From the NCBI RefSeq assembly GCF_003966735.1, contig NZ_AP017378.1, forward strand, positions 1,225,501 to 1,289,500: a stretch of DNA of 64,000 bases, in the 5' to 3' direction. This document shows, piece by piece, positions 1 through 64,000 of the stretch. Under the pieces are notes generated by a model, which made no database searches, was not told where the DNA came from, and was given only the letters and a program-made list of their open reading frames with translations. The position numbers and the translations under genes are program-made. Within the stretch, counting starts at the first letter, position 1; every line of letters starts with the position of its first letter. This DNA comes from Desulfovibrio ferrophilus. Its GTDB lineage: Bacteria; Desulfobacterota; Desulfovibrionia; Desulfovibrionales; Desulfovibrionaceae.

Positions 1-410
1 AAGGGGCATTCTCCATCTTCATCAAGCTTGTTGAACTTGAAGGTGTTGAACACCTCGACCTCGTAACCTCCGGCGTCCAATCCCGGAGTAAAGCCAGCGG
101 CCTTGATGCGATGCACCTGCAAAGGTGGAATATCGATCTTTGATAACAAAGCTTCGTTGGCCATACGATAATTGCTGTGCTCATGATCAGGCTTCACGCA
201 GCGTTCGTCGGAAAAAAAGATATGCCCCTTATCCCAGGGGATGTCTCCGGCATCGGCCAGCATTTCGTAAGTCTGACGGGGGGTGCTCCCTCCAGACAGG
301 GCCAGAGTGAATGCGCCGCGTTCAGCTACAGCAGCCACAGCAATTTCACGCGCCATATCTGCCGCGTGAGCACTCATGGATTCCATGTCATCAAATTCAA
401 TAATATTCAT
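1..410 (-). CDS. pgl: 6-phosphogluconolactonase (3' end cut by window edge)
   Basis: Hydrolyses 6-phosphogluconolactone in the oxidative pentose phosphate pathway in the cytosol. The visible 136 residues show the family signature SGGSTPR (about residues 39-45) and FFSDERCV (about 65-72), both phosphate/substrate-binding segments of the Pgl/DevB family. The ATG at 410 is preceded by AGGAG at a normal distance. The reading frame is open to the first base of the window, so the C-terminal part lies outside. It is transcribed away from paaK. The link to rpiB-tkt-glpX further right is metabolic only; those genes are not adjacent. Confidence 0.93.
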   Translation of the reverse strand, partial: MNIIEFDDMESMSAHAADMAREIAVAAVAERGAFTLALSGGSTPRQTYEMLADAGDIPWDKGHIFFSDERCVKPDHEHSNYRMANEALLSKIDIPPLQVHRIKAAGFTPGLDAGGYEVEVFNTFKFNKLDEDGECP

Positions 411-682
411 CCGTGTGTAGCTCCTGTTCCTGGTTGGCATACGGCCATCGGCGATGCAGGTTGAATGTACCTTCGCCACAGCGAAAAGCAAGGCCGGAAT
501 TGAGCCGGTATCCCCCACAATTCCAGGTAGCAAGAACAACCCTCTGCCACGCCTGGACTTGACGCGTGCCCCCCCTGCGTGCAAGGTATCCGGCTAGCAG
601 CAAAAAAGTCGGATACGACGATTTCCCCGGGGCTGCTGCCCCACTTGCCAACAACACGCCCAAAGGTACACAGGAGAGTGGC
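411..682. other. Divergent intergenic region, no gene seen
   Basis: The 272 bases between the divergent pgl and paaK starts should hold both promoters. A TTGACG hexamer lies near 559 on the plus strand, but I see no convincing -10 box at proper spacing. Open frames on either strand here lack a ribosome binding site or family features. Nothing else is supported. Confidence 0.5.
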
Positions 683-1987
683 ATGATTTACGATGTCGAG
701 CACGAGACCCTCCCGCGCGAGGACCTGGAAAAACTCCAGCTGACCCGACTGAAATCGCTTGTCGAGCGGGTTTACCACAACGTCCCCTTCTACAAGAAGA
801 AACTCAACGAAATGGGCATACTCCCCAGCGACGTCAAGAGTCTCGACGACTTAAAGAATCTGCCCTTTACCGAAAAGCAGGACCTGCGCGACAATTATCC
901 CTTTGGCATGTTTGCCGTACCCAAGGAAAACGTGGTCCGCATCCACGCTTCATCCGGCACCACCGGCAAAGCCACAGTGGTGGGATACACCAAGCGAGAT
1001 ATCAAGAACTGGGCCGGACTCATGGCCCGCTCCTTCATGTCTGCCGGTGCCTCCAGCCTGGACACCGTTCATAACGCCTATGGCTACGGCCTGTTCACTG
1101 GCGGCCTGGGCGTGCACTACGGCGCCGAGGAACTGGGCGCAACCATCGTTCCCATCTCCGGCGGCGGCACCCGCCGTCAGGTACTGCTGCTTCGCGATTT
1201 TGCCCCATCAGTCATCTGCTGCACCCCCTCGTACATGCTGGTGCTCATTGAAGCCGCCGAAGCCGCCGGCATCGATTTCAAATCCCTGCCCCTGCGCGTC
1301 GGAATCTTCGGTGCCGAGCCCTGGTCCGAGGAGATGAAACGCGACATCGAAAAACGGGCTGGCATCACCACCATCGACATCTACGGCCTGTCCGAGATCA
1401 TGGGACCGGGAGTGGGCATCGGCTGCCACGAAGCCCAGGACGGGTTGCACATATTCGAGGATCATTTCCTGCCCGAGATCATCGATCCCGAGACTGGTGA
1501 AGTACTGCCTCCGGGTGAAAAGGGTGAGCTGGTCATCACCACCCTGACCAAGGAAGCCCAACCTCTGATCCGTTACCGTACCCGCGACATCACGCGCCTG
1601 AACTACGTGCCCTGCAAATGCGGCCGCACCCATGTCCGCATGGAACGAGTCACCGGACGTAGCGACGACATGCTCATCATCCGCGGCGTCAACGTCTTCC
1701 CCTCGCAGATCGAATCCATCCTGCTGGAAACCGAAGGAACTGCCCCTCATTACCAGCTGATCATCGAACGCCATGGCAACATGGACACCATGGAAGTCCG
1801 CGTGGAAGTGGACGAACGTTTCTTCTCGGACGAGATCAAGGCCATGCAGGCCGTAGAAAAGAAGATCCAGAGAAACATCAAGGAATTCCTGGGTGTGACC
1901 ACCAAGGTAACCCTGGTGGAACCCATGGGCATCGAGCGTAGCGTGGGCAAAGCGCAGCGAATCATCGACAAGCGTGAGATCAAATAA
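683..1987 (+). CDS. paaK: Phenylacetate-CoA ligase family AMP-forming enzyme
   Basis: Activates an aryl or acyl carboxylate with ATP and CoA, giving an acyl-CoA and AMP. The 434-residue length is typical of PaaK. The P-loop-like adenylation motif SSGTTGK sits at about residues 90-96, IYGLSE at about 234-239, and YRTRD near 308; the C-terminal half carries the hinge and small domain. The frame is open upstream to 566, but ATG 683 has AGGAG at 672-676 and gives the usual N-terminus. It is followed by a tandem-ACT gene, a pairing commonly seen with anaerobic PaaK homologues. In anaerobes such enzymes may serve indolepyruvate/aryl acid metabolism rather than phenylacetate breakdown; the substrate cannot be read from sequence. 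Confidence 0.92.
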
Positions 1988-2082
1988 TAGGTTATCCCAA
2001 CGGGTTGCGCCACGGGCGCGACTCAGGTATCTAATAAGAGAATCCGCGAGAGACAGTTTCATACAGAGAGGAGATCAACGAT

Positions 2083-2514
2083 ATGAAGGTCGATCAAATT
2101 TCCATCTTTCTGGAGAACCGTGCCGGTCGCTTGGGTGAAGTCACCCGTGTACTGGCCGAATCCGGCGTCAACATCAGAGCCCTGTCCCTGGCCGACACTT
2201 CGGACTTCGGCATTCTGCGCCTGATCGTTTCCGACTTTGACAAGGCCAAGGCCGTGCTCAAGGAAAACGGCTTTACCGTAGGCCGCACCACCGTTGTGGC
2301 TGTTGAGGTCCCGGACACTCCCGGTGGCCTGCATTCCATCCTTGGGATGCTCTCCGAAAACAGTGTTAACGTGGAATACATGTACGCCTTCGTGCAGCAG
2401 AGCGGCAAGAATGCCATCATGATCTTCCGCTTTGACCGCACAGACCAGGCCATCAAGCTTCTGAGTGAAGCCGACTTCACCATCGTTCCCGGGGCCGAAC
2501 TCTACAAGATGTAG
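2083..2514 (+). CDS. Tandem ACT domain protein
   Basis: A 143-residue protein made of two ACT domains (about 1-70 and 72-143). Both begin with the beta-strand plus glycine pattern that binds small ligands, usually amino acids (ENRAGRLGEVTRVL, then VPDTPGGLHSILGML). No catalytic domain is attached, so it is probably a ligand sensor or regulator. ATG 2083 follows GAGAGGAGATCAACGAT. It lies 95 bases after paaK on the same strand and ends at a strong terminator, so the two probably form a transcription unit. The partner is inferred from position only. Confidence 0.9.
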   Translation: MKVDQISIFLENRAGRLGEVTRVLAESGVNIRALSLADTSDFGILRLIVSDFDKAKAVLKENGFTVGRTTVVAVEVPDTPGGLHSILGMLSENSVNVEYMYAFVQQSGKNAIMIFRFDRTDQAIKLLSEADFTIVPGAELYKM

Positions 2515-2543
2515 ACGTCACCAGACGATACAAGGTACTACTC

Positions 2544-2575
2544 AAGGCCGAATCCTCAGGATTCGGCCTTTTTTA
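2544..2575 (+). terminator. Rho-independent terminator of the paaK-ACT unit
   Basis: A perfect 12-bp stem (AAGGCCGAATCC with GGATTCGGCCTT, loop TCA) is followed directly by a T-run. It lies 29 bases after the ACT gene stop. Confidence 0.93.
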
Positions 2576-2613
2576 TTGCTCAAACTCCGTCACCCGAAGA
2601 CCACGAGGGACAT

Positions 2614-3336
2614 ATGGACGCCTTGTTCAGCATCGAGAATCTGATTGCCTTCCTGACTCTTTCCAGCCTGGAAATCGTACTGGGTATCGACAACATCGTC
2701 TTCATCGTGGTCATCACCAACAGGCTGCCAGAAACTGTACGCGCCAAGGCTCGAAACATGGGACTTGTGGTGGCAATGGTCAGCCGCATCGTACTGCTTT
2801 TCGCCATCAGCTGGATCATGCGCCTCTCCGACCCGCTTTTTGCCATATTCAAACACGAATTCTCGGGGCGTGATCTAGTCTTACTGGTGGGTGGGCTGTT
2901 CCTGTTGGGCAAGGCAACATTCGAGATTCATGACAAGCTGGAAAGCGACGGGCATATCAAAGGTGAAGGCCGAACCGTGACCGGCATCGGCTCAGCCATT
3001 GTCCAGATCCTGTTGCTGGACACCATCTTTTCCATTGATTCCGTCATTACGGCAGTGGGCATGGCCGAGCACATCGGGGTCATGGTGGCAGCCATCGTCA
3101 CAGCCGTGGGCGTGATGCTACTCTTTGCCGGGCCTGTGGGGCGTTTCGTATCGGCCCACCCCACCATCCAGATGCTGGCATTCTCTTTCCTGCTCCTGGT
3201 GGGGATATTCCTGGTAGCCGAGGGGCTGGGCAAGCATATTGACCGAGGCTACATCTACTTCGCGATGGGCTTTTCGCTGTTCGTGGAGGCACTCAATCTG
3301 ACAGTCAAAAAACGACGGGCGGCAAAGTCCAATTGA
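2614..3336 (+). CDS. TerC family integral membrane protein
   Basis: A 240-residue polytopic membrane protein of the TerC/Alx family, with about seven hydrophobic segments. It carries the two family signatures with acidic residues inside membrane helices: LEIVLGIDNIVFI (about residues 20-32) and DTIFSIDSVITAVGM in the middle. Members are linked to tellurium resistance or manganese export; which applies here is unknown. ATG 2614 follows GAGGGA. It stands alone after the preceding terminator and is the last gene of normal base composition before the A+T-rich island. Confidence 0.92.
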   Translation: MDALFSIENLIAFLTLSSLEIVLGIDNIVFIVVITNRLPETVRAKARNMGLVVAMVSRIVLLFAISWIMRLSDPLFAIFKHEFSGRDLVLLVGGLFLLGKATFEIHDKLESDGHIKGEGRTVTGIGSAIVQILLLDTIFSIDSVITAVGMAEHIGVMVAAIVTAVGVMLLFAGPVGRFVSAHPTIQMLAFSFLLLVGIFLVAEGLGKHIDRGYIYFAMGFSLFVEALNLTVKKRRAAKSN

Positions 3337-3400
3337 TTTTAATTAGATAAACATTTAAAAGACACCTGTTTTTCTCAACTTAAAGCTATGCAGGGTCACA

Positions 3401-4237
3401 ATGAGAAATATTCAATTTTTTTCTTGTACTATTTCTATTTATCCAAACTTGTTAAAGCCTCCAATTTCATCCAAAGAAGTACCCCCTATTGAACTAATTG
3501 AAAAAGAAATACTAGATAAAAGAGATTTTAGAATAACCCACCGTAATAAATCTATCAAAGTTTTATTTAGAGATCTCGAGATAGATGACAAAACGTTACA
3601 AGGTGGAAAAATTGCAGTCCATAAGTCTAAATTCATAACAGATGACGACGGTAAACATCTTGAAGAAGTACAAATTGATGATTATCCAAATATATTATTT
3701 CTATGGTCACAAAAAAGACAAATAATATATATACAAACTAATATTAAATATAAAATTGGAATAGATATCGGAGCTTTTTCAAAAATATTAGAAAATATTT
3801 TTACAAAATTACTTAGGGGATATTATTCTGTTAATGTAAAGATAATGCCTCTTAAAGGCCGATTCTGGGAAATAATTAAAGAGTCAGAAAAAATATATAA
3901 CATTGAATTTAATTTGATATCACCAAATATTGCAGGAAGAACAGACAAAGAAGTTCGCGCATACCTCACCGAACAAAAAGAAAGATATAACGTCACAAAC
4001 ATCTCAGAAACTTTAGAAAACAAAGATGGCAATCTAAAGATCAACGAAGAAGATGAAATACTAAATGCAAAAGTACGGACAACTGAACAAACAGGTGGTA
4101 TCTGGAAGATAAAAAACAATCACGGAACTCAAAAAAGCTCTGATCGATACACAAAGACAAGCGTTGAAGGCGCAAGTAATTTTTTTGCTCAAAGCATACT
4201 TGATAAAATAATTTTTGAAGAAGAAAATGAGCTGTAA
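3401..4237 (+). CDS. Unknown soluble protein of the A+T-rich island
   Basis: A 278-residue protein that I do not recognise with confidence. It has no signal peptide and no membrane segment. The N-terminal half looks like alternating beta-strands (KIAVHKSKF, YPNILFLWS, QIIYIQTNI); the middle holds VKIMPLKGRFWEIIK and a FNLISPN segment, and the C-terminal third is charged and probably flexible. Overall length and the strand-rich core with a late SPN segment vaguely recall DUF4747-type proteins, which is only a lead for a profile search. ATG 3401 has no strong ribosome binding site (CAGGG about 6 bases upstream). It overlaps the next gene, a four-helix membrane protein, so they form a two-gene unit. 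Confidence 0.8.
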   Translation: MRNIQFFSCTISIYPNLLKPPISSKEVPPIELIEKEILDKRDFRITHRNKSIKVLFRDLEIDDKTLQGGKIAVHKSKFITDDDGKHLEEVQIDDYPNILFLWSQKRQIIYIQTNIKYKIGIDIGAFSKILENIFTKLLRGYYSVNVKIMPLKGRFWEIIKESEKIYNIEFNLISPNIAGRTDKEVRAYLTEQKERYNVTNISETLENKDGNLKINEEDEILNAKVRTTEQTGGIWKIKNNHGTQKSSDRYTKTSVEGASNFFAQSILDKIIFEEENEL

Positions 4238-4793
4238 ACAAATAAAAAAAATATTCTCATTCGTATTTTCGAGGGACATTATTCCCTTTTTTATATTTGC
4301 AACTCTTATAACATACGTTACACCTAAAAATGAAATCGCATCAATAATCAATATTTCATTAACATTTTCAGGAGCATTCCTTGGTATAACAACAACTTCT
4401 CTTGCAATAATAATTGGCGTAATAACACAAAAAGATTTTATAAAAGAAGTTGTAACAAATGGTGGAGAAAATGTAATTTACAGTGATTTTCTAAGCTCAC
4501 TGAAAAATGACTTTCTAATAATGTTCACATCATTTTTAGCTATATTTATTGTAAAAATATGGATCAATGCTGACATTCCACACCTTCGAAACCCAATACC
4601 AAGCATAGATAAATTGAACATACTGTTCTTTACAGTTTCATTCTTCACGCTACTATCTTTATCTGCAATGAAAGATGTTATAATGTCATCTCTTTCAATT
4701 GTAGAGGCCCACGCCTTCCCAATGATTAGAAGAATCAAAGAAGAAATGAAAAAAGAAAAGTCCCCCCCTAAAGAAACAATCAAGAAACAATAA
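4227..4793 (+). CDS. Unknown four-helix membrane protein of the A+T-rich island
   Basis: A 188-residue protein of unknown function. Hydrophobic segments lie at about residues 16-33, 37-66 (long, with a GAFLGITTT stretch), 93-112 and 129-151; the C-terminal 35 residues are lysine/glutamate-rich and probably cytosolic. ATG 4227 is chosen; a TTG four codons upstream (4215) is also open. The start lies 11 bases inside the end of the preceding gene, which suggests translational coupling and a joint function. A soluble partner plus a small membrane protein is a layout used by several anti-phage systems with membrane-perturbing effectors. That role is an inference from layout and foreign composition, not from recognised domains. 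Confidence 0.8.
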   Translation: MSCKQIKKIFSFVFSRDIIPFFIFATLITYVTPKNEIASIINISLTFSGAFLGITTTSLAIIIGVITQKDFIKEVVTNGGENVIYSDFLSSLKNDFLIMFTSFLAIFIVKIWINADIPHLRNPIPSIDKLNILFFTVSFFTLLSLSAMKDVIMSSLSIVEAHAFPMIRRIKEEMKKEKSPPKETIKKQ

Positions 4794-4804
4794 GCCAACC
4801 CTTA

Positions 4805-5158
4805 CTAGTGCCGACACGACAGGGCCTCAATATGCGCCGCCATCTGCCGAGTTCCTTCATGCGTTTTGGCAAACACAAACCCTGAGCAAAGCTGGCGGCC
4901 ATCCAAATGCCAATCCAGCTTGACGACCACGGGACGAATCACCCACTTTCCTGCGTGCCATGTTCCCGTGCGTACATTCACGATTGAGGCAAACGGAATC
5001 TCCATTGGCGTCGCCAGCAGTTTGCGCTTGAAGCAGAAGGCATCCTCTGTGAACCACCACTCACCCGAGCCACGCACAAAATAGCCATCGGCGCGGTACC
5101 GCCGGTACCATTTGAAGTCCATCTCCGTGCCCAGATAACTTCCCTTGCCACTCAACAT
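4805..5158 (-). CDS. Small conserved protein, possibly PH-like fold
   Basis: A 117-residue cytosolic protein of unknown function. Its pattern of short beta-strands (SGEWWFTEDAFCFKR, ATPMEIPFASIVNVRTG, IRPVVVKLDW) followed by a C-terminal helix (GTRQMAAHIEAL) resembles bacterial PH-like/GRAM domains; this is fold reading by eye only. ATG 5158 is preceded by GAGGAGGG. It has normal G+C content, converges with the A+T-rich island (11 bases apart) and lies 50 bases after radA on the same strand, so it may be cotranscribed with radA. Confidence 0.75.
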   Translation of the reverse strand: MLSGKGSYLGTEMDFKWYRRYRADGYFVRGSGEWWFTEDAFCFKRKLLATPMEIPFASIVNVRTGTWHAGKWVIRPVVVKLDWHLDGRQLCSGFVFAKTHEGTRQMAAHIEALSCRH

Positions 5159-5208
5159 GGCACCCTCCTCAGTGGTTCACTCTCCCCAGTTCTCTGGTGT
5201 GTCAGGGC

Positions 5209-6549
5209 TTACTTCCTGCCGCCAAACAACCGGGACTGAAGATCGGCGATGGTCTTGACGTCAACAGGATGCAGGATGGGCTTATAGCCCAGTTGCTTGG
5301 CCTGTCGCAGTCGAATATCCTGGCTGGTCACGGGGCGTACCTGTCCATTCAAATCCACCTCGCCCCAGACCACGGCCTTTTCCGGCAGCGGACGATCATA
5401 GAACGACGACAGCACCGCAGCGATGATTCCGGCATCCAATCCCGGATCGCCCAACTTCATCCCGCCGCCAATCTTAGTGTAGATATCCACCGCAGACAGA
5501 TTGAGACGCAGCTTCTTTTCCACCACGGCCAGCAGCAGATGCAAGCGGTTGGCATCGAAGCCCAAAGCCGTACGGCGGGGAATGGCCAATACGGATTGAC
5601 TGACCAGGGCCTGAACCTCCACGGCATAAGCCCGATGCCCGGACACAGCCATGCACAGAGCCGTCCCCGACAACTCGGGATTACGATCTCCCAAAAAGAA
5701 CGTGGAGGGATCTGTGACCACTTCCATGCCGTCACCTGTCATCTGAAACAGCAGCAGTTCATGCGCCGGACCAAAACGGTTCTTCATGACCCGTAGAACG
5801 CGGAACAGATGCTTGCGGTCACCTTCCAGAGACAGAACCGTATCCACCATGTGTTCCAAAAGTTTAGGTCCGGCAATCTGCCCGTCCTTGGTCACGTGCC
5901 CCACCAGAACCAAGGTCGTCCCCCGGCGTTTGGCGGACTCCACCAATGCCGTGGACACGGCGCGGACCTGCGAAACACTCCCCGGCAAACCATCCACCTC
6001 ATCCGAGGCCATGGTCTGCACGGAGTCCACGATCATCAGATCAGGCGTGTCGGTTTCCAAAGCGGAAAGGGCATCCTCGGCGCGGGTTGTCGCCATGGCC
6101 AGCAAATCCGGGGACAGCAGGCCCAGGCGTTCGGCTCTCCCCTTGATCTGTGGCAGCGATTCCTCAGCCGAAACATAAACAGCCCGTCGCCCCGTGCGCG
6201 CCAATTCGCCAACCATCTGTAAAAGCAATGTGGACTTTCCGATGCCCGGTTCGCCAGCCAGCAGGATCACAGCCCCCGGAACCAAGCCCTTGCCCAAGAT
6301 CTCATCCAGAGCCTCCAACCCGCAAGAATACGTCATAGTCCGCTCGAAGGTCACGTCCTGCAAGGGCTCCGGGCGATTGGTTGCAGTGGCGGAGGCAGGG
6401 ATTCCGGGCTTGGCCTTGCGAGTGCCGGAAATTTTGGGTTTGGCCTGCTCAGACAGAGTATTCCATTCGCCGCAGCGTGGGCACTGGCCCTGCCATTGGT
6501 GCGTGGAGCTTCCACAAGCCGAACAGACATGCATAATCTTGGATTTCAC
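5209..6549 (-). CDS. radA: DNA repair protein RadA (Sms)
   Basis: A hexameric RecA-like ATPase that promotes branch migration in recombination. The 446 residues show a four-cysteine zinc finger at the N-terminus (C9, C12, C23, C26), a Walker A motif GEPGIGKST, the RadA-specific KNRFGP motif, and a Lon-like C-terminal domain. The frame is open upstream to 6618, but GTG 6549 has GGGGAG at 6 bases and places the zinc finger where the family has it. A terminator just upstream separates it from the preceding gene. Confidence 0.95.
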   Translation of the reverse strand: MKSKIMHVCSACGSSTHQWQGQCPRCGEWNTLSEQAKPKISGTRKAKPGIPASATATNRPEPLQDVTFERTMTYSCGLEALDEILGKGLVPGAVILLAGEPGIGKSTLLLQMVGELARTGRRAVYVSAEESLPQIKGRAERLGLLSPDLLAMATTRAEDALSALETDTPDLMIVDSVQTMASDEVDGLPGSVSQVRAVSTALVESAKRRGTTLVLVGHVTKDGQIAGPKLLEHMVDTVLSLEGDRKHLFRVLRVMKNRFGPAHELLLFQMTGDGMEVVTDPSTFFLGDRNPELSGTALCMAVSGHRAYAVEVQALVSQSVLAIPRRTALGFDANRLHLLLAVVEKKLRLNLSAVDIYTKIGGGMKLGDPGLDAGIIAAVLSSFYDRPLPEKAVVWGEVDLNGQVRPVTSQDIRLRQAKQLGYKPILHPVDVKTIADLQSRLFGGRK

Positions 6550-6573
6550 GAGTACTCCCCTCAATAACTGACA

Positions 6574-6608
6574 AAAAAAGACCGCTCCGATTGTCTCAGG
6601 CGGTCTTG
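6574..6608 (-). terminator. Rho-independent terminator upstream of radA
   Basis: Read on the minus strand, an 8-bp stem (AAGACCGC with GCGGTCTT) encloses a loop of about 14 bases and runs into seven T residues. It ends transcription of the metH to zinc-ribbon gene run and insulates radA, whose start is only 25 bases further on. Confidence 0.8.
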
Positions 6609-6653
6609 TAAAGATCAATATCTGAATCGATTAACCGAAATTCTTTTGCGAAT

Positions 6654-6807
6654 GCCTCAAAAACAGCTGGTTATTGGGAACACACAGGCGGCAAAGCCGA
6701 CTCATATTTTTCACAACTGCGAGGCCAACCAAGGCAGGTGCTTACATGGCGTAAGTGAGGACTTGATTTGACTGTGATGCCGCCGCAAACGTGCTTTTTC
6801 AACAGCC
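6654..6807 (-). repeat. Long-hairpin intergenic repeat, copy A
   Basis: Read on the minus strand it opens with GGCTGTTGAAAAAGCACG and closes with TTTTTGAGGC. In its centre, inner arms ACTTAC and GTAAG are separated by GCCAT and framed by ATCAA on one side and CCTTG on the other. The opening shares primary sequence with copy B at 44118-44238, and the nested layout is shared with copies B and C. The first base of the element directly follows the TAA stop of the zinc-ribbon gene. Confidence 0.7.
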
Positions 6808-7686
6808 TTACAGGCCGGTGACGTCCTGAGCAGCCACAACACTGACGTTGAACTCAGCCACCGTGTCCGCAGGATCAAAAAACACGATCATAAACGGCAC
6901 CTGCTGCCCGTTTTGCAGATTCACATTGTTGGCCCCAATGCCAGCCTCGTCACTCAAGGCGGCTTCGATTTCATCGCGGGACAAAACCTGCAACTGGAAC
7001 AAAGACAGTGTGTTGCCGCACTTCAGCCGGACGGAATCGAGCACCGCGTCCGAGGCATCATAGAGATTGGCTTCGACCTCGATGAGTTCCTTGGGCTTGT
7101 CGAACTGGTTAACGGCCTTGCCCTCAACCACAAAAACCCGACCGGTCTTATCGTTATCCACGTAGTATTGGCGAATGCCTTCAAGATAGATATTCTTGAC
7201 TTGCTCGGCCATGAGCATGGGATCTTCGGCCTGGGTCTCCTGCTCTTCAGGGGCCATTCCAATAACGCCTGGAGCGAAAAAATAGAGCCCCCCGCCGGCC
7301 AGTAACAACAATAACAACACGCCAGCGGCAATCATCCCGATGAGTTTGCCTTTGCCCCCGAGATCCTTCTTTGATTTCTTGGGAGCTACATCCAGGTCGA
7401 ACCCAAGACCTCCAGCGCCATCATCATCGCTGTCTTCAGGTTCTTCGTCGTCTGATTCGTCATCAGAAAAAGCGTCATCCAACGCGCTGCCCAGATCTTC
7501 GTCCGACACATCTTCGTCGGCATCAAAAGGGGCAGTCGTGAAATCCTCTTCAGGCTCACCAGCACCCTCGGGAGCGACGTCGAAAACATTATCGCAGACA
7601 GAGCATTTGACCTTGCGCCCCTCGGACGGGATCAACTCGTCAGGCAGATTGAACGTACTATGGCAGTTGGAACATTCGACGATCAT
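6808..7686 (-). CDS. Zinc-ribbon membrane-anchored DUF3426 protein
   Basis: A 292-residue protein with an N-terminal MJ0042-type zinc ribbon (C5, C8, C28, C31), a very acidic linker (about residues 46-90, mostly Asp/Glu/Ser), a single membrane helix at about 115-137, and a C-terminal DUF3426 domain that would face the periplasm. Such proteins are conserved in Deltaproteobacteria and their function is unknown. ATG 7686 is the natural start. It lies 48 bases after hpt in a leftward gene run. Copy A of the hairpin repeat abuts its stop codon. Confidence 0.85.
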   Translation of the reverse strand: MIVECSNCHSTFNLPDELIPSEGRKVKCSVCDNVFDVAPEGAGEPEEDFTTAPFDADEDVSDEDLGSALDDAFSDDESDDEEPEDSDDDGAGGLGFDLDVAPKKSKKDLGGKGKLIGMIAAGVLLLLLLAGGGLYFFAPGVIGMAPEEQETQAEDPMLMAEQVKNIYLEGIRQYYVDNDKTGRVFVVEGKAVNQFDKPKELIEVEANLYDASDAVLDSVRLKCGNTLSLFQLQVLSRDEIEAALSDEAGIGANNVNLQNGQQVPFMIVFFDPADTVAEFNVSVVAAQDVTGL

Positions 7687-7734
7687 AGACGTCTCGCGTT
7701 GTCCTTCCGGCCCGACGGCCGGTCATGAGTCGGA

Positions 7735-8253
7735 TTAATCGACAATTTCAAAAATGCCGCTCAGCTCGCGGTAACGTTCCGCGAAGTCCATACCATAGCC
7801 GACGATGAACCCTTTCTGGAGCGGAAAACCGGGAAAGTCAACATGCAGTTCAACTTTCCGACGCTCGGATTTGTCCACAAGAGCTGCCAGCCGCAGACTC
7901 TTGGGCTTGCGCTCATCAAAGGTACGGAGCAGGAAATCCATGGATTTGCCGCTGTCCACGATATCTTCGACGATCAGCACATTCTTGCCCTGGATGCTGG
8001 TCTCCAGGTCCTTGGAAAAGACCAACTCACCACTATCCGTGCCCTGGCCGTAGCTTGCCAGCCGGACAAACTCCAGCTCCAGGGGCAAATCGATATGGCG
8101 CACCAAATCGGCAAAGAACAGGAATGCACCCTTGAGTACACAGACAACGATCAGAGGTTCGCCCTGATACTGCTCGGTGATTTCCTTACCGAGCTGCTGA
8201 ACGCGCTCTGCGATTTCGTCAGCTGAAATTACTTCCACCATTTTATCGGACAT
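7735..8253 (-). CDS. hpt: Hypoxanthine phosphoribosyltransferase
   Basis: Purine salvage enzyme converting hypoxanthine/guanine plus PRPP to IMP/GMP. The 172 residues contain the PRPP-binding signature VLIVEDIVDSGKS (about 92-104), the KGAF loop (41-44) and the C-terminal VGYGMDFAERYR. ATG 8253 is preceded by AAGGGT. It lies in the leftward run between the acetyltransferase and the zinc-ribbon gene. Confidence 0.95.
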   Translation of the reverse strand: MSDKMVEVISADEIAERVQQLGKEITEQYQGEPLIVVCVLKGAFLFFADLVRHIDLPLELEFVRLASYGQGTDSGELVFSKDLETSIQGKNVLIVEDIVDSGKSMDFLLRTFDERKPKSLRLAALVDKSERRKVELHVDFPGFPLQKGFIVGYGMDFAERYRELSGIFEIVD

Positions 8254-8323
8254 GGTTTGGCAACCCTTTATCTTTTTTAATTATTACAGGATATCCATAT
8301 GACATCAAGGCCGATGGATAATC

Positions 8324-8788
8324 TTACAGTTCCAGTATCATCGCGACTTCATCACATTCAGGAAACTTAGGGCAATTCAGGCAATCGGCCCAAACCTTCT
8401 GGGGCAACACTTCCTTGCCAACTTCCTTGAAACCGAGTTTGGCAAAAAAGCCAGGAACATACGTCAAGGTAAAGACCCGGTAGACCCGAAACATCACGGC
8501 CTCGGACAGGCTGGTCTCCACCAATCGTTTTCCCCACCCCTGCCCATGAAGCCCAGGAGCAACGGCCAGAGATCGAATTTCAGCGATATCTTCCCAACAA
8601 ATGGCAAAGGCGCAACAACCGTGGACCTTCTCATCATCCCGCGAGGCCAACACGACAAAGTCGCGCAGCTTCCCATACAAATCGTTCAAAGACCGAGGCA
8701 GCAATTCCTGCCTGTCGGCGCATTTCATCAACAGGGCATGAATACCCCGCACGTCCTGCATCCGGGCCTTGCGGATATACAATTCCAT
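8324..8788 (-). CDS. ArgA-like GNAT N-acetyltransferase
   Basis: A 154-residue GNAT protein of the short N-acetylglutamate synthase-like type. The acetyl-CoA loop is V-A-P-G-L-H-G-Q-G-W-G-K (motif A, about residues 78-89), followed by FFAKLGFKEV, typical of the family. The C-terminus carries a DCLNCPKFPEC cysteine cluster often found in the argA-like subgroup and possibly a metal site. This suggests the first step of arginine synthesis, although a different acetyl acceptor is possible. Its ATG directly follows the TAG stop of the thioredoxin-like gene, so the two are translationally coupled. Confidence 0.85.
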   Translation of the reverse strand: MELYIRKARMQDVRGIHALLMKCADRQELLPRSLNDLYGKLRDFVVLASRDDEKVHGCCAFAICWEDIAEIRSLAVAPGLHGQGWGKRLVETSLSEAVMFRVYRVFTLTYVPGFFAKLGFKEVGKEVLPQKVWADCLNCPKFPECDEVAMILEL

Positions 8789-9283
8789 CTATTTCTCCGC
8801 CAGTAGCGAGTTGATCACGCGTTCCAATTCCGAAGCCGGAGCCATCCCCTCATGGTCGAGCACTAATCCGCCCTTGGTGTTATAAATCAACAAGCGGGGA
8901 ATCGACTCCACCTTGAAGAGTCGCTGTACCCCTTCGTCGACCCTGCGCACCGGATAGGTGAACCCGGCCTTGGTCACGAACTTGGCGTATTCACTGATGT
9001 CATTATCGACGTTCAGTCCTAAAATGAGCAACTCATTCTCGGCAAAGGTCTCGCGCAACTCCTTAAGTTCCGGAACTTCGGCCCGGCACGGCGCACACCA
9101 TGAGGCCCAAAACGTCAGGACAACGACTTTGCCGTGGGCCTGCTTCATGACGCGCATCACATCGATGGTCCGCAAAGTCCCCATGGTCCCAATGGATTGC
9201 AGAGGGTCGGTTGAAGCCGATGCCACTCCCATATTCAGGGCAAGAATCAGGGCCAAAGCCAGGATCAATCTTTTTGCATGCAC
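8789..9283 (-). CDS. TlpA-like exported thioredoxin-fold protein
   Basis: A 164-residue protein with an N-terminal signal peptide (residues 1-24, hydrophobic core LILALALILALNMGV, cleavage near ASAS) and a TlpA/ResA-type thioredoxin domain with the redox motif WCAPC at 62-66. The cis-proline region is VESIPRLLIYN. It probably acts in periplasmic thiol reduction, for instance in cytochrome c maturation; the partner is not identifiable. It lies 28 bases downstream of metH on the same strand. Confidence 0.9.
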   Translation of the reverse strand: MHAKRLILALALILALNMGVASASTDPLQSIGTMGTLRTIDVMRVMKQAHGKVVVLTFWASWCAPCRAEVPELKELRETFAENELLILGLNVDNDISEYAKFVTKAGFTYPVRRVDEGVQRLFKVESIPRLLIYNTKGGLVLDHEGMAPASELERVINSLLAEK

Positions 9284-9311
9284 AGTCGATTCGCCTCCAC
9301 CCGGAAGGGAG

Positions 9312-11723
9312 TTATTGCAACAGGCTCTTTGCCAGCTTGACGCAGCTCACGGCGTCTTCGGAATAGCCATCCGCACCGATGGAATCGGCGTAGGCTTCGG
9401 TCACGACGGCTCCGCCGACCATAACCTTCACATTCAGCCCCTTCTCGCGCACAAGCTTCACGGTATCTTCCATGTGAATCATGGTCGTCGTCATCAGGGC
9501 GGAAAGACCGATGATGGCGGCTCCCTCGCGCTCGGCTGCTTCCACAATCTTGTTGGCGGTAACATCCTTGCCCATATCAATGACCTCGAAGCCGTTGTTC
9601 CTGAGCATCAGAATCACGATATTCTTGCCGATGTCATGGATATCGCCTTCCACCGTGGCCATAATAATCTTGGTTCGTTCAGTTGCACCGCTTGCAGCCT
9701 CGAGAAGTGGCTTCAGGCGCTCAAAGGCTACCTGCATGGTCTCTGCGGACAGCAGCAGTTGCGGCAGGAAATACTCTTTTCGCTCGTACTTCTCACCCAC
9801 CTCGGTAATGGCCGGGATTAGTTTCTCGTTCACCAGTACGAAAGGATCAGCGCCCTGGTCCAATTCAGCATCAAGCATGGCAACGATGCTGTCCTTGGCG
9901 CCCTTGATCACGGCTTGCCCCAGATCAGTCACGGGCTTCTTATCGCCCCCATTGCCAGAACCGCCAGTAGCAGAACCACCCTCACCAGGCTTCCAATCCG
10001 CGTATCCAGCCACAAAGCCTTCGGCCTGTGGGTCGCGATTCAAAAGGACCTCCGAGGAAGCAATGGACTCCATCAGCCGGTTGGAGCTTGGGTTGGCGAT
10101 AAACGAGGACAGGCCGGACGCCATACCCATCACCAGGAACGAACTGTTGAGCAACTCACGCGCCGGCAGGCCGAAAGAAATATTGGACAAGCCGCAGGTG
10201 GTCGCCAGTCCCCATTCATCACGGCAATGACGAATGACTTCCAGACAGGCCTTGGCTGCCTCCGGCTTGGAGGAAACCGTCAACACCAACGCATCCACAA
10301 GGATCAAACGTCGGGGAATGCCCAGATCGTCGGCCTCGCGCAACAGCCCCTCGATTACAGCCAATCGCTCGGCAGCGGTCACGGGCAGCTTGCGGCCTTC
10401 CAGCGGAAGCATGATGAACGGAGCGCCGTAGTGCTTGCACAGCGGCCCCAAAGCCTGCATGCGGCCCGGCTCACCACTGATGGAGTTCACCAAAGCAGAA
10501 CCAGGATAGGCATCCAGAGCTGCTCGAATGGCATCCGGGTTGGTGGAATCCAGGCACAAAGGCACCTTGACACGCGAAGTCAACTGCTTGGTCAACTCCG
10601 GCAGCAGAATCTGCTCTTCCACCATGGGCGCGCCCACGTTGACGTCAAGGATATGGGCACCGGCTGATTCCTGGGCCTGAGCCAAACGAATGGCCTCACC
10701 GAACTGCCCGGCCTGAAGCTCTTCGGTCAGCAGCTTCTTGCCGGTGGGATTAATACGCTCGCCAATGATCTTGCTGCGCCTGAAGGGAGAGACGGGCATG
10801 GACATGGAGCGCGAAGTCACCACCAAGCATTCGGCCTCAGGCGACTTGGGCAGGCTCCAGGGCTTGCCGTTTATGGCGGCTTTGGCGCAACGGATATGAT
10901 CCGGCGTGGTACCGCAGCAACCACCAATAAACTTCACACCCAGTTCGACGATGGGCAGGATCTGCTCGGCAAAATTCTCGGGATTCAAACGGAAAACGGT
11001 GTTGCCATCGCCGTCCAGCTCCGGCAATCCCGCGTTGGGCTGCACGACCAGCGGTGTGGAAAGCCGTGGCAACATGGCCTTGACCGTCTCCAGCATCTGT
11101 TCGGGGCCAGCACCGCAGTTGGTGCCCAACAGATCAACCCCGAGATTCTGCATGGTATCGATAAAGGTCAGGGGGTTGGTTCCCGTCAGGCAGGAGCCCT
11201 GCTCGAAGGTCATGGACACGCCCACAGGCAGATCGCACACCTCGCGTGTGGCGATCACGGCAGCCCTGGCCTCTGCCAGATCGAACTGTGTCTCCACAAA
11301 AATCAAATCCGCGCCGCCCTCGGCCAGCCCCTTGATCTGGGCCTTGAAAAAACTCACAAGCTCACGGAAACTCATCTCGCCCATGGGCTGGACGAAGTGC
11401 CCGGTGGGGCCGACACTGCCCACGACAAAGGCCGTATCTCCCGCAGCACGACGAGCCGCAGCAGCCATCTCGCGATTCAAACCGACAACATCGGCATCGG
11501 CCCACAGCTTGAGGCCCGTCCCACCGAAGGTGTTGGTGGTGACAACACTAGCCCCGGCCTGAATGTATTCGCGGTGGATATCCTCCACGACTCCGGGCTT
11601 GGCCAAGCCGAATTCCTCGGGGGATTGACCGGAGCGAAGCCCCCTGGCCTGAAGCATGGTTCCCATGCCGCCATCAAAGAGTCTGACTCGACCATCTTGC
11701 AGCAAACGCTGGAAATCCGGCAC
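9312..11723 (-). CDS. metH: Cobalamin-dependent methionine synthase lacking the reactivation domain
   Basis: Transfers methyl from 5-methyl-tetrahydrofolate via cobalamin to homocysteine. Domains in order: homocysteine methyltransferase with zinc ligands in GTNCGAG and GGCCGT (first 300 residues), pterin-binding domain (about 310-575), a Gly/Ser-rich linker, B12-binding cap, and Rossmann domain with the lower-ligand motif DIHDIG near residue 694. The protein ends after the B12 domain; the AdoMet reactivation domain of E. coli MetH is absent, as in many anaerobes. An ATG at 11750 is also open but lacks a ribosome binding site. GTG 11723 has GGAG at 8 bases and is preferred. It heads the leftward run metH-tlpA-argA-hpt. 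Confidence 0.93.
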   Translation of the reverse strand: MPDFQRLLQDGRVRLFDGGMGTMLQARGLRSGQSPEEFGLAKPGVVEDIHREYIQAGASVVTTNTFGGTGLKLWADADVVGLNREMAAAARRAAGDTAFVVGSVGPTGHFVQPMGEMSFRELVSFFKAQIKGLAEGGADLIFVETQFDLAEARAAVIATREVCDLPVGVSMTFEQGSCLTGTNPLTFIDTMQNLGVDLLGTNCGAGPEQMLETVKAMLPRLSTPLVVQPNAGLPELDGDGNTVFRLNPENFAEQILPIVELGVKFIGGCCGTTPDHIRCAKAAINGKPWSLPKSPEAECLVVTSRSMSMPVSPFRRSKIIGERINPTGKKLLTEELQAGQFGEAIRLAQAQESAGAHILDVNVGAPMVEEQILLPELTKQLTSRVKVPLCLDSTNPDAIRAALDAYPGSALVNSISGEPGRMQALGPLCKHYGAPFIMLPLEGRKLPVTAAERLAVIEGLLREADDLGIPRRLILVDALVLTVSSKPEAAKACLEVIRHCRDEWGLATTCGLSNISFGLPARELLNSSFLVMGMASGLSSFIANPSSNRLMESIASSEVLLNRDPQAEGFVAGYADWKPGEGGSATGGSGNGGDKKPVTDLGQAVIKGAKDSIVAMLDAELDQGADPFVLVNEKLIPAITEVGEKYERKEYFLPQLLLSAETMQVAFERLKPLLEAASGATERTKIIMATVEGDIHDIGKNIVILMLRNNGFEVIDMGKDVTANKIVEAAEREGAAIIGLSALMTTTMIHMEDTVKLVREKGLNVKVMVGGAVVTEAYADSIGADGYSEDAVSCVKLAKSLLQ

Positions 11724-11962
11724 GGTATATTCTCCATTCTGAGTTATCATTCAAGCACAGGGAGCGCCATGGAGCCTTGTCCTGCTTGGGCTTTCCCCCC
11801 GTTCCCGGGACCGTGTTCATTACTTAAAAACATTGAAAAGGACAAACAAAAACTATAGACTGCGAGCTTACCCAAACACGAATCAATAGGGATATTTCCC
11901 TCCTGAATCCTTTCGTGGCGCCTTCCGACGCGCCGCGTTCAAACAAATATTCGACTCTCTTT

Positions 11963-13006
11963 ATGAATACACAATCTTCCGCAAACTCAAAGCCTGACAA
12001 GTCTCCACAGGAGAATCCAGAGACCCCGGAAGTCCTCCCGCCGGAAGACGATCTGCTGCTGGAAGCCATCGCTGAAGAAGGCATCGACGATCTGCCCGAG
12101 CCCGAGGATCTCTTCGTCCTCGCTCCTCGCACCGGATCGGATGTAGTCCCCAAGGATCCGTTGCAGATGTATCTGCGCGAGATCGGAAAATTCAGCATGC
12201 TGAAACCTGAAGAGGAATTCGAACTGGCCCGCCGCGTGCGCGACGAAGGCGACTCCGACGCAGCTTTCCGGCTGGTGTCATCGCACCTGAGGCTCGTGGT
12301 CAAGATTGCCATGGACTTCCAACGCCGCTGGATGCAGAACGTGCTCGACCTGATCCAGGAAGGCAATGTGGGTCTGATGCGCGCAGTGCAGAAATTCGAC
12401 CCGGACAAGGGCATCAAGTTTTCCTATTATGCCGCGTTCTGGATCAAGGCTTATATCCTCAAGTTCATTATGGATAACTGGCGGCTGGTCAAAATCGGAA
12501 CCACTCAGGCCCAGCGCAAGTTATTCTATAACTTGAACAAAGAACGCCAACGCCTGCAAAATCTGGGGTTCGACCCCAACAGTGCGACCCTGGCCGAAAA
12601 CCTTGGCGTCTCCGAGGACGTGGTCATCGAGATGGATCAACGCCTTTCCAGGCAGGATATGTCTCTGAATCTGCCACTGGGCGAGGAGGGAGGCGCAACC
12701 CGCATGGACTTCCTGCCCGCCCTGCAACCCGGAGTGGAAGACACTCTGGCGCAGGATGAAATTGCCGAGACCCTGCACGGACATTTGAAGTCCATCGCTC
12801 CCCATTTAAACGAAAAAGAACTGGATATTCTGGAACTGAGGCTTTTATCCGATTCTCCCGTGACTCTGCGCGAAATCGGTGAAAAGTATGGTGTGACCCG
12901 CGAGCGAGTCCGTCAGATCGAAGCCCGGCTTCTGCAGAAGCTCAAGAAGCACCTCACGGATCAAATTCAAGACTTTTCACAAGACTGGATCAATCGCAAT
13001 GAATAA
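11963..13006 (+). CDS. rpoH: RNA polymerase sigma-32 type factor
   Basis: A 347-residue sigma-70 family factor. Region 2 is at about residues 105-175 (LIQEGNVGLMRAVQKFDP). The RpoH box diagnostic of heat-shock sigma factors reads QRKLFYNL at about 184-191, and region 4 has the helix-turn-helix GVTRERVRQIEARLL. An acidic N-terminal extension of roughly 60 residues precedes the conserved DPLQMYLREIGKF, longer than in E. coli RpoH. The frame is open back to GTG 11915; neither start has a clear Shine-Dalgarno sequence, so the start is uncertain. It overlaps the following HD-domain gene by 8 bases. Confidence 0.9.
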   Translation: MNTQSSANSKPDKSPQENPETPEVLPPEDDLLLEAIAEEGIDDLPEPEDLFVLAPRTGSDVVPKDPLQMYLREIGKFSMLKPEEEFELARRVRDEGDSDAAFRLVSSHLRLVVKIAMDFQRRWMQNVLDLIQEGNVGLMRAVQKFDPDKGIKFSYYAAFWIKAYILKFIMDNWRLVKIGTTQAQRKLFYNLNKERQRLQNLGFDPNSATLAENLGVSEDVVIEMDQRLSRQDMSLNLPLGEEGGATRMDFLPALQPGVEDTLAQDEIAETLHGHLKSIAPHLNEKELDILELRLLSDSPVTLREIGEKYGVTRERVRQIEARLLQKLKKHLTDQIQDFSQDWINRNE

Positions 13007-13754
13007 GACTCTGCTGCGCATGAAACAGGAGGCCAAGAGCCTTGTCGCAGAGCAGGAAATGCCCGGTTTCTACCAGGCTTGTGCTCCTGAACTGGACTTC
13101 TCCCGAACCTCTTTTTTCGACCACCCGCTCATCCATCGCCTGCGTGAGGATGTGATCCCCTTCCTGTACGACGATTACGGGCATGGCATCGATCATTCCA
13201 AGAAGGTTGCCATTGAAGGCGGAGCCATTGTCCTTGTAGAGATGAAGGGCGGCAACATGACCAGAGCCAGGCACCTGGCACTGCTCGCGCAGATGGCTGG
13301 TCTGCTGCACGATATCTGCCGTCTTGAGGAGGACCATGCTGCCCGAGGGGCAGAATTATCCGAGACCATTCTGCTGGATTATCCCCTTGAAAAGGAAGAC
13401 AAAGAGCGCATCGCTTTTGCCATTGCCGATCACGAAGCATTCAGCAATCGCAAACAAACAGAAGACCCCGAAGCCCTCCTGTTGTCGAAAGCGCTCTACG
13501 ATGCAGACAAATTTCGTTGGGGGCCGGATAACTTCGCGACAACCCTTTGGGAAATGTGTGATTACAATGATATCCCCGTGCAGGAGATCCTTGACCGATT
13601 CCCTTCCGGGGTAAAGAAAATCGAGGAAGTCGCTTCCACATTCCGGACTTCGGTAGGCCAAACCTTCGGCCCGCAATTTATTGAGCTGGGACTGTCCCTT
13701 GGGCGGGACATCCACGAACGCCTCATTCAGGTCATTCAAGAAGACCAAGACTAA
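12999..13754 (+). CDS. HD-domain metal-dependent phosphohydrolase
   Basis: A 251-residue HD superfamily protein. Metal ligands are visible: H66 (GIDHS), H104-D105 (LLHDIC), a later histidine in DHEAF, and an aspartate in YDADKF. Substrate unknown; HD proteins cleave nucleotides or phosphoesters. Its ATG lies inside the end of rpoH (AATGAATAA), so it is translationally coupled to the sigma factor, which suggests a joint stress-related role as an inference only. Confidence 0.85.
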   Translation: MNKTLLRMKQEAKSLVAEQEMPGFYQACAPELDFSRTSFFDHPLIHRLREDVIPFLYDDYGHGIDHSKKVAIEGGAIVLVEMKGGNMTRARHLALLAQMAGLLHDICRLEEDHAARGAELSETILLDYPLEKEDKERIAFAIADHEAFSNRKQTEDPEALLLSKALYDADKFRWGPDNFATTLWEMCDYNDIPVQEILDRFPSGVKKIEEVASTFRTSVGQTFGPQFIELGLSLGRDIHERLIQVIQEDQD

Positions 13755-13828
13755 CGCCACAGTCTGCAACACAATCGCCCAACCCGCCCCACAGCATTCG
13801 GGGCGTAGCACAGGAGCCGAGGATCCAG

Positions 13829-15508
13829 ATGCACAAACCGCTCTTCGCCGCACTCGGCGCTCTCGCCCTGGCAGCCATTATGGCAGGCTGTGCCGCCCAG
13901 TCCACTCCCGCTCCCGGGCCGGAACGAACTGTCTGGCAGATGACGCCCACTGCCGCCTCCAGCTACTATTACCTCGCCCTTGAAGACGCACGTCGCGGCG
14001 GTCGGGATGACGAAGCCCTAACAGCCATGGAACAGCTCCTTGAGCTGGCTCCCTCGCCCCTGATCTATATCGAAGCAGCCAATTACTACTGGCGACTGGG
14101 TCGAATGGATAAAGCTCGGACCACCTTGAAACGTGGCGAAGAACTCTACCCGACTTCTCGGGACATGGCCGTTACCCTGGCCAACACCTACTATTCAGAA
14201 AAACGTCATGAAGACGCCATCACCACGATCAAGACCTACCTCCAGCGTGTCCCGGATGACACCACGGCTTACATCGATCTGGCTCTGATATACTTGGACG
14301 ACAAGCATCACGCCGAGGCGCTGGATGCCCTGGAGCAAATCCCCGAGGACAAGCGTGATGCACCAGTTCTCTACTACTGGGCCAAAGCAAGCTCAGGCCT
14401 GGGTCTGAACCGACAGGCCATCGCCAAGCTCAAGCAGGCCGTGGAGATGGACCCCGAATTCATCGAGGCCTGGGCCGAGTTGGCCTATCTCTATGAGGTG
14501 GACAAAGACTATCTGGCGGCCGAAGGAATCTACACCCGCTTGGTCGAAATGGGTGAAAACGCCAGCGAGATTTGGCTGCGTCTGATCAACCTGAACATCA
14601 AGTTGAACAATCCCGACAAGGCACTCTCACTCTACCGACAAGGCCCGCGGGATATTGATTTCGCTCTTGAAGCAGCCACCCTGTTTCTGGACGAAAAGTT
14701 CTATGACCAGGCACGGGCCATCCTGAGCCCGCTTCCCACAGATGGCGACGTCCCACCAAAAATCTGGTTCTACCTTGCAGTGCTGGCCTACGAAGGTGAC
14801 CAGAACTCCGAAACCGCCCTGGAATATCTCTCAAAAATTCCTGCCGCCAATCAGCACTATCATCGTGCGGTGCGTTTCCGTATCCATCTGCTTATGGATA
14901 ATGGCCGCTTTGCCGAAGCCCAGGAATTGATCCTGCATCAGCAAAAGGCCAATCCTGATCAAAGTGAATACTGGCTTCTGGAATCATCTCTGGCCCAACG
15001 CCAGAAAGACCTGCCCGGCGCCCGCACGGTACTCGAACGTGCCCTTGTCCGCTGGCCCAAGGATACAGACCTGCTCTATTCTCTGGGCATCGTTCTGGAC
15101 AAGATGGATCTGCGCGATGAAGGCCTCGCAACCATGGAACGCATTATCACCATGGACCCCGAGCATGCCGACGCCCTCAACTACGTCGGCTACGTCCTGG
15201 CTGACGAAAGCAGGGATCTGGAACGAGCCATGGTACTCATCTCCCGCGCCTTGGAGCGTGAGCCCGACAGCGGCTATATTATCGACTCCTTGGCATGGTT
15301 GTATTTCCGTCGTGGAGAATCCGCACGAGCCTGGGAAGAAATCAGACGGGCTGTGGAACGGGTCGCCGATGACCCCATCGTCTGGGAACATTATGGCGAC
15401 ATTGCCGCCGCTCTGGGCAAGACGGCAAAAGCAAAGGAAGGCTACCGCAACAGCCTTGAGCTGAATCCGGACAACAAGTCCGCCCGCGCCAAGCTGGAAA
15501 AATTATGA
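13829..15508 (+). CDS. TPR-repeat lipoprotein
   Basis: A 559-residue protein with a lipoprotein signal peptide (lipobox IMAGC, Cys at about residue 21) followed by tetratricopeptide repeats over essentially the whole length, for example ETALEYLSKIP, ARTVLERALVRWPKD and ALNYVGYVLADESRD. It is probably an outer-membrane-anchored assembly or protein-interaction platform. GAGGATCCAG precedes ATG 13829. It overlaps the next lipoprotein gene by 4 bases (ATGA), indicating coupling. Confidence 0.88.
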   Translation: MHKPLFAALGALALAAIMAGCAAQSTPAPGPERTVWQMTPTAASSYYYLALEDARRGGRDDEALTAMEQLLELAPSPLIYIEAANYYWRLGRMDKARTTLKRGEELYPTSRDMAVTLANTYYSEKRHEDAITTIKTYLQRVPDDTTAYIDLALIYLDDKHHAEALDALEQIPEDKRDAPVLYYWAKASSGLGLNRQAIAKLKQAVEMDPEFIEAWAELAYLYEVDKDYLAAEGIYTRLVEMGENASEIWLRLINLNIKLNNPDKALSLYRQGPRDIDFALEAATLFLDEKFYDQARAILSPLPTDGDVPPKIWFYLAVLAYEGDQNSETALEYLSKIPAANQHYHRAVRFRIHLLMDNGRFAEAQELILHQQKANPDQSEYWLLESSLAQRQKDLPGARTVLERALVRWPKDTDLLYSLGIVLDKMDLRDEGLATMERIITMDPEHADALNYVGYVLADESRDLERAMVLISRALEREPDSGYIIDSLAWLYFRRGESARAWEEIRRAVERVADDPIVWEHYGDIAAALGKTAKAKEGYRNSLELNPDNKSARAKLEKL

Positions 15509-16311
15509 TTTCATTCTTGCTGCGCAGAACTCGCGTTCCCGTACACGGGCTGCTGGTGGTCTGCCTGCTGTTGCTGACAACAGCTTGCGGCCCCAAACAA
15601 ATAGCCCCACCCACGACACCTGCCAGCAACCTATGGGAGTCTTTTTCCCTGCGTCGCGACGCAGCAGACCAGTCACTCCGAGGGCTCAAAATTTCGGCGA
15701 GCCTGCACTATGCAGACAGGACCCGACAGAACAGGATCACGCTTTCTCTCTGGGGCAGTCCAATGCGCCCCCTGCGACTGGACCTCTCAGCAGGATTCGG
15801 AACAACCTTCGCCATGGTCCGTGAAACCAACTCGGGTTGGTGGGGATACATCCCTGAAAAAAATACCATTTACGAAAGCCAAGATGCCAGGCATGGCCAG
15901 AGTGCTCTTGGACTCGATCTTCCATTTACACTCAGAGAACTGGTCGGAGTGGCAATTGGAAGCTACAACGGTCTTGTCCCCTCAGAATTCATGCAGGCTG
16001 AGCCCACTTCCGATGGAGGCTGGATCTATTTCTTTGCCCCCAATTCGCAGGTCACAAGCATGACACTGGACGGAGAGGGCAAGCCGGTGGTATTCGCTGG
16101 GCGTCTGAGCGGCAAAGACTGGACCATGACGCTATCGCGACATGGAGAAGATGCCACAGCCGCGCCGGAAAAGATCAATATTCTCTTGGGCAAGGACGTT
16201 ACTGCGGTCCTGCGGATCAAGCAGCTGGAACGGCGTTCCACTCCTTGGCCTGATGAGTCGTTAGTACTGAAACTACCACCAGGAACCGTGATCACCCCCC
16301 TTGATCTCTGA
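15505..16311 (+). CDS. LolB/DUF4292-like outer membrane lipoprotein
   Basis: A 268-residue lipoprotein: signal peptide with lipobox LLTTAC (Cys near residue 28), then a beta-rich domain (GLKISASLHY, ITLSLWGSPMRPLRLDLSAG, MTLDGEGKPVVFAGRL). Its alternating amphipathic strands resemble the LolB/LolA-like half-barrel and DUF4292 proteins, so lipid or lipoprotein handling at the outer membrane is plausible. It is coupled to the preceding TPR lipoprotein, which may be its partner. The assignment is from strand pattern only. Confidence 0.7.
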   Translation: MISFLLRRTRVPVHGLLVVCLLLLTTACGPKQIAPPTTPASNLWESFSLRRDAADQSLRGLKISASLHYADRTRQNRITLSLWGSPMRPLRLDLSAGFGTTFAMVRETNSGWWGYIPEKNTIYESQDARHGQSALGLDLPFTLRELVGVAIGSYNGLVPSEFMQAEPTSDGGWIYFFAPNSQVTSMTLDGEGKPVVFAGRLSGKDWTMTLSRHGEDATAAPEKINILLGKDVTAVLRIKQLERRSTPWPDESLVLKLPPGTVITPLDL

Positions 16312-16349
16312 ACAAATGTTCGGCCTGCTTGAGGCCAAGCGAGGAGAAC

Positions 16350-16724
16350 ATGTCCGACAAAACTGACACCCAAAGCCAGACCGCCCCGAGCGGTGGAATT
16401 CTGGACAATCTCAAGGTCGGCCTGAAGGTCCTGTTTGACGAACTCAAATGGACCGTGAGCAAAATGGTTCGCGGGTATGAGATCAAACAGATGAACCGCC
16501 GCCTTGAAAAAGAATATGCCCTACTCGGCAAACTAGCCAGGCAACGAATGGATTCAGGCGACAAGAAAGCCGCCATGCCCAGAGACGGCGAAGCCGGGAT
16601 TATCTTGTCCCAGATCGAATTCCTGGAACAGGAAATGGAATTCCTGAGTAAGGATATCGACACCTCCCGTGAGCAGGACATTCAACGCCGTACAAGCGAA
16701 CTCGGACTGAACGACGAAGACTAA
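16350..16724 (+). CDS. Small coiled-coil protein of unknown function
   Basis: A 124-residue hydrophilic protein, mostly predicted helix (for example MNRRLEKEYALLGKLARQR and SQIEFLEQEMEFLSKDI), with a heptad-like pattern and no signal or membrane segment. ATG 16350 follows GAGGAG and is preferred over an upstream in-frame start at 16329. It lies between the LolB-like lipoprotein gene and rpiB on the same strand. I do not recognise the family. Confidence 0.75.
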   Translation: MSDKTDTQSQTAPSGGILDNLKVGLKVLFDELKWTVSKMVRGYEIKQMNRRLEKEYALLGKLARQRMDSGDKKAAMPRDGEAGIILSQIEFLEQEMEFLSKDIDTSREQDIQRRTSELGLNDED

Positions 16725-16752
16725 CGGCTCACGACCACGAAAGGAACCAATC

Positions 16753-17190
16753 ATGTCCAAGATTAAAGTAGCACTCGGCTCTGACCACGCAGGATACGCG
16801 CTCAAGGAAACCCTCAAGCAACATCTGATCGTGCGCGGCTTCGAGCCTGTGGATGTGGGCACCATGAGCACGGACAGTTGTGATTACCCGGCCATTGCCA
16901 AGGATCTTTGCAAGACCGTGCTGGATGAAAACATCCACGGTGTGCTGGTCTGCGGCACAGGCATCGGCATGTCCATGGCAGCCAACCGTCACGAAGGAAT
17001 CCGAGCTGCTGTCTGCGCCAATGCCTTCCAATGCGAAATGACCCGTAAACACAACGATTGCAACGTCCTGTGCGTCGGTGAGCGTGTTACCGGCGTTGGT
17101 GCGGCGCTTTCGATCCTTGACATTTTTCTGGATACAGAGTTCGAAGGCGGACGCCACCAACGACGTGTGGACCTGATCGAACTAGATTAA
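16753..17190 (+). CDS. rpiB: Ribose 5-phosphate isomerase B
   Basis: Interconverts ribose 5-phosphate and ribulose 5-phosphate. The 145-residue RpiB/LacAB fold shows the N-terminal GSDHAGYALKE motif and the active-site cysteine in CGTGIGMSMAANR. AAAGGAACC precedes ATG 16753. It leads the sugar-phosphate block rpiB-tkt-glpX, which serves non-oxidative pentose phosphate reactions and gluconeogenesis. Confidence 0.95.
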   Translation: MSKIKVALGSDHAGYALKETLKQHLIVRGFEPVDVGTMSTDSCDYPAIAKDLCKTVLDENIHGVLVCGTGIGMSMAANRHEGIRAAVCANAFQCEMTRKHNDCNVLCVGERVTGVGAALSILDIFLDTEFEGGRHQRRVDLIELD

Positions 17191-17195
17191 CCACC

Positions 17196-17212
17196 AGCGG
17201 GACCGTCCCGCT
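17196..17212. other. Short perfect hairpin between rpiB and tkt
   Basis: AGCGGGA and TCCCGCT are separated by CCG and no T-run follows, so it is not a canonical terminator. It could slow or stabilise the mRNA between the two genes. Confidence 0.4.
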
Positions 17213-17248
17213 TGCATACAAATCTCAAAGACTTCGAGGAACGACACC

Positions 17249-19228
17249 ATGCTAACTGCGGTCAACCCTGAAATGGACGCCAAGGCAGTCAATGTGATCA
17301 AAGGCCTTGTCATGGACACCGTGCGCAAAGCCAATTCCGGTCATCCGGGCGGCCCCATGTCCTCTGCTGACATGGCCTATGTGCTCTACAAGGACTTTCT
17401 CAACTTTGACCCTGACAACTCCGACTGGTTCAACCGCGACCGGTTCGTTCTCTCTGCAGGGCACGAATCCTCTCTGCTTTACGCTCTGCTGAACCTGAGC
17501 GGATGGCTTGAGATCGACGACCTGAAAGCCTTCCGCCAGTTCGGTAGCCGCACCCCAGGGCACCCCGAATGCGATATGGCTCCCGGCGTCGAGGCCACTA
17601 CCGGGCCTCTGGGACAGGGTTTCGCCATGTCTGTAGGTATGGCCACGGCAGAATCAGTGCTGCGCAACAGACTGGGCAACGAACTTTGCAGCCACTTCAC
17701 CTACGCGCTTGCTTCCGACGGTGACATCCAGGAGCCTATTGCTCTGGGTTCCGCTGCTCTGGCAGGCCTGTGGGGACTTGGCAAGCTGATCGTTTTCTAT
17801 GATTCCAACGACGTCCAGTTGGCTGGCCCCGTATCCCGCTGCGATTGCATGGACTACGCCAAGGCCTTCGAGGCCATGTGCTGGCAGGTCATCACCATTG
17901 ATGGTCACGATCACGAACAGATCCGAAAGGCCGTGATGAATGCCCAGTTGGAGACCGAACGCCCGACCCTGATCATCGGCAAGACCGTCATGGCCAAGGG
18001 TTCCGCCAATCTGGAAGGCGACCACAACACTCACGGTGCGCCGTTGTCGCCCGAAGAAATTGCTGCCACTAAAACCAAAATGGGCCTGGACCCCGAAAAG
18101 CACTTTGACGTGCCTGAGGATGTTCTGACCCATTTCCGCTCCCGCTTCGGGCATCTCGAGGCCGAGGCTGGCAAGTGGCGCCGCAAATTGGCTGCCAAAC
18201 TGGACGAAGGCGGCGACTTTGAGACCCTGTGGAATGCCGTAACGGCCAACCGCGAAGATCTCACCCTTGAAATGCCCGAGTTCACCCCCGGTGAAATGGT
18301 GGCTACCCGCAAGGCCTGGGGCGCGGCTCTCAACGAAATCATGCACCAGTTGCCGCTATTGGTTGGAGGTTCCGCTGACCTCGACCCGTCCAACCAAACC
18401 GTTAAATTCCGCGACACCGTGGGCATCTTCGGCACCGACAATCCTTCGGGCCGCAACCTGTCCTTCGGCGTTCGCGAATTCCCCATGGGTGCCATCCTGA
18501 ATGGTATGGCCCTGCATGGTGGTATCGTGCCCTTCGGCGCGACGTTCCTGGTCTTCTCAGACTATGAGCGCAACGCCCTGCGCATGAGCGCCTTGCAGAA
18601 GCTGCCCGTGCTGCATGTCTTCACGCACGATTCCTTCTATGTCGGCGAAGACGGCCCAACCCACCAGCCCATTGAGCACGTCAGTTCCCTGCGTCTGATT
18701 CCGGACATGCTGGTCATGCGCCCGGCCGACGCCTACGAGACCACAGCTTGCCTGCAAATCGCTTTGACACAGCCCGAGCGCCCCACCTGCCTGATGCTGA
18801 CCCGCCAGGGTCTGCCGGTACTGGACCCCGCTCAGGTTGGCGACGGTCCCAAAAAGGGAGGCTATGTGCTTCAGGACTGTGACGGCGAGCCTGAAATCGT
18901 GATCATGGCCTCCGGTTCCGAAGTCTCCTTGGGAATTAAGGCAGCCAAGTTGCTTGAAGGCAAGCGCATCCGCGTGGTAAGCATACCCTCCATGGAGTTG
19001 TTCGACGAACAGCCTGCGGAGTATCGTGCTTCCGTCATTCCTGCCGGTGCCTTCAAGGTCGCCGTGGAAGCGGGACGCCCCGAACTTTGGTACAAGTACA
19101 CCGGCACCGATGGTCTTATCCATGGGATGACCCATTTCGGCGCATCCGCGCCCGGCAAGGTGCTCGAAGAAGAATATGGTTTCACCCCCGAGAAGCTGGC
19201 CGCACTCATTAACGAGAAGCTCGGTTAA
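17249..19228 (+). CDS. tkt: Transketolase
   Basis: Thiamine-diphosphate enzyme moving two-carbon units between sugar phosphates. At 659 residues it is of full length. It has HPGGPMSSAD near the N-terminus, the ThDP motif starting SDGDIQEPIALG and ending in DSNDVQL, the pyrimidine domain segment HDSFYVGEDGPTHQPIEH, and a C-terminal transketolase domain. CGAGGAACGACACC precedes ATG 17249. glpX follows 34 bases later, so the genes are very likely cotranscribed. Confidence 0.96.
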   Translation: MLTAVNPEMDAKAVNVIKGLVMDTVRKANSGHPGGPMSSADMAYVLYKDFLNFDPDNSDWFNRDRFVLSAGHESSLLYALLNLSGWLEIDDLKAFRQFGSRTPGHPECDMAPGVEATTGPLGQGFAMSVGMATAESVLRNRLGNELCSHFTYALASDGDIQEPIALGSAALAGLWGLGKLIVFYDSNDVQLAGPVSRCDCMDYAKAFEAMCWQVITIDGHDHEQIRKAVMNAQLETERPTLIIGKTVMAKGSANLEGDHNTHGAPLSPEEIAATKTKMGLDPEKHFDVPEDVLTHFRSRFGHLEAEAGKWRRKLAAKLDEGGDFETLWNAVTANREDLTLEMPEFTPGEMVATRKAWGAALNEIMHQLPLLVGGSADLDPSNQTVKFRDTVGIFGTDNPSGRNLSFGVREFPMGAILNGMALHGGIVPFGATFLVFSDYERNALRMSALQKLPVLHVFTHDSFYVGEDGPTHQPIEHVSSLRLIPDMLVMRPADAYETTACLQIALTQPERPTCLMLTRQGLPVLDPAQVGDGPKKGGYVLQDCDGEPEIVIMASGSEVSLGIKAAKLLEGKRIRVVSIPSMELFDEQPAEYRASVIPAGAFKVAVEAGRPELWYKYTGTDGLIHGMTHFGASAPGKVLEEEYGFTPEKLAALINEKLG

Positions 19229-19262
19229 CAGCTACACTCGGCAGACCCTAGGAGAGATTCCT

Positions 19263-20246
19263 GTGGAAGCACCGGAAAGAAATCTGGCTCTGGACCTGGT
19301 CCGAGTCACTGAAGCCGCGGCTCTGAACTCCGCGCGCTGGCTCGGTAAGGGCAACAAGGAAGAAGGCGATCGCGCTGCAGTCGATGCCATGCGCCTGTCC
19401 TTCAACGCCTTGGATATTTGCGGCAAAGTCATCATCGGCGAAGGCGAAAAGGACGAGGCTCCCATGCTCTTCAACGGTGAAGAGCTTGGAACCGGCACCG
19501 GCCCCAAAGTCGATGTTGCCGTGGACCCCGTGGAAGGTACTAACCTGCTTGCTTTCGGTCGCCCTAATGCCATCTCGGTGGTGGGCGTGGCCCCTGCAGG
19601 TGCGATGTACGACCCCGGACCGAGCTTCTATATGCAGAAGCTTGTCGTTCCCGCTGCCGCCAAGGACGTCGTGCACCTGGATGCCCCGGTCAAGGAGAAC
19701 CTGACCCGCATTGCCAAGGCTTTGGACAAGGACGTGGACGACCTGGTCGTCTTCGTGCTGGACAAGCCCCGGCACAAGAAGCTGATCGAAGAAATCCGTG
19801 CAGCTGGTGCCCGTATCGAATTGCATACAGACGGCGACGTGGCCGGTTCACTGATGGCCGTTGATCCCCGTATCAACGTGGATGTGATGATGGGAACAGG
19901 CGGCACTCCCGAAGGTGTGCTTTCGGCCTGCGCCATCCGCGCCATGGGCGGCGAGATGCTGGCCCGCCTGGACCCGCGCTCCAAGGCCGAGGAAGGCGCA
20001 CTCATGGACGCCGGCAAAGACATCCGCGACATCCTGACCGTTAAGACCCTGGTCAAGACCGATGACGTGTACTTTGTTGCCACCGGTATCTCAGGAGGCA
20101 CATTCCTGAGTGGCGTGCGCTACACCGGTAACGGTGCGATCACCCACTCCCTGGTCATGCGCGGTAAAACAGGCTGTATCCGCTTTGTGGAAGCCCACCA
20201 TGCCTTCGAGCGGGTAATGCGCTTCTCCTCGGTCAAGTACGACTAG
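19263..20246 (+). CDS. glpX: Class II fructose-1,6-bisphosphatase
   Basis: Gluconeogenic phosphatase of the GlpX type, 327 residues. Metal and substrate segments are visible: IGEGEKDEAPMLFNGE, VDPVEGTNLLAFGRPNA and GTGGTPEGVLSACAIRAMGG. The frame extends upstream into tkt, but GTG 19263 has AGGAGAG at 8 bases and matches the usual N-terminus (EAPERNLALDLVRVTEAAA). It ends the rpiB-tkt-glpX run and is followed by a terminator. Confidence 0.95.
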   Translation: MEAPERNLALDLVRVTEAAALNSARWLGKGNKEEGDRAAVDAMRLSFNALDICGKVIIGEGEKDEAPMLFNGEELGTGTGPKVDVAVDPVEGTNLLAFGRPNAISVVGVAPAGAMYDPGPSFYMQKLVVPAAAKDVVHLDAPVKENLTRIAKALDKDVDDLVVFVLDKPRHKKLIEEIRAAGARIELHTDGDVAGSLMAVDPRINVDVMMGTGGTPEGVLSACAIRAMGGEMLARLDPRSKAEEGALMDAGKDIRDILTVKTLVKTDDVYFVATGISGGTFLSGVRYTGNGAITHSLVMRGKTGCIRFVEAHHAFERVMRFSSVKYD

Positions 20247-20280
20247 ACCAAGAGCGGCATCAACGCCGATCCATACAATC

Positions 20281-20314
20281 AAAGGCCCGCATCCGAAAGG
20301 AAGCGGGCCTTTTT
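20281..20314 (+). terminator. Rho-independent terminator after glpX
   Basis: Stem AAAGGCCCGC with GCGGGCCTTT, loop of about 12 bases, then a T-run. It ends the sugar-phosphate unit. Confidence 0.9.
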
Positions 20315-20335
20315 CGTTTGACTGTCAAAGCAAGG

Positions 20336-20683
20336 CTAGAAAGTAATCACTTCGTAGCCCTGATCCATATATTCGCTGATGGCAGGATGGCCCATCATTT
20401 CGCCGATCATGGCAATTCCCTCGGCTTTCACGGCGTCGGCCACCTCTAGTTTATGCGAGCAGGCCTTGCACGCGCCCTCGACCACGCCGGACTCCTTGAG
20501 CTTCAGATACAACTTGTGGAACATGTTCTCAGTCTGCGCCAATTCAGGGATCAACTTTACTGAAGCCCCTTCAAAGACAAGGCGTACATCGTAGCCCTTC
20601 TCCTGCATGTCCAAAGCGTTGAGCATGACGTGCACGAAGCACAACAACTCTCCATTGAAAGCAAACAAAGCAACTTTTTTCAT
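20336..20683 (-). CDS. DsrE/DsrF-like protein
   Basis: A 115-residue cytosolic DsrE-type protein (MKKVALFAFNGELLCFVH and, near the middle, GACKACSHKL). DsrE-like folds carry or transfer sulfur through conserved cysteines; here C-x-x-C occurs in ACKAC. The actual role is not known. ATG 20683 follows AGAGGAATGTG and is preferred to the GTG just before it. It lies 157 bases downstream of korB on the same strand, separated by a hairpin. Confidence 0.85.
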   Translation of the reverse strand: MKKVALFAFNGELLCFVHVMLNALDMQEKGYDVRLVFEGASVKLIPELAQTENMFHKLYLKLKESGVVEGACKACSHKLEVADAVKAEGIAMIGEMMGHPAISEYMDQGYEVITF

Positions 20684-20736
20684 CACATTCCTCTTGCTAT
20701 TTCAGATCGAAAAACTCGGATTCAGTCCAGATAACT

Positions 20737-20766
20737 CCGCCCGCCTCGGAAACTCCGGGCGGGCGG
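20737..20766 (-). terminator. GC-rich hairpin after korAB
   Basis: Read leftward, CCGCCCGCCCGGA pairs with TCCGAGGCGGGCGG around a GTT loop with one bulge. The downstream T content is low, so this may be a weak or Rho-assisted terminator between korB and the DsrE-like gene. Confidence 0.5.
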
Positions 20767-20839
20767 GATCACACCATAAATCAACAACTTCTAAGAGTCT
20801 CTGGAATGCTCACAGTTGAGTGTTACAAATAATTAGATG

Positions 20840-21691
20840 CTAGACGAACTTCTCCAACACTCTATCCAAGGCATCAAAATCCGTCGCGGCCTGAGCCAGC
20901 GGACCATTTGCCAATTGCGGAATATGCGTTTCATAGGAGGGACGATCCTGCTTGTAGATAAGCCCCAAGGGAATCTCGTCTCCAAACTTGTCGGCTGTCT
21001 GCATGGCGACACTCCAATCCGTGGGATCGTAATCGTCAGGCAGATTCACACAGCGTTCCTTATACCAGGCATAGGTATTGATCTTGTTGAAAGACACGCA
21101 CGGTTGCAGAATATCCACCAAGGCAAATCCTTCATGGCGCATGGCCAATTCGATCATCTGGGCCAGATGTTCCGTATCACCGGCGAAGGACCGGGCCACA
21201 AAGCTGCACTTCATGGCGACCGCGACGGCAACGGGATTGAACGGGGTGGCGGCCACTCCCAAAGGCTGAGTCTTGGTGACCTGCCCAGTCATGGTGGTCG
21301 GGCTGGCCTGGCCTTTGGTCAATCCATAAATCTGGTTGTTGTGCGCCAGCAGAGTCATATTCACATTGCGTCGCACGGCAGCCAGGAAGTGGTTCCCGCC
21401 CTCGCCATAAGAACAGCCATCGCCCGAGGAAACGAGCACAGGGAGGTTCGTATTGGACAACCGGACGGCCTGAGCCACGGGCAGTGCCCGTCCATGCAAG
21501 CCATTGAACATGTTCGATCTGAGATAATGAGGGGCCTTGGCCGCCTGCCCGATACCGGACACGTAGACGAACTGATGCGGGGCGATATCCTGAGCAAGCA
21601 ATGCCTGGCGCACGGCCTGCATGATACCGAAATTTCCACACCCGGGGCACCAGGAGGTCGTGAATTCACCGTAGTCTTCGATCTTGACCAT
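20840..21691 (-). CDS. korB: 2-oxoacid:ferredoxin oxidoreductase, beta subunit
   Basis: Thiamine-diphosphate and [4Fe-4S] subunit of a two-subunit 2-oxoacid:ferredoxin oxidoreductase, 283 residues. It shows CPGCGNFG (C15, C18), the ThDP motif SGDGCSYGEGG, NNQIYGLTKGQASPT, and a further cysteine in ILQPCVSFN. The KorB/OorB-like sequence suggests 2-oxoglutarate as substrate, but this is not proven. It starts 10 bases after korA, with GGAGGCTCTC before ATG 21691. It supplies low-potential electrons to ferredoxin in anaerobic metabolism. Confidence 0.92.
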   Translation of the reverse strand: MVKIEDYGEFTTSWCPGCGNFGIMQAVRQALLAQDIAPHQFVYVSGIGQAAKAPHYLRSNMFNGLHGRALPVAQAVRLSNTNLPVLVSSGDGCSYGEGGNHFLAAVRRNVNMTLLAHNNQIYGLTKGQASPTTMTGQVTKTQPLGVAATPFNPVAVAVAMKCSFVARSFAGDTEHLAQMIELAMRHEGFALVDILQPCVSFNKINTYAWYKERCVNLPDDYDPTDWSVAMQTADKFGDEIPLGLIYKQDRPSYETHIPQLANGPLAQAATDFDALDRVLEKFV

Positions 21692-21700
21692 GAGAGCCTC

Positions 21701-23401
21701 CTATGCCTCGAGCGCGCCCGACTTGTGCAGCGCGGTGACAATATATTCGGGAGTGAAGGGCCGACCGTCATATTTCAGAACAAGTCCGGTATACTGGGCC
21801 CCGGCCAACTTCAACAACGCGGCAAACTGTCCTGTGGCGTTGCCTTCCACCACGACGATCTTTTTGGCTGCATCGAATTTTGCGGCAAACTGATCCAGCT
21901 TGAGAGGCCAGACCTGCGAGAAATGCAATGACGCGGCTTGCACCCCGTCGGCCCGTAAATCCATGGCCGCCTCATCGGCAGCACCCTTGGTAGAGCCCCA
22001 GGACACCAGCAGGACATCCGGACTCTCCGGGCCGATGTAGGAAGGCGCGACCACGTCTTCCCACAGGCCACAGCCTTTGCGCAGACGTTTCTGCTTCTGC
22101 TCGATGCGCATCTCGATGTCTTCGGTAATATGCCCATCAGGGGTGTGTTCGTGCGAATCTCCTACCACCAGCGTTTCGGAGAATCCCGGTATCACCCGAG
22201 GAGAGACGCCACTATCCGTCACGGCATAGCGTTCATACGGCCCCTCGCCCGCCCATTCCTTGAGGGGTGAAGCTGGAGCAGGAAGCGAACGGGTGTCGAA
22301 GGGTTCCACAGAGCGGAAAGAATCGGCCAGGAACTGGTCCGAAAGCACGAACACTGGACTTTGGTAACGCTCGGCCTGATCAAAGGCGCGATGCGCGAGT
22401 CGGAAGGCTTCCTCAACCGTTCCAGGGGCAAAGATGGCCCGTGGGTATTCGCCGTGTCCTGCGTACAGCACCAGATTCAAATCCGCCTGTTCCGTTCGAG
22501 TGGGTAGCCCCGTCGCCGGACCGGGACGCATGGCAACCACGCACACCAACGGAGTCTCCGCCACTGCCGCAAGGCTCACGCCTTCGGTCATCAACGCAAA
22601 CCCGCCGCCCGAGGTCGGCACAAGGGATCTGGCACCGGCATACGAAGCGCCAATAGCCATGTTCATGGCCGCAATTTCATCCTCTACCTGCTCCACCACC
22701 ACCCCAAGCTCGCGGCCATGGGTAATGAGATTCTGCGCCACCGAAGTGGCCGGAGTCATGGGATAGAACGAACAGAATTTCACGCCGGCAGCCATGGCTC
22801 CCAGAGCAATGGCTTCGTTGCCGCCCATCATCAGTCGCTTTACCGGAGCGGGAACAGGAGCAAGCGGTTCAATGCCAGCGTTCTGCTCCGCCACCCAGGC
22901 ATAGGCAGCATCCAGCACCTCGTGATTCTGCTTGACGATGGCCTCGCCTTTCTTGGTGAAGGTATCGGTCAGCAATTTAGCGGGCACATCGCGATCAAGT
23001 CCCAAAAGGGACGCCAGCAGTCCCAGCGCAGCCACATTCTGAAAAATTGGTTTGGGAGCAAGATCCTTGAAGGAGATGGACAACCCAGGACGCCCCTTGG
23101 AATCCAGAGCCTCATCGCAAATAATCAGACCACCATCACCCAATTCATTCAGGTGCAAATCCACGGTTTCCTGATTCAAAGCCACCAGAAAATCCATGGC
23201 CTCACGCGGGGCATAAATCTCATCCACACTGGCACGGATGATATAGGTATTATGCCCTCCCCGAACCCGGGACATATAATCCTGACGGACGACAACATGG
23301 TAGCCGCTGCGAATCAGAGACTTGGTGAGCAATTGCCCCACCGTAGCCAGCCCCTGGCCCGCCGCTCCACCAATCATAATATTTACGGTTTTCTCCGGCA
23401 T
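21701..23401 (-). CDS. korA: 2-oxoacid:ferredoxin oxidoreductase, fused gamma-alpha subunit
   Basis: A 566-residue subunit with an N-terminal gamma domain (GGAAGQGLATVGQLLTKSL, about residues 10-28), then the alpha pyrimidine domain (GGNEAIALGAMAAGVKF, YPMTPATSVAQ) and a C-terminal transketolase-like domain. The frame is open to 23503, but ATG 23401 has GAGGAGAG and the natural N-terminus. It pairs with korB downstream; no separate delta/ferredoxin subunit gene follows. The gene order korA-korB is standard for this two-subunit type. Confidence 0.92.
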   Translation of the reverse strand: MPEKTVNIMIGGAAGQGLATVGQLLTKSLIRSGYHVVVRQDYMSRVRGGHNTYIIRASVDEIYAPREAMDFLVALNQETVDLHLNELGDGGLIICDEALDSKGRPGLSISFKDLAPKPIFQNVAALGLLASLLGLDRDVPAKLLTDTFTKKGEAIVKQNHEVLDAAYAWVAEQNAGIEPLAPVPAPVKRLMMGGNEAIALGAMAAGVKFCSFYPMTPATSVAQNLITHGRELGVVVEQVEDEIAAMNMAIGASYAGARSLVPTSGGGFALMTEGVSLAAVAETPLVCVVAMRPGPATGLPTRTEQADLNLVLYAGHGEYPRAIFAPGTVEEAFRLAHRAFDQAERYQSPVFVLSDQFLADSFRSVEPFDTRSLPAPASPLKEWAGEGPYERYAVTDSGVSPRVIPGFSETLVVGDSHEHTPDGHITEDIEMRIEQKQKRLRKGCGLWEDVVAPSYIGPESPDVLLVSWGSTKGAADEAAMDLRADGVQAASLHFSQVWPLKLDQFAAKFDAAKKIVVVEGNATGQFAALLKLAGAQYTGLVLKYDGRPFTPEYIVTALHKSGALEA

Positions 23402-23484
23402 GCGCTCTCCTCTTCGCCACTCTGGGCGAATCGTTCTCTCGCTCCTGGGAGGATTCTCCACCGAAAAGAGGTGTGGTGGAAGGA

Positions 23485-23515
23485 TAAAGGCTGCGCCCCA
23501 CAAGCAAGCGCAGCC
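23485..23515 (-). terminator. Terminator after ferritin gene
   Basis: On the minus strand an 8-bp stem GGCTGCGC/GCGCAGCC with a loop of about 11 bases is followed by TTTATCC. It lies 14 bases past the ferritin stop and separates ferritin from korAB. Confidence 0.75.
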
Positions 23516-23528
23516 CTGTATGGAGTAT

Positions 23529-24038
23529 TTATTCGGCAGCAGGCGGGGTGAAGATGCGAGTGGCCATCTCCTTATCCAGCATGTACATGCCGGCCCCGTC
23601 CTTGGATACGAGCTTCAGCTTATGCAGAACCTCGCCCACGCTATCTTCCTCTTCAACCTGTTCTTCAATGAACCACTGCAGGAAGATGCAGGCCGCGTGG
23701 TCCTTTTCTTCCTGAGCCAAAGACATCAGGTCGTTGATTCGAGCGGTAACATGCTGCTCGTGCTCAAGGGTATGCTCAACAACTGCCAATGCGGATTTCC
23801 ACTGATGATCGGGCTTGTCGATGGCCTGAAGTTCAATCTTGCCGCCACGTTCCAGCACGTAATCATAGAATTTCATGGCATGAGCCAGTTCTTCCTGCCC
23901 CTGCAGGCGCATCCAATGGGCAAATCCGGGCAGTCCCTCATCCGCGCACCATGCGGACATCGAGAGATAGAGATATCCAGAGTACATTTCCCATTTGATC
24001 TGTTCATTGATGGCCTGTTCCATTTTCTTGTTCAGCAT
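23529..24038 (-). CDS. ftnA: Bacterial non-haem ferritin
   Basis: Iron-storage ferritin of 169 residues. Ferroxidase ligands can be placed at E17 (IKWEMYSGYLYLSM), E50 and H53 (QGQEELAHAMKFYDY), with later glutamates in LAQEEKDHAA and FIEEQVEEE. GGAGGAATAC precedes ATG 24038, preferred over an ATG four codons upstream. It is a single-gene unit with its own terminator; a weak candidate promoter lies about 90 bases upstream. Confidence 0.95.
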   Translation of the reverse strand: MLNKKMEQAINEQIKWEMYSGYLYLSMSAWCADEGLPGFAHWMRLQGQEELAHAMKFYDYVLERGGKIELQAIDKPDHQWKSALAVVEHTLEHEQHVTARINDLMSLAQEEKDHAACIFLQWFIEEQVEEEDSVGEVLHKLKLVSKDGAGMYMLDKEMATRIFTPPAAE

Positions 24039-24338
24039 GTATTCCTCCAAAGCTATTCGTCAAAAAATGAGTGAAGTGCCAGGTCCGCTTGCTCTTCCAA
24101 AGCGAAAACCACCATAAGCACGGGATTTATGACAGTCTTCAGATTTACATTTCAAGGCTTGTTGCGCAAGGATAAAAACTGTCATCTCCGACACACAAAC
24201 GACACAGAACGGCTCAACGCTTGTGAAGACTTTCCCGCGGGTTGCCCTTAGTTTTCGAATGAGGCATAGATGTGAGCCCGGCTGACACACAGCTGGACCC
24301 GCCATCCGTCAACGCATTAGCAAGGGGAAAGGGAACGC
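24039..24338. other. Divergent intergenic region between ferritin and small zinc protein
   Basis: These 300 bases separate two divergently read genes. Apart from the possible ferritin promoter no gene or strong hairpin is visible; the open frame on the minus strand lacks a start signal. Confidence 0.5.
24128..24155 (-). promoter_or_regulatory. ftnA: Possible sigma-70 promoter of ferritin
   Basis: On the minus strand TTGAAA and TCATAA are separated by 17 bases, about 90 bases before the ferritin start. The match to the -10 consensus is only partial, and no clear Fur box is seen. Confidence 0.3.
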
Positions 24339-24554
24339 ATGCTCAATTCGCCAGTGGGTTTTGGCACACCGCGCCAAGCGGACACCGAAATGTTCTGTAA
24401 GAAATGTGAAGGATCATTACGTGTTATTCGTTCCTGCCGAGAAGTCACCGTTTTCTGCAACAAATGCGGTGGCCGCTTCCGCCTGGAAGAGTACGTCGAC
24501 TACATCGATGACATCGAAGACTTCATGGGCAACGTCCCCTGCGATAGAATCTAG
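24339..24554 (+). CDS. Small zinc-ribbon protein
   Basis: A 71-residue protein with two CxxC pairs (C20/C23 and C40/C43), typical of a zinc ribbon, and an acidic C-terminus (EEYVDYIDDIEDFMG). The purine-rich GGGGAAAGGGAA precedes ATG 24339; an internal ATG at 24390 just before the first CxxC pair is an alternative start. Small dual-CxxC proteins of this kind are common in Desulfovibrio-type genomes. Function unknown. Confidence 0.75.
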   Translation: MLNSPVGFGTPRQADTEMFCKKCEGSLRVIRSCREVTVFCNKCGGRFRLEEYVDYIDDIEDFMGNVPCDRI

Positions 24555-24684
24555 CGCCTCCCAATTCCAGAGTCCCCGTCACAAGCTCCCATAGCAACGC
24601 TTCAAACCAAGCGTTCTCCTGTCGTGCCCTAATGTCCCCAGCCCTTGGGCTTGCACCGCCTGTGGCGCTGTTTTCACTTCCACC

Positions 24685-25434
24685 CTACTTTCCGTTGAGC
24701 GACCAGTCATAGTCCAGAAAACGAACCTCGACCTTGGGCCCCAAGGCACGCATCCCCTGAGCCAAGTCACCGGTGGCGTATCGCATCAGATACTGTGCCA
24801 CATCACCAAAATCATCCCCGTACCACTTGAATATACGCGAAACAGAAAGCATCTCACCCTGAAGAACCACATTGCGCCCATCGTTGACGAATGAACGTGC
24901 CCGCTCGGTAAGCTGTTCATTCAATCGTTGCCCCTCATAGGGCTCCGTCAAAAGCGGAGGACAGCTCTTGGAGGCGCAGTTAATGGCAAAATGCACTCTT
25001 GGGTCCTTGAACTCCGGGATCAGGATATCCTTCTCCACATTATCCAGATGCAATTCCTGCCCACCGATGACAATGAACTTACGCTTCCAGGGGCTTGAAA
25101 ACAGGCCACCAAGATCACGAATACTCTCAACCCCCGGATACTCGCTAAGAATCAGTTTCAGCGTGAACGCATTGTACACATTGATCCAGTAGGCAAAACG
25201 TTCATCCTGCCCCAGAGACTGAGGGTTGATTCCGCGCAGCACATCCAGATAGGCATCCAGCTCGGCTTCGCGAATCTTCAATGCCCGATAATCAACCTCA
25301 CCCGTCGGGCTTACATTCGCGTCCAGCAGTGCCGCATAAATGGTATTGTCCACCAGCGGCGGATGCTGGGCTTCTGCCCCGCCTGCCCCGCCCATCATCA
25401 AAGCCAGCACTATAAAAACAAATATTCCACGCAT
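24685..25434 (-). CDS. Exported DUF547 family protein
   Basis: A 249-residue protein with a signal peptide (about residues 1-22, ending GGAEAQ) and a DUF547 domain, recognised by YWINVYNAFTLKLIL, SIRDLGGLF and the cysteine motif INCASKSCPPL. The family has a thiol-hydrolase-like fold of unknown activity. AAAGGAGCGAATC precedes ATG 25434. It is divergent from the FlgO operon and has no obvious partner. Confidence 0.88.
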   Translation of the reverse strand: MRGIFVFIVLALMMGGAGGAEAQHPPLVDNTIYAALLDANVSPTGEVDYRALKIREAELDAYLDVLRGINPQSLGQDERFAYWINVYNAFTLKLILSEYPGVESIRDLGGLFSSPWKRKFIVIGGQELHLDNVEKDILIPEFKDPRVHFAINCASKSCPPLLTEPYEGQRLNEQLTERARSFVNDGRNVVLQGEMLSVSRIFKWYGDDFGDVAQYLMRYATGDLAQGMRALGPKVEVRFLDYDWSLNGK

Positions 25435-25529
25435 GATTCGCTCCTTTCGATTGAATCCTTATTCTACTGTAAAATCGGTCCTCTGGAAACAGGGGTCAAA
25501 ATATTCCCCCATTGAGCCCCCACGTTGTG

Positions 25530-25557
25530 TAAAGGAAAAATCGTAAGCAGCCGATAT
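25530..25557 (+). promoter_or_regulatory. Sigma-28 (FliA) type promoter of the FlgO operon
   Basis: TAAA at 25530-25533, 16 bases, then GCCGATAT at 25550-25557, close to the FliA consensus (TAAA and GCCGATAA). It lies 54 bases before the FlgO start. The same TAAA-N16-nCCGATA layout occurs before the flgM gene pair at 48874-48901. Confidence 0.7.
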
Positions 25558-25610
25558 GAACGTCAGGATAGTAGAAGTAACGCGCACCGCGCGAACCCAT
25601 GGGAGAGAGC

Positions 25611-26489
25611 ATGCATACCGCGAAAGCGTTTCCGGCCATATTGGCACTCATCCTGCTGCTGGCCGTACCCGCACTGGCGGCGGACGACGCCCCGAACGAC
25701 ATGACCGCTCACAAGCTGGCTCAACGTAATGCCCAAGCCACAGGGCAGCAGGGTCCGTTTGATCCGGGCGCAGGCGTCAAGGCCTTCAAGACCGGCAAAA
25801 TCGATGTGAATGGGCAATCCTATGGACTGCACAGCGATGGTCAGGTTCACGCCGGAACCATGCTGCCTGATGGCCGTGGCGATTATGTCTGGGTTGGCTC
25901 GGACAAGCCGATCCCCATGCCTTCCGCCGAACATGCCGGTGGTCGCGAGATTCGCCTCAAGGTTCGTGAGATGGCCTCGCAACTGTTCGAAAAGCTCGGC
26001 ACAAACGGCTTGCAGGACGGCGTTGCCATGCCCGCCTCATTCGTAAACCAGGACAACTTTGAAAGCTCCTCTTCCTTTGGGCGTTACATCGCCGAACAAC
26101 TCTTCTACGAGCTGAACCAACTGGGTATCCCCGTACGTGAATACCGCACCCTGCCACGCATCATGACACGCCCCGAAGACGGCGAGTTCGCCCTGACCCG
26201 CAGCATGGAAGAACAGGCTCCTGTGCCCACGACCGGGCTGGTGCTGACGGGAACCTACTATTTCGACAAGCACAATGTGTTCGTCAATGCGCGCCTTTTC
26301 CGTCCGCTGGACGGCATGGTGCTGCGCACTGCGAATCTGGTCTTTGCCCAGACTCCGGTCACACGGACCATGCTCTCCCGCGGGACCGGCATCCGGCTGC
26401 AACAGGCCGAAACCGAGGTCAAATCCTTTGCCAAGCTGAAGGACGAGGCCAGTCTGGAATTCATGCTCCAGCAGGACGACCTGCACTAG
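25611..26489 (+). CDS. FlgO-domain outer membrane protein
   Basis: A 292-residue exported protein: signal peptide (residues 1-23, ending ALAA), a stretch of unique sequence, then a FlgO-type domain with SSFGRYIAEQLFYELNQLG and LTGTYYFDKHNVFVNARLF. FlgO proteins of Vibrio are outer-membrane proteins needed for flagellar function. GGGAGAGAGC supports ATG 25611 over an ATG at 25599. It is first in a three-gene run with a small lipoprotein and a second FlgO protein, behind a sigma-28-like promoter. Confidence 0.85.
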   Translation: MHTAKAFPAILALILLLAVPALAADDAPNDMTAHKLAQRNAQATGQQGPFDPGAGVKAFKTGKIDVNGQSYGLHSDGQVHAGTMLPDGRGDYVWVGSDKPIPMPSAEHAGGREIRLKVREMASQLFEKLGTNGLQDGVAMPASFVNQDNFESSSSFGRYIAEQLFYELNQLGIPVREYRTLPRIMTRPEDGEFALTRSMEEQAPVPTTGLVLTGTYYFDKHNVFVNARLFRPLDGMVLRTANLVFAQTPVTRTMLSRGTGIRLQQAETEVKSFAKLKDEASLEFMLQQDDLH

Positions 26490-26505
26490 CAGGAAGGAAA
26501 AGCAC

Positions 26506-26787
26506 ATGAATATGAAATATTTTTTGCTGACGCTGACAATTGCCACAATGCTCTCAGGTTGCTCGATGCCGTGGTCCGCGCCGGAGCAAGGCGCCCATGC
26601 CCTGCCCTATCACGAAAATAGCGTGAACAGCCTTGCACTGGGGCGTCACTATCAGACCCAAGGGCGTTTTGAACTGGCGCGCGAGACATTCCTGAACGGG
26701 TTGGCAACTTCCCGTGATGAAGAGATGCGCAAGCGACTGGCCCTGGAAATCGAAGCCACAGATCGATTGATCCTCAGTCAACGATAG
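26506..26787 (+). CDS. Small TPR-like lipoprotein
   Basis: A 93-residue lipoprotein (lipobox MLSGC, Cys at about residue 19). The mature part fits a single TPR-like helical hairpin (LALGRHYQTQGRFELARETF). AGGAAGGAAAAGCAC precedes ATG 26506. It sits between two FlgO-type genes, in the place of an accessory lipoprotein like FlgP in Vibrio, although no FlgP similarity is evident. Confidence 0.8.
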   Translation: MNMKYFLLTLTIATMLSGCSMPWSAPEQGAHALPYHENSVNSLALGRHYQTQGRFELARETFLNGLATSRDEEMRKRLALEIEATDRLILSQR

Positions 26788-26797
26788 GAAGGACCAC

Positions 26798-27517
26798 ATG
26801 AGAAAGGTACTGTTGATCATCACCGTTCTGACAACGCTGTGCTGCGCGGCTCCGGCCCTGGCAGGTACCACGAGCATCCCCGGAGCAGCAAAGTCTGCGG
26901 CCACGCAGTTGGACACCCAATTGGCTGAACGCCTGCAACTGCTGGAAGGCCCCGCCAAGGGCACCACGCTGATTCTGTCCACGCCTGTGAGCCTGGAAAA
27001 CATGGAAGAAAGCTCGCCCCTGTCGCGCCTGCTGGCCGAAGAGCTTGCCATGTGGTTCGTGCAAAGTGGCTATCGTGTTCAGGAAATCCGCAAGACCAAG
27101 CACATGCTTTTCGAACCCGGCCTGGGTGAATTGTCGCTGTCACGTGACGTCCGCTTTGTGGACGCCCGTTACCTGAAGAGCGCCGTTATTCTGACCGGCA
27201 CCTACAGCCAGACCCAGCGCAACGTGCGCTTCAATCTGCGCCTGCTGCACGCTCCCACCGGAGAGGTGTTGGCCATGGCCTCGCAAACCATTCGGATCAC
27301 CCGCGAGACGGCTCAGCTTCTGGACGAAGGCGCACGCGCACGCGCACGGCGCATCCAACCCTCGGTGAGCACCAACCTGCGGCAGGTGAGCATGAACGAT
27401 GCTGGCACCCCTACACAGGATTGGAACACCTGGGCGCTGCCCGATTTCACGGACATGCACACCCTGACCAAGCCTGTGCGGGAAGACGTACCGAACGTCA
27501 TCGACCTTACCGACTAG
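26798..27517 (+). CDS. Second FlgO-domain protein
   Basis: A 239-residue exported protein with a signal peptide (about residues 1-22, ending ALAG) and a FlgO domain: SPLSRLLAEELAMWFVQSG, then LTGTYSQTQRNVRFNLRLL. It parallels the FlgO gene two places upstream, so the operon encodes two related FlgO proteins around one lipoprotein. It starts 10 bases after the lipoprotein gene. Confidence 0.85.
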   Translation: MRKVLLIITVLTTLCCAAPALAGTTSIPGAAKSAATQLDTQLAERLQLLEGPAKGTTLILSTPVSLENMEESSPLSRLLAEELAMWFVQSGYRVQEIRKTKHMLFEPGLGELSLSRDVRFVDARYLKSAVILTGTYSQTQRNVRFNLRLLHAPTGEVLAMASQTIRITRETAQLLDEGARARARRIQPSVSTNLRQVSMNDAGTPTQDWNTWALPDFTDMHTLTKPVREDVPNVIDLTD

Positions 27518-27552
27518 AGCGGCCCTTCACACCGCTTCATACGGATATGGAG

Positions 27553-27585
27553 AAAGCCCGGAACTATGGAATAGTTCCGGGCTTT
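27553..27585 (+). terminator. Perfect 15-bp hairpin after the FlgO operon
   Basis: AAAGCCCGGAACTAT pairs perfectly with ATAGTTCCGGGCTTT around GGA. Only three T residues follow on the plus strand, within the stem end, so termination strength is uncertain. Confidence 0.7.
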
Positions 27586-27625
27586 CGCATTGAAAATCAC
27601 CAGTATGGTCTACCTACCAAATCAA

Positions 27626-27655
27626 AACCCCGGAGTTGTTTCCAACTCCGGGGTT
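27626..27655. terminator. Bidirectional terminator between the FlgO operon and lon
   Basis: AACCCCGGAGTTG and CAACTCCGGGGTT form a perfect 13-bp stem around a four-base loop. T residues flank it on both strands, so it can serve the rightward FlgO unit and the leftward lon gene. Confidence 0.8.
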
Positions 27656-27734
27656 AATTTATTCTATTTACCTAACAGGAGGCCGCGCCGAACCAATGGT
27701 TCGACTGCCGCACCAATTTCTCCGAGGGGACTCC

Positions 27735-30209
27735 TTAGTGAGTCTGTTCGATGACCTCATCGGTCTTCATCAGCGAAGCCGAGATGGGGCACTCTTCAGC
27801 GTCCTTGCCACTGAAGATGGACTTCGGATCGGCACAGACCAGAGCATGGGCCAGCACTTCGTCCATATTCTCCACCGGAATGATCGTCAGGTCCCTTAGG
27901 ATAGCCTTGGGCACGTCCTTCAGGTCCTTGGTGTTCTCCTTGGGGATCAGGACAGTCTTGATCAAGCCACGATGGGCAGCCAGAAGCTTCTCGCGCAGGC
28001 CACCGATAGGCAGGACACGACCACGCAAAGTGATTTCGCCAGTCATGGCCAATTCGTTGTTGACCGGAATGTTCAGCAAAGCCGAAGCCAGCGTAGTGCC
28101 CAGAGTGATACCTGCGGACGGGCCGTCCTTGGGGATAGCTCCTTCGGGCACATGAACATGGATGTCAATTTGCTTGTAGAAATCACGCTTGAGGCCAAAC
28201 AGGTCAGAGCGGGAGCGAATGTAGGACAATGCCGCCTTGACGGATTCCTGCATCACATCGCCCAATTTGCCGGTAATCTCGATCTTGCCGTTACCAGGCA
28301 TCAGAGCGGTTTCAACCATCAGCAGTTCGCCACCCAACTGGGTATAAGCCAGACCGGTCGTCACGCCCACCTGAGGCGCATCTTCCTTGGAGCCATAGCT
28401 GTGCTTCTGTACGCCCAGGAGTTTGGGCAGCTTCTGCTTGGTGATCTTCAGGGACTGCTCAAGGTCTCCGTCCTCCACCAGTTTCATGGCGGATTTACGA
28501 GCCACTGCAGCAATCTCTCGCTCAAGATTTCGGACACCGGCCTCACGGGTATACCGACGGATGATCTCCATCAGCGCGTTATCCGAAATAGCCAGATTCT
28601 CAGGCTTCAGGCCATGCTCCTCGATCTGCTTGGGCACGAGGAACTGCTTGGCGATCTGCTTCTTCTCGGTCTCCAGGTAGCCAGGCAGCTGGATGATCTC
28701 CATGCGATCCTGCAGTGGCAGGGGGATGGAGTGCAGGCTGTTGGCCGTGGTGATGAAGAAGATCTTGGACAGGTCGTAATCCATGTCCAGATAATGATCA
28801 TTGAAAGAATAGTTCTGTTCCGGGTCAAGCACCTCCAGCATGGCGGCCGAAGGGTCACCCCGGAAGTCCATGCTCATCTTGTCCACTTCATCCAGGCAGA
28901 ACACGGGGTTGTTGAACTCCACGCGTTTCAGGGACTGGATGATCTTGCCCGGCAGCGCGCCGACATACGTACGTCGATGCCCACGAATCTCGGCCTCATC
29001 ACGTACACCACCCAAGGACAGGCGCACGAACTCACGACCGGTGGCACGGGCTACGGACTTGGACAAAGAGGTCTTACCGACTCCCGGAGGGCCCACCAGA
29101 CAGAGAATGGGGCCCTTCATGGTGTCCACGAGGCTCTGCACAGCCAGATATTCCAAGATGCGTTTCTTGGGCTTTTGCAGACCGAAATGATCCTCTTCCA
29201 GAATGGCACGGGCCTCTTCGATATTCAAAGAGGTCTCCTTGCACACATTCCAGGGCAGATCCAGAATCCAGTCTACATAGTTGCGGACAACGGTGTACTC
29301 GGCGGATGATGGAGGAATCTGCTTGAGTTTCTTGATCTCGCGCAGGGCCTTTTCCCGGTTTTCATCGGGCATGACCTTCTCGGCCAGACGTTTCTCGATC
29401 TCAACGATTTCCTGATTCGGATCTTCCTCACGGCCCATCTCTTTGTTGATGGCCTTGAGCTGTTCGTTGAGATAGTACTCCTTCTGGTTGGACTCCATCT
29501 GGTCCTTGACGCGAGTCTTGATCTTCTTTTCCAGATTGGCAATCTCGATCTCACCCTGCAGGAGCGCAAAGGTCTCCTCCAGGCGCTTACTGGGATCGAT
29601 CTCTTCCAGAAGAGCCTGCTTCTTGACGTAGTCCACTTTGAGGTGCGGCATGACGGAGTCTGCCAGACGCCCGGGGTTGGTCAGAGAAGTGATGGCAGAA
29701 ATGGTCTCAGCCGCCAGCTTTTTGTTGATCTTGCCGTATTCCTCAAGGGCATCGTGAGTGGCGCGAACAAGAGCCTCGCCGTCTGCGGAATCAAGTCCCG
29801 CATCCACGATGCGCTCCACATCGGCCATGGGGAACACATCGTCTTCCAGATCACCGTCCAGGGCGTCAAAGCCGCCAGCCGGAGACCATGTTGCGCGATA
29901 CAATCCTTCAAACAACACCTTGATGGTGCCATCGGGCAGTCGAAGAAGCTGTAATATCTTGCTGACGGTCCCTACTTCATAAAGATCATCGGGCATGGGG
30001 CGCTCTTGCTCAGGTGTGCGCTGGGCCACGAGGAAGATCTTCTTGTTATGCTCGCCAAGGGCGGTCTCGATGGCTTTGACCGAGGCAGCACGGCCCACAA
30101 ACAGGGGCACGATGGACCTCGGGAACATCACCACCTCACGCAGGGACATCAGCGGCAGGCGGACGTCGGCAGAGCGGGGATCGTTATCAACTGTCAGAAA
30201 ATTGGTCAT
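27735..30209 (-). CDS. lon: ATP-dependent protease La
   Basis: Cytosolic AAA+ serine protease for damaged and regulatory proteins, 824 residues. The N-terminal LON substrate domain is followed by a coiled linker, an AAA+ module with Walker [10 protein letters not shown] and Walker [10 protein letters not shown], and a protease domain with the catalytic serine in [11 protein letters not shown] and lysine in [22 protein letters not shown] precedes ATG 30209. It is last in the order tig-clpP-clpX-lon, the same order as in E. coli. Confidence 0.97.
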
Positions 30210-30238
30210 GAACTCCTCCGGGATGCAATTCTGCCAAA

Positions 30239-30266
30239 CGCCCCCCGGTCAGGGGGCCGGGGGGCG
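30239..30266 (-). terminator. Very GC-rich hairpin between clpX and lon
   Basis: Read leftward, CGCCCCCCGG pairs with CCGGGGGGCG, followed by TTTGG. A second hairpin (ACGGCCCGGA/TCCGGGCCGT, 30304-30328) lies just after the clpX stop. Together they probably attenuate or end transcription from clpX into lon. Confidence 0.5.
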
Positions 30267-30344
30267 GGCTGAATTCTAACTAACTCCGGGTCGCTGATTG
30301 TCAACGGCCCGGAACGAATCCGGGCCGTGAAAGAACAAATCAGA

Positions 30345-31595
<1,251 letters not shown>

Positions 31596-31602
31596 GTAAT
31601 CG

Positions 31603-32211
31603 CTACTCCTTACCTTCTTCTTGCAAGTCCTTCCGTGAGACGAGGATCTTGTCGATCAGGCCGTATTTCACGGCTTCGTCGGCACCCATGAAGTAATCGC
31701 GGTCGGTGTCGTTTTCAATCTTCTTGAGCTTCTGGCCGGTGTGATGAACCAGAATCTGGTTCAACCGCTTACGCAGGCGCAAAATCTCTTTGGCATGGAT
31801 CTCAATATCCGTGGCCTGACCTTGCGTTCCGCCAAGGGGCTGATGGATGAGTATCCTGGCATTAGGCAATGCAAATCTCATTCCGGCTTCGCCGGCAGAA
31901 AGCAGCAACGCTCCCATGCTGGCGGCCTGACCGATACAAACGGTGGAGACCGGAGACGAGATGTATTGCATGGTATCGTAAATGGCGAGCCCTGCTGTCA
32001 CGACTCCGCCGGGAGAGTTTATGTACAGATTGATTGGCTTCTCAGGGTTCTCGGACTCCAAAAACAGAAGCTGTGCGCAGATCAGGCTGGCCACATGGTC
32101 GTCCACAGGAGTGCCAAGCAGGATAATCCTGTCCTTCAACAGTCGGGAATAAATGTCGTAAGCCCGCTCGGAACGGCCGGTGGATTCAACAACAATGGGA
32201 ATGGTTGCCAT
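31603..32211 (-). CDS. clpP: ClpP protease subunit
   Basis: Serine protease ring of ClpXP, 202 residues. The catalytic triad is S98 (GQAASMGA), H123 (LIHQP) and D172 (TDRDYFM). The frame is open to 32397, but ATG 32211 gives the normal N-terminus [23 protein letters not shown] two codons earlier (32217) lies nearer to the GGGAG sequence and is an alternative start. A strong terminator separates it from tig, so clpPX should have its own promoter. Confidence 0.97.
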
Positions 32212-32351
32212 GTGCACTTTTCTCCCTTTTTCTCGGATGTTCAGGTGCGGCGTCAATTCGCCTGGGCAAACTATAGCCATCGTGTTGACACGAGTCCACC
32301 CTCGAAATGCAAGAAAAGCCGCGACAATGTCGAAGTTCACGGCAATCCGTA

Positions 32352-32390
32352 AAAAAAAAGGGCGAAGGCCATTCGGCCTTCGCCCTTTTG
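32352..32390 (-). terminator. Strong terminator after tig
   Basis: On the minus strand AAAAGGGCGAAGGCC pairs with GGCCTTCGCCCTTTT around a four-base loop and runs into a T-tract. It separates tig from clpPX. Confidence 0.93.
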
Positions 32391-32402
32391 GCATCAAATA
32401 AA

Positions 32403-33890
32403 CTAAGCCGTGGGCTTAATGGCGAAGCCACCATCGGCCTCGACAATCTCACCCTCGATATCCAGAGCCTTCAGCCGGGACTTGGCAGCACCTTCGGTCT
32501 TGAAGGGAGTGCCACCCTTGGTCATGACCAGCTCGCCGTCAGCAGCGGGCTTGGCGGCGGCTTTCTTGGCCGGGGCTTTCTTCTTGGGCTCCTCGCCGAT
32601 CTGAGGCTCAACCTCGGTGACCTTGGCGAGGGAATACACGAGTTCCACAGCCTTGTCGCACAGCAGGCGATCCTTGAGGGCGAACATCAGGTTGTTGTCC
32701 TCATAGAAACGCTTCACAGACTCGGGGTCCTGCTGGTTACGCATGGCTTCCTGGTGGACATACTGCTCAACTTCCTCGCGGGAAATGGAAAGATCTTCCT
32801 TGGCGGCAATGGCCAGAAGCAGCAACTGGGTGCGAACGGTGGTCTCGGCAGGACCCCGATGATCCTCACGGATTTCCTCGGGGGTCTTGCCCAAAGCCTC
32901 GATGCTTCTGCCCTGCTGCTCAATGCGCTGGGTGAATTCGTGCACCTGACGGTCAATGTGTTCTTCAACCATGGCAGGAGGCAGCGGGAAGTCAATCTTC
33001 GCCAGCACGGCATCAACCATGTCCTTTTGGGCAGCGGCCTTCACCAGGCTCTTGCGGGACTCCATGTAGGAACTCTCAATGGCTTCACGAAGCTGTTCCA
33101 TATCGCGGAAACCGCCAGCCTTGGCTGCGAAATCATTGTCGAGTTCGGGCAGGGACTGCTTCTTGATTTCGTGCAGGGTGACACGCATGGTCACGGACTT
33201 TCCTGCGAAATCCTTATTGATGAAGTCCTCGGGGAAAGCGACTTCGCCTTCGCCCTTTTCGCCAGCCTTGAGCTTCTTGATGATATTCTCGAAGTCAGCC
33301 AGAGACTGACCTTCACCGAGCACCATGCGGAAGTTGCTGGCTTTGATCTCGTCGATGGCCTTGCCATCTTCCCATGCATTGAAGGTGACCATGACGATAT
33401 CGCCGTCAGCGGCGGTGCGGTCCTCTTCAACCTTGATCTCTTCAGCCAGGTTGCCACGGATGCGCTCGACAACGGCTTCAATCTCGGCAGGATTGATAAC
33501 AGGCTTCTCCTGCTCAACCTCCAGATTGTGATACTCGGGCAGCGTGATCTCAGGAGCAACTTCGAAGGCCACGGAATAGGTGAACTCCTCGTCGCGAACC
33601 AGCAGCTCGGCATCGACTTCCAGACGGGACAAGGGTGCCAATTTCAGCTCGCCCAGAATCTCGTTGATCTGATAATTGATGAGATCAGTGGTGGCTTCCT
33701 CGTAGATCTGGGTCTTGAAGCGTGCCTCGACCATCTTGGTCGGGACCTTGCCCTTACGGAAGCCCTTGAAATCCGCAGAAGTCTTGTAGATGGCGATGGT
33801 GGCACTGATGGCCGCATTCACCTCTTCAACGGGGATGGTGACGTCGATTTTGCGTTCGACGGGAGATTTTTCTTCGGCTTTATATTCCAT
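32403..33890 (-). CDS. tig: Trigger factor with extra C-terminal domain
   Basis: Ribosome-bound chaperone and peptidyl-prolyl isomerase. The ribosome-docking loop reads [10 protein letters not shown] (about residues 41-50); the FKBP-like domain follows (about 150-245), then the helical chaperone domain. At 495 residues it is longer than the usual 430-440. The last 63 or so residues form an Ala/Lys-rich linker ([16 protein letters not shown]) and a small compact module containing [20 protein letters not shown] and ending [13 protein letters not shown] 33890 has GAGGAG at a normal distance. It is upstream of clpPX but behind its own terminator. Confidence 0.95.
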
Positions 33891-33945
33891 GGATTAACTC
33901 CTCCTTGACCTGTTCGGCGTTCCCATTAATGAAATATACGGAAGA

Positions 33946-33971
33946 CGCGGGTCGTCTTAAAACGATCCGCG
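33946..33971 (-). terminator. Hairpin between tRNA-Leu and tig
   Basis: CGCGGATCGT and ACGACCCGCG pair with one mismatch around TTTAAG on the minus strand, 16 bases past the tRNA end. There is no T-run; it may be a processing or weak termination signal. Confidence 0.4.
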
Positions 33972-33986
33972 CCACCAACAAAAATT

Positions 33987-34069
33987 TGGTGCGAGAGGGG
34001 AGAATCGAACTCCCACGGTTACCCGCTAGGTCCTAAACCTAGTGCGTCTACCAATTCCGCCACTCTCGC
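33987..34069 (-). tRNA. tRNA-Leu (anticodon UAG)
   Basis: On the minus strand a class II tRNA starts GCGAGAG and ends CTCTCGC plus A and an encoded CCA. The anticodon arm is CTAGG, loop TTTAGGA, CCTAG, giving anticodon TAG. A variable arm and the T-loop GTTCGATTC are present. Confidence 0.96.
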
Positions 34070-34174
34070 AAACGGTAGTCACCTACTCGTGGGCGGCTTC
34101 GGTGTCAATCCCGCCCGCCGGTAGAGACCTCATTTATACATTCATGTCAAGCCTTCTCACGCCACGGACAGCGT

Positions 34175-35056
34175 TCAAAAGCCGTACTTTGCCGTCAATT
34201 CAGCGACTCGGGCCACGACATCCTCCGACATATCCCCGCGCAACCCGTACTGCAACGTGGCACTGTGGTTTATCGGACCACATCCCCGCCCGGGAGCAAA
34301 CCCCGTGCGCAGCCCGAGGTTCAAATATTCCTGCGCCAGAGAAATGGCCTGATCCAGATGCAGCCCGTGACCCAAACCCGCAGCAATAGCCGCAGACAGG
34401 GTACAGCCAGTACCGTGAGTGTTGGTGGTTTCCACGCGCTCCTGTTCCAGCACCAACGGCTCGTGGCCTGGCATGAACAGCCAATCAGCCATCCTGCCCT
34501 GCCCCAACTCACTTTCGTCAAAATGTCCGCCCTTGATAAGTACGGCTCCGGCACCCATATCATGCAGTCTGGCCGCCGCCTCGTGGAGGTCAACCTCCCC
34601 TGCTATTTCAATATTGGCGAGCAGTTCAGCCTCAGGACGGTTGGGGGTCAACAAATCGGCAAGCGGCAACATCCGCTCACGCAGGGCCTGAACGGCATCT
34701 TCCTGAAGCAGACGATGACCACTCTGACTGACACAAACGGGGTCCACCACCAGTGGGAAATTTTTACCTTCCAGCTTCTCGGCCAGGGACTCGATAATGG
34801 ATGCGGAGAAAAGCATTCCTGTTTTGGCTGCAGCAACCTCAAAATCCTCCAGCACGGTAGTCAGCTGCAAGGCAACGAATTCGGCAGATGGTGCCTCGAT
34901 ACCCGTAACACCCATGGAATTCTGGGCGGTGAGCGCCGTGATCACGGACATTCCATAACCACCAAGCATGGCGAACGTCTTCAGATCGGCCTGGATTCCG
35001 GCTCCACCGCCGGAGTCCGACCCTGCAATGGTCAATATGGAAGGAGGATTGGGCAT
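34175..35056 (-). CDS. thiD: Hydroxymethylpyrimidine/phosphomethylpyrimidine kinase
   Basis: Phosphorylates HMP and HMP-P in thiamine synthesis; 293 residues of the ribokinase-like fold. The N-terminal [15 protein letters not shown] and the C-terminal anion hole/catalytic motif [17 protein letters not shown] are intact. A short C-terminal extension after LNLGLRTG contains the GPINH segment typical of ThiD. GAGAGG precedes ATG 35056. It is a single gene with no other thi gene nearby; no TPP riboswitch was recognised upstream. Confidence 0.95.
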
Positions 35057-35223
35057 GAGCGCCTCTCACATAAATATTGTTAACACAAATCCAGGGCCAA
35101 TTCAGTCAATCGCCTGACCTGTCCGCACCTGAAAAAACTCGAGACCGCCAGGCACACGATGACCTGTATCATGAAATTTGCTGAATGCACGAAATCCACA
35201 CAGCGCAGCATCTTTTCTTCGCT

Positions 35224-35342
35224 GACCGTTCAAAAACAGTAAGGGCTAGAAGCCAGGGAAAATCAAGGCCGACGCGTATTCAACATACACGAAGATTTGA
35301 TTCTCGCGCAGCGACACCGTCCTCGCGGGATTTTCAACGGTC
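35224..35342 (-). repeat. Long-hairpin intergenic repeat, copy C
   Basis: Read on the minus strand it opens GACCGTTGAAAATC and closes GTTTTTGAACGGTC. Inside, ATCAAATCTTCGTGTAT is followed by a short loop and ATACGC, then GGCCTTGATT. It aligns with copy B (44118-44238) over the central part. Its first base is the last base of the recD2 stop codon. Confidence 0.7.
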
Positions 35343-37606
35343 TATCTGTTCACTGCTTCCTGGAGTCGGTAACGAAGATGGGTAAAACGCTTGCGACTCT
35401 CCTTGCGCCCCAGGCCGATGTTCATGGCCCGGGTCTGGCCGATCATGACAGCCAGGCGCTTGGCCCGCGTCAATCCCGTGTAGATCAGGTTCCGCTCAAG
35501 CATCACGTAGTGCTGTGTGACCACGGGCATGACCACTGCTGGGTATTCACTGCCCTGGGATTTATGAACGCTGATGGCATAGGCAGGCGCCAATTCATCC
35601 AGTTCAAAGGACTCGTACATGACCATGCGCCCGTCAAAATTGACCAACACTTCGCCATCATTGGGGTCCACGTCCTCAATCCAGCCCAGGTCGCCGTTGA
35701 AGACATCCTTATCGTAATCATTCTTGAGCTGCAGGACCCGATCGCCCACGCGATAAATGGTGTTACCACGCTTGATCTCGCGGCCACTCGGGTTGATCCG
35801 CTCCTGGAGCAGGGCATTCAGGGCCTGGGTGCCTAGCTCCCCCTTATGAATGGGGGTCAGCACCTGGATATCCCGTTTCGGGTCCAGGCCATAGGCCGTG
35901 GGGATGCGCTCAGTCACCAATTCAAGGATGTAACGCTGGATATCGGCTGCTTCCTGACGACGCACCCAGAAAAAATCATGCTCCGGACCCGGAGGCTCGG
36001 GATTCTCGGGGAGTTGGCCGTTATTGATGCGATGGGCGTTGGTCACAATCAGACTCTCCCGAGCCTGACGATAAATACGAGTCAGCACCGCACTGGGTAC
36101 GGCCTGGGAATCGATGACATCAGACAAAATATTGCCAGGCCCCACACTGGGCAACTGATTGACGTCGCCAATGAGAATCAGGCGACAGGTCAGAGGCAAT
36201 GCCCGCAGCAGCGCCAAAAACAATGACACATCCAGCATACTGGCTTCGTCCACCACCACGGCGTCGGCCTTGAGCTTGTCATCCTCACTCTTGGCAAAGC
36301 CACCGTCAGGCGAATACTGGAGCAGCCGATGCAGGGTTGAGGCAGGGAACCCCGTGGCTTCGGCCATGCGCTTGGCAGCTCGGCCCGTGGGAGCGGCAAG
36401 CTTGATCCTGAACTTCATCTCGTCCAGGCACTGAACCATGATGCGCGTAATAGTGGTTTTGCCCGTTCCCGGCCCACCTGTAATGACAAAAATCTTGTTT
36501 TCGCAACCACCCAACACGGCCTCGCGCTGTTCGCCGGACAGTTCGATCTTGTCCGAGGCCTCCAGTCTGGGCATCACCGTGCGGATTTTCTTTATATCCA
36601 GCGGTGTAGGATGCTCGATGAGATGATACAGGCGAGAGGCAATCTCCGTCTCCTGCCTGTAGTGTTGCATCAGATACACGGCACGCTCGATGCCCTGAGC
36701 CGAGAGGTCCTCCACCATGACCTTCTTGCGCACGGACAGATCACCGACGGCGGCCTCCACCTGCACAGGGCCAATGGCGACGTACTCGTCGCAAGGCCAG
36801 CCTTCCTCGTCCAGAGGAATATCAAACTCGGTAGGTGCAGCCCCGCCGCAGCCGGTCTGTCCGCCTTCCAGCAATCCCAAAACCGCCGGAACGAGTTTCT
36901 CAAAGGGCAGGAACAGGTGCCCCTTGTCCGAGGAGGCCGACGACAGGGCATAAATCACCGCCGCCTCGATACGCTGCGGAGCGTCCGTGGCAAAGCCAAG
37001 TTTCAGGGCCATGTTGTCCGCAGTACGGAACGCCACGCCTCGAATCTCATAGGCCAATTCGTAGGGATTATCCTTGAGCTTTTTGACTGCGCTGTTGCCA
37101 TAGCGCTGATAGATACGAGCAGCATGAGTGGGCGAAACATCATGGGATTGCAGGAACAGCATCAGGTTGCGCACCTCGTGCTGCGCGTCCCATGATTCCT
37201 TGATTTTACTCAAGGTCTTGCGCCCCACACCTTCAACGGCAAGCAACTTCTCCGGCTCGCTGTCGAGGATATCGAGCACCTCGGTGCCAAAGGCCTCCAC
37301 GAGCCGCTTGGCCATAACCTTGCCAACGCCCTTGATCAGACCCGAGGCCAGATAACGGCGAATGCCATTTTCGGTGGCGGGCATCATCTGCTGGCAGACA
37401 TGCACCTCAAACTGGCGACCGAACTTGGGGTGTTCCTTCCAACAGCCGGAAAGCTCCACCATCTCGCCGGGGTTGATCTCGGGCATCACACCGACGACCG
37501 TAACCGATCCAAGACCGTTATCCGCATGAACACGCGCAACGGTCCATCCGTTGGATGGGTTATGAAAGGTAATATTCCGTACTTCGGCCTTGAGCGTATC
37601 GCTCAT
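35342..37606 (-). CDS. recD2: RecD2-type SF1B DNA helicase
   Basis: ATP-dependent 5'-3' DNA helicase of the RecD2 group, which acts without RecBC; 754 residues. An N-terminal OB-like domain is followed by helix-hairpin-helix elements (KGVGKVMAKRLVEAFG and VEGVGRKTLSKIKE), then Walker A GGPGTGKTT, Walker B VVDEASMLD, and the C-terminal SAYAISVHKSQG-like helicase motif (here AYAISVHKSQGSEY). GAGGGACAG supports ATG 37606 over an ATG at 37627. The presence of the long N-terminus and HhH repeats distinguishes it from RecD of RecBCD. Confidence 0.94.
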   Translation of the reverse strand: MSDTLKAEVRNITFHNPSNGWTVARVHADNGLGSVTVVGVMPEINPGEMVELSGCWKEHPKFGRQFEVHVCQQMMPATENGIRRYLASGLIKGVGKVMAKRLVEAFGTEVLDILDSEPEKLLAVEGVGRKTLSKIKESWDAQHEVRNLMLFLQSHDVSPTHAARIYQRYGNSAVKKLKDNPYELAYEIRGVAFRTADNMALKLGFATDAPQRIEAAVIYALSSASSDKGHLFLPFEKLVPAVLGLLEGGQTGCGGAAPTEFDIPLDEEGWPCDEYVAIGPVQVEAAVGDLSVRKKVMVEDLSAQGIERAVYLMQHYRQETEIASRLYHLIEHPTPLDIKKIRTVMPRLEASDKIELSGEQREAVLGGCENKIFVITGGPGTGKTTITRIMVQCLDEMKFRIKLAAPTGRAAKRMAEATGFPASTLHRLLQYSPDGGFAKSEDDKLKADAVVVDEASMLDVSLFLALLRALPLTCRLILIGDVNQLPSVGPGNILSDVIDSQAVPSAVLTRIYRQARESLIVTNAHRINNGQLPENPEPPGPEHDFFWVRRQEAADIQRYILELVTERIPTAYGLDPKRDIQVLTPIHKGELGTQALNALLQERINPSGREIKRGNTIYRVGDRVLQLKNDYDKDVFNGDLGWIEDVDPNDGEVLVNFDGRMVMYESFELDELAPAYAISVHKSQGSEYPAVVMPVVTQHYVMLERNLIYTGLTRAKRLAVMIGQTRAMNIGLGRKESRKRFTHLRYRLQEAVNR

Positions 37607-37682
37607 CTGTCCCTCGCTGGGATGCAAGAATGCCGGGAGCGCGTAGAAACGCCCCCGGCCTGAATATCAATCGCCGAAGTGG

Positions 37683-38291
37683 CTACACATCCTGACGATG
37701 CTGCAACGACTGCCGTAAAGTTTCGCGGTCAATGTATTTGACCTCGGCACCCAGTGGAATGCCCTGAGCCAACCGGCTGATCTTGACCCCGGGGAAACGG
37801 CGCTCCACCAGGTCCTTGATGAACGATGCGGTGGTTTCGGCCTCCAGGGTTGTGCCCAAAGCCAGAATGATCTCACCGACTTTGCCTTCATCCAGGCGGC
37901 GCACCAAACGGTCCACCTCAAGGGTACTGGAGGAGACATTCGCCAAGGGTTCCAGCAGGCCACCCAAGACCAGGTATTTGCCCTTGTAGAAACCGCCCTC
38001 TTCGATAGTCAGCAGGCTGTCCCATTCGGCCACAACCATGAGCTGTGAATCATCACGCCCAGGATTGGCGCAAATGCAGCAGGGGTTGCAGTCGGACAGA
38101 CTGGCACAACGCTCACAAAAAAAGAGTTTCTCACGCAATTCCAGAATGCTCTGGCCCAAGCCCTGTGCTTTGGGCATGGGCCACTTGAGCAATTCCAAAG
38201 CGGCACGCAAGGCGCTTTTGGGGCCGAGTCCGGGCAATTTGGATAATTGATCCACCACCACCCGGAGTGCTTCAGGAAGCTGATCCTGCAT
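37683..38291 (-). CDS. recR: Recombination protein RecR
   Basis: Clamp-like recombination mediator of the RecFOR pathway, 202 residues. It has an HhH region (LSKLPGLGPKSALRAALELL), a C4 zinc finger (CERCASLSDCNPCCIC) and a Toprim domain with the acidic residues in AEWDSLLTIE and ALGTTLEAE. AGGGCT precedes ATG 38291. It follows ybaB by 8 bases in the conserved order dnaX-ybaB-recR. Confidence 0.96.
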   Translation of the reverse strand: MQDQLPEALRVVVDQLSKLPGLGPKSALRAALELLKWPMPKAQGLGQSILELREKLFFCERCASLSDCNPCCICANPGRDDSQLMVVAEWDSLLTIEEGGFYKGKYLVLGGLLEPLANVSSSTLEVDRLVRRLDEGKVGEIILALGTTLEAETTASFIKDLVERRFPGVKISRLAQGIPLGAEVKYIDRETLRQSLQHRQDV

Positions 38292-38299
38292 GCGAAGCC

Positions 38300-38611
38300 C
38301 TAGAAGATTCCCGGAATATTGATACCGCCAGTCAGGCCTTTCATCTCGGATTCAGCAAAATCCTTGCCCTTTTTCACGGCTTCGTTGACTGCGGCCAGAA
38401 CCAGATCCTGCAGCATGTCCACGTCTTCGGGATCGATCACGGAAGGATCAATTTTCACGGACTTGACCACGCCACTGCAAGTGGCTTCCACGGTCACCAT
38501 ACCGCCACCGCTAGAGGCCTCGACAACCTTGTCTTCCATCTCTTCCTGCAGTTTCTGCATTTTTTTCTGCATCATCTGCGCCTGACGGACCATATCGTTC
38601 ATACCACGCAT
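38300..38611 (-). CDS. ybaB: YbaB/EbfC nucleoid-associated protein
   Basis: A 103-residue DNA-binding dimer of the YbaB/EbfC family. The N-terminal helix is rich in Met, Lys and Gln (MVRQAQMMQKKMQKLQEEM); the strand region is TVEATCSGVVKSVKIDPSV. AGGAGATTGAT precedes ATG 38611. It lies between dnaX and recR, its usual position. Confidence 0.95.
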   Translation of the reverse strand: MRGMNDMVRQAQMMQKKMQKLQEEMEDKVVEASSGGGMVTVEATCSGVVKSVKIDPSVIDPEDVDMLQDLVLAAVNEAVKKGKDFAESEMKGLTGGINIPGIF

Positions 38612-38662
38612 ATCAATCTCCTTGTCTGTGCTGTCGTTTCAAAGGTGTCGGAGCACCTTTCC

Positions 38663-40396
38663 CTAATCTTCTTTCGCGGGCCGCACATCCACGATGCGCG
38701 CATCAAAGCCTTCCATCACGGCTTCAACCAAAGGATGCTTGGTGGCATCCTTACGAAGCTCCTTATGATTGACCTGCTTCTTTTCCGGTGCCGTGCACTG
38801 CACTTCCACACCGGGCCCGAAATATTCATGTGCCAGTCTGGTCAGGGTATGGAAGGCCTCGCCACGCTTAATCTGCTCCATATGCAGCCGACTGACGCAT
38901 TCCAGAATGACCCTTCCGTCCTCAATGACTGCATGCGCTTGTTGCAGGCCGTTGATCCCCTGTCCGGTTTTATCCTGCACTTCCGCCGCATAGCCCAGAA
39001 ACCCTTTCCAGGTCTTGGGACCATCTACGACAGGGACGCCGTGCCCAGCCCCTGAGTCTTCCTCCGCAGGTGCAGGATCGGAATCCTGGTTCCCTGAAGT
39101 CGCTGCTGAGTCAGGAGCAGAAGCTGGTGCCGGGGCAGCAGGGGCCGAACGCCTGGGTGGAGCCTGCTCCATGGATTCATAGGCTGGGTGAGCCGAGTCA
39201 TGCAGGGGAACCGGAGTCGACTGCCGCACCGGGGTCGAAGCTGCTGGCGGCCCTGGAGCTGCCGGTGCCTGCCCTGTGGAGGCAATACTCTCCAGAGGCA
39301 TCAGTCTGGGCAAATAGGCCAGATTGAGAAGCAGGAGTTCCAGAGCCAACGCAGGTTCCACGCTGGATTTGACCCGTTGCTGACCTTCCAGCGTCAACTG
39401 CCAGCAGGCATGGATATGCGCCAGACTGAACCGTCCTGACCACTCACGCCACTGATCGGCCTCTTCTCCGGGCACATCCAAAACATCCATGGCCTTGTCG
39501 CCAGCCTGAGCCAGCAAAAACATATTGCGCCAGCACTCGGTCAATTCGCGCAAAAAGAATCCCAGATCCAGTCCCTGATCCAGCACCTCTCGCAAAATGC
39601 GTGAAACGCCTACACAATCCTGTCCCTGCACCGCTTCCAGCAGGCGGAACATGATATCGCGGCCGGCCAGCCCCAGAACTTGGCGCACATCGGAAGCGGT
39701 CAACCGCTCACTGCCCAAGGCCAAGACCTGCCCCATCAGCGACATGGAGTCTCGCACACTACCTGCGCCACGGCGGGCAAGGAGCAGCACGGCATCCTCG
39801 TCAAACGGCAGGGATTCCTTTTCCAGGATGCTGGTCAGATGCTCTTCCAGTTCCTTCTGAGTCAAACGCTGATAGGTATAATGCTGGCAACGGGAAATGA
39901 TGGTGGCCGGAAACTTGTGCGGTTCCGTGGTGGCCATGATGAAGGTCGCGTGAGGCGGCGGTTCCTCCAGGGTCTTCAACAAGGCGTTGAAAGCACCCTT
40001 GGAGAGCATGTGCGCCTCGTCGATGATGAAGACCTTGTAGCGACAGTCAATGGGCGCAAAGCCCACGTCTTCCTTCAGGGAACGAACGTTGTCCACACCG
40101 GTGTGGGACGCACCATCGATCTCGGCCACATCCACGGCGGCTCCGGCCTGAATCTGGCGACAATGGCTGCATTGGTTGCAGGGCTCAGCGGTAGGTCCGT
40201 TCTCGCAGTTAATGGCCTTGGCGAAGATACGGGCGATGGTAGTCTTGCCCACGCCTCGAGTGCCGGAAAAGAGATAGGCCGGCGCCACGGTATCGGTCTG
40301 AGCCGCCCGCGACAAAATGGCCTTGATCATCTCCTGCCCAGCGACTTCGGAAAACAGCTGCGGGCGATACTTGTGCGTCAGATGCGACTGGCTCAT
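38663..40396 (-). CDS. dnaX: DNA polymerase III subunit tau/gamma
   Basis: Clamp-loader ATPase, 577 residues. It begins LTHKYRPQLFSEVAGQE, with Walker A GTRGVGKTT, zinc-binding cysteines around CNQCSHC, Walker B IIDEAHMLS and the sensor SRC motif (ISRCQHY). A Pro/Ala-rich linker (roughly residues 370-470) precedes the C-terminal polymerase-binding domain. No slippery heptamer suggesting a programmed frameshift was seen, so gamma may not be made this way. ATG 40396 is preferred over GTG 40420 because it matches the family N-terminus; the ribosome binding site is weak. Confidence 0.95.
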   Translation of the reverse strand: MSQSHLTHKYRPQLFSEVAGQEMIKAILSRAAQTDTVAPAYLFSGTRGVGKTTIARIFAKAINCENGPTAEPCNQCSHCRQIQAGAAVDVAEIDGASHTGVDNVRSLKEDVGFAPIDCRYKVFIIDEAHMLSKGAFNALLKTLEEPPPHATFIMATTEPHKFPATIISRCQHYTYQRLTQKELEEHLTSILEKESLPFDEDAVLLLARRGAGSVRDSMSLMGQVLALGSERLTASDVRQVLGLAGRDIMFRLLEAVQGQDCVGVSRILREVLDQGLDLGFFLRELTECWRNMFLLAQAGDKAMDVLDVPGEEADQWREWSGRFSLAHIHACWQLTLEGQQRVKSSVEPALALELLLLNLAYLPRLMPLESIASTGQAPAAPGPPAASTPVRQSTPVPLHDSAHPAYESMEQAPPRRSAPAAPAPASAPDSAATSGNQDSDPAPAEEDSGAGHGVPVVDGPKTWKGFLGYAAEVQDKTGQGINGLQQAHAVIEDGRVILECVSRLHMEQIKRGEAFHTLTRLAHEYFGPGVEVQCTAPEKKQVNHKELRKDATKHPLVEAVMEGFDARIVDVRPAKED

Positions 40397-40476
40397 GGCG
40401 TCCCGGAATCCTCGCCGCACCGAACCGAATCGGTACGGCGAGGTCGTGTTAATGGCGAATCAGGTCGTGTATCGAT

Positions 40477-41400
40477 CTAGACAGAATACTTATCAAGCCA
40501 GGAATCGTACTTGGGGTTCTCGCCCTTGACGACCTTGAAGTATTCCTTCTGCAAGTGCTTGGCCACGGGACCGGCCTTGCCCTCGCCGATCTCACGGCGA
40601 TCAACCTCTCGGATGGGGGTTACTTCGGCGGCAGTGCCACAGAAGAAAGCCTCGTCCGAGGTGTACAACTCGTCGCGGGTAAAGCGCTGTTCGATGATTT
40701 CGTAGCCAAGGTCCTTGGCAAGGGTGATCAAACTATTGCGGGTCAGACCGTCCAGCACACTGGTCAGCGGAGTGGTCTTGATCTTGCCGCCGCGCACGAT
40801 GAAGATGTTCTCACCGGTCGCCTCGGACACGTAGCCCGCAGTATCCAGCATCAGAGCCTCGTCATAGCCATCAGCCACGGCTTCGCGCTTGGCCAGGATG
40901 GAGTTGACGTAATTGCCCACGGTCTTGGCCTTGGTCATCATCACGTTGACGTGATGGCGGGTGAAGGTGGAGGTCTTCACGCGGATGCCCTTTTCCAGGG
41001 CGTCTTCACCCAGATAGGCTCCCCAAGGCCAGGTGGCGATGATGGTTTGAATGGGGTTGTTGCCGGGATGAACTCCCATCACACCTTCACCAATGAAGGA
41101 CAGAGGACGGATATAGCCCTCTTCCAGCTTATTGACCTTTAGGGTTTCAAGCACGGCGTCGTAGATCTCGTCGACCGTGAAGGGGATCTTCATCTCCATG
41201 ATCTTGGCGGAGTTGAAATGTCTGACGATGTGCTCGCGCAGGCGGAATACGGCGGACTCGCCGGAAGCGAGTTTGTAGGACCGGATGCCTTCAAATACGC
41301 CGCACCCGTAGTGCAGAGTATGGGTCAGGACATGAACGTTGGCCTCATCCCAGGGGACGAGCTTGCCGTCGAACCAGATTTTTTCGGCTTTCTGGACCAT
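40477..41400 (-). CDS. ilvE: Branched-chain amino acid aminotransferase
   Basis: Class IV PLP-dependent transaminase of 307 residues for Val, Leu and Ile. Recognisable segments are [52 protein letters not shown] and [26 protein letters not shown] supports ATG 41400 rather than the open frame to 41451. A single gene between dnaX and der on the same strand. Confidence 0.95.
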
Positions 41401-41524
41401 GGAAACTCCCTCTTTGATTCTGATTTGTACATCACGGCAAAGCCTGGGCAAAAGCTCAACTGAGCGTGCCTGGCGGGCAGCTATGAATGCCGCAGGAGCC
41501 TAAGAAAAACCAGCGGGGAGGTCA

Positions 41525-41548
41525 AGAAAAGTCGGGCCCTGGCCCGCG
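41525..41548 (-). terminator. Terminator after der
   Basis: GCGGGC and GCCCG(A)C form a stem with a short loop on the minus strand, followed by TTTTC. It lies directly after the der stop. Confidence 0.6.
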
Positions 41549-41550
41549 TG

Positions 41551-42897
41551 TTACTTCTTGGTTCTCTTCTTGTGTGTGCCCTTGAAGCGAATCAGAATCG
41601 GAGCCATGGTGATGCCCACGAGCTTACGCACCTGATTTTCCAGATAACGGGCGTAGGACGGCGGGATGAGCTTGGAATCGTTCAGGAAGAAGACAAAGGT
41701 TGGCGGCAGAGTGTCGGCCTGAGTCAAATAATAGAACTTGGCGCGGCGGCGCTTGACCACCGGCGGCTGGTGGCGATCAATCACGGCCTGCATGATGCGG
41801 TTCAGTTGACCGGTACCCACACGCAGAGAACATTCCTTGATGATCTTCTCGGCAAGGGGCAACAGTCCACCCAGACCAGCCTTGGTCAGCGCACTGGTAT
41901 AAACCACCGGAGCGTGCTTGATAATGGAAAGTTCCTGGGTGAAATGCTCTTTGAGCTTGTCGAGTTCACCACGGCCGGGAATCAGATCTGTCTTGTTCAC
42001 GGCAACAATGATCGGAGTCTTTTCCCGGTCCAGGAAATTGATCAGCCGCTTATCCTGATGAGATAACGTCTGGGTGCCATCCAGCACCAGCACGGCAACC
42101 TGTGCCTTCTGCGAGGCCTTGAGCGCCTTCATGATGGAGAACTGCTCCAGAGAATCGGTGATCCTGGTGCGACGACGCACACCGGCAGTATCCACGAAGG
42201 TGTACTTCTTGCCCTGGCGCTCAAAGGTCACATCCACGCTATCACGGGTGGTTCCGGCCTTGTCGGAGACAATCATGCGGCGTTCGCCAAGAACGGCATT
42301 GATGAGGGAGGACTTGCCCGCGTTGGGGCGACCGAGCATGGCAATGCGCAAGCCCTGCTTTTCCTCGTCGTAAGCCTCTTCCTCGCTCTCGATGCTGTTG
42401 TCCTTCAGAAATTTTTCAACCCGATCCATCATCTCGTGAATGCCATAGCCATGAGAAGCGGACACGCTGATCATATCCATACCCAAGGCATGGAAATCGG
42501 CGGTCAGGGATTCCTGCTCATGACCATCGACCTTGTTGACCACAAGCAGGGTCGGCAGACCGGAGGCACGCAGGTCACGGGCCACACGCTCATCAACGGG
42601 CATTAGTCCCTCGCGGGCATCCACAACCAGCAGTACGGCATTGGCCTCGCCCATGGCTTCGTTGGCCTGATCCATGATGTCGCGTTCGAAATCACCATCG
42701 CCCTCGGGCACAAGGCCGCCGGTATCCACCAGACCGAAAGGCTGGGCTCCGCTCCTGGGGCGCACCAGTCCGTAGATTCGGTCGCGGGTCACGCCGGGCT
42801 GGTCATGGGTGATCGCCTTGTTAGAGCGAATCATCCGATTAAATAGCGTGGACTTACCCACGTTGGGGCGTCCGATAAGAGCGATGGTAGCAAGCAT
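41551..42897 (-). CDS. der: Ribosome-assembly GTPase Der (EngA)
   Basis: Tandem GTPase for 50S subunit assembly, 448 residues. Two G1 motifs are present, GRPNVGKST near residue 9 and GRPNAGKSS in the second domain, with both G3 (DTGG, DTAG) and G4 (NKVD, NKTD) motifs, and a C-terminal KH-like domain ending in a basic KGTHKKRTKK tail. ATG 42897 has only a weak GGAAC upstream. Flanked by terminator-like hairpins, it appears monocistronic. Confidence 0.96.
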   Translation of the reverse strand: MLATIALIGRPNVGKSTLFNRMIRSNKAITHDQPGVTRDRIYGLVRPRSGAQPFGLVDTGGLVPEGDGDFERDIMDQANEAMGEANAVLLVVDAREGLMPVDERVARDLRASGLPTLLVVNKVDGHEQESLTADFHALGMDMISVSASHGYGIHEMMDRVEKFLKDNSIESEEEAYDEEKQGLRIAMLGRPNAGKSSLINAVLGERRMIVSDKAGTTRDSVDVTFERQGKKYTFVDTAGVRRRTRITDSLEQFSIMKALKASQKAQVAVLVLDGTQTLSHQDKRLINFLDREKTPIIVAVNKTDLIPGRGELDKLKEHFTQELSIIKHAPVVYTSALTKAGLGGLLPLAEKIIKECSLRVGTGQLNRIMQAVIDRHQPPVVKRRRAKFYYLTQADTLPPTFVFFLNDSKLIPPSYARYLENQVRKLVGITMAPILIRFKGTHKKRTKK

Positions 42898-42939
42898 GAT
42901 GGTTCCGTTGTACTGGATTTTCAGGGGATTTGGAATGCG

Positions 42940-42983
42940 AAAACGCGGGCCCGGCGAGGAATATCATCCCAACCGGCCCGCGT
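42940..42983 (-). terminator. Terminator after mtnA
   Basis: Read leftward, CGCGGGCCGG pairs with CCGGGCCCGCG (one bulge) across about 18 bases and is followed by TTTT. It separates mtnA from der. Confidence 0.65.
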
Positions 42984-43047
42984 ATCTATACGCTATCGGC
43001 CCATTGCGCAAGTAAAATACAACATGGGCATTATAAAATTATCGAAT

Positions 43048-44100
<1,053 letters not shown>

Positions 44101-44117
44101 TCGCTTGCTCCTTTGTC

Positions 44118-44238
44118 GGCTGCTGAAAAACACGTGTCTGCGGTGTTGCTTCAAACACATCAAACCCTCATGTATTCACAGATACATTTCAGCCTTGATG
44201 TGTTCTCGCGCCTACCATCCACGCATTTTTGAACAGCC
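44118..44238 (+). repeat. Long-hairpin intergenic repeat, copy B
   Basis: A 121-bp element with ends GGCTGCTGAAAAA and TTTTTGAACAGCC. The centre reads ACACATCAA, ATGTAT, a short loop, ATACAT, then TTGATGTGT, a nested hairpin. The start resembles copy A (CACGT then TGCGG) and the centre aligns with copy C (ATCAAA, TGTAT, ATAC, GCCTTGAT). It lies in the mtnA leader. Confidence 0.75.
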
Positions 44239-44255
44239 AGGCTCTTTGGTCATTC

Positions 44256-44279
44256 TAAAAAGGGGCCAACCGGCCCCTT
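44256..44279 (-). terminator. Rho-independent terminator after gatB
   Basis: AAGGGGCC and GGCCCCTT flank a short loop, with a T-run on the minus strand. It lies about 250 bases past the gatB stop and should stop leftward transcription before mtnA. Confidence 0.75.
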
Positions 44280-44435
44280 GAAATAATCTCATAATCAGTC
44301 GCTATTGCAGCCTCATGACGACAACCCTAGGCTTTCATAAAAAAATCAACAAAACCAACTTTCCACCCAAGGCGTTCAGCAACCATTCCTCTTAGCACTG
44401 CGGATTGTTCAGTTGGTGCCGGATGCAAGGCGTAA

Positions 44436-44488
44436 GCAGGATTCGAGATCGATGCGTATCAAAACATACGTGAGATTTCGAATCCTGC
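44436..44488. repeat. Long imperfect palindrome, second type
   Basis: GCAGGATTCGA (44436-44446) pairs with TCGAATCCTGC (44478-44488). Inside, CGTAT (44455-44459) pairs with ATACG (44466-44470). The hexamer GGTGCC recurs on both sides (44415 and 44506). It differs in sequence from copies A to C but shares the nested two-arm layout. Confidence 0.6.
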
Positions 44489-44527
44489 GTGACAACAAAG
44501 CAGACGGTGCCAAATGGGCAGTCCGCC

Positions 44528-45961
44528 CTAATTCAACTTCTCGTTGAGAAGTTGATTGGCCAACTTGGGATTAGCCTGCCCCTTGGTCTTGCGCATGATC
44601 TGCCCGACAAAGAAACCCATGAGCTTTTTCTTGCCACCCCGGAAGGCCTCGGCCTCGGACGGATTCTCGGCAATGACCTCGTCCACGGCGATTTCCAGTG
44701 CTCCGGTGTCGGAGATCTGCACCAAGCCCTTGTCCTTGACGTAGGCTTCGGGATCGCCGCCCTGCTCGAAGAGTTCCTTGAAAACCTTTTGCCCCACCTT
44801 CTGGTTGATGGAGCCTTCGTCCACAATTCTGACCAACGTCCCAAAGTCCTTGGGAGCCAAGCCACAATCGGCCACGGAGCAGACGTTGTCGTTCAACATG
44901 CGGCGCATGTCGGACATCATCCAGTTGGCAACCTTCTTGGGATTGTCGAAGCCCTCAATAGCAGCTTCATAATACTCGGCCAACGCACGATCAGCGGTCA
45001 AGACCTCGGCATCAGAGGCTGGCAGGCCGTACTGTTCCATGAACCGAGCGAACTTGGCTTCGGGCAGCTCGGGCAACGAGGCACCTATTTCATCCACCCA
45101 GGTCTGTTCCAGTACCAATGGCACCAGATCCGGATCCGGGAAATAGCGATAGTCGTGGGCCTCTTCCTTGCCACGCATGGCATGGGTCGTGCCCGCGTCA
45201 GCATCATAGAGCCGAGTTTGCTGCACTACAGCCTCACCATCATCCACCAAGTCTTCCTGACGTTCGATCTCATAGGCAATAGCCCGGCGCACATTACGGA
45301 ACGAGTTCATGTTCTTCAGCTCGGTACGAGTACCAAGCTCCTTCTGCCCCACAGGACGGATGGAAATATTGGCGTCGCAACGGAAGGAGCCTTCGTCCAT
45401 ATTGCCGTCGCAGATGCCCAAGTACAGCAGAATGGCGTGCAGCTTGCGCAGGTAGGCCTCGGCTTCCTCCGGGCTGCTCATGTCCGGCTCGCTGACAATC
45501 TCGATCAGTGGCGTACTGGCACGGTTCAGGTCCACAAAACTGGCATTCTCAGCCTGGGAGTGAATGGATTTTCCGGCGTCAGCTTCCATGTGAATGCGCG
45601 TGACTCCAACGGTCTTCTTGCCGCCCTTCTCGGTCTCGATGTCGATTTTGCCATGCTCGGCAATGGGCAACTCGAACTGCGAGATTTGATACCCCATGGG
45701 CAGGTCGGGATAAAAATAGTTCTTGCGGGCGAACACATTCTTCAGGTTCACGGAACAGCCCGTAGCCAATGCCATGCGGGTGGCATACTCCACGGCCCGC
45801 TCATTGATAACGGGCAACGCGCCAGGCATGCCGGAGCACACGGGGCAAACGTTGGAGTTGGGCTCTTTGCCGAACTCGGTAGAGCAGGAACAAAACAGCT
45901 TGGACTTGGTCTTCAGCTGGGCATGGACCTCGAGGCCGATAACGGCTTCGTACTGGGGCAT
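44528..45961 (-). CDS. gatB: Aspartyl/glutamyl-tRNA amidotransferase subunit B
   Basis: tRNA-binding kinase subunit of GatCAB, which converts misacylated Glu-tRNA(Gln)/Asp-tRNA(Asn); 477 residues. The N-terminal [19 protein letters not shown], the cysteine pair in [13 protein letters not shown] and the C-terminal YqeY-like domain are present. AAGGTGATCCC precedes ATG 45961. GatA and GatC genes are not in the neighbourhood. Confidence 0.96.
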
Positions 45962-46008
45962 GGGATCACCTTCGAACGTTCGTTAATTATTCTAAATATT
46001 TGTCGTTA

Positions 46009-46644
46009 CTATTTATTTGCGTACAGCGAAGGATTGAGTTTGGGATCGTTGTACATCTTAAATTGATAATAGACCTTGGGACGCTTGGTTCCGGCAGCGT
46101 ATTCCTCCAGCAGTTCGGAAACGCTGCGGGCCAGATCGTCACGCTGCTCTTCGAGCACCGCCAGTTTGGAACGACAGGAATCCAGATGTTCCTGATCCAC
46201 ATCATCCCGCTCGGTCTGTTCACGCATATGAAAAATTTTCAGGGCAATAATGGACAACCGATCCAAGGCCGTCCCCACGGTCTCGGTATTATAGCGCTCT
46301 GGAGCTTCAGCTGGAATGAGCGGTGATACCAAAGGCACGAGGCAGGCGTCCACCTTCTCGATAAGGTCGTTGCGGCGCTGATTCAGGCCATCGATCCGGC
46401 GCTTGCAATCAGCAATAATCTCAGGGCCGACATCCACGCGTCTGGCTTCGTCTTCCACATGCCAGAGTTGGTAGTTGGCCTGATGCTCGCGGGCTGCCAT
46501 GGCGATCATGACCTGCAAATCTCCTGCAGGAGCAGGTTCGGGCAATTCACCGGGGTCACCTTGATGCCAGGAGTCAACCTGTAGGCCCTGTTCTTCGATG
46601 ATATGGGAAACGGCCTGCTGTATATCGGCCAAAGTCGTGGTCAT
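46009..46644 (-). CDS. DUF4254 family protein
   Basis: A 211-residue, mostly helical cytosolic protein matching the DUF4254 pattern (ANYQLWHVEDEARR, IDGLNQRRNDLIEKVD, DRLSIIALKIFHM). Function unknown; relatives often sit near cell-envelope glycan genes. The start ATG 46644 overlaps no gene but follows the mltA stop by only 4 bases, so it is probably cotranscribed with mltA. The open frame extends to 46821, which would run into mltA, and is not used. Confidence 0.85.
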   Translation of the reverse strand: MTTTLADIQQAVSHIIEEQGLQVDSWHQGDPGELPEPAPAGDLQVMIAMAAREHQANYQLWHVEDEARRVDVGPEIIADCKRRIDGLNQRRNDLIEKVDACLVPLVSPLIPAEAPERYNTETVGTALDRLSIIALKIFHMREQTERDDVDQEHLDSCRSKLAVLEEQRDDLARSVSELLEEYAAGTKRPKVYYQFKMYNDPKLNPSLYANK

Positions 46645-46648
46645 ATGT

Positions 46649-47845
46649 TCAGTTCTCCTCTCGGATGAGTATGAGATGGACGCTTGCACGGGTTTTGATA
46701 TGCCCGGCGAAATATTCGACGTCGGTACCGCTACCGCAATAATAATCGATGCGCGTGCCCTTGATAGCTCCACCCTTGTCCTGCGCCAGGCCGATTCCCG
46801 ATACCGGACGGCCAAGGCCACCGGGAGTTTCGGGGGGCATCAGAGTCTGGAAGGCTAACACCGAGCCCAAAGGCAGGAACTTCGGGTCTGTAGCCATGCT
46901 GACTCGCGGCGTCAACAGTTTGCCCATGGCGCCATAGGGTCCGTCGTCACCCAAACGAAAGAAAACATAGCTCGGGTTGGTGGACAGCAACTCGGGGACG
47001 TCCTCGGGGTGTTCTGCCAAAAAATCCCGAATCACTTTCATGCTCATGCCTTCAAGGGGCAACAAGCCACGATCCGCCAACACTCGCCCCAGACTCACAT
47101 ACTTGTGCCCGTTCTTCCCCGCATAGAGGACATGACGCGTGCTGCCATCGGGAAACATCAGCAGCCCGGAGCCCTGGATATGCAAAAAGAAAACATCCGT
47201 CAGATCACGTACCCAGGCAATTTCCAACCCCTGGCCTTCCAGAGCCCCTTCAAAGTCGATGGCCTTGCGCCCATGATAGGGAACGGCCTTGCCATTCTCG
47301 ACGCGATACACAAGCTTCTGCCCTTCCCAGCGATGATGGAACGACCCAAGGTTCAGCACCTGCATATCATCAGGGATAGCATACAGAGGATAGCTAAATT
47401 CCTCGGTAGGTACTGGGCTGGCCTCCAGATACGGGGCATAATAGCCTGTCATCAGCGGATCTTCGGGACCAATTCTTAGCCATTCAAAGCGTTCAGCCAA
47501 AAGCTCGGGGTGCTCATCCAGCTCGGGCAACACCCGCAAGAGCTCCTCAAGGGTCACTCGCATCCTGTCCCAGGTCACGACCACCCCGTCCTGATGCACG
47601 GCAACACCATCCACAGGACGCGCAGCAACGTATTTCAAGCTGCGTTCCAGACCAGGGCGCAGTTCTTCCCAAGAGGCCAGATTCTGGGTCTGTGGATCCA
47701 GCATCCTGGCCAGGGTTCGCGCGCTAGGGGTAGAAATCGAATCCAGCGGAGGCGGAACCCTGCCCGGACAACCTGCCAGACATGCCGCCAGAGACACGGC
47801 AATCAGGAACACGACCAATCGGCGCAAAATCTGATCATTATTCAT
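46649..47845 (-). CDS. mltA: Membrane-bound lytic murein transglycosylase A
   Basis: Outer-membrane lipoprotein cleaving peptidoglycan, 398 residues. Signal peptide with lipobox LAGC (Cys near residue 26), MltA domain (DPLMTGYYAPYLEAS), then the 3D-type domain with the catalytic aspartate region GLAQDKGGAIKGTRIDYYCG. AGGAACGACCAA supports ATG 47845; the longer open frame to 48004 lacks a signal peptide at its start. It lies after nadK on the same strand. Confidence 0.93.
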   Translation of the reverse strand: MNNDQILRRLVVFLIAVSLAACLAGCPGRVPPPLDSISTPSARTLARMLDPQTQNLASWEELRPGLERSLKYVAARPVDGVAVHQDGVVVTWDRMRVTLEELLRVLPELDEHPELLAERFEWLRIGPEDPLMTGYYAPYLEASPVPTEEFSYPLYAIPDDMQVLNLGSFHHRWEGQKLVYRVENGKAVPYHGRKAIDFEGALEGQGLEIAWVRDLTDVFFLHIQGSGLLMFPDGSTRHVLYAGKNGHKYVSLGRVLADRGLLPLEGMSMKVIRDFLAEHPEDVPELLSTNPSYVFFRLGDDGPYGAMGKLLTPRVSMATDPKFLPLGSVLAFQTLMPPETPGGLGRPVSGIGLAQDKGGAIKGTRIDYYCGSGTDVEYFAGHIKTRASVHLILIREEN

Positions 47846-47903
47846 TTGGTCGTTCCTAGCAGGAGTTGATGACAAGACACTGTCATGGGATTGCTCTCCG
47901 CCG

Positions 47904-48752
47904 CTATTCAATGACGCCCTTGGCTCGCAACCGGGAGACATAGGCTGAACGTTCCGGCTCCAGCAGCTTAAGATGGGCCTCGGCACGGACAATTTGGACC
48001 ACATCGCTATGATTCAAAGGAATACAGTCCTGCCCGTCCACGGTCAGAAAAACCTCAGAGTGTGGTTCCTCGACGCGCACGGTGAATTTCAAATTCCCAG
48101 GCAGAACCATGGGCTTGAAATTGTGCAGGAACGGACAGATAGGCGTCACGGAGTACACGTCCAATTCGGGATGCACGATGGGACCGCCCGACGAAATGGA
48201 ATACGCTGTCGATCCTGTGGGAGTAGCGACAACCAAGCCATCGGCCCGCATGCTGCCCAGAGGTTCCCCATCCTGCTCCAGACCCAGGCGAATAAGCCGA
48301 GCAAGGTTCCCTCTGTTGAGCACGACATCATTGATGGCGAGTCCTTCATGAACAACAACGCCGGCCCGCTGCACCTCGTAGTGCAACATCAGGCGCTCCG
48401 AATAGCGGCAGCATTGCGCCAATACGCTTTTCAGAAAACCTCGCCAGTCGTCGGAGGTCAGTTCCGTTAGAAACCCCAGGCGCCCAAGATTCAGTCCCAG
48501 CATGGGCACACGTCCCTCGACCTGCCTGGCAACACTGATCATGGTGCCGTCGCCCCCTAGGACCAATATGAGGTCACAGCCTTCCACGGGCAGTGGATCG
48601 GCACCGTCGGAACCATTATTTTCCGCCGTTCGGGCTCGTACTCCACGGCCTTCCAGCCAGAGACGAATTTCCTCAGCCAGGCCAGGTGCATCGGGATGCC
48701 CGGCTCTGGAAACAATCAAGACATGTTGTGGTTTCTCAGTCATAGTGACCAT
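47904..48752 (-). CDS. nadK: NAD kinase
   Basis: Phosphorylates NAD to NADP; 282 residues. It contains the GGDGT motif (LVLGGDGTMISVAR), the NDVVLNRG segment, and the nucleotide-binding TPTGSTAYSISSGGPIVHP. Two ATGs compete (48752 and 48743); neither has a strong Shine-Dalgarno sequence. It is divergent from the flgM pair and leads the nadK-mltA-DUF4254 run. Confidence 0.95.
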   Translation of the reverse strand: MVTMTEKPQHVLIVSRAGHPDAPGLAEEIRLWLEGRGVRARTAENNGSDGADPLPVEGCDLILVLGGDGTMISVARQVEGRVPMLGLNLGRLGFLTELTSDDWRGFLKSVLAQCCRYSERLMLHYEVQRAGVVVHEGLAINDVVLNRGNLARLIRLGLEQDGEPLGSMRADGLVVATPTGSTAYSISSGGPIVHPELDVYSVTPICPFLHNFKPMVLPGNLKFTVRVEEPHSEVFLTVDGQDCIPLNHSDVVQIVRAEAHLKLLEPERSAYVSRLRAKGVIE

Positions 48753-48873
48753 TCTCTAGACCATACGGCCCACGGATTCAAGGCTGACGAATGCCCTGAA
48801 ACAACTTCACATGCAATCTCAGAAGGTTGCATTTTCATCTTGCACTGAATTCATTTTAATTCCTTAAGAGACC

Positions 48874-48901
48874 TAAAGTTTCAGCAACAAGCGTCCGATA
48901 A
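48874..48901 (+). promoter_or_regulatory. Sigma-28 (FliA) type promoter of the flgM unit
   Basis: TAAAGTTT starts at 48874 and TCCGATAA lies at 48894-48901, giving a 16-base spacer after TAAA. The start codon of the next gene is 22 bases downstream with GAGGGAA between. The spacer equals that at 25530-25557 before the FlgO operon. Confidence 0.75.
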
Positions 48902-48923
48902 GCAACGTAAGAGGGAACATATC

Positions 48924-49343
48924 GTGTCAGCAGCTCACTCATACGAAACTCGCAGAATGCTTAAAACCTACGGCAGGCAACTTACAAGCGCCCGTCGTTT
49001 GGCACGATTCAAACAATCCCTCGCAGCGGCGGGAGCCGAGGAAGAGGTCACCATTTCAAGACTTGCCAAGCGCAGAATGTTGGTGGAGCAGGTGGCTAGG
49101 GAGATAGTGGAGAACCTTATTGTCTCGGGAAGCGAGAATGAGGTGGTCCTTGAAATCCTGCAACAACTTAATCGGGAGTTTGGGGAAACATTCCGATTCG
49201 AGTATCCGCCCGCCGAGGTGGACCTGCAGATTTTCCGACTTGTCGGAGAGGACCCAATGGAAGTAACCGACCCGGAAAGGCATCACGTATTCAACCGTTT
49301 GTGGGAGATAACCCTGGAAAGGGTCAATGATACGATGCTTTAG
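48924..49343 (+). CDS. Conserved flagellar-cluster protein (DVU0524-like)
   Basis: A 139-residue helical, basic protein of the kind found next to flgM in Desulfovibrio (DVU0524-like, recalled by position and sequence character). Heptad-like stretches include LTSARRLARFKQSLAAAG and REIVENLIVSGSENEVVLEIL. GTG 48924 is preceded by GAGGGAACATATC. It is 23 bases upstream of flgM and shares the sigma-28-like promoter. Function unknown; a FlgM or sigma-28 partner is possible. Confidence 0.85.
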   Translation: MSAAHSYETRRMLKTYGRQLTSARRLARFKQSLAAAGAEEEVTISRLAKRRMLVEQVAREIVENLIVSGSENEVVLEILQQLNREFGETFRFEYPPAEVDLQIFRLVGEDPMEVTDPERHHVFNRLWEITLERVNDTML

Positions 49344-49366
49344 GGACGGTACAAGGGGAGACGGCT

Positions 49367-49666
49367 ATGGAAATCAACGGACTCATCAACGGACTCAAGA
49401 GTTACGACCGGGTCGACAAGTCCGATTCGTCCACCAAGAAGGGAAAGGGCTCCAAGTCCTCAACTTCCGGGCAAGGCGATTCTGTCAAGGTCTCCAGTAA
49501 GGCCAGGCTTGTCGCCAGCGCGACATCCGAAGCGCAAAGCGCTCCGGACATCCGCCAGCAAAAGGTCAACGAACTGAAGGCCCTCGTGGAGTCGGGTGAA
49601 TACACTCCCGACCTGCGCAAGACCGCGGCCAAGATCGTGGAAGAGGATTTGGAACTGCTTATTTAG
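49367..49666 (+). CDS. flgM: Anti-sigma-28 factor FlgM
   Basis: A 99-residue FlgM: N-terminal MEINGLINGLKSYDRV, a disordered Ser/Lys/Gly-rich middle with DSVKVSSKARL, and the conserved C-terminal sigma-binding helices (RQQKVNELKALVESGEYTPD, AAKIVEEDL). It holds sigma-28 inactive until secreted through the completed hook. GGGGAGACGGCT precedes ATG 49367. Its 3' end overlaps that of the convergent fliW by 8 bases. Confidence 0.93.
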   Translation: MEINGLINGLKSYDRVDKSDSSTKKGKGSKSSTSGQGDSVKVSSKARLVASATSEAQSAPDIRQQKVNELKALVESGEYTPDLRKTAAKIVEEDLELLI

Positions 49667-50189
49667 CAGCCGCCCCGACTTCCGAACCAGCCAGCTTACC
49701 GCTGCCGGCGTCCTGAATTTCATTCAGGGCTTCGGCAGCTTCGTTTTCTCTGTCACTCACCAAAAAGCGATTGGGATACTTGGTATCAACTTGCGGAACC
49801 TGCAGTCCTACCCGGGAACGGGAATTGACTATGATCGGTCCCATCAGGTTCAGGGACGTTTCCTCGGGCCTACCCGGAGGGATGGTCACCGTCACCAGAA
49901 TCGCAATCTGACGAATATTATCTAATTTAAGAATCTTCTGCTCCGCAGAGCCAATCTTGACGTTATAGTCCGGCAAGAAGGTATACGGATCAGCCACCAT
50001 CAGCCCAAGATCGGGACGAGTCATGCTCTGCAAGATCAAGAAGGGTGAATCTTCCTTGAGCTGCAGCAGGGTAAACTCCTTGCAATCCTCAAAACCGATG
50101 ATGCCCCGGGGGAAGCGAATCACCCGGTTCATGTCCACGGCCAGGCTGCCCAGACGGGTCTTTACTGTGCGCTCTATTTCTTGTGCCAT
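49659..50189 (-). CDS. fliW: Flagellar assembly factor FliW
   Basis: FliW binds flagellin and, when free, CsrA, relieving translational repression; 176 residues. It shows the family core [36 protein letters not shown] and [22 protein letters not shown]. The start lies 16 bases inside the end of csrA, so the two are translationally coupled. A C-terminal extension of about 25 residues is low in complexity. Confidence 0.95.
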
Positions 50190-50404
50190 AACTGCGTCGC
50201 TGCCAGGAGGTCCTGGTCTGTAAGTTGAAGGGCTAATTTATTTTGTTCCTGTACTCGCAAATACACCTCTTCGCGATACACGGGCATATCGTCGGGCACA
50301 TCCAGCCCGACCTTGATCTGCTTGCCCTGCACGCTGAGGACCGTCAATTTGATGTCGTCGCCGAGGTAAATGCTCTCCCCGGGACGGCGGGTAAGAATAA
50401 GCAT
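50174..50404 (-). CDS. csrA: Carbon storage regulator CsrA
   Basis: RNA-binding translational regulator, 76 residues. It begins with the canonical [17 protein letters not shown], and the RNA-contact segment [10 protein letters not shown] is intact; the C-terminus is slightly extended ([16 protein letters not shown]). The frame is open to 50449, but ATG 50404 gives the standard protein. The Shine-Dalgarno-like GGAGGA lies 19 bases upstream, too far for ribosome binding but suitable as a CsrA site. It sits in the flgL-csrA-fliW arrangement common in motile Desulfovibrio. Confidence 0.95.
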
Positions 50405-50482
50405 GTCAACCCGTTGGTTGTCGTTCCTCCGCCCAGCCTTCCTAGCCAAGCGAATCCATGCGGCCCCTGGCCGCTTCCCCCG

Positions 50483-52018
50483 CTAGATGTAATTGACCAA
50501 GCTCATGCGCATCACCATGGATGAGGACCGCAACACGGTCTCATACACCATCTGCTGATTGGCAAGATTGGTCATCAATTCGGTCACATCGGCGTCCTCA
50601 ACGGACGAAAGGCGCTCCTTCTCGTTATTGCGCATGGTATCCAGAATTCCACTGGCCACCTGCAATCTGTTTTCAGACGCACCGACGCGGGCCGCATAGT
50701 TCATGATGCGCTCGGAAATCGGTGTCAATTCTTCGAGCGCCTCCTGACAGCCTCCCTGGTTGTTGGTTTCCATGTAGCCGATCAGCCTGCCCACGGTATC
50801 GAACATATTCTCGGAGGATGGAACGCCGGGAGCCAGTGTCAGAACCGATGAGCTGGGGTCCTGATAGATCCCGCCGAAAATATCCTTTCCGACGTTGTTC
50901 ACGGTGATGTTCTCACCGGGGGAAATTTCCATCTGCACATTTGCCGTGCGTGGCCTGATAATCCACTGATCACCAGCGGTCAGAGTGTTACCCGAACCCG
51001 AATCATACAGCGTCAGGGTTCCACCCGGCACCACAAGGCTCAACTCCGTGGCACTGCCCGACCCGTCAGTCGTCAGTCCTTCGACCCAGGAGCTCCCACC
51101 ATCGGTACTGTAGGAGTACTCCACAGGATCACTATCAAGTGCGGCATCAGAATCAATGCGCACGGTGACGTTCTTGTTGAAAATACCGGAGGCGGCATTG
51201 GAGAGCAGCGACGGGCCAAAGGTATCTACACTTATGGCGTCGTTATCATCACCCTTGTACTGGGCGGTGGGCCGGATCCACATCCAGGTCCCATTATTTG
51301 CATCACCAGAAACGGCAGGATCATGCGCCGTCACCGTGGTGCCTGCCTCCAGAGTCAACTGGACGCCACCAAGATTCAAGGTCTTGTCGCCAGCCACCGC
51401 CGGAATACTCCCCGAGGTAAAAGTCGTACCGCCGTCAGTGGAGTATTCATAGTCCAGAGCATCCGTTCCCACGGCTCCCGCCGTGGTGAATCGGACAAGC
51501 ACCGTCTTGTTGGCATCACCGGTAATGGAGAAGGTGGTCCCGGCCGTGGCACCGTCGTTATCATTCAGCCACAAAGCCCTTTCGAAGGCCTGCTCTCCAG
51601 TATTATGTCCGGCAAAGATATACTGCTGCTCGTACTTGGAGTTGGCCAGAACAATCAGTTCCTCGTGCAACTGTCGAGCCTCGTAGCTGGCCTGCTCACG
51701 GTTATCGGCACTCATGGTGCCCGTAGCCGCCTGCTCTGCCAGCGTCCTGATGCGGGTCAAAATCTCATTGGTACGGGTCAGGGTACTATCGGCAAATCCC
51801 AGCCACCCCGTGGCCGTATTGATATTCTCCGCATACTGGTCGAGGGCTGCAATGGTCTCGCGGTGATCCAGGATACGAGCCATGCCAACGGGGTCATCGG
51901 AAGGACGGTTAACATCCTTTTGAGTCGAGGCCTTGATGTTCAGCTCCATGAGCTCACCAAGGGCATCGTTCATGTTGCCGATGAAAAAGGTAAATCGTGT
52001 CTGTGTCGATATACGCAT
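50483..52018 (-). CDS. flgL: Flagellar hook-associated protein 3 (FlgL) with inserted modules
   Basis: Hook-filament junction protein. The flagellin-like N-terminus (MRISTQTRFTFFIGNMNDAL, with NRPSDDPVGMARIL) and C-terminus (ENRLQVASGILDTM, VYETVLRSSSMVMRMSLV) are typical. At 511 residues it is far longer than the 317 of E. coli. The excess is two related beta-modules (about residues 160-250 and 270-356), each with a YSTDGG turn and ending in W-x-I-R-P. It starts 12 bases after flgK. Confidence 0.93.
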   Translation of the reverse strand: MRISTQTRFTFFIGNMNDALGELMELNIKASTQKDVNRPSDDPVGMARILDHRETIAALDQYAENINTATGWLGFADSTLTRTNEILTRIRTLAEQAATGTMSADNREQASYEARQLHEELIVLANSKYEQQYIFAGHNTGEQAFERALWLNDNDGATAGTTFSITGDANKTVLVRFTTAGAVGTDALDYEYSTDGGTTFTSGSIPAVAGDKTLNLGGVQLTLEAGTTVTAHDPAVSGDANNGTWMWIRPTAQYKGDDNDAISVDTFGPSLLSNAASGIFNKNVTVRIDSDAALDSDPVEYSYSTDGGSSWVEGLTTDGSGSATELSLVVPGGTLTLYDSGSGNTLTAGDQWIIRPRTANVQMEISPGENITVNNVGKDIFGGIYQDPSSSVLTLAPGVPSSENMFDTVGRLIGYMETNNQGGCQEALEELTPISERIMNYAARVGASENRLQVASGILDTMRNNEKERLSSVEDADVTELMTNLANQQMVYETVLRSSSMVMRMSLVNYI

Positions 52019-52030
52019 GGACGCTCCCCG

Positions 52031-54151
52031 CTAGTTCTTCATCCCCAGAAGGGTCTGGATCATGCTATCCGCCGTCTTCACCAACTTTGAGGCCGCTGTG
52101 TACGAATGCTGGAACTTCAAGAGATTGGCCATCTCTTCATCGAGGTTCACGCCTGCGGTTTCCTGCTGTCTGGTGTTCAGGTCTTTAGCCAGGGTTCTAT
52201 TGAAATTCAGATTGAATTCGGCAGTGGCCGTATCTGCGCCAACACCTGCCACAAGCCCGTTGTAATATTCCCCGATGGTCTGATTCACAGGGTTCTCGGA
52301 GTTGATATTGATGGTCACAACCTTATCCTTCAACTGGGCAATGGACAGCGCGGTGGTGTTGTCGCCCGAGTTGATCTCTCCTGTGCCATTGGCATGTCCA
52401 CTGGCGATGAAGTCAGGATCGGAACGAACCAGCGTCGTCATTTCCATGCTGGCGGCACTGTCACCCTCGAAGAACGTATTCACACCTAGAGCGGCGGCGA
52501 GGCCAGCAGTATCGGTTCCAAACCCGAATTCGTATCCCGTGTTGGCTGTCATCCGAACACGGTTGTTGACGATATCGGCGGTCATGAAGGTTCCCCAAGT
52601 ATTGTTGATGGCATCAACAACGTCAGTCATGGAATGGACCGATGCATCGAAGTTGGCGCCACCACCGAAATCCAGAGGACCAAAGGAAGCTCCCGAGGCC
52701 AACTCTCCGCTGGCTTCATCATAAAAATACAAGGACATGTTGCCATCTTGCAGCTTGTCGAAAAAGGCAAGACCAGACCCGTTACTCCCCAAGGCTGCCG
52801 TGGTTGAATCGACAGAATATGTACCCGTTGCAGTATCAAACTTCTGCAACCCCATGCCCTGGCTCTGCAATCGGTTCACTTCCCAGATCAAAGCCTTGGA
52901 AAAACCATCCAGCTTATCCAGGTAGCGCCCCACATGCTGATCTCTGAACTGGAAATAGCCAGCCAGAGCGCCACCGGTCAGGCGCGACTCGTTGTCGGCA
53001 CCATTGGCATAAATCTGCGGGGTGATATTTTCCTTGGAAGACGTCGTCCGGTACCAATACAGCGACTTCTTGGGCACAACAGTGAACTTGTCCCCTACTT
53101 CCAGGTCACCGGCAGGGGTCCCACTGGAATCCGTAGTGGAACCAAACCAGATGGTCAGGTCGCCGACAGTCGTCTTGCCGCCTTCCGGGCGCGCCGCGAC
53201 ATGCATCTCGTTGCCATCATCGTCGGTCAGCCAGGTCTTGCCACCATCCAGAGAGACCCGCATCTGGGCGGCACTGCCTGCATTGGAAACCAGCCCACTG
53301 GACACCACTTCGAATGTGTATTCGAAGTCATCGGAACCTGAAAAATAGATATCGCCATCAAAATTCGAGGTCGACGTCAGCGCCTTCATGGATTGAGCAT
53401 TCTCAAAGCCCAGCGAGAACGTTACAGTTCCATCAACAAGGGTTTGTCCAGCCTTGGTCCAGACCGTGAACTCACCTCCGCCGTTATCCACATAGTCGAT
53501 GTCGATCTTCTCGGACAGTTCACGCACCAGAAGCGCCCGCTTGTCCTTCAGTTCGTTGGCATTATTCTGCCCTGGAACGTCATGAGACTGGATCTGCAGA
53601 TTCAGGTCCGCGATCTGATCCAGAATATCGTTTACCTCTTCCACTTCCTGCCCGATGAACTCATCCACCTGATCCTGCTGGTTATGCAGATCCTGCTGAA
53701 TGGTATGCAAAGTGGACAAGAGGTTCTGCGTGTTGCCGGACAAGGCTTCACGCGCAGCAATCAGAGCAGGATTGTCTGCCAGTTCCTGCCAGTCCGCCCA
53801 GAACTTGGACAGGGCTTCGTTCAAACCAGCCACCTGGCTTTCGTTGAACAGACTGTCCACGGCACGCAGGTTCTGGTAGGTGGCATCCCAACGATACTGC
53901 TGGGCATTCTTGTCGATATACTGTTCCTCAACGAAGTCATTGAAATAGCGGAAGACCTCAACGGCTTTGACCCCGGTGCCCAACTGGCCGGGATTGAAAT
54001 CAATGGAGTGGGCCTCCTCAAGACGCACAGCCTGACGCGCATACCCAGGGGTATTCACATTGGCAATATTATTGCCGGTGACCTCGATAGAAGACTGGCT
54101 CGCGAATAACGCGCCCTTTCCGATATCAAGGAGAGTCGTCAGGCCGGACAT
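52031..54151 (-). CDS. flgK: Flagellar hook-associated protein 1 (FlgK)
   Basis: Hook-filament junction protein of 706 residues, starting MSGLTTLLDIGKGALFASQ with the rod/hook motif NNIANVNTPGYARQ (about 27-40) and ending in a typical amphipathic helix (KFQHSYTAASKLVKTADSMIQTLL). Around residues 270-360 there is a module with VSLDGGKTW and DLEVGDKFTVVP, resembling those in FlgL. Its ATG directly follows the TAA of flgN. Confidence 0.95.
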   Translation of the reverse strand: MSGLTTLLDIGKGALFASQSSIEVTGNNIANVNTPGYARQAVRLEEAHSIDFNPGQLGTGVKAVEVFRYFNDFVEEQYIDKNAQQYRWDATYQNLRAVDSLFNESQVAGLNEALSKFWADWQELADNPALIAAREALSGNTQNLLSTLHTIQQDLHNQQDQVDEFIGQEVEEVNDILDQIADLNLQIQSHDVPGQNNANELKDKRALLVRELSEKIDIDYVDNGGGEFTVWTKAGQTLVDGTVTFSLGFENAQSMKALTSTSNFDGDIYFSGSDDFEYTFEVVSSGLVSNAGSAAQMRVSLDGGKTWLTDDDGNEMHVAARPEGGKTTVGDLTIWFGSTTDSSGTPAGDLEVGDKFTVVPKKSLYWYRTTSSKENITPQIYANGADNESRLTGGALAGYFQFRDQHVGRYLDKLDGFSKALIWEVNRLQSQGMGLQKFDTATGTYSVDSTTAALGSNGSGLAFFDKLQDGNMSLYFYDEASGELASGASFGPLDFGGGANFDASVHSMTDVVDAINNTWGTFMTADIVNNRVRMTANTGYEFGFGTDTAGLAAALGVNTFFEGDSAASMEMTTLVRSDPDFIASGHANGTGEINSGDNTTALSIAQLKDKVVTININSENPVNQTIGEYYNGLVAGVGADTATAEFNLNFNRTLAKDLNTRQQETAGVNLDEEMANLLKFQHSYTAASKLVKTADSMIQTLLGMKN

Positions 54152-54631
54152 TTAGGATCTCCCTCTGAAGATGGCCGCTTCGGGCCTGTGATTCTGGTAC
54201 CGACCATTCCTGGCGTAAGTATCTTCATTCTTGGGTTGAATCTGCTTATGAATGAAATCCAGCATATTCTTGCTCTGCTCTGCCAGACCAAAGGCCAGTC
54301 TGGAGTTCTTTTCCGCCATGACGGCGCACTTTTGTTCCAATGTATCCACAAACTGCAAAAATGCTGTAAAACCCTTGGATTCTTCTTCATCCATGGCCTC
54401 TGCAAGGTCACGCAGCGAAGTCGCTCCCGGAACGATCTCAGCCACCATGCCTCTGAGCTCGAGCCGCTCAACAGCCAATTGCTTGATCAGTTCCTGAATG
54501 GAGAACTCGCAGCCCGTAACGGCCTTGGGATCCCGACCTGTCAGGTGGGTAAATTCTTCCTCAAGCAGGGTACTCAGCAGGATGAGCCCCTTTTCCTGGC
54601 GATGGAGATTAGCCTTGATTCTCTCCAGCAT
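54152..54631 (-). CDS. flgN: Flagellar export chaperone FlgN
   Basis: A 159-residue helical protein matching FlgN, the type III export chaperone for FlgK and FlgL: MLERIKANLHRQEKGLILLSTLLEEE, FSIQELIKQLAVERLELR. It stands directly before flgK with stop and start codons touching, as expected for a chaperone and its clients. It starts 20 bases after flgJ. Confidence 0.88.
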   Translation of the reverse strand: MLERIKANLHRQEKGLILLSTLLEEEFTHLTGRDPKAVTGCEFSIQELIKQLAVERLELRGMVAEIVPGATSLRDLAEAMDEEESKGFTAFLQFVDTLEQKCAVMAEKNSRLAFGLAEQSKNMLDFIHKQIQPKNEDTYARNGRYQNHRPEAAIFRGRS

Positions 54632-54651
54632 TCGTCAACCCCACTCAGTTG

Positions 54652-55785
54652 TTAGTTCCCGGAAGCCACGGCCTGCATACGTTCCCGAACCGCTTCGGGG
54701 TTCCAGGCCTGCTCGCCCTTCCTGATTTCAAAGTACAATCGGGGTTCGCTTTCTTTTCCGGTTTCCTCCAACTCTGCAATTTTGCTGCCAGCATTAACGG
54801 TATCACCGGTGGACACGAGGCTCTTGCCTACTTGACCATAAACGGTTCGCCATCCCTCGGGATGCTCAAGCACAATGGTCTGCCCCTGATCACCGCGTTC
54901 GCCCGCAAAGACAACCGTTCCACCCCATCCGGCCTGAACCGCATCCCCATGAGCTCCGGAAATTTCCACGCCCGAGCGCCAGACCCGCTCGCCTGAAGCC
55001 TGATCGGTTTGCCAACCGAAACCACTGACGATGTCGCCCTGCACGGGCCAATTCAACTGACTGAGCATCCGGGATTGTGCATTGCCCTTCGCCACTTCCG
55101 ACGCCGCTTCCGTCCGGGCATTGCCCATCTCGATGCGTGCGGCCAGGTTCAGTGCCCGATTCATGATCTCAGGCGGGCTGGAGGCAGCAGACCGGACCGT
55201 GGGGTCGGTATCCGCCAACGGATTGAAATCGGGCTCCAGGCGCGTCTGCCCCGTCTCCGCAGGACCAAGCCTGCGGGCTGACATGTTCTTCAGGACCAGT
55301 TCCGCCTGTTGCAAGGCCATGGCGCGATGTTGATCGTCCTGAGAGCGAACCTCTGCCTCCTGCTTCAAGGGCAGTCCCTGTCCGGCGTCTCCGACCATTT
55401 CAGGTGCTTCAATACCGCGGGAACGAATTCCGCTGGCCTTGTCTGACAGCTGCTCCTTGAGTTCATCGTAGAGCATCTGGCCCAGACCGATGCCGCCGGA
55501 TTCAGACATCTTCAATGCCAGCTCGCGATCGAACATGGACATGTAGGTGTCTTCTTCGCGACTGTGCAGATAGCCTTCCTTGGGCACGTTCTTGCGCATC
55601 TGTTCCCACAGCTTGCCAATGAAGATTGCCTCGAACCCCTGAGTTGCCTTGCGCAACTTGGCATCATCACCCTCAGCGGACTTCAGGCTGTTACGCACCT
55701 CGTCCATGGCCATCTTCTGGCGCACTTCGGCCGGGGTTTCGCCGGTCACCATGGGGGAACTGGTATCAAGCTTGGAGGGAATCAT
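54652..55785 (-). CDS. flgJ: FlgJ-type rod-binding protein fused to a degenerate M23 domain
   Basis: A 377-residue protein. Residues 40-115 match the FlgJ rod-binding domain (ATQGFEAIFIGKLWEQMRKNV, YMSMFDRELALKMSESGGIGLGQMLYDEL). After a long linker the C-terminus (about 245-365) has the M23/LytM fold (QLNWPVQGDIVSGFGW, VQAGWGGTVVFAGERGDQGQ). The zinc-ligand positions are lost: R270 and E274 replace the H-x-G-x-D His and Asp, Q318 replaces the YAH histidine, and R349-L-Y replaces H-L-H. Hence it is probably not an active peptidase. Its ATG touches the flgI stop. Confidence 0.9.
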   Translation of the reverse strand: MIPSKLDTSSPMVTGETPAEVRQKMAMDEVRNSLKSAEGDDAKLRKATQGFEAIFIGKLWEQMRKNVPKEGYLHSREEDTYMSMFDRELALKMSESGGIGLGQMLYDELKEQLSDKASGIRSRGIEAPEMVGDAGQGLPLKQEAEVRSQDDQHRAMALQQAELVLKNMSARRLGPAETGQTRLEPDFNPLADTDPTVRSAASSPPEIMNRALNLAARIEMGNARTEAASEVAKGNAQSRMLSQLNWPVQGDIVSGFGWQTDQASGERVWRSGVEISGAHGDAVQAGWGGTVVFAGERGDQGQTIVLEHPEGWRTVYGQVGKSLVSTGDTVNAGSKIAELEETGKESEPRLYFEIRKGEQAWNPEAVRERMQAVASGN

Positions 55786-56934
55786 TTACATGACCTCCAG
55801 ATCCGCATGCAGAGCGCCTGCTGTCTTCAAGGTCTTCAGGATGGAAATCAAATCCCGCGGCGTGGCTCCGATGGAGTTCAATCCATCGATCAATTCCTGC
55901 AGAGTTGCTCCCTCCATCATGATCAGCCGCCTGTTTTCCTCTTGGACATTAATCTCTGTCGAAGGAGCCGCCACGGTTTCACCACCACCGAAAGGTGCTG
56001 GCTGCGAAACATCGGTTCCTTCCGTAATCACGATCTGCAAATTGCCATGCGCCACAGCAACCTTGGACAATCGTACATTGCGACCAAGAACGACGGTGCC
56101 GGTCTTCTCGTCCACGACCACCTTTGCCTTGGAGTCCGGGCTCACCTCGAGATTCTCCAGCGAGGCCATCAAGGGAACAAGATTACCCTTGAATTCCTGA
56201 GGAATCCTGAGGCGCACGGTGGACACATCGTCGGCCTTCGCAAAATCCTGACCCAAGGTTTCGTTGATAATCTCCACCACGCTCATCGTGGTTGAAAAAT
56301 CAGCCACATTCATTTGCAGCGTGAGTTCATCCTGATTGTTGAACTTGAAAGGCACACCCCGCTCAACGCTCGCACCGTTGGGAATGCTACCGACAGTGGC
56401 AATGTTCTTCTGGGCACCGGCTGCCGCACCCTGTACGGAGACACCGCCCAGGGCCAGAGCACCCTGTGCCAGGGCATAGACATTACCATCCACACCGCGC
56501 AGGGGGGTGAGCAACAGGATACCACCCAACAAGCTTTGAGCGTTACCCAATGAGGAAACAGTGACATCAAGACGCGACCCCGGCTTGGATGAAACGGGCA
56601 TGCGCGCAGTGACCATGACGGCAGCAACGTTCTTGGGCTTGAGTTGAGCCTGTTCCACCGCAACTCCCATTCGATCGAGCATGCTGACCATGGACTGGAT
56701 GGTAAACTGCGAGCCACTGCTCTTGTCGCCCGTGCCCGAAAGACCGACCACCAGGCCGTAACCAACCAGGTCGTTATTGCGAACCCCACCAAACGACGCG
56801 ATGTCCTTCAGGCGAACGGCATCAGCCGTCATGGGACAAAGCGCCCCCGCCAGCAGGAACACAATGGCACAGGCAATTGCGACCCGAAGCTTACGCAAGT
56901 CTTGCGGAGTTCTATTCAGATTTGCAGTACTCAT
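55786..56934 (-). CDS. flgI: Flagellar P-ring protein FlgI
   Basis: Periplasmic P-ring subunit, 382 residues. A signal peptide (ending MTADA) is followed by [31 protein letters not shown], the FlgI signature, and [39 protein letters not shown] supports ATG 56934 over the ORF start at 56961. It lies 10 bases after flgH. Confidence 0.96.
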
Positions 56935-56944
56935 GCTCGGTCTC

Positions 56945-57652
56945 CTAGAACGGCCAGACATTTTCCAAAATTCGTGTCAACCAGCCAGGGCGCTGCTTGT
57001 CGGCAAGAACGCCCTGCCCGTAGTACTCGATCTTGGCATCGGCAAGATAGGTCGAAGAGATGGAGTTATTGGGTGTGATATCCTTGGCCCGGGCCAATCC
57101 GCGAACCACAAGTATCTGAGTTTCATTGTTAACCTTGATCTCGCGGGCGCCTTCAATTTGCAGCAGGCCACCGGGGAGAACTCGCACCACCCGCGCAGCC
57201 AAGGTCGCTGACACAGTGGATTCACGATTGGTCTCGCCTTCGCCCTCAAAACCAGTGGTCGCACTGGATTGAATCATCGGAGTAGCACCAACGGCTCCCG
57301 ACAAGCCCACAGATTGCCCCAGCGGAATCAAGGCCGCTTCATCCTTGCCAAACCAGTTGCTGATACCCAAATTCATGCTGGACTTGCGGTCCGCGGTGGT
57401 ATCCGCCTTATGCTTGCCGCTGGAGGTCTCAATAATGTTGACCATCACGACATCCCCAACGTTACGAGCCCGGTTGTCACCAAACAGATAGTTGGCCTCT
57501 CCGGGATCGAAGAGGGAACCGGGATTTTCACGTGCTGGCGGTGCTTCGGCTATGGGGGCCGTCAACACCGGCGACGGCGCGGCATTGCGCTGAGCCGTCT
57601 GACAACCGCTCAGGGCCAGGATGCAGATCATCGCCATCATCAAAGTCTTCAT
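56945..57652 (-). CDS. flgH: Flagellar L-ring lipoprotein FlgH
   Basis: Outer-membrane L-ring lipoprotein of 235 residues. Lipobox LALSGC (Cys about residue 17), then [27 protein letters not shown] and the late [16 protein letters not shown] and [25 protein letters not shown] lies 7 bases before ATG 57652, which is preferred over a TTG two codons upstream. Confidence 0.96.
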
Positions 57653-57677
57653 ATTCAAACTCCTTCACTGTCGCCGA

Positions 57678-58670
57678 TCATCGGACCACAACAGTGTGCG
57701 CATCACGGATTTCGGCCGCAATTTCACGCTTACTGGAAAGATTCTCCACCAAAATTCGTTGCCCAAGCTTGCCGTCGCTCAGAGCTTTTGCACTGGCGGT
57801 CAGGCGGACATACTGGCCCTGAAAGACCAGGGTCAGGATATCGCCTCGGCTCACCAGGGGCACATCTTCAAGATTGTCCTGATACAGCACCTCACCTGCA
57901 CCGACGGAGCGTTGCACGCGCTGTCCGAAGCTGCGTCCATCCCAGAGTTCACCGCGCAGGTAGGCAGCGTTCTTGCGCTTGAAACCAACGGCATCGGGAG
58001 TCAAACGTTCCCGGGAATTGATGGGCCTAAGGGCGCAGGGTACATTCAACCATTGATCCAGGAACACGCCTCCGGTGTACCGGCGCTTCGCGTTGCCCCC
58101 AGCATCCATCTCGGTCAGTTGCAAGGACAGCCGCCCAGGTTCGAAGCGTCCAGCCACGGACACCTCGATGTTGCTTTGCCTGTCACTCAAAAAGACCTGC
58201 CTGGGCAGACGAAAATCTCGCAGACTCACTTCGCCACGCAGGCCTGAAATCCTGGAGGTCAGCGCCTGAACGACCTGGCGTTCCAACTCGGGACCATCAA
58301 TGACTTTTCCGCCCCGCTGAATCACAAGATGACCGGAAGTCACGCACAAAGCAGCGACATCCCCAAGATAATAGCGCAGCATCTTGGTTAACTTCTCAGT
58401 CGTGACGGTGTGCTGTTTTCCCTGCTCTTCGGGGGCACTCCACAACTCGATAGCCGCAAGACGTTCCCACTGCTGCGCGGGCAAATCACCCACGGGATGG
58501 GCAATTTCACCAAGAGTCACTCGAGTTCCGTGTGCCACAGCGGCGGTTCCCAATGTCAGGCGCCAGGAAGCTTCCACCGTCGCGGCCAGGGCCGTCCCTG
58601 CGAAAAGCAGCATGGCAAACCACAACAGGACTGTGGCCATGATCTTGAGATGTCGCTGATAACTATGCAT
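57678..58670 (-). CDS. flgA: Flagellar P-ring assembly chaperone FlgA
   Basis: Periplasmic chaperone for P-ring formation, 330 residues. The signal peptide ends FAGTALAA. The C-terminal SAF domain shows SRERLTPDAVGFKRKN, GEVLYQDNLEDVPLVSRGDIL and the closing QRILVENLSSKREIAAEIRD. The N-terminal half is longer than in E. coli FlgA (219 residues), as in many Deltaproteobacteria. It lies 23 bases after flgG. Confidence 0.93.
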   Translation of the reverse strand: MHSYQRHLKIMATVLLWFAMLLFAGTALAATVEASWRLTLGTAAVAHGTRVTLGEIAHPVGDLPAQQWERLAAIELWSAPEEQGKQHTVTTEKLTKMLRYYLGDVAALCVTSGHLVIQRGGKVIDGPELERQVVQALTSRISGLRGEVSLRDFRLPRQVFLSDRQSNIEVSVAGRFEPGRLSLQLTEMDAGGNAKRRYTGGVFLDQWLNVPCALRPINSRERLTPDAVGFKRKNAAYLRGELWDGRSFGQRVQRSVGAGEVLYQDNLEDVPLVSRGDILTLVFQGQYVRLTASAKALSDGKLGQRILVENLSSKREIAAEIRDAHTVVVR

Positions 58671-58693
58671 GTCTTTACTCCCGCCCAGTCAGG

Positions 58694-59476
58694 CTATCGC
58701 TTGATCTGGTTTGCGGTTTGCAGCATCTGGTCAGAGGTTGTCACGGCCTTGGAGTTCACTTCGTACGCACGCTGAGCCACGATCATCTGGACCATCTCGT
58801 CGACGATTTCGACGTTGGACATCTCCAGGAAACCCTGAGCGATGGTTCCAACATTGTCCTCACCGGCTGTTCCCTCGGTAGCTGCACCAGAGGCCTCAGT
58901 CTGCGAATAGAGGTTCTTGCCCATGGAGTTGAGGCCCGCATTATTAATGAAGGTGTAAAGTGGAATGTCGGTGGCTGCGAGTTCTTCACCAGCACTGTCC
59001 AAAGCGGAGATATGACCGTTTTCCGTGACCACGATATTCTTGGTCTCCGTGGGCACGGTAAATTCCGGTTGCAGTACATACCCATTGGCCGTGACGACCC
59101 GGCCCTCGTTATCCAGCTTGAACGCTCCAGCGCGTGTGTAAGCCAACTCACCGTTGACCTCCACCTGGAAAAACCCTTCTCCCTCGACCACGAGATCCAG
59201 GGCATTACCCGTGTTCTCAAAATCACCCTGCGTAAAGAACTTGTGCACCGTCGTGGGTTTGACACCCATACCAACCTGCATGCCCGTGGGAATCAGATTG
59301 CCGGCCTCGGTAGGGGAACCCGCAATCTTCATGCTTTGGTACATGAGGTCCTCAAACTCGGCCCTGCTCTTCTTGAACCCGATGGTGTTCACGTTGGCCA
59401 GGTTGTTGGAAATAACGTCGATATTGAGCTGCTGGGCGACCATTCCCGTCGCGGCAGTCCACAGAGATCGCATCAT
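58694..59476 (-). CDS. flgG: Flagellar distal rod protein FlgG
   Basis: A 260-residue rod protein: MMRSLWTAATGMVAQQLNIDVISNNLANVNTIGFKKSRAEF-type start (seen at residues 1-41), GEGFFQVEVNGELAYTRAGAF, and the C-terminal SNVEIVDEMVQMIVAQRAYEVNSK helix with 20-residue conservation. It lies 16 bases after flgF and is standard in length. Confidence 0.96.
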   Translation of the reverse strand: MMRSLWTAATGMVAQQLNIDVISNNLANVNTIGFKKSRAEFEDLMYQSMKIAGSPTEAGNLIPTGMQVGMGVKPTTVHKFFTQGDFENTGNALDLVVEGEGFFQVEVNGELAYTRAGAFKLDNEGRVVTANGYVLQPEFTVPTETKNIVVTENGHISALDSAGEELAATDIPLYTFINNAGLNSMGKNLYSQTEASGAATEGTAGEDNVGTIAQGFLEMSNVEIVDEMVQMIVAQRAYEVNSKAVTTSDQMLQTANQIKR

Positions 59477-59492
59477 GGCTGGATCCTCCTAA

Positions 59493-60275
59493 CTATTGGT
59501 TCGAGCCAACCTTCATGATGGCCTTGGTATCGGTTTCACCTGTCGTGCTAATCACCTTCTGATAGGCTTCAAAAGCACGCTGGGTTTCGATCATATTCAC
59601 CATCTCGGTCACGACTTCGACATTGGGTGCTTCAAGATATCCCTGAGCTATGGTCCCATTTTCGACAGGCCGCTCAACCGCAGATCCTTCTGCAACAGGT
59701 TCGTAATAGCTGTTGCCAAACTTCTGCAGACCTTCGAGGTCGACTATGTCCACGAATTGCAACGTGTCGATGACATCGCCATCGGCTGAGATATTACCCA
59801 AACCGTCAATGCTGATACGGGTGTTTGGTGGCAACTCAATGGGGCCACCCTCGCCCAGAACGGCATTACCTACCCCGTCCACCAACTGGCCTTCGGCCGT
59901 CATGCTGAAAGCCCCATTACGGGTGTAATAATCCTTTCCATCGCCACTTCGGACCTTGAAGAAGCCGTCACCCGAAACAGCCACGTCCAATTCATTGTTC
60001 GTCTGTTTCAGGCTGCCCTGAGTAAACTCGATTTTGGACACGGCAATACGCGGCTTGGCGTAATAATCCGGCGCAGGAAACAACGGCTTTGACCGCAGAT
60101 GCATCATGGGCTCACGGATGTCATCATGAGCATAATGCTCGAAAACGTCCTTGAACGCCTGACGATCGCGCTTGTAGCCGGTTGTGTTCACGTTCGCCAA
60201 ATTGTTGGCGATGATGTTCAAGCGATGTTCCTGGGTCATTGCCCCGAACATGGCGGTATACATGCTTTGTTGCAT
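59493..60275 (-). CDS. flgF: Flagellar basal-body rod protein FlgF
   Basis: A 260-residue proximal rod protein with NIIANNLANVNTTGYKRDRQ near the N-terminus, DVAVSGDGFFKVRSGDGKDY, and the C-terminal VTEMVNMIETQRAFEAYQKV. It is first in the leftward operon flgF-G-A-H-I-J-N-K-L-csrA-fliW. ATG 60275 has GGAGGG. A sigma-54 promoter lies about 40 bases upstream. Confidence 0.95.
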   Translation of the reverse strand: MQQSMYTAMFGAMTQEHRLNIIANNLANVNTTGYKRDRQAFKDVFEHYAHDDIREPMMHLRSKPLFPAPDYYAKPRIAVSKIEFTQGSLKQTNNELDVAVSGDGFFKVRSGDGKDYYTRNGAFSMTAEGQLVDGVGNAVLGEGGPIELPPNTRISIDGLGNISADGDVIDTLQFVDIVDLEGLQKFGNSYYEPVAEGSAVERPVENGTIAQGYLEAPNVEVVTEMVNMIETQRAFEAYQKVISTTGETDTKAIMKVGSNQ

Positions 60276-60315
60276 GATCTGGCCCTCCGTGGGGTTTTAT
60301 CCTGCCCACTCAGAA

Positions 60316-60332
60316 GCAAGTTCCGCGCCAAG
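60316..60332 (-). promoter_or_regulatory. Sigma-54 promoter of the flgF operon
   Basis: On the minus strand TTGGCGCGGAACTTGCT matches the sigma-54 consensus (TTGGCACG, four bases, TTGCT) at all but one position, with GG and GC ten bases apart. It lies 41 bases upstream of the flgF start and would drive the rod/ring/junction operon. Confidence 0.85.
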
Positions 60333-60488
60333 CTCAAAAAGATAATCCCCCGTGTGCCCATCTTAAGAATTAATTCAATTAATTCATAATATTAAGCAAT
60401 TACCAACTCACTTTACATAGAGGAAACTTCAAGACGAGAATTCGACAAACGACGAAAGACTGGCGCACAGAACAAACAGCACGCAGCA

Positions 60489-60520
60489 AAAAAAATCCCG
60501 AAGCGTTAACGCTTCGGGAT
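60489..60520 (-). terminator. Terminator after the solute-binding protein gene
   Basis: ATCCCGAAGCG and CGCTTCGGGAT form an 11-bp perfect stem around TTAA and run into a T-tract on the minus strand. Confidence 0.93.
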
Positions 60521-60550
60521 CGGCTGTTTACAATTAACTCAACCAGCCAA

Positions 60551-61330
60551 TCAATTCAGACCATACCGCCTATAAATTCTTTCAAAAGTTCCATCTTCTT
60601 TCATTGATTTCAGAATAATATCGAATTCATCGGCAATGCGTTCATTCATACTTTTTTTGGAAAAAGCCACGTAGGTCGGAGAAAAGTCCAAGGCATATTC
60701 AGCCCCGGTATCAGTATTGAAGACTATATCGATATCATCGGCCAAATCCATTTGTTCCAATAAATAAAGAATTGGGACACGAACCCCGATGAACATGTCA
60801 ATCCTGTCAGCCATAAGCATTCGAAAACTAAGCTCGATTTGATATACCTCCTCAATGGACTTGAAACGTCCTTCCTGAAGAGCTCTGTCCATTGCCATCC
60901 CATAATAATAGCCTCTACCTACTCCCAACCTGAAGTCTTGAGCGTTCCCAAGCCCCTCATCCAAAGTGAAATGCTTCTCGGCACGCTTGAAAGCGAAGAC
61001 CTCCTCCAGATAGATATTTTCATAGGGGTAATGAAGATAGGCTGCCCGCTCTGAATTGTAGCCAGCATCTACGATGGCATCGGCGCTGCCACTTCGCACC
61101 ATCTCCAGAGCGCGCTTCCAGGGAACAAAGTCCACCACTGCGTCATGTCCCAAACGCCGAAGAGCCTCAAGGGCAATTTCCATATTCAACCCGGTCGGCT
61201 GCCCCTGGGCATCGGGATACTCAAGGGGTGGGCTATTCAAAGTCACAAGCCTCAGTGTCTTGGCATGCAAAATCTCAGGAATTTGAAAAAGAAAGACAAG
61301 AATCAACACAATCATCCAGAATCTTTTCAC
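60551..61330 (-). CDS. Periplasmic solute-binding protein (SBP_bac_3 type)
   Basis: A 259-residue exported protein of the family 3 solute-binding type (as in amino-acid ABC transporters): signal peptide ending ILHA, then LRLVTLNSPPLEYPDAQG, GLNMEIALEALRRLGHD and GSADAIVDAGYNSERAAYL. GGAGG lies 5 bases before GTG 61330, preferred over a TTG at 61351. No permease or ATPase gene is adjacent, so it is an orphan, possibly a sensor partner. Ligand unknown. Confidence 0.88.
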   Translation of the reverse strand: MKRFWMIVLILVFLFQIPEILHAKTLRLVTLNSPPLEYPDAQGQPTGLNMEIALEALRRLGHDAVVDFVPWKRALEMVRSGSADAIVDAGYNSERAAYLHYPYENIYLEEVFAFKRAEKHFTLDEGLGNAQDFRLGVGRGYYYGMAMDRALQEGRFKSIEEVYQIELSFRMLMADRIDMFIGVRVPILYLLEQMDLADDIDIVFNTDTGAEYALDFSPTYVAFSKKSMNERIADEFDIILKSMKEDGTFERIYRRYGLN

Positions 61331-61481
61331 CGAGACCTCCGACGAACTCAAACGTATTCCTTTGAACTCCGACTCCCATATATATTGATATTAGTACCAT
61401 TACCACCGATCCATCTCTCTTCACAATTCCCAACAGCCGCATAAATACTTGGCTGACGCGAAAATTACTGGCATCATAGAC

Positions 61482-61509
61482 TTGACAAGCTCGTGATTTT
61501 TGCTATTCA
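61482..61509 (+). promoter_or_regulatory. Sigma-70 promoter of tRNA-Gly
   Basis: TTGACA (61482-61487) and TATTCA (61504-61509) are separated by 16 bases, about 40 bases before the tRNA. The -35 matches consensus fully; the -10 is partial. Confidence 0.6.
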
Positions 61510-61549
61510 CCCTTGTCCCCGATCATTGTTGGGGAAAGGTGTTTTGGAG

Positions 61550-61624
61550 GCGGGTGTAACTCAGTGGTAGAGTGTTAGCTTCCCAAGCTGAAGGTCGCGA
61601 GTTCAAGTCTCGTCTCCCGCTCCA
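61550..61624 (+). tRNA. tRNA-Gly (anticodon CCC)
   Basis: A 75-base tRNA with acceptor arms GCGGGTG and CTCCCGC (one T-T mismatch), D-arm AACTCAGTGGTAGAGTG, anticodon loop TTCCCAA giving CCC, T-loop GTTCAAGTC, and an encoded CCA end. It lies upstream of rimP in the position of metY in E. coli. Confidence 0.95.
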
Positions 61625-61658
61625 TTAACTTCAACCCTCTCGTTTTCTAACAGATACG

Positions 61659-61685
61659 AGTGGACCCTGTGGTCCACTTTTTTAT
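61659..61685 (+). terminator. Terminator between tRNA-Gly and rimP
   Basis: AGTGGACC pairs with GGTCCACT around CTGT and is followed by seven T residues. It ends only about 17 bases before the rimP start codon. Confidence 0.9.
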
Positions 61686-61701
61686 TTTCTGGCGGTAAGT
61701 C

Positions 61702-62196
61702 ATGATCGCACCGAACATCATCAAGGAACTGACAGGGCTTGTTGCCCCCATGGCCGAGGCCATGGGACTCACCCTGTGGGGCATAGAGTCGTCCAGTGAC
61801 GACTGGCGTGCTATCCTGCGCATTTATGTTGATACGGATGACGGCGTGGACGTAAGTCAATGCGCCTCCCTGTCGCGAGACATCTCCGTGATGCTTGATG
61901 TCGAGGACATCATTCCCGACAGCTTCAGCCTTGAAGTCTCCTCTCCCGGACTGAACAGACCGTTCTTCAGCACGGAGCAGATGCAAGGCTACGAAGGGCA
62001 ACAACTTAAATTGAGACTGCACGAGCCTTTTGAGGGTTCCAAAAGTTTCATCGGCGCACTGAAGACTGTGGAAGAGCAGCGCTTCACCATTATCCTTGAG
62101 GACGGTGGTGACGAACTGACATTCGGCTTCGACGAAATAAAAAGAGTCCGAATTCGTTACCAGTTTCCCGCAAAGAACACGGGAAGAAAGGCATAA
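61702..62196 (+). CDS. rimP: Ribosome maturation factor RimP
   Basis: 30S assembly factor of 164 residues, with the N-terminal core MAEAMGLTLWGIE, LRIYVDTDDGVDVSQCASLSRDI and EVSSPGLNRPFFSTEQ. GGCGGTAAGTC precedes ATG 61702. It leads rimP-nusA-ylxR-infB. The intrinsic terminator directly upstream makes its transcript origin unclear. Confidence 0.95.
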   Translation: MIAPNIIKELTGLVAPMAEAMGLTLWGIESSSDDWRAILRIYVDTDDGVDVSQCASLSRDISVMLDVEDIIPDSFSLEVSSPGLNRPFFSTEQMQGYEGQQLKLRLHEPFEGSKSFIGALKTVEEQRFTIILEDGGDELTFGFDEIKRVRIRYQFPAKNTGRKA

Positions 62197-62249
62197 ACCG
62201 TCAATCCCCGGCCACGCCGGGAGCGTCGGAAGCTTCTGGAGGATTTTCC

Positions 62250-63620
62250 ATGAGCATGGAACTGAGAAAAGCCATCGATCAGATCAGCAAGGACAAGGGC
62301 ATCGACCGCGACTTGCTCGTAGACACGCTTGAGGAAGCTGTTCGCACTTCCGTTATGCGCAAGTTCGGAGACGAAATCGACATCGAAGTCTCTTTTAACG
62401 AAGAAGACGGCGAAATCGAAGTCTATCAGTTCAAGGCTGTAGTCGAAGAGGTCGAAGACGAGGGCACCGAGATCACTCTCGCAGATGCCCAACAACACGA
62501 CCCCGGCGCACAGATGGATGACGAACTCGGCTTCCGCCTGAAGGTGGAAGATCTGGGCCGCATTGCTGCCCAGTCTGCCAAACAGGTCATCATCCAGCGC
62601 ATGCGTGATGCCGAGCAGGAAATCATCTACGAAGAATACAAGGACCGCATTGGCGAAATCGCCAGCGGTATCATCCAACGCCGCGACAAAATGGGCTGGA
62701 TCATCAATCTGGGCCGCACCGAAGCGTTGTTGCCCAAGGATGAGCAGATTCCCCGCGAGCGTTACAAACGTGGCGACCGTGTACAGGCCTTCATGATTGA
62801 CGTGCGCCGTGAAGGACGTGGCCCTCAGGTCATCGTCTCTCGCTCGCACCCTGACTACATGATTACCCTGTTCAAGCGCGAAGTGCCCGAAGTTGCCGAC
62901 AACACCGTGAGCATCATTGGTGTCGCCCGGGACCCGGGAAGCCGAGCCAAGGTGGCGGTGACCTCTCACGACCGTGATGTAGATCCTGTGGGCGCCTGTG
63001 TAGGCATCCGTGGCTCCCGCATCCAGAACGTGGTTCAGGAACTTCGCGGCGAACGCATCGACATCGTTGTCTGGAGTCCGGACGTGGCTACCTACGCTGT
63101 GAACGCCCTTTCTCCAGCCATCATCACCCGCATCACTGTGGATGAAGAAGAGAAGATGCTGGAAGTGGTCGTTCCCGATGATCAGCTCACCCTGGCCATT
63201 GGACGCAAAGGACAAAACGTCAAGCTCGCTTCCAAACTGCTTGACTGGAAGATCGATATTTTCACCGAGAGCCGTTATGGCGAATTGCACGCAGAGCTTC
63301 AGTCTCTGGAGCAGATCGCCAGTGTGGCCGAAATCCCCGTCGAAAAGTTCATCGTTGCGGGCTACGATTCCATGGAAAAACTCGTCACTGCCAGCGACGA
63401 ACAGCTCCAGGAAATCGAGTCCATCACCGAGGACAAAGTCGGGGACATCCGTTCCGCCATCAACTTGCTCAACTCGTTCCATTCCCAGGCTGCTGCTCAC
63501 GAAGAGCAGGACGGCCTGAAGGACGAGGAAAAGGCTCCTGCCACCGAGGCAGGAGAAGAGTCAGAGGCTGATGAACAGGCAGAAAAGCCTGTCGACGCTA
63601 CGGATGAATCTGCCGAGTAA
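62250..63620 (+). CDS. nusA: Transcription termination/antitermination factor NusA
   Basis: RNA polymerase-bound elongation factor, 456 residues: N-terminal RNAP-binding domain, S1 domain (GWIINLGRTEALLPKDEQ), tandem KH domains (GIRGSRIQNVVQELRGERID, AIGRKGQNVKLASKLL), one C-terminal helix-hairpin-helix segment and a very acidic tail (roughly residues 415-456). GGAGGATTTTCC precedes ATG 62250. Second in the rimP operon. Confidence 0.97.
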   Translation: MSMELRKAIDQISKDKGIDRDLLVDTLEEAVRTSVMRKFGDEIDIEVSFNEEDGEIEVYQFKAVVEEVEDEGTEITLADAQQHDPGAQMDDELGFRLKVEDLGRIAAQSAKQVIIQRMRDAEQEIIYEEYKDRIGEIASGIIQRRDKMGWIINLGRTEALLPKDEQIPRERYKRGDRVQAFMIDVRREGRGPQVIVSRSHPDYMITLFKREVPEVADNTVSIIGVARDPGSRAKVAVTSHDRDVDPVGACVGIRGSRIQNVVQELRGERIDIVVWSPDVATYAVNALSPAIITRITVDEEEKMLEVVVPDDQLTLAIGRKGQNVKLASKLLDWKIDIFTESRYGELHAELQSLEQIASVAEIPVEKFIVAGYDSMEKLVTASDEQLQEIESITEDKVGDIRSAINLLNSFHSQAAAHEEQDGLKDEEKAPATEAGEESEADEQAEKPVDATDESAE

Positions 63621-63641
63621 CCCTGAGGGTACGGCAGGCAA

Positions 63642-63896
63642 ATGAAGAGACGAAACGGACCCGACATGAACGACGGCCAATCAAAACATGTTCCGGTCCG
63701 GATGTGCGTCATCTGCCGCAGAAGATTCCCCAAGCGGGAGTTGACGCGATACATCTGCCCCGCCGGTGCGCAGGGCCCGGTTCAGGACGAATCCCAGATT
63801 CTTCCTGGACGAGGCTACTACCTGTGTACCGATGAGGCATGCGAAATACGATTAAGTAAATACAAGGGCTGGCAAAGGGCGCCAAGGGGTAAATAA
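63642..63896 (+). CDS. ylxR: YlxR/DUF448 RNA-binding protein
   Basis: An 84-residue protein of the YlxR (RnpM) family: MCVICRRRFPKRELTRYI and the GRGYYLC motif, typical of a small RNA-binding domain. The ribosome binding site is weak; an internal ATG at 63666 is an alternative. It lies in its usual place between nusA and infB and overlaps infB by one base (TAATG). Confidence 0.93.
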   Translation: MKRRNGPDMNDGQSKHVPVRMCVICRRRFPKRELTRYICPAGAQGPVQDESQILPGRGYYLCTDEACEIRLSKYKGWQRAPRGK

Positions 63897-64000
63897 TGAC
63901 GGATAAGCTTCGGGTAAAAGACATTTCTGCAGAACTTGGAATTAGTAACAAGGAACTTCTCCAGGCATGTCGCGAATTGGACATTCCGGTGAAGAGCCAT
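63896..64000 (+). CDS. infB: Translation initiation factor IF-2 (5' end only)
   Basis: Only the first 35 codons lie in the window. They read MTDKLRVKDISAELGISNKE and continue to LDIPVKSH, which is the IF-2 N-terminal domain. The start ATG shares one base with the ylxR stop, indicating translational coupling. Confidence 0.93.
   Translation, partial: MTDKLRVKDISAELGISNKELLQACRELDIPVKSH

Follow-up and report, generated by a model that had tools for sequence, protein, structure and literature searches.

What are the long hairpins that recur between the genes of Desulfovibrio ferrophilus, and what places them directly behind stop codons? The question arises from a stretch of 64,000 nt (contig NZ_AP017378.1, positions 1,225,501 to 1,289,500; hereafter the window), in which a preliminary description recognized three dispersed hairpin repeats whose inner arms differ and nevertheless stay paired. 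These repeats are borne out, and the differing, paired inner arms are present in copies 1 to 3. Two of the repeats match R1, a covariance model built from 22 copies of the D. ferrophilus genome, both being within its training set. Copy 2 (35224–35342, minus strand; 100 bits) shares one base with the TAG that terminates the gene at 35342–37627 and otherwise follows it directly. The 5' end of copy 3 (44118–44238, plus strand; 115 bits) is some 15 nt away from the start of a divergent gene (43048–44100), on its upstream side. The count of three was incomplete: all three repeats are members, but a fourth copy (44395–44531, minus strand, given as the R1 match with 6-nt flanks) had been missed. Its core begins 2 nt past the TAG that ends the gene at 44528–45961. 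Since this copy is absent from the training set, its score of 96 bits (E 3.9e-18 for the window) gives independent support to the model.

Copy 1 (6654–6807, minus strand) lies directly 3' of the gene at 6808–7686, which ends in TAA, and reaches 15.5 bits with R1 (E 0.31 in the window search). Its best local alignment to 60 members scores 74, as compared with a maximum of 46 over 200 shuffles of the same copy. Because the score exceeds the shuffled maximum, copy 1 is taken to be a damaged member, apparently interrupted by the insertion of about 37 nt, as seen in its alignment to other members. Terminator-like inverted repeats followed by a T run, identified by eye, are located downstream of copy 1 (6573–6605, minus strand) and of copy 4 (44257–44277, minus strand), separate from the copies themselves.

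The genome search that the preliminary description called for revealed a large family. An exact two-ended pattern has 9 matches in the D. ferrophilus genome (reversed control, 0), and BLAST with copy 3 retrieves many relatives. R1 gives 138 matches at E ≤ 10 and at least 128 places at E ≤ 0.001, the latter figure possibly being a lower bound (scoring covered 150 of 1031 candidates, and one copy's antisense reading is not counted). The copies are divergent, the closest two sharing 78% and the mean being 53%. In a MAFFT alignment of the 22 copies, 90.4% of the cells are paired, as compared with 75.1% after shuffling, and both-sided changes are found in 33 of 43 base pairs. The covariation score is 0.482, against 0.188 for shuffled alignments (none of 500 reaches 0.482) and at most 0.129 for slid partners; the structure was derived from this same alignment, which favors true pairing over its slid versions. 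Conservation of pairing, as claimed from the first three copies, thus holds for the family. Among 94 copies of the genome, the outer stem contains a G opposite a G (conserved at 0.61 and 0.86), and the inner stems are almost free in sequence.

The position of the copies relative to genes is highly regular. Genes were placed with a gene finder built for this analysis and trained on the window, so that gene starts are rough. Of 97 copies considered (96 matches in fetched loci and copy 1), one at a locus edge was dropped. Among the remaining 96, 85 sit in sense behind a gene reading into the 5' end of the element; in the other 11, one gene starts away from the 5' end and another ends towards the 3' end. 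No copy is found between two genes both reading away. The element starts within 20 nt of a stop codon in 75 cases and between −3 and +3 nt of it in 56, where about 2.6 (about 2.7%) would be expected from the gene density of the window. The stops beside the 75 copies are TAG (42), TAA (19), and TGA (14), to be compared with 30, 22, and 8, respectively, for 60 genes of the window. The C-termini encoded by the upstream genes look intact and ordinary (SecA-, enolase-, MutM-, and LexA-like, as named from sequence rather than by database). As a side observation, 4 of the 11 copies not located behind a stop (window 44118; L044, L058, and L063 (1297)) have their 5' end immediately adjacent to a likely ribosome-binding site, 13–16 nt ahead of the start of a divergent gene.

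Better preserved copies, fetched from four other genomes (G198, G173, G251, and G124), show what the hairpin was part of. The full unit measures about 151 bp and carries 15-bp terminal inverted repeats flanked by 4-bp YTAR target duplications. It consists of a left repeat, CAGGCTGTTGAAAAA, the variable hairpin, an internal copy, TTTTTGAACAGCCTG, that closes this hairpin, a spacer of about 11 nt, and a right repeat, TTTTTCAACANCCTG, complement of the left end. With up to 4 mismatches out of 15, the right repeat is found in 30 of the 40 fetched copies, in 15 of 46 genome-contig copies from outside Desulfovibrionales, and in 5 of 33 copies of the Desulfovibrionales type. The 4-nt flanks of such copies are identical in 12 of the 30 (shuffled mean 3.59) and in 7 of the 15 (shuffled mean 1.94), with 0 of 2000 shuffles as high in either case; for the Desulfovibrionales type, 3 of 5 have identical flanks (shuffled mean 1.38), which is not significant. 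Matching flanks are mostly TTAG, CTAG, or CTAA. IS5 is reported to duplicate YTAR (PMC10359306).

A candidate partner was found in one genome, as the one insertion sequence having the ends of the family. This 1342-bp element (L444, 809–2150) has perfect 15-bp ends identical to those of the family and CTAG on both sides. It contains an intact ORF of 365 codons with DUF772 and DDE_Tnp_1 domains, which scores 263.5 bits with the NCBIfam model transpos_IS5_4 (cut-off 140) and is, as judged from these matches, an intact IS5-family transposase. The element shares only about 15–22 bp with the hairpin unit and contains nothing that corresponds to the internal hairpin. Matches to the transposase at E ≤ 1e-10 occur in 4 of 34 genomes, all chosen as carriers of the family, and are full length in one. 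Part of L444 resembles DNA in 133 plasmid records, none over more than 80% of its length; among the plasmid matches listed, the annotation, where given, is IS5 family transposase. A search for DDE_Tnp_1 (PF01609) in eight element-bearing genomes gave 16 matches in 3 of them, L444 being one of these 16 loci, and none in the other five, including G251, which is complete, in a single contig, and rich in copies. Within a subset of the fetched loci, 42 end pairs delimit putative elements of 500–3600 bp, none with identical 4-nt flanks. Because inverted repeats, YTAR duplications, and one IS5-family element with identical ends all occur in other genomes, it is very probable that the hairpin family originated as IS5-type MITEs, the autonomous partner being represented by this one element. 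The preliminary description had proposed a mobile element family, and the evidence from other genomes agrees with it.

The distribution of the family is patchy. R1 matches in 34 of 59 genomes (D. ferrophilus and relatives). A second model, R2, built from 40 copies outside Desulfovibrionales, matches in 90 of 197 genomes sampled from the phylum, D. ferrophilus included (82 of the 185 of good quality). A pattern scan of GTDB genomes gave at least 120 stretches; among the 80 listed, 77 match R1 (L159, L169, and L174 do not), and the matching ones include records titled Syntrophaceae, Omnitrophica, Alkaliphilus, and Sporomusa. The family is thus present in some Firmicutes and Omnitrophica too. Plasmid and phage collections, queried with one copy of the Syntrophaceae type, gave no match in either; pattern matches in IMG/VR amount to four stretches.

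In the lineage of the window, the unit appears as a remnant. The right repeat is recognized in 3 of 97 D. ferrophilus copies with up to 4 mismatches (0 of 97 control stretches) and in 5, against 2 in controls, with up to 5 mismatches, which indicates that nearly all copies are without a right end. The corresponding region holds close to 0 bits of information. Relatives of the L444 transposase were found neither in this genome nor in that of a sister species of the same genus (G001) at E ≤ 1e-10. Because the right end is lost, the transposase is absent, and identity between copies is low, the copies look old and immobile. As two terminal inverted repeats are not found, they are best called MITE remnants, whose membership rests on homology of the hairpin, the right repeat and the duplication being missing.

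Many of these remnants are nevertheless kept in place. For 26 of 35 copies examined in the sister species, a same-strand copy of D. ferrophilus is located within 350 nt of the matching flank; two of the remaining sites hold remnants recognized by eye, and 7 copies have no visible counterpart. In 19 same-site pairs, identity ranges from 0.93 to 0.53, with an average of 0.561 for 300 random pairs between the two genomes. Eight pairs (at least 0.73) are clear orthologues, 3 fall among the highest values of the random pairs (2–5% of these are as alike), and 8 are well inside the random range. The low-identity pairs may mean either fast change or the replacement of one copy by another at an unchanged position. 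Among the 8 closer pairs, both-sided changes that keep Watson-Crick pairing number 19 and one-sided changes 44; the 11 more distant pairs show 100 and 72, respectively. Conservation of the unpaired bases in the 94 copies is uneven, some being conserved at 0.95–0.98 and others at 0.30–0.40. Together with the loss of information at the former right end, this unevenness is read as pointing to a constrained hairpin, although the mean modal frequency (0.64 in unpaired columns, 0.69 in paired ones) shows no excess for unpaired bases.

Is the hairpin maintained as RNA? The preliminary description had read the paired changes as suggesting selection for structure, in the form of an RNA hairpin or of protein-binding DNA. 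A stem selected as RNA is expected to tolerate G-U much better than A-C. In the paired columns of the 94 copies, GT/TG is observed 139 times, or 218 times if one constant pair is included, against 219 for AC/CA; without four AC-rich pairs near conserved mismatches, the numbers become 118 and 128. The stems of 24 of the 54 tRNAs of the same genome contain 22 G.T and 1 A.C, the tRNAs having been kept if well paired with G-T allowed, a choice that somewhat disfavors A-C. In same-site pairs, one-sided changes between Watson-Crick and AC (47) outnumber those between Watson-Crick and GT (24). Because G.T is no commoner than A.C in the stems, unlike in tRNAs, the pairing of the arms is read as a DNA-level property, due either to selection of a DNA hairpin or to template switching between the arms, a mechanism described for RNA genes (PMC8794818). 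The conserved pairing therefore stands, but selection as RNA does not find support in these counts. Functional RNA structures at 3' ends, acting on mRNA stability or slowing the terminating ribosome, would still account for the sense placement behind genes, for the proximity to stop codons, and for the sites kept in the sister species. In addition, slowing of the terminating ribosome has been reported in E. coli for REPs located no more than 15 nt from a stop codon (PMC12306157). With no preference for wobble pairs, a position largely explained by the YTAR target, and no match to the hairpins in the window at Rfam gathering thresholds (two tRNAs alone are matched), such a role is possible but rather unlikely.

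As an alternative, the copies might be functionless fossil MITEs, their arms kept complementary solely through template-switch mutation in a quasi-palindrome, a mechanism described in PMC8794818. The similar G.T and A.C counts fit this explanation, as do the numbers of both-sided and one-sided changes in close and distant pairs, the perfected stem of copy L040, and the neighboring double changes, 85 against 51 expected from a uniform rate that does not control for unevenness between columns. The nearly invariant unpaired bases, next to others at 0.30 and a right end that vanishes, are left unexplained by it, and so is retention at the same genes; we give it somewhat less than an even chance. 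Intrinsic terminators spread by duplication would also be placed after genes, and the hairpins do have a T run in their 3' arm. However, this run pairs within the stem rather than directly following it, and a scan for GC-rich stems followed by a T run lists nothing in three regions of the window, the same scan having also missed both repeats seen by eye near copies 1 and 4. Spreading terminators are, on this evidence, highly improbable. The last alternative, a REP-like element moved by a Y1 (RAYT) transposase, was suggested by the TAG beside the foot of the hairpin, as in GTAG REPs, which often supply the TAG stop of a gene (PMC3733652), and by a Y1 gene in the D. ferrophilus genome. No PF01797 match is found in 8 of 24 element-bearing genomes, elements are near 3 of 52 Y1 loci (one being a weak partial match), and the unit has inverted repeats at both ends and a 4-bp duplication, which is unlike single-strand transposition by Y1 enzymes. 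Mobilization by such an enzyme is thereby largely refuted and has hardly any likelihood left. Two further candidates were abandoned: insertion after any stop by a translation-linked process was set aside once the YTAR duplication had been found, and attC-like sites, considered because of the gene-plus-hairpin layout, have end motifs that are, presumably, the reverse of those of the family.

Returning to the IS5-type origin, the following scheme can be proposed. Insertion of the 151-bp unit would duplicate a 4-bp YTAR target, as seen in other genomes. YTAR contains TAG or TAA, and insertion at a YTAR that is also a stop codon would leave the gene intact. Survivors would consequently be found directly after stop codons, because the TAG or TAA inside the target spares the host gene. 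In the lineage of the window, the right end and the transposase have been lost, but many of the same genes still carry the left hairpin, usually reading in the direction of the gene. Some of its unpaired positions hardly vary, and its arms have been rewritten in a way that preserves complementarity. Constraint on certain bases may hold the hairpin, and template-switch repair or DNA-hairpin selection may keep the arms complementary; we give the constraint part of the scheme roughly even odds. As a more tentative extension, which we regard as rather doubtful, over 100 immobile hairpins would have been taken over as a class of domesticated, stop-adjacent 3'-end DNA elements, in which recognized bases are conserved and arms rewritten, thereby creating covariation without selection as RNA.

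Two features fit the scheme less well. TGA stops (14 of 75 copies) do not fit YTAR, so that later drift is needed; in other genomes, the stops have two modes, one at position 0 and one as the TGA inside GTTGA. Moreover, among mobile-type copies (n = 82), ORFs of at least 100 codons end in sense at the left end in 39 cases and in antisense at the right end in 19, an orientation bias that is not predicted by the target model alone. The corresponding numbers in D. ferrophilus (n = 96) are 72 and 6, the antisense count being blurred by the loss of the right end.

Among known systems, IS5-family insertion sequences and their MITEs are the closest, with 15-bp inverted repeats, a 4-bp YTAR duplication, and the IS5-type transposase of the partner. 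The hairpin family differs from them by its long internal hairpin, absent from the L444 partner, and by D. ferrophilus copies devoid of the right end and the duplication yet kept at stop codons. REP/RAYT systems of the GTAG superfamily share high-copy palindromes, clusters, and pairs, as well as a TAG at the foot of the hairpin able to serve as a stop (PMC3733652), but REPs measure 20–40 nt instead of about 120 nt, and the present element has no link to a Y1 transposase. QMITE2 of Coxiella burnetii (about 190 bp) is described as having truncated copies that have lost direct and inverted repeats and as resembling REPs, and Chunjie of Geobacter uraniireducens (178–235 bp) as an intergenic MITE with many partial copies (PMC10969869); their sizes differ from the about 151 bp of the present unit, the comparison being one of descriptions. 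Multicopy features of Geobacter and Pelobacter also include high-copy intergenic families, some of them palindromic (PMC2700814, PMC2996986, PMC3543383), again alike by description. Among the literature matches listed, with alignments in supplements outside the scope, no description of the hairpin family was found.

A mobile-element origin is of an ordinary kind. As to the long retention of the hairpin, the family offers an extensive natural collection in which its reasons can be sought. Strong covariation is seen here in apparent DNA-level remnants of transposons, which warns against taking covariation alone as proof of a functional RNA, and counting G.T against A.C is a cheap test that separates RNA-level from DNA-level pairing. 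The overlap between YTAR and stop codons offers an explanation for stop-adjacent palindromes.

Several minor observations concern the arrangement of the copies in the D. ferrophilus genome. Copies are densest at 2.8–3.4 Mb, and the orientation of 104 of 128 agrees with a division into two arcs, whose boundaries near 1.14 and 2.92 Mb were fitted to the data; this probably reflects the replication-related orientation of genes. Tandem pairs abut head-to-tail (e.g., 2268769/2268895, 2916284/2916421, and 2072912/2073045), and convergent pairs spaced by about 250 nt are seen repeatedly. Individual copies also depart from the common form. One D. ferrophilus copy (L275, 13637–13775) has about 55 extra nt that are missing from its counterpart in the sister species, and another copy (L173, 4824–4972) contains a second GC-rich hairpin. 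Finally, L050/L040 displays a perfect 23-bp inner stem without the conserved bulge of the family, as would result from one arm being a copy of the other.
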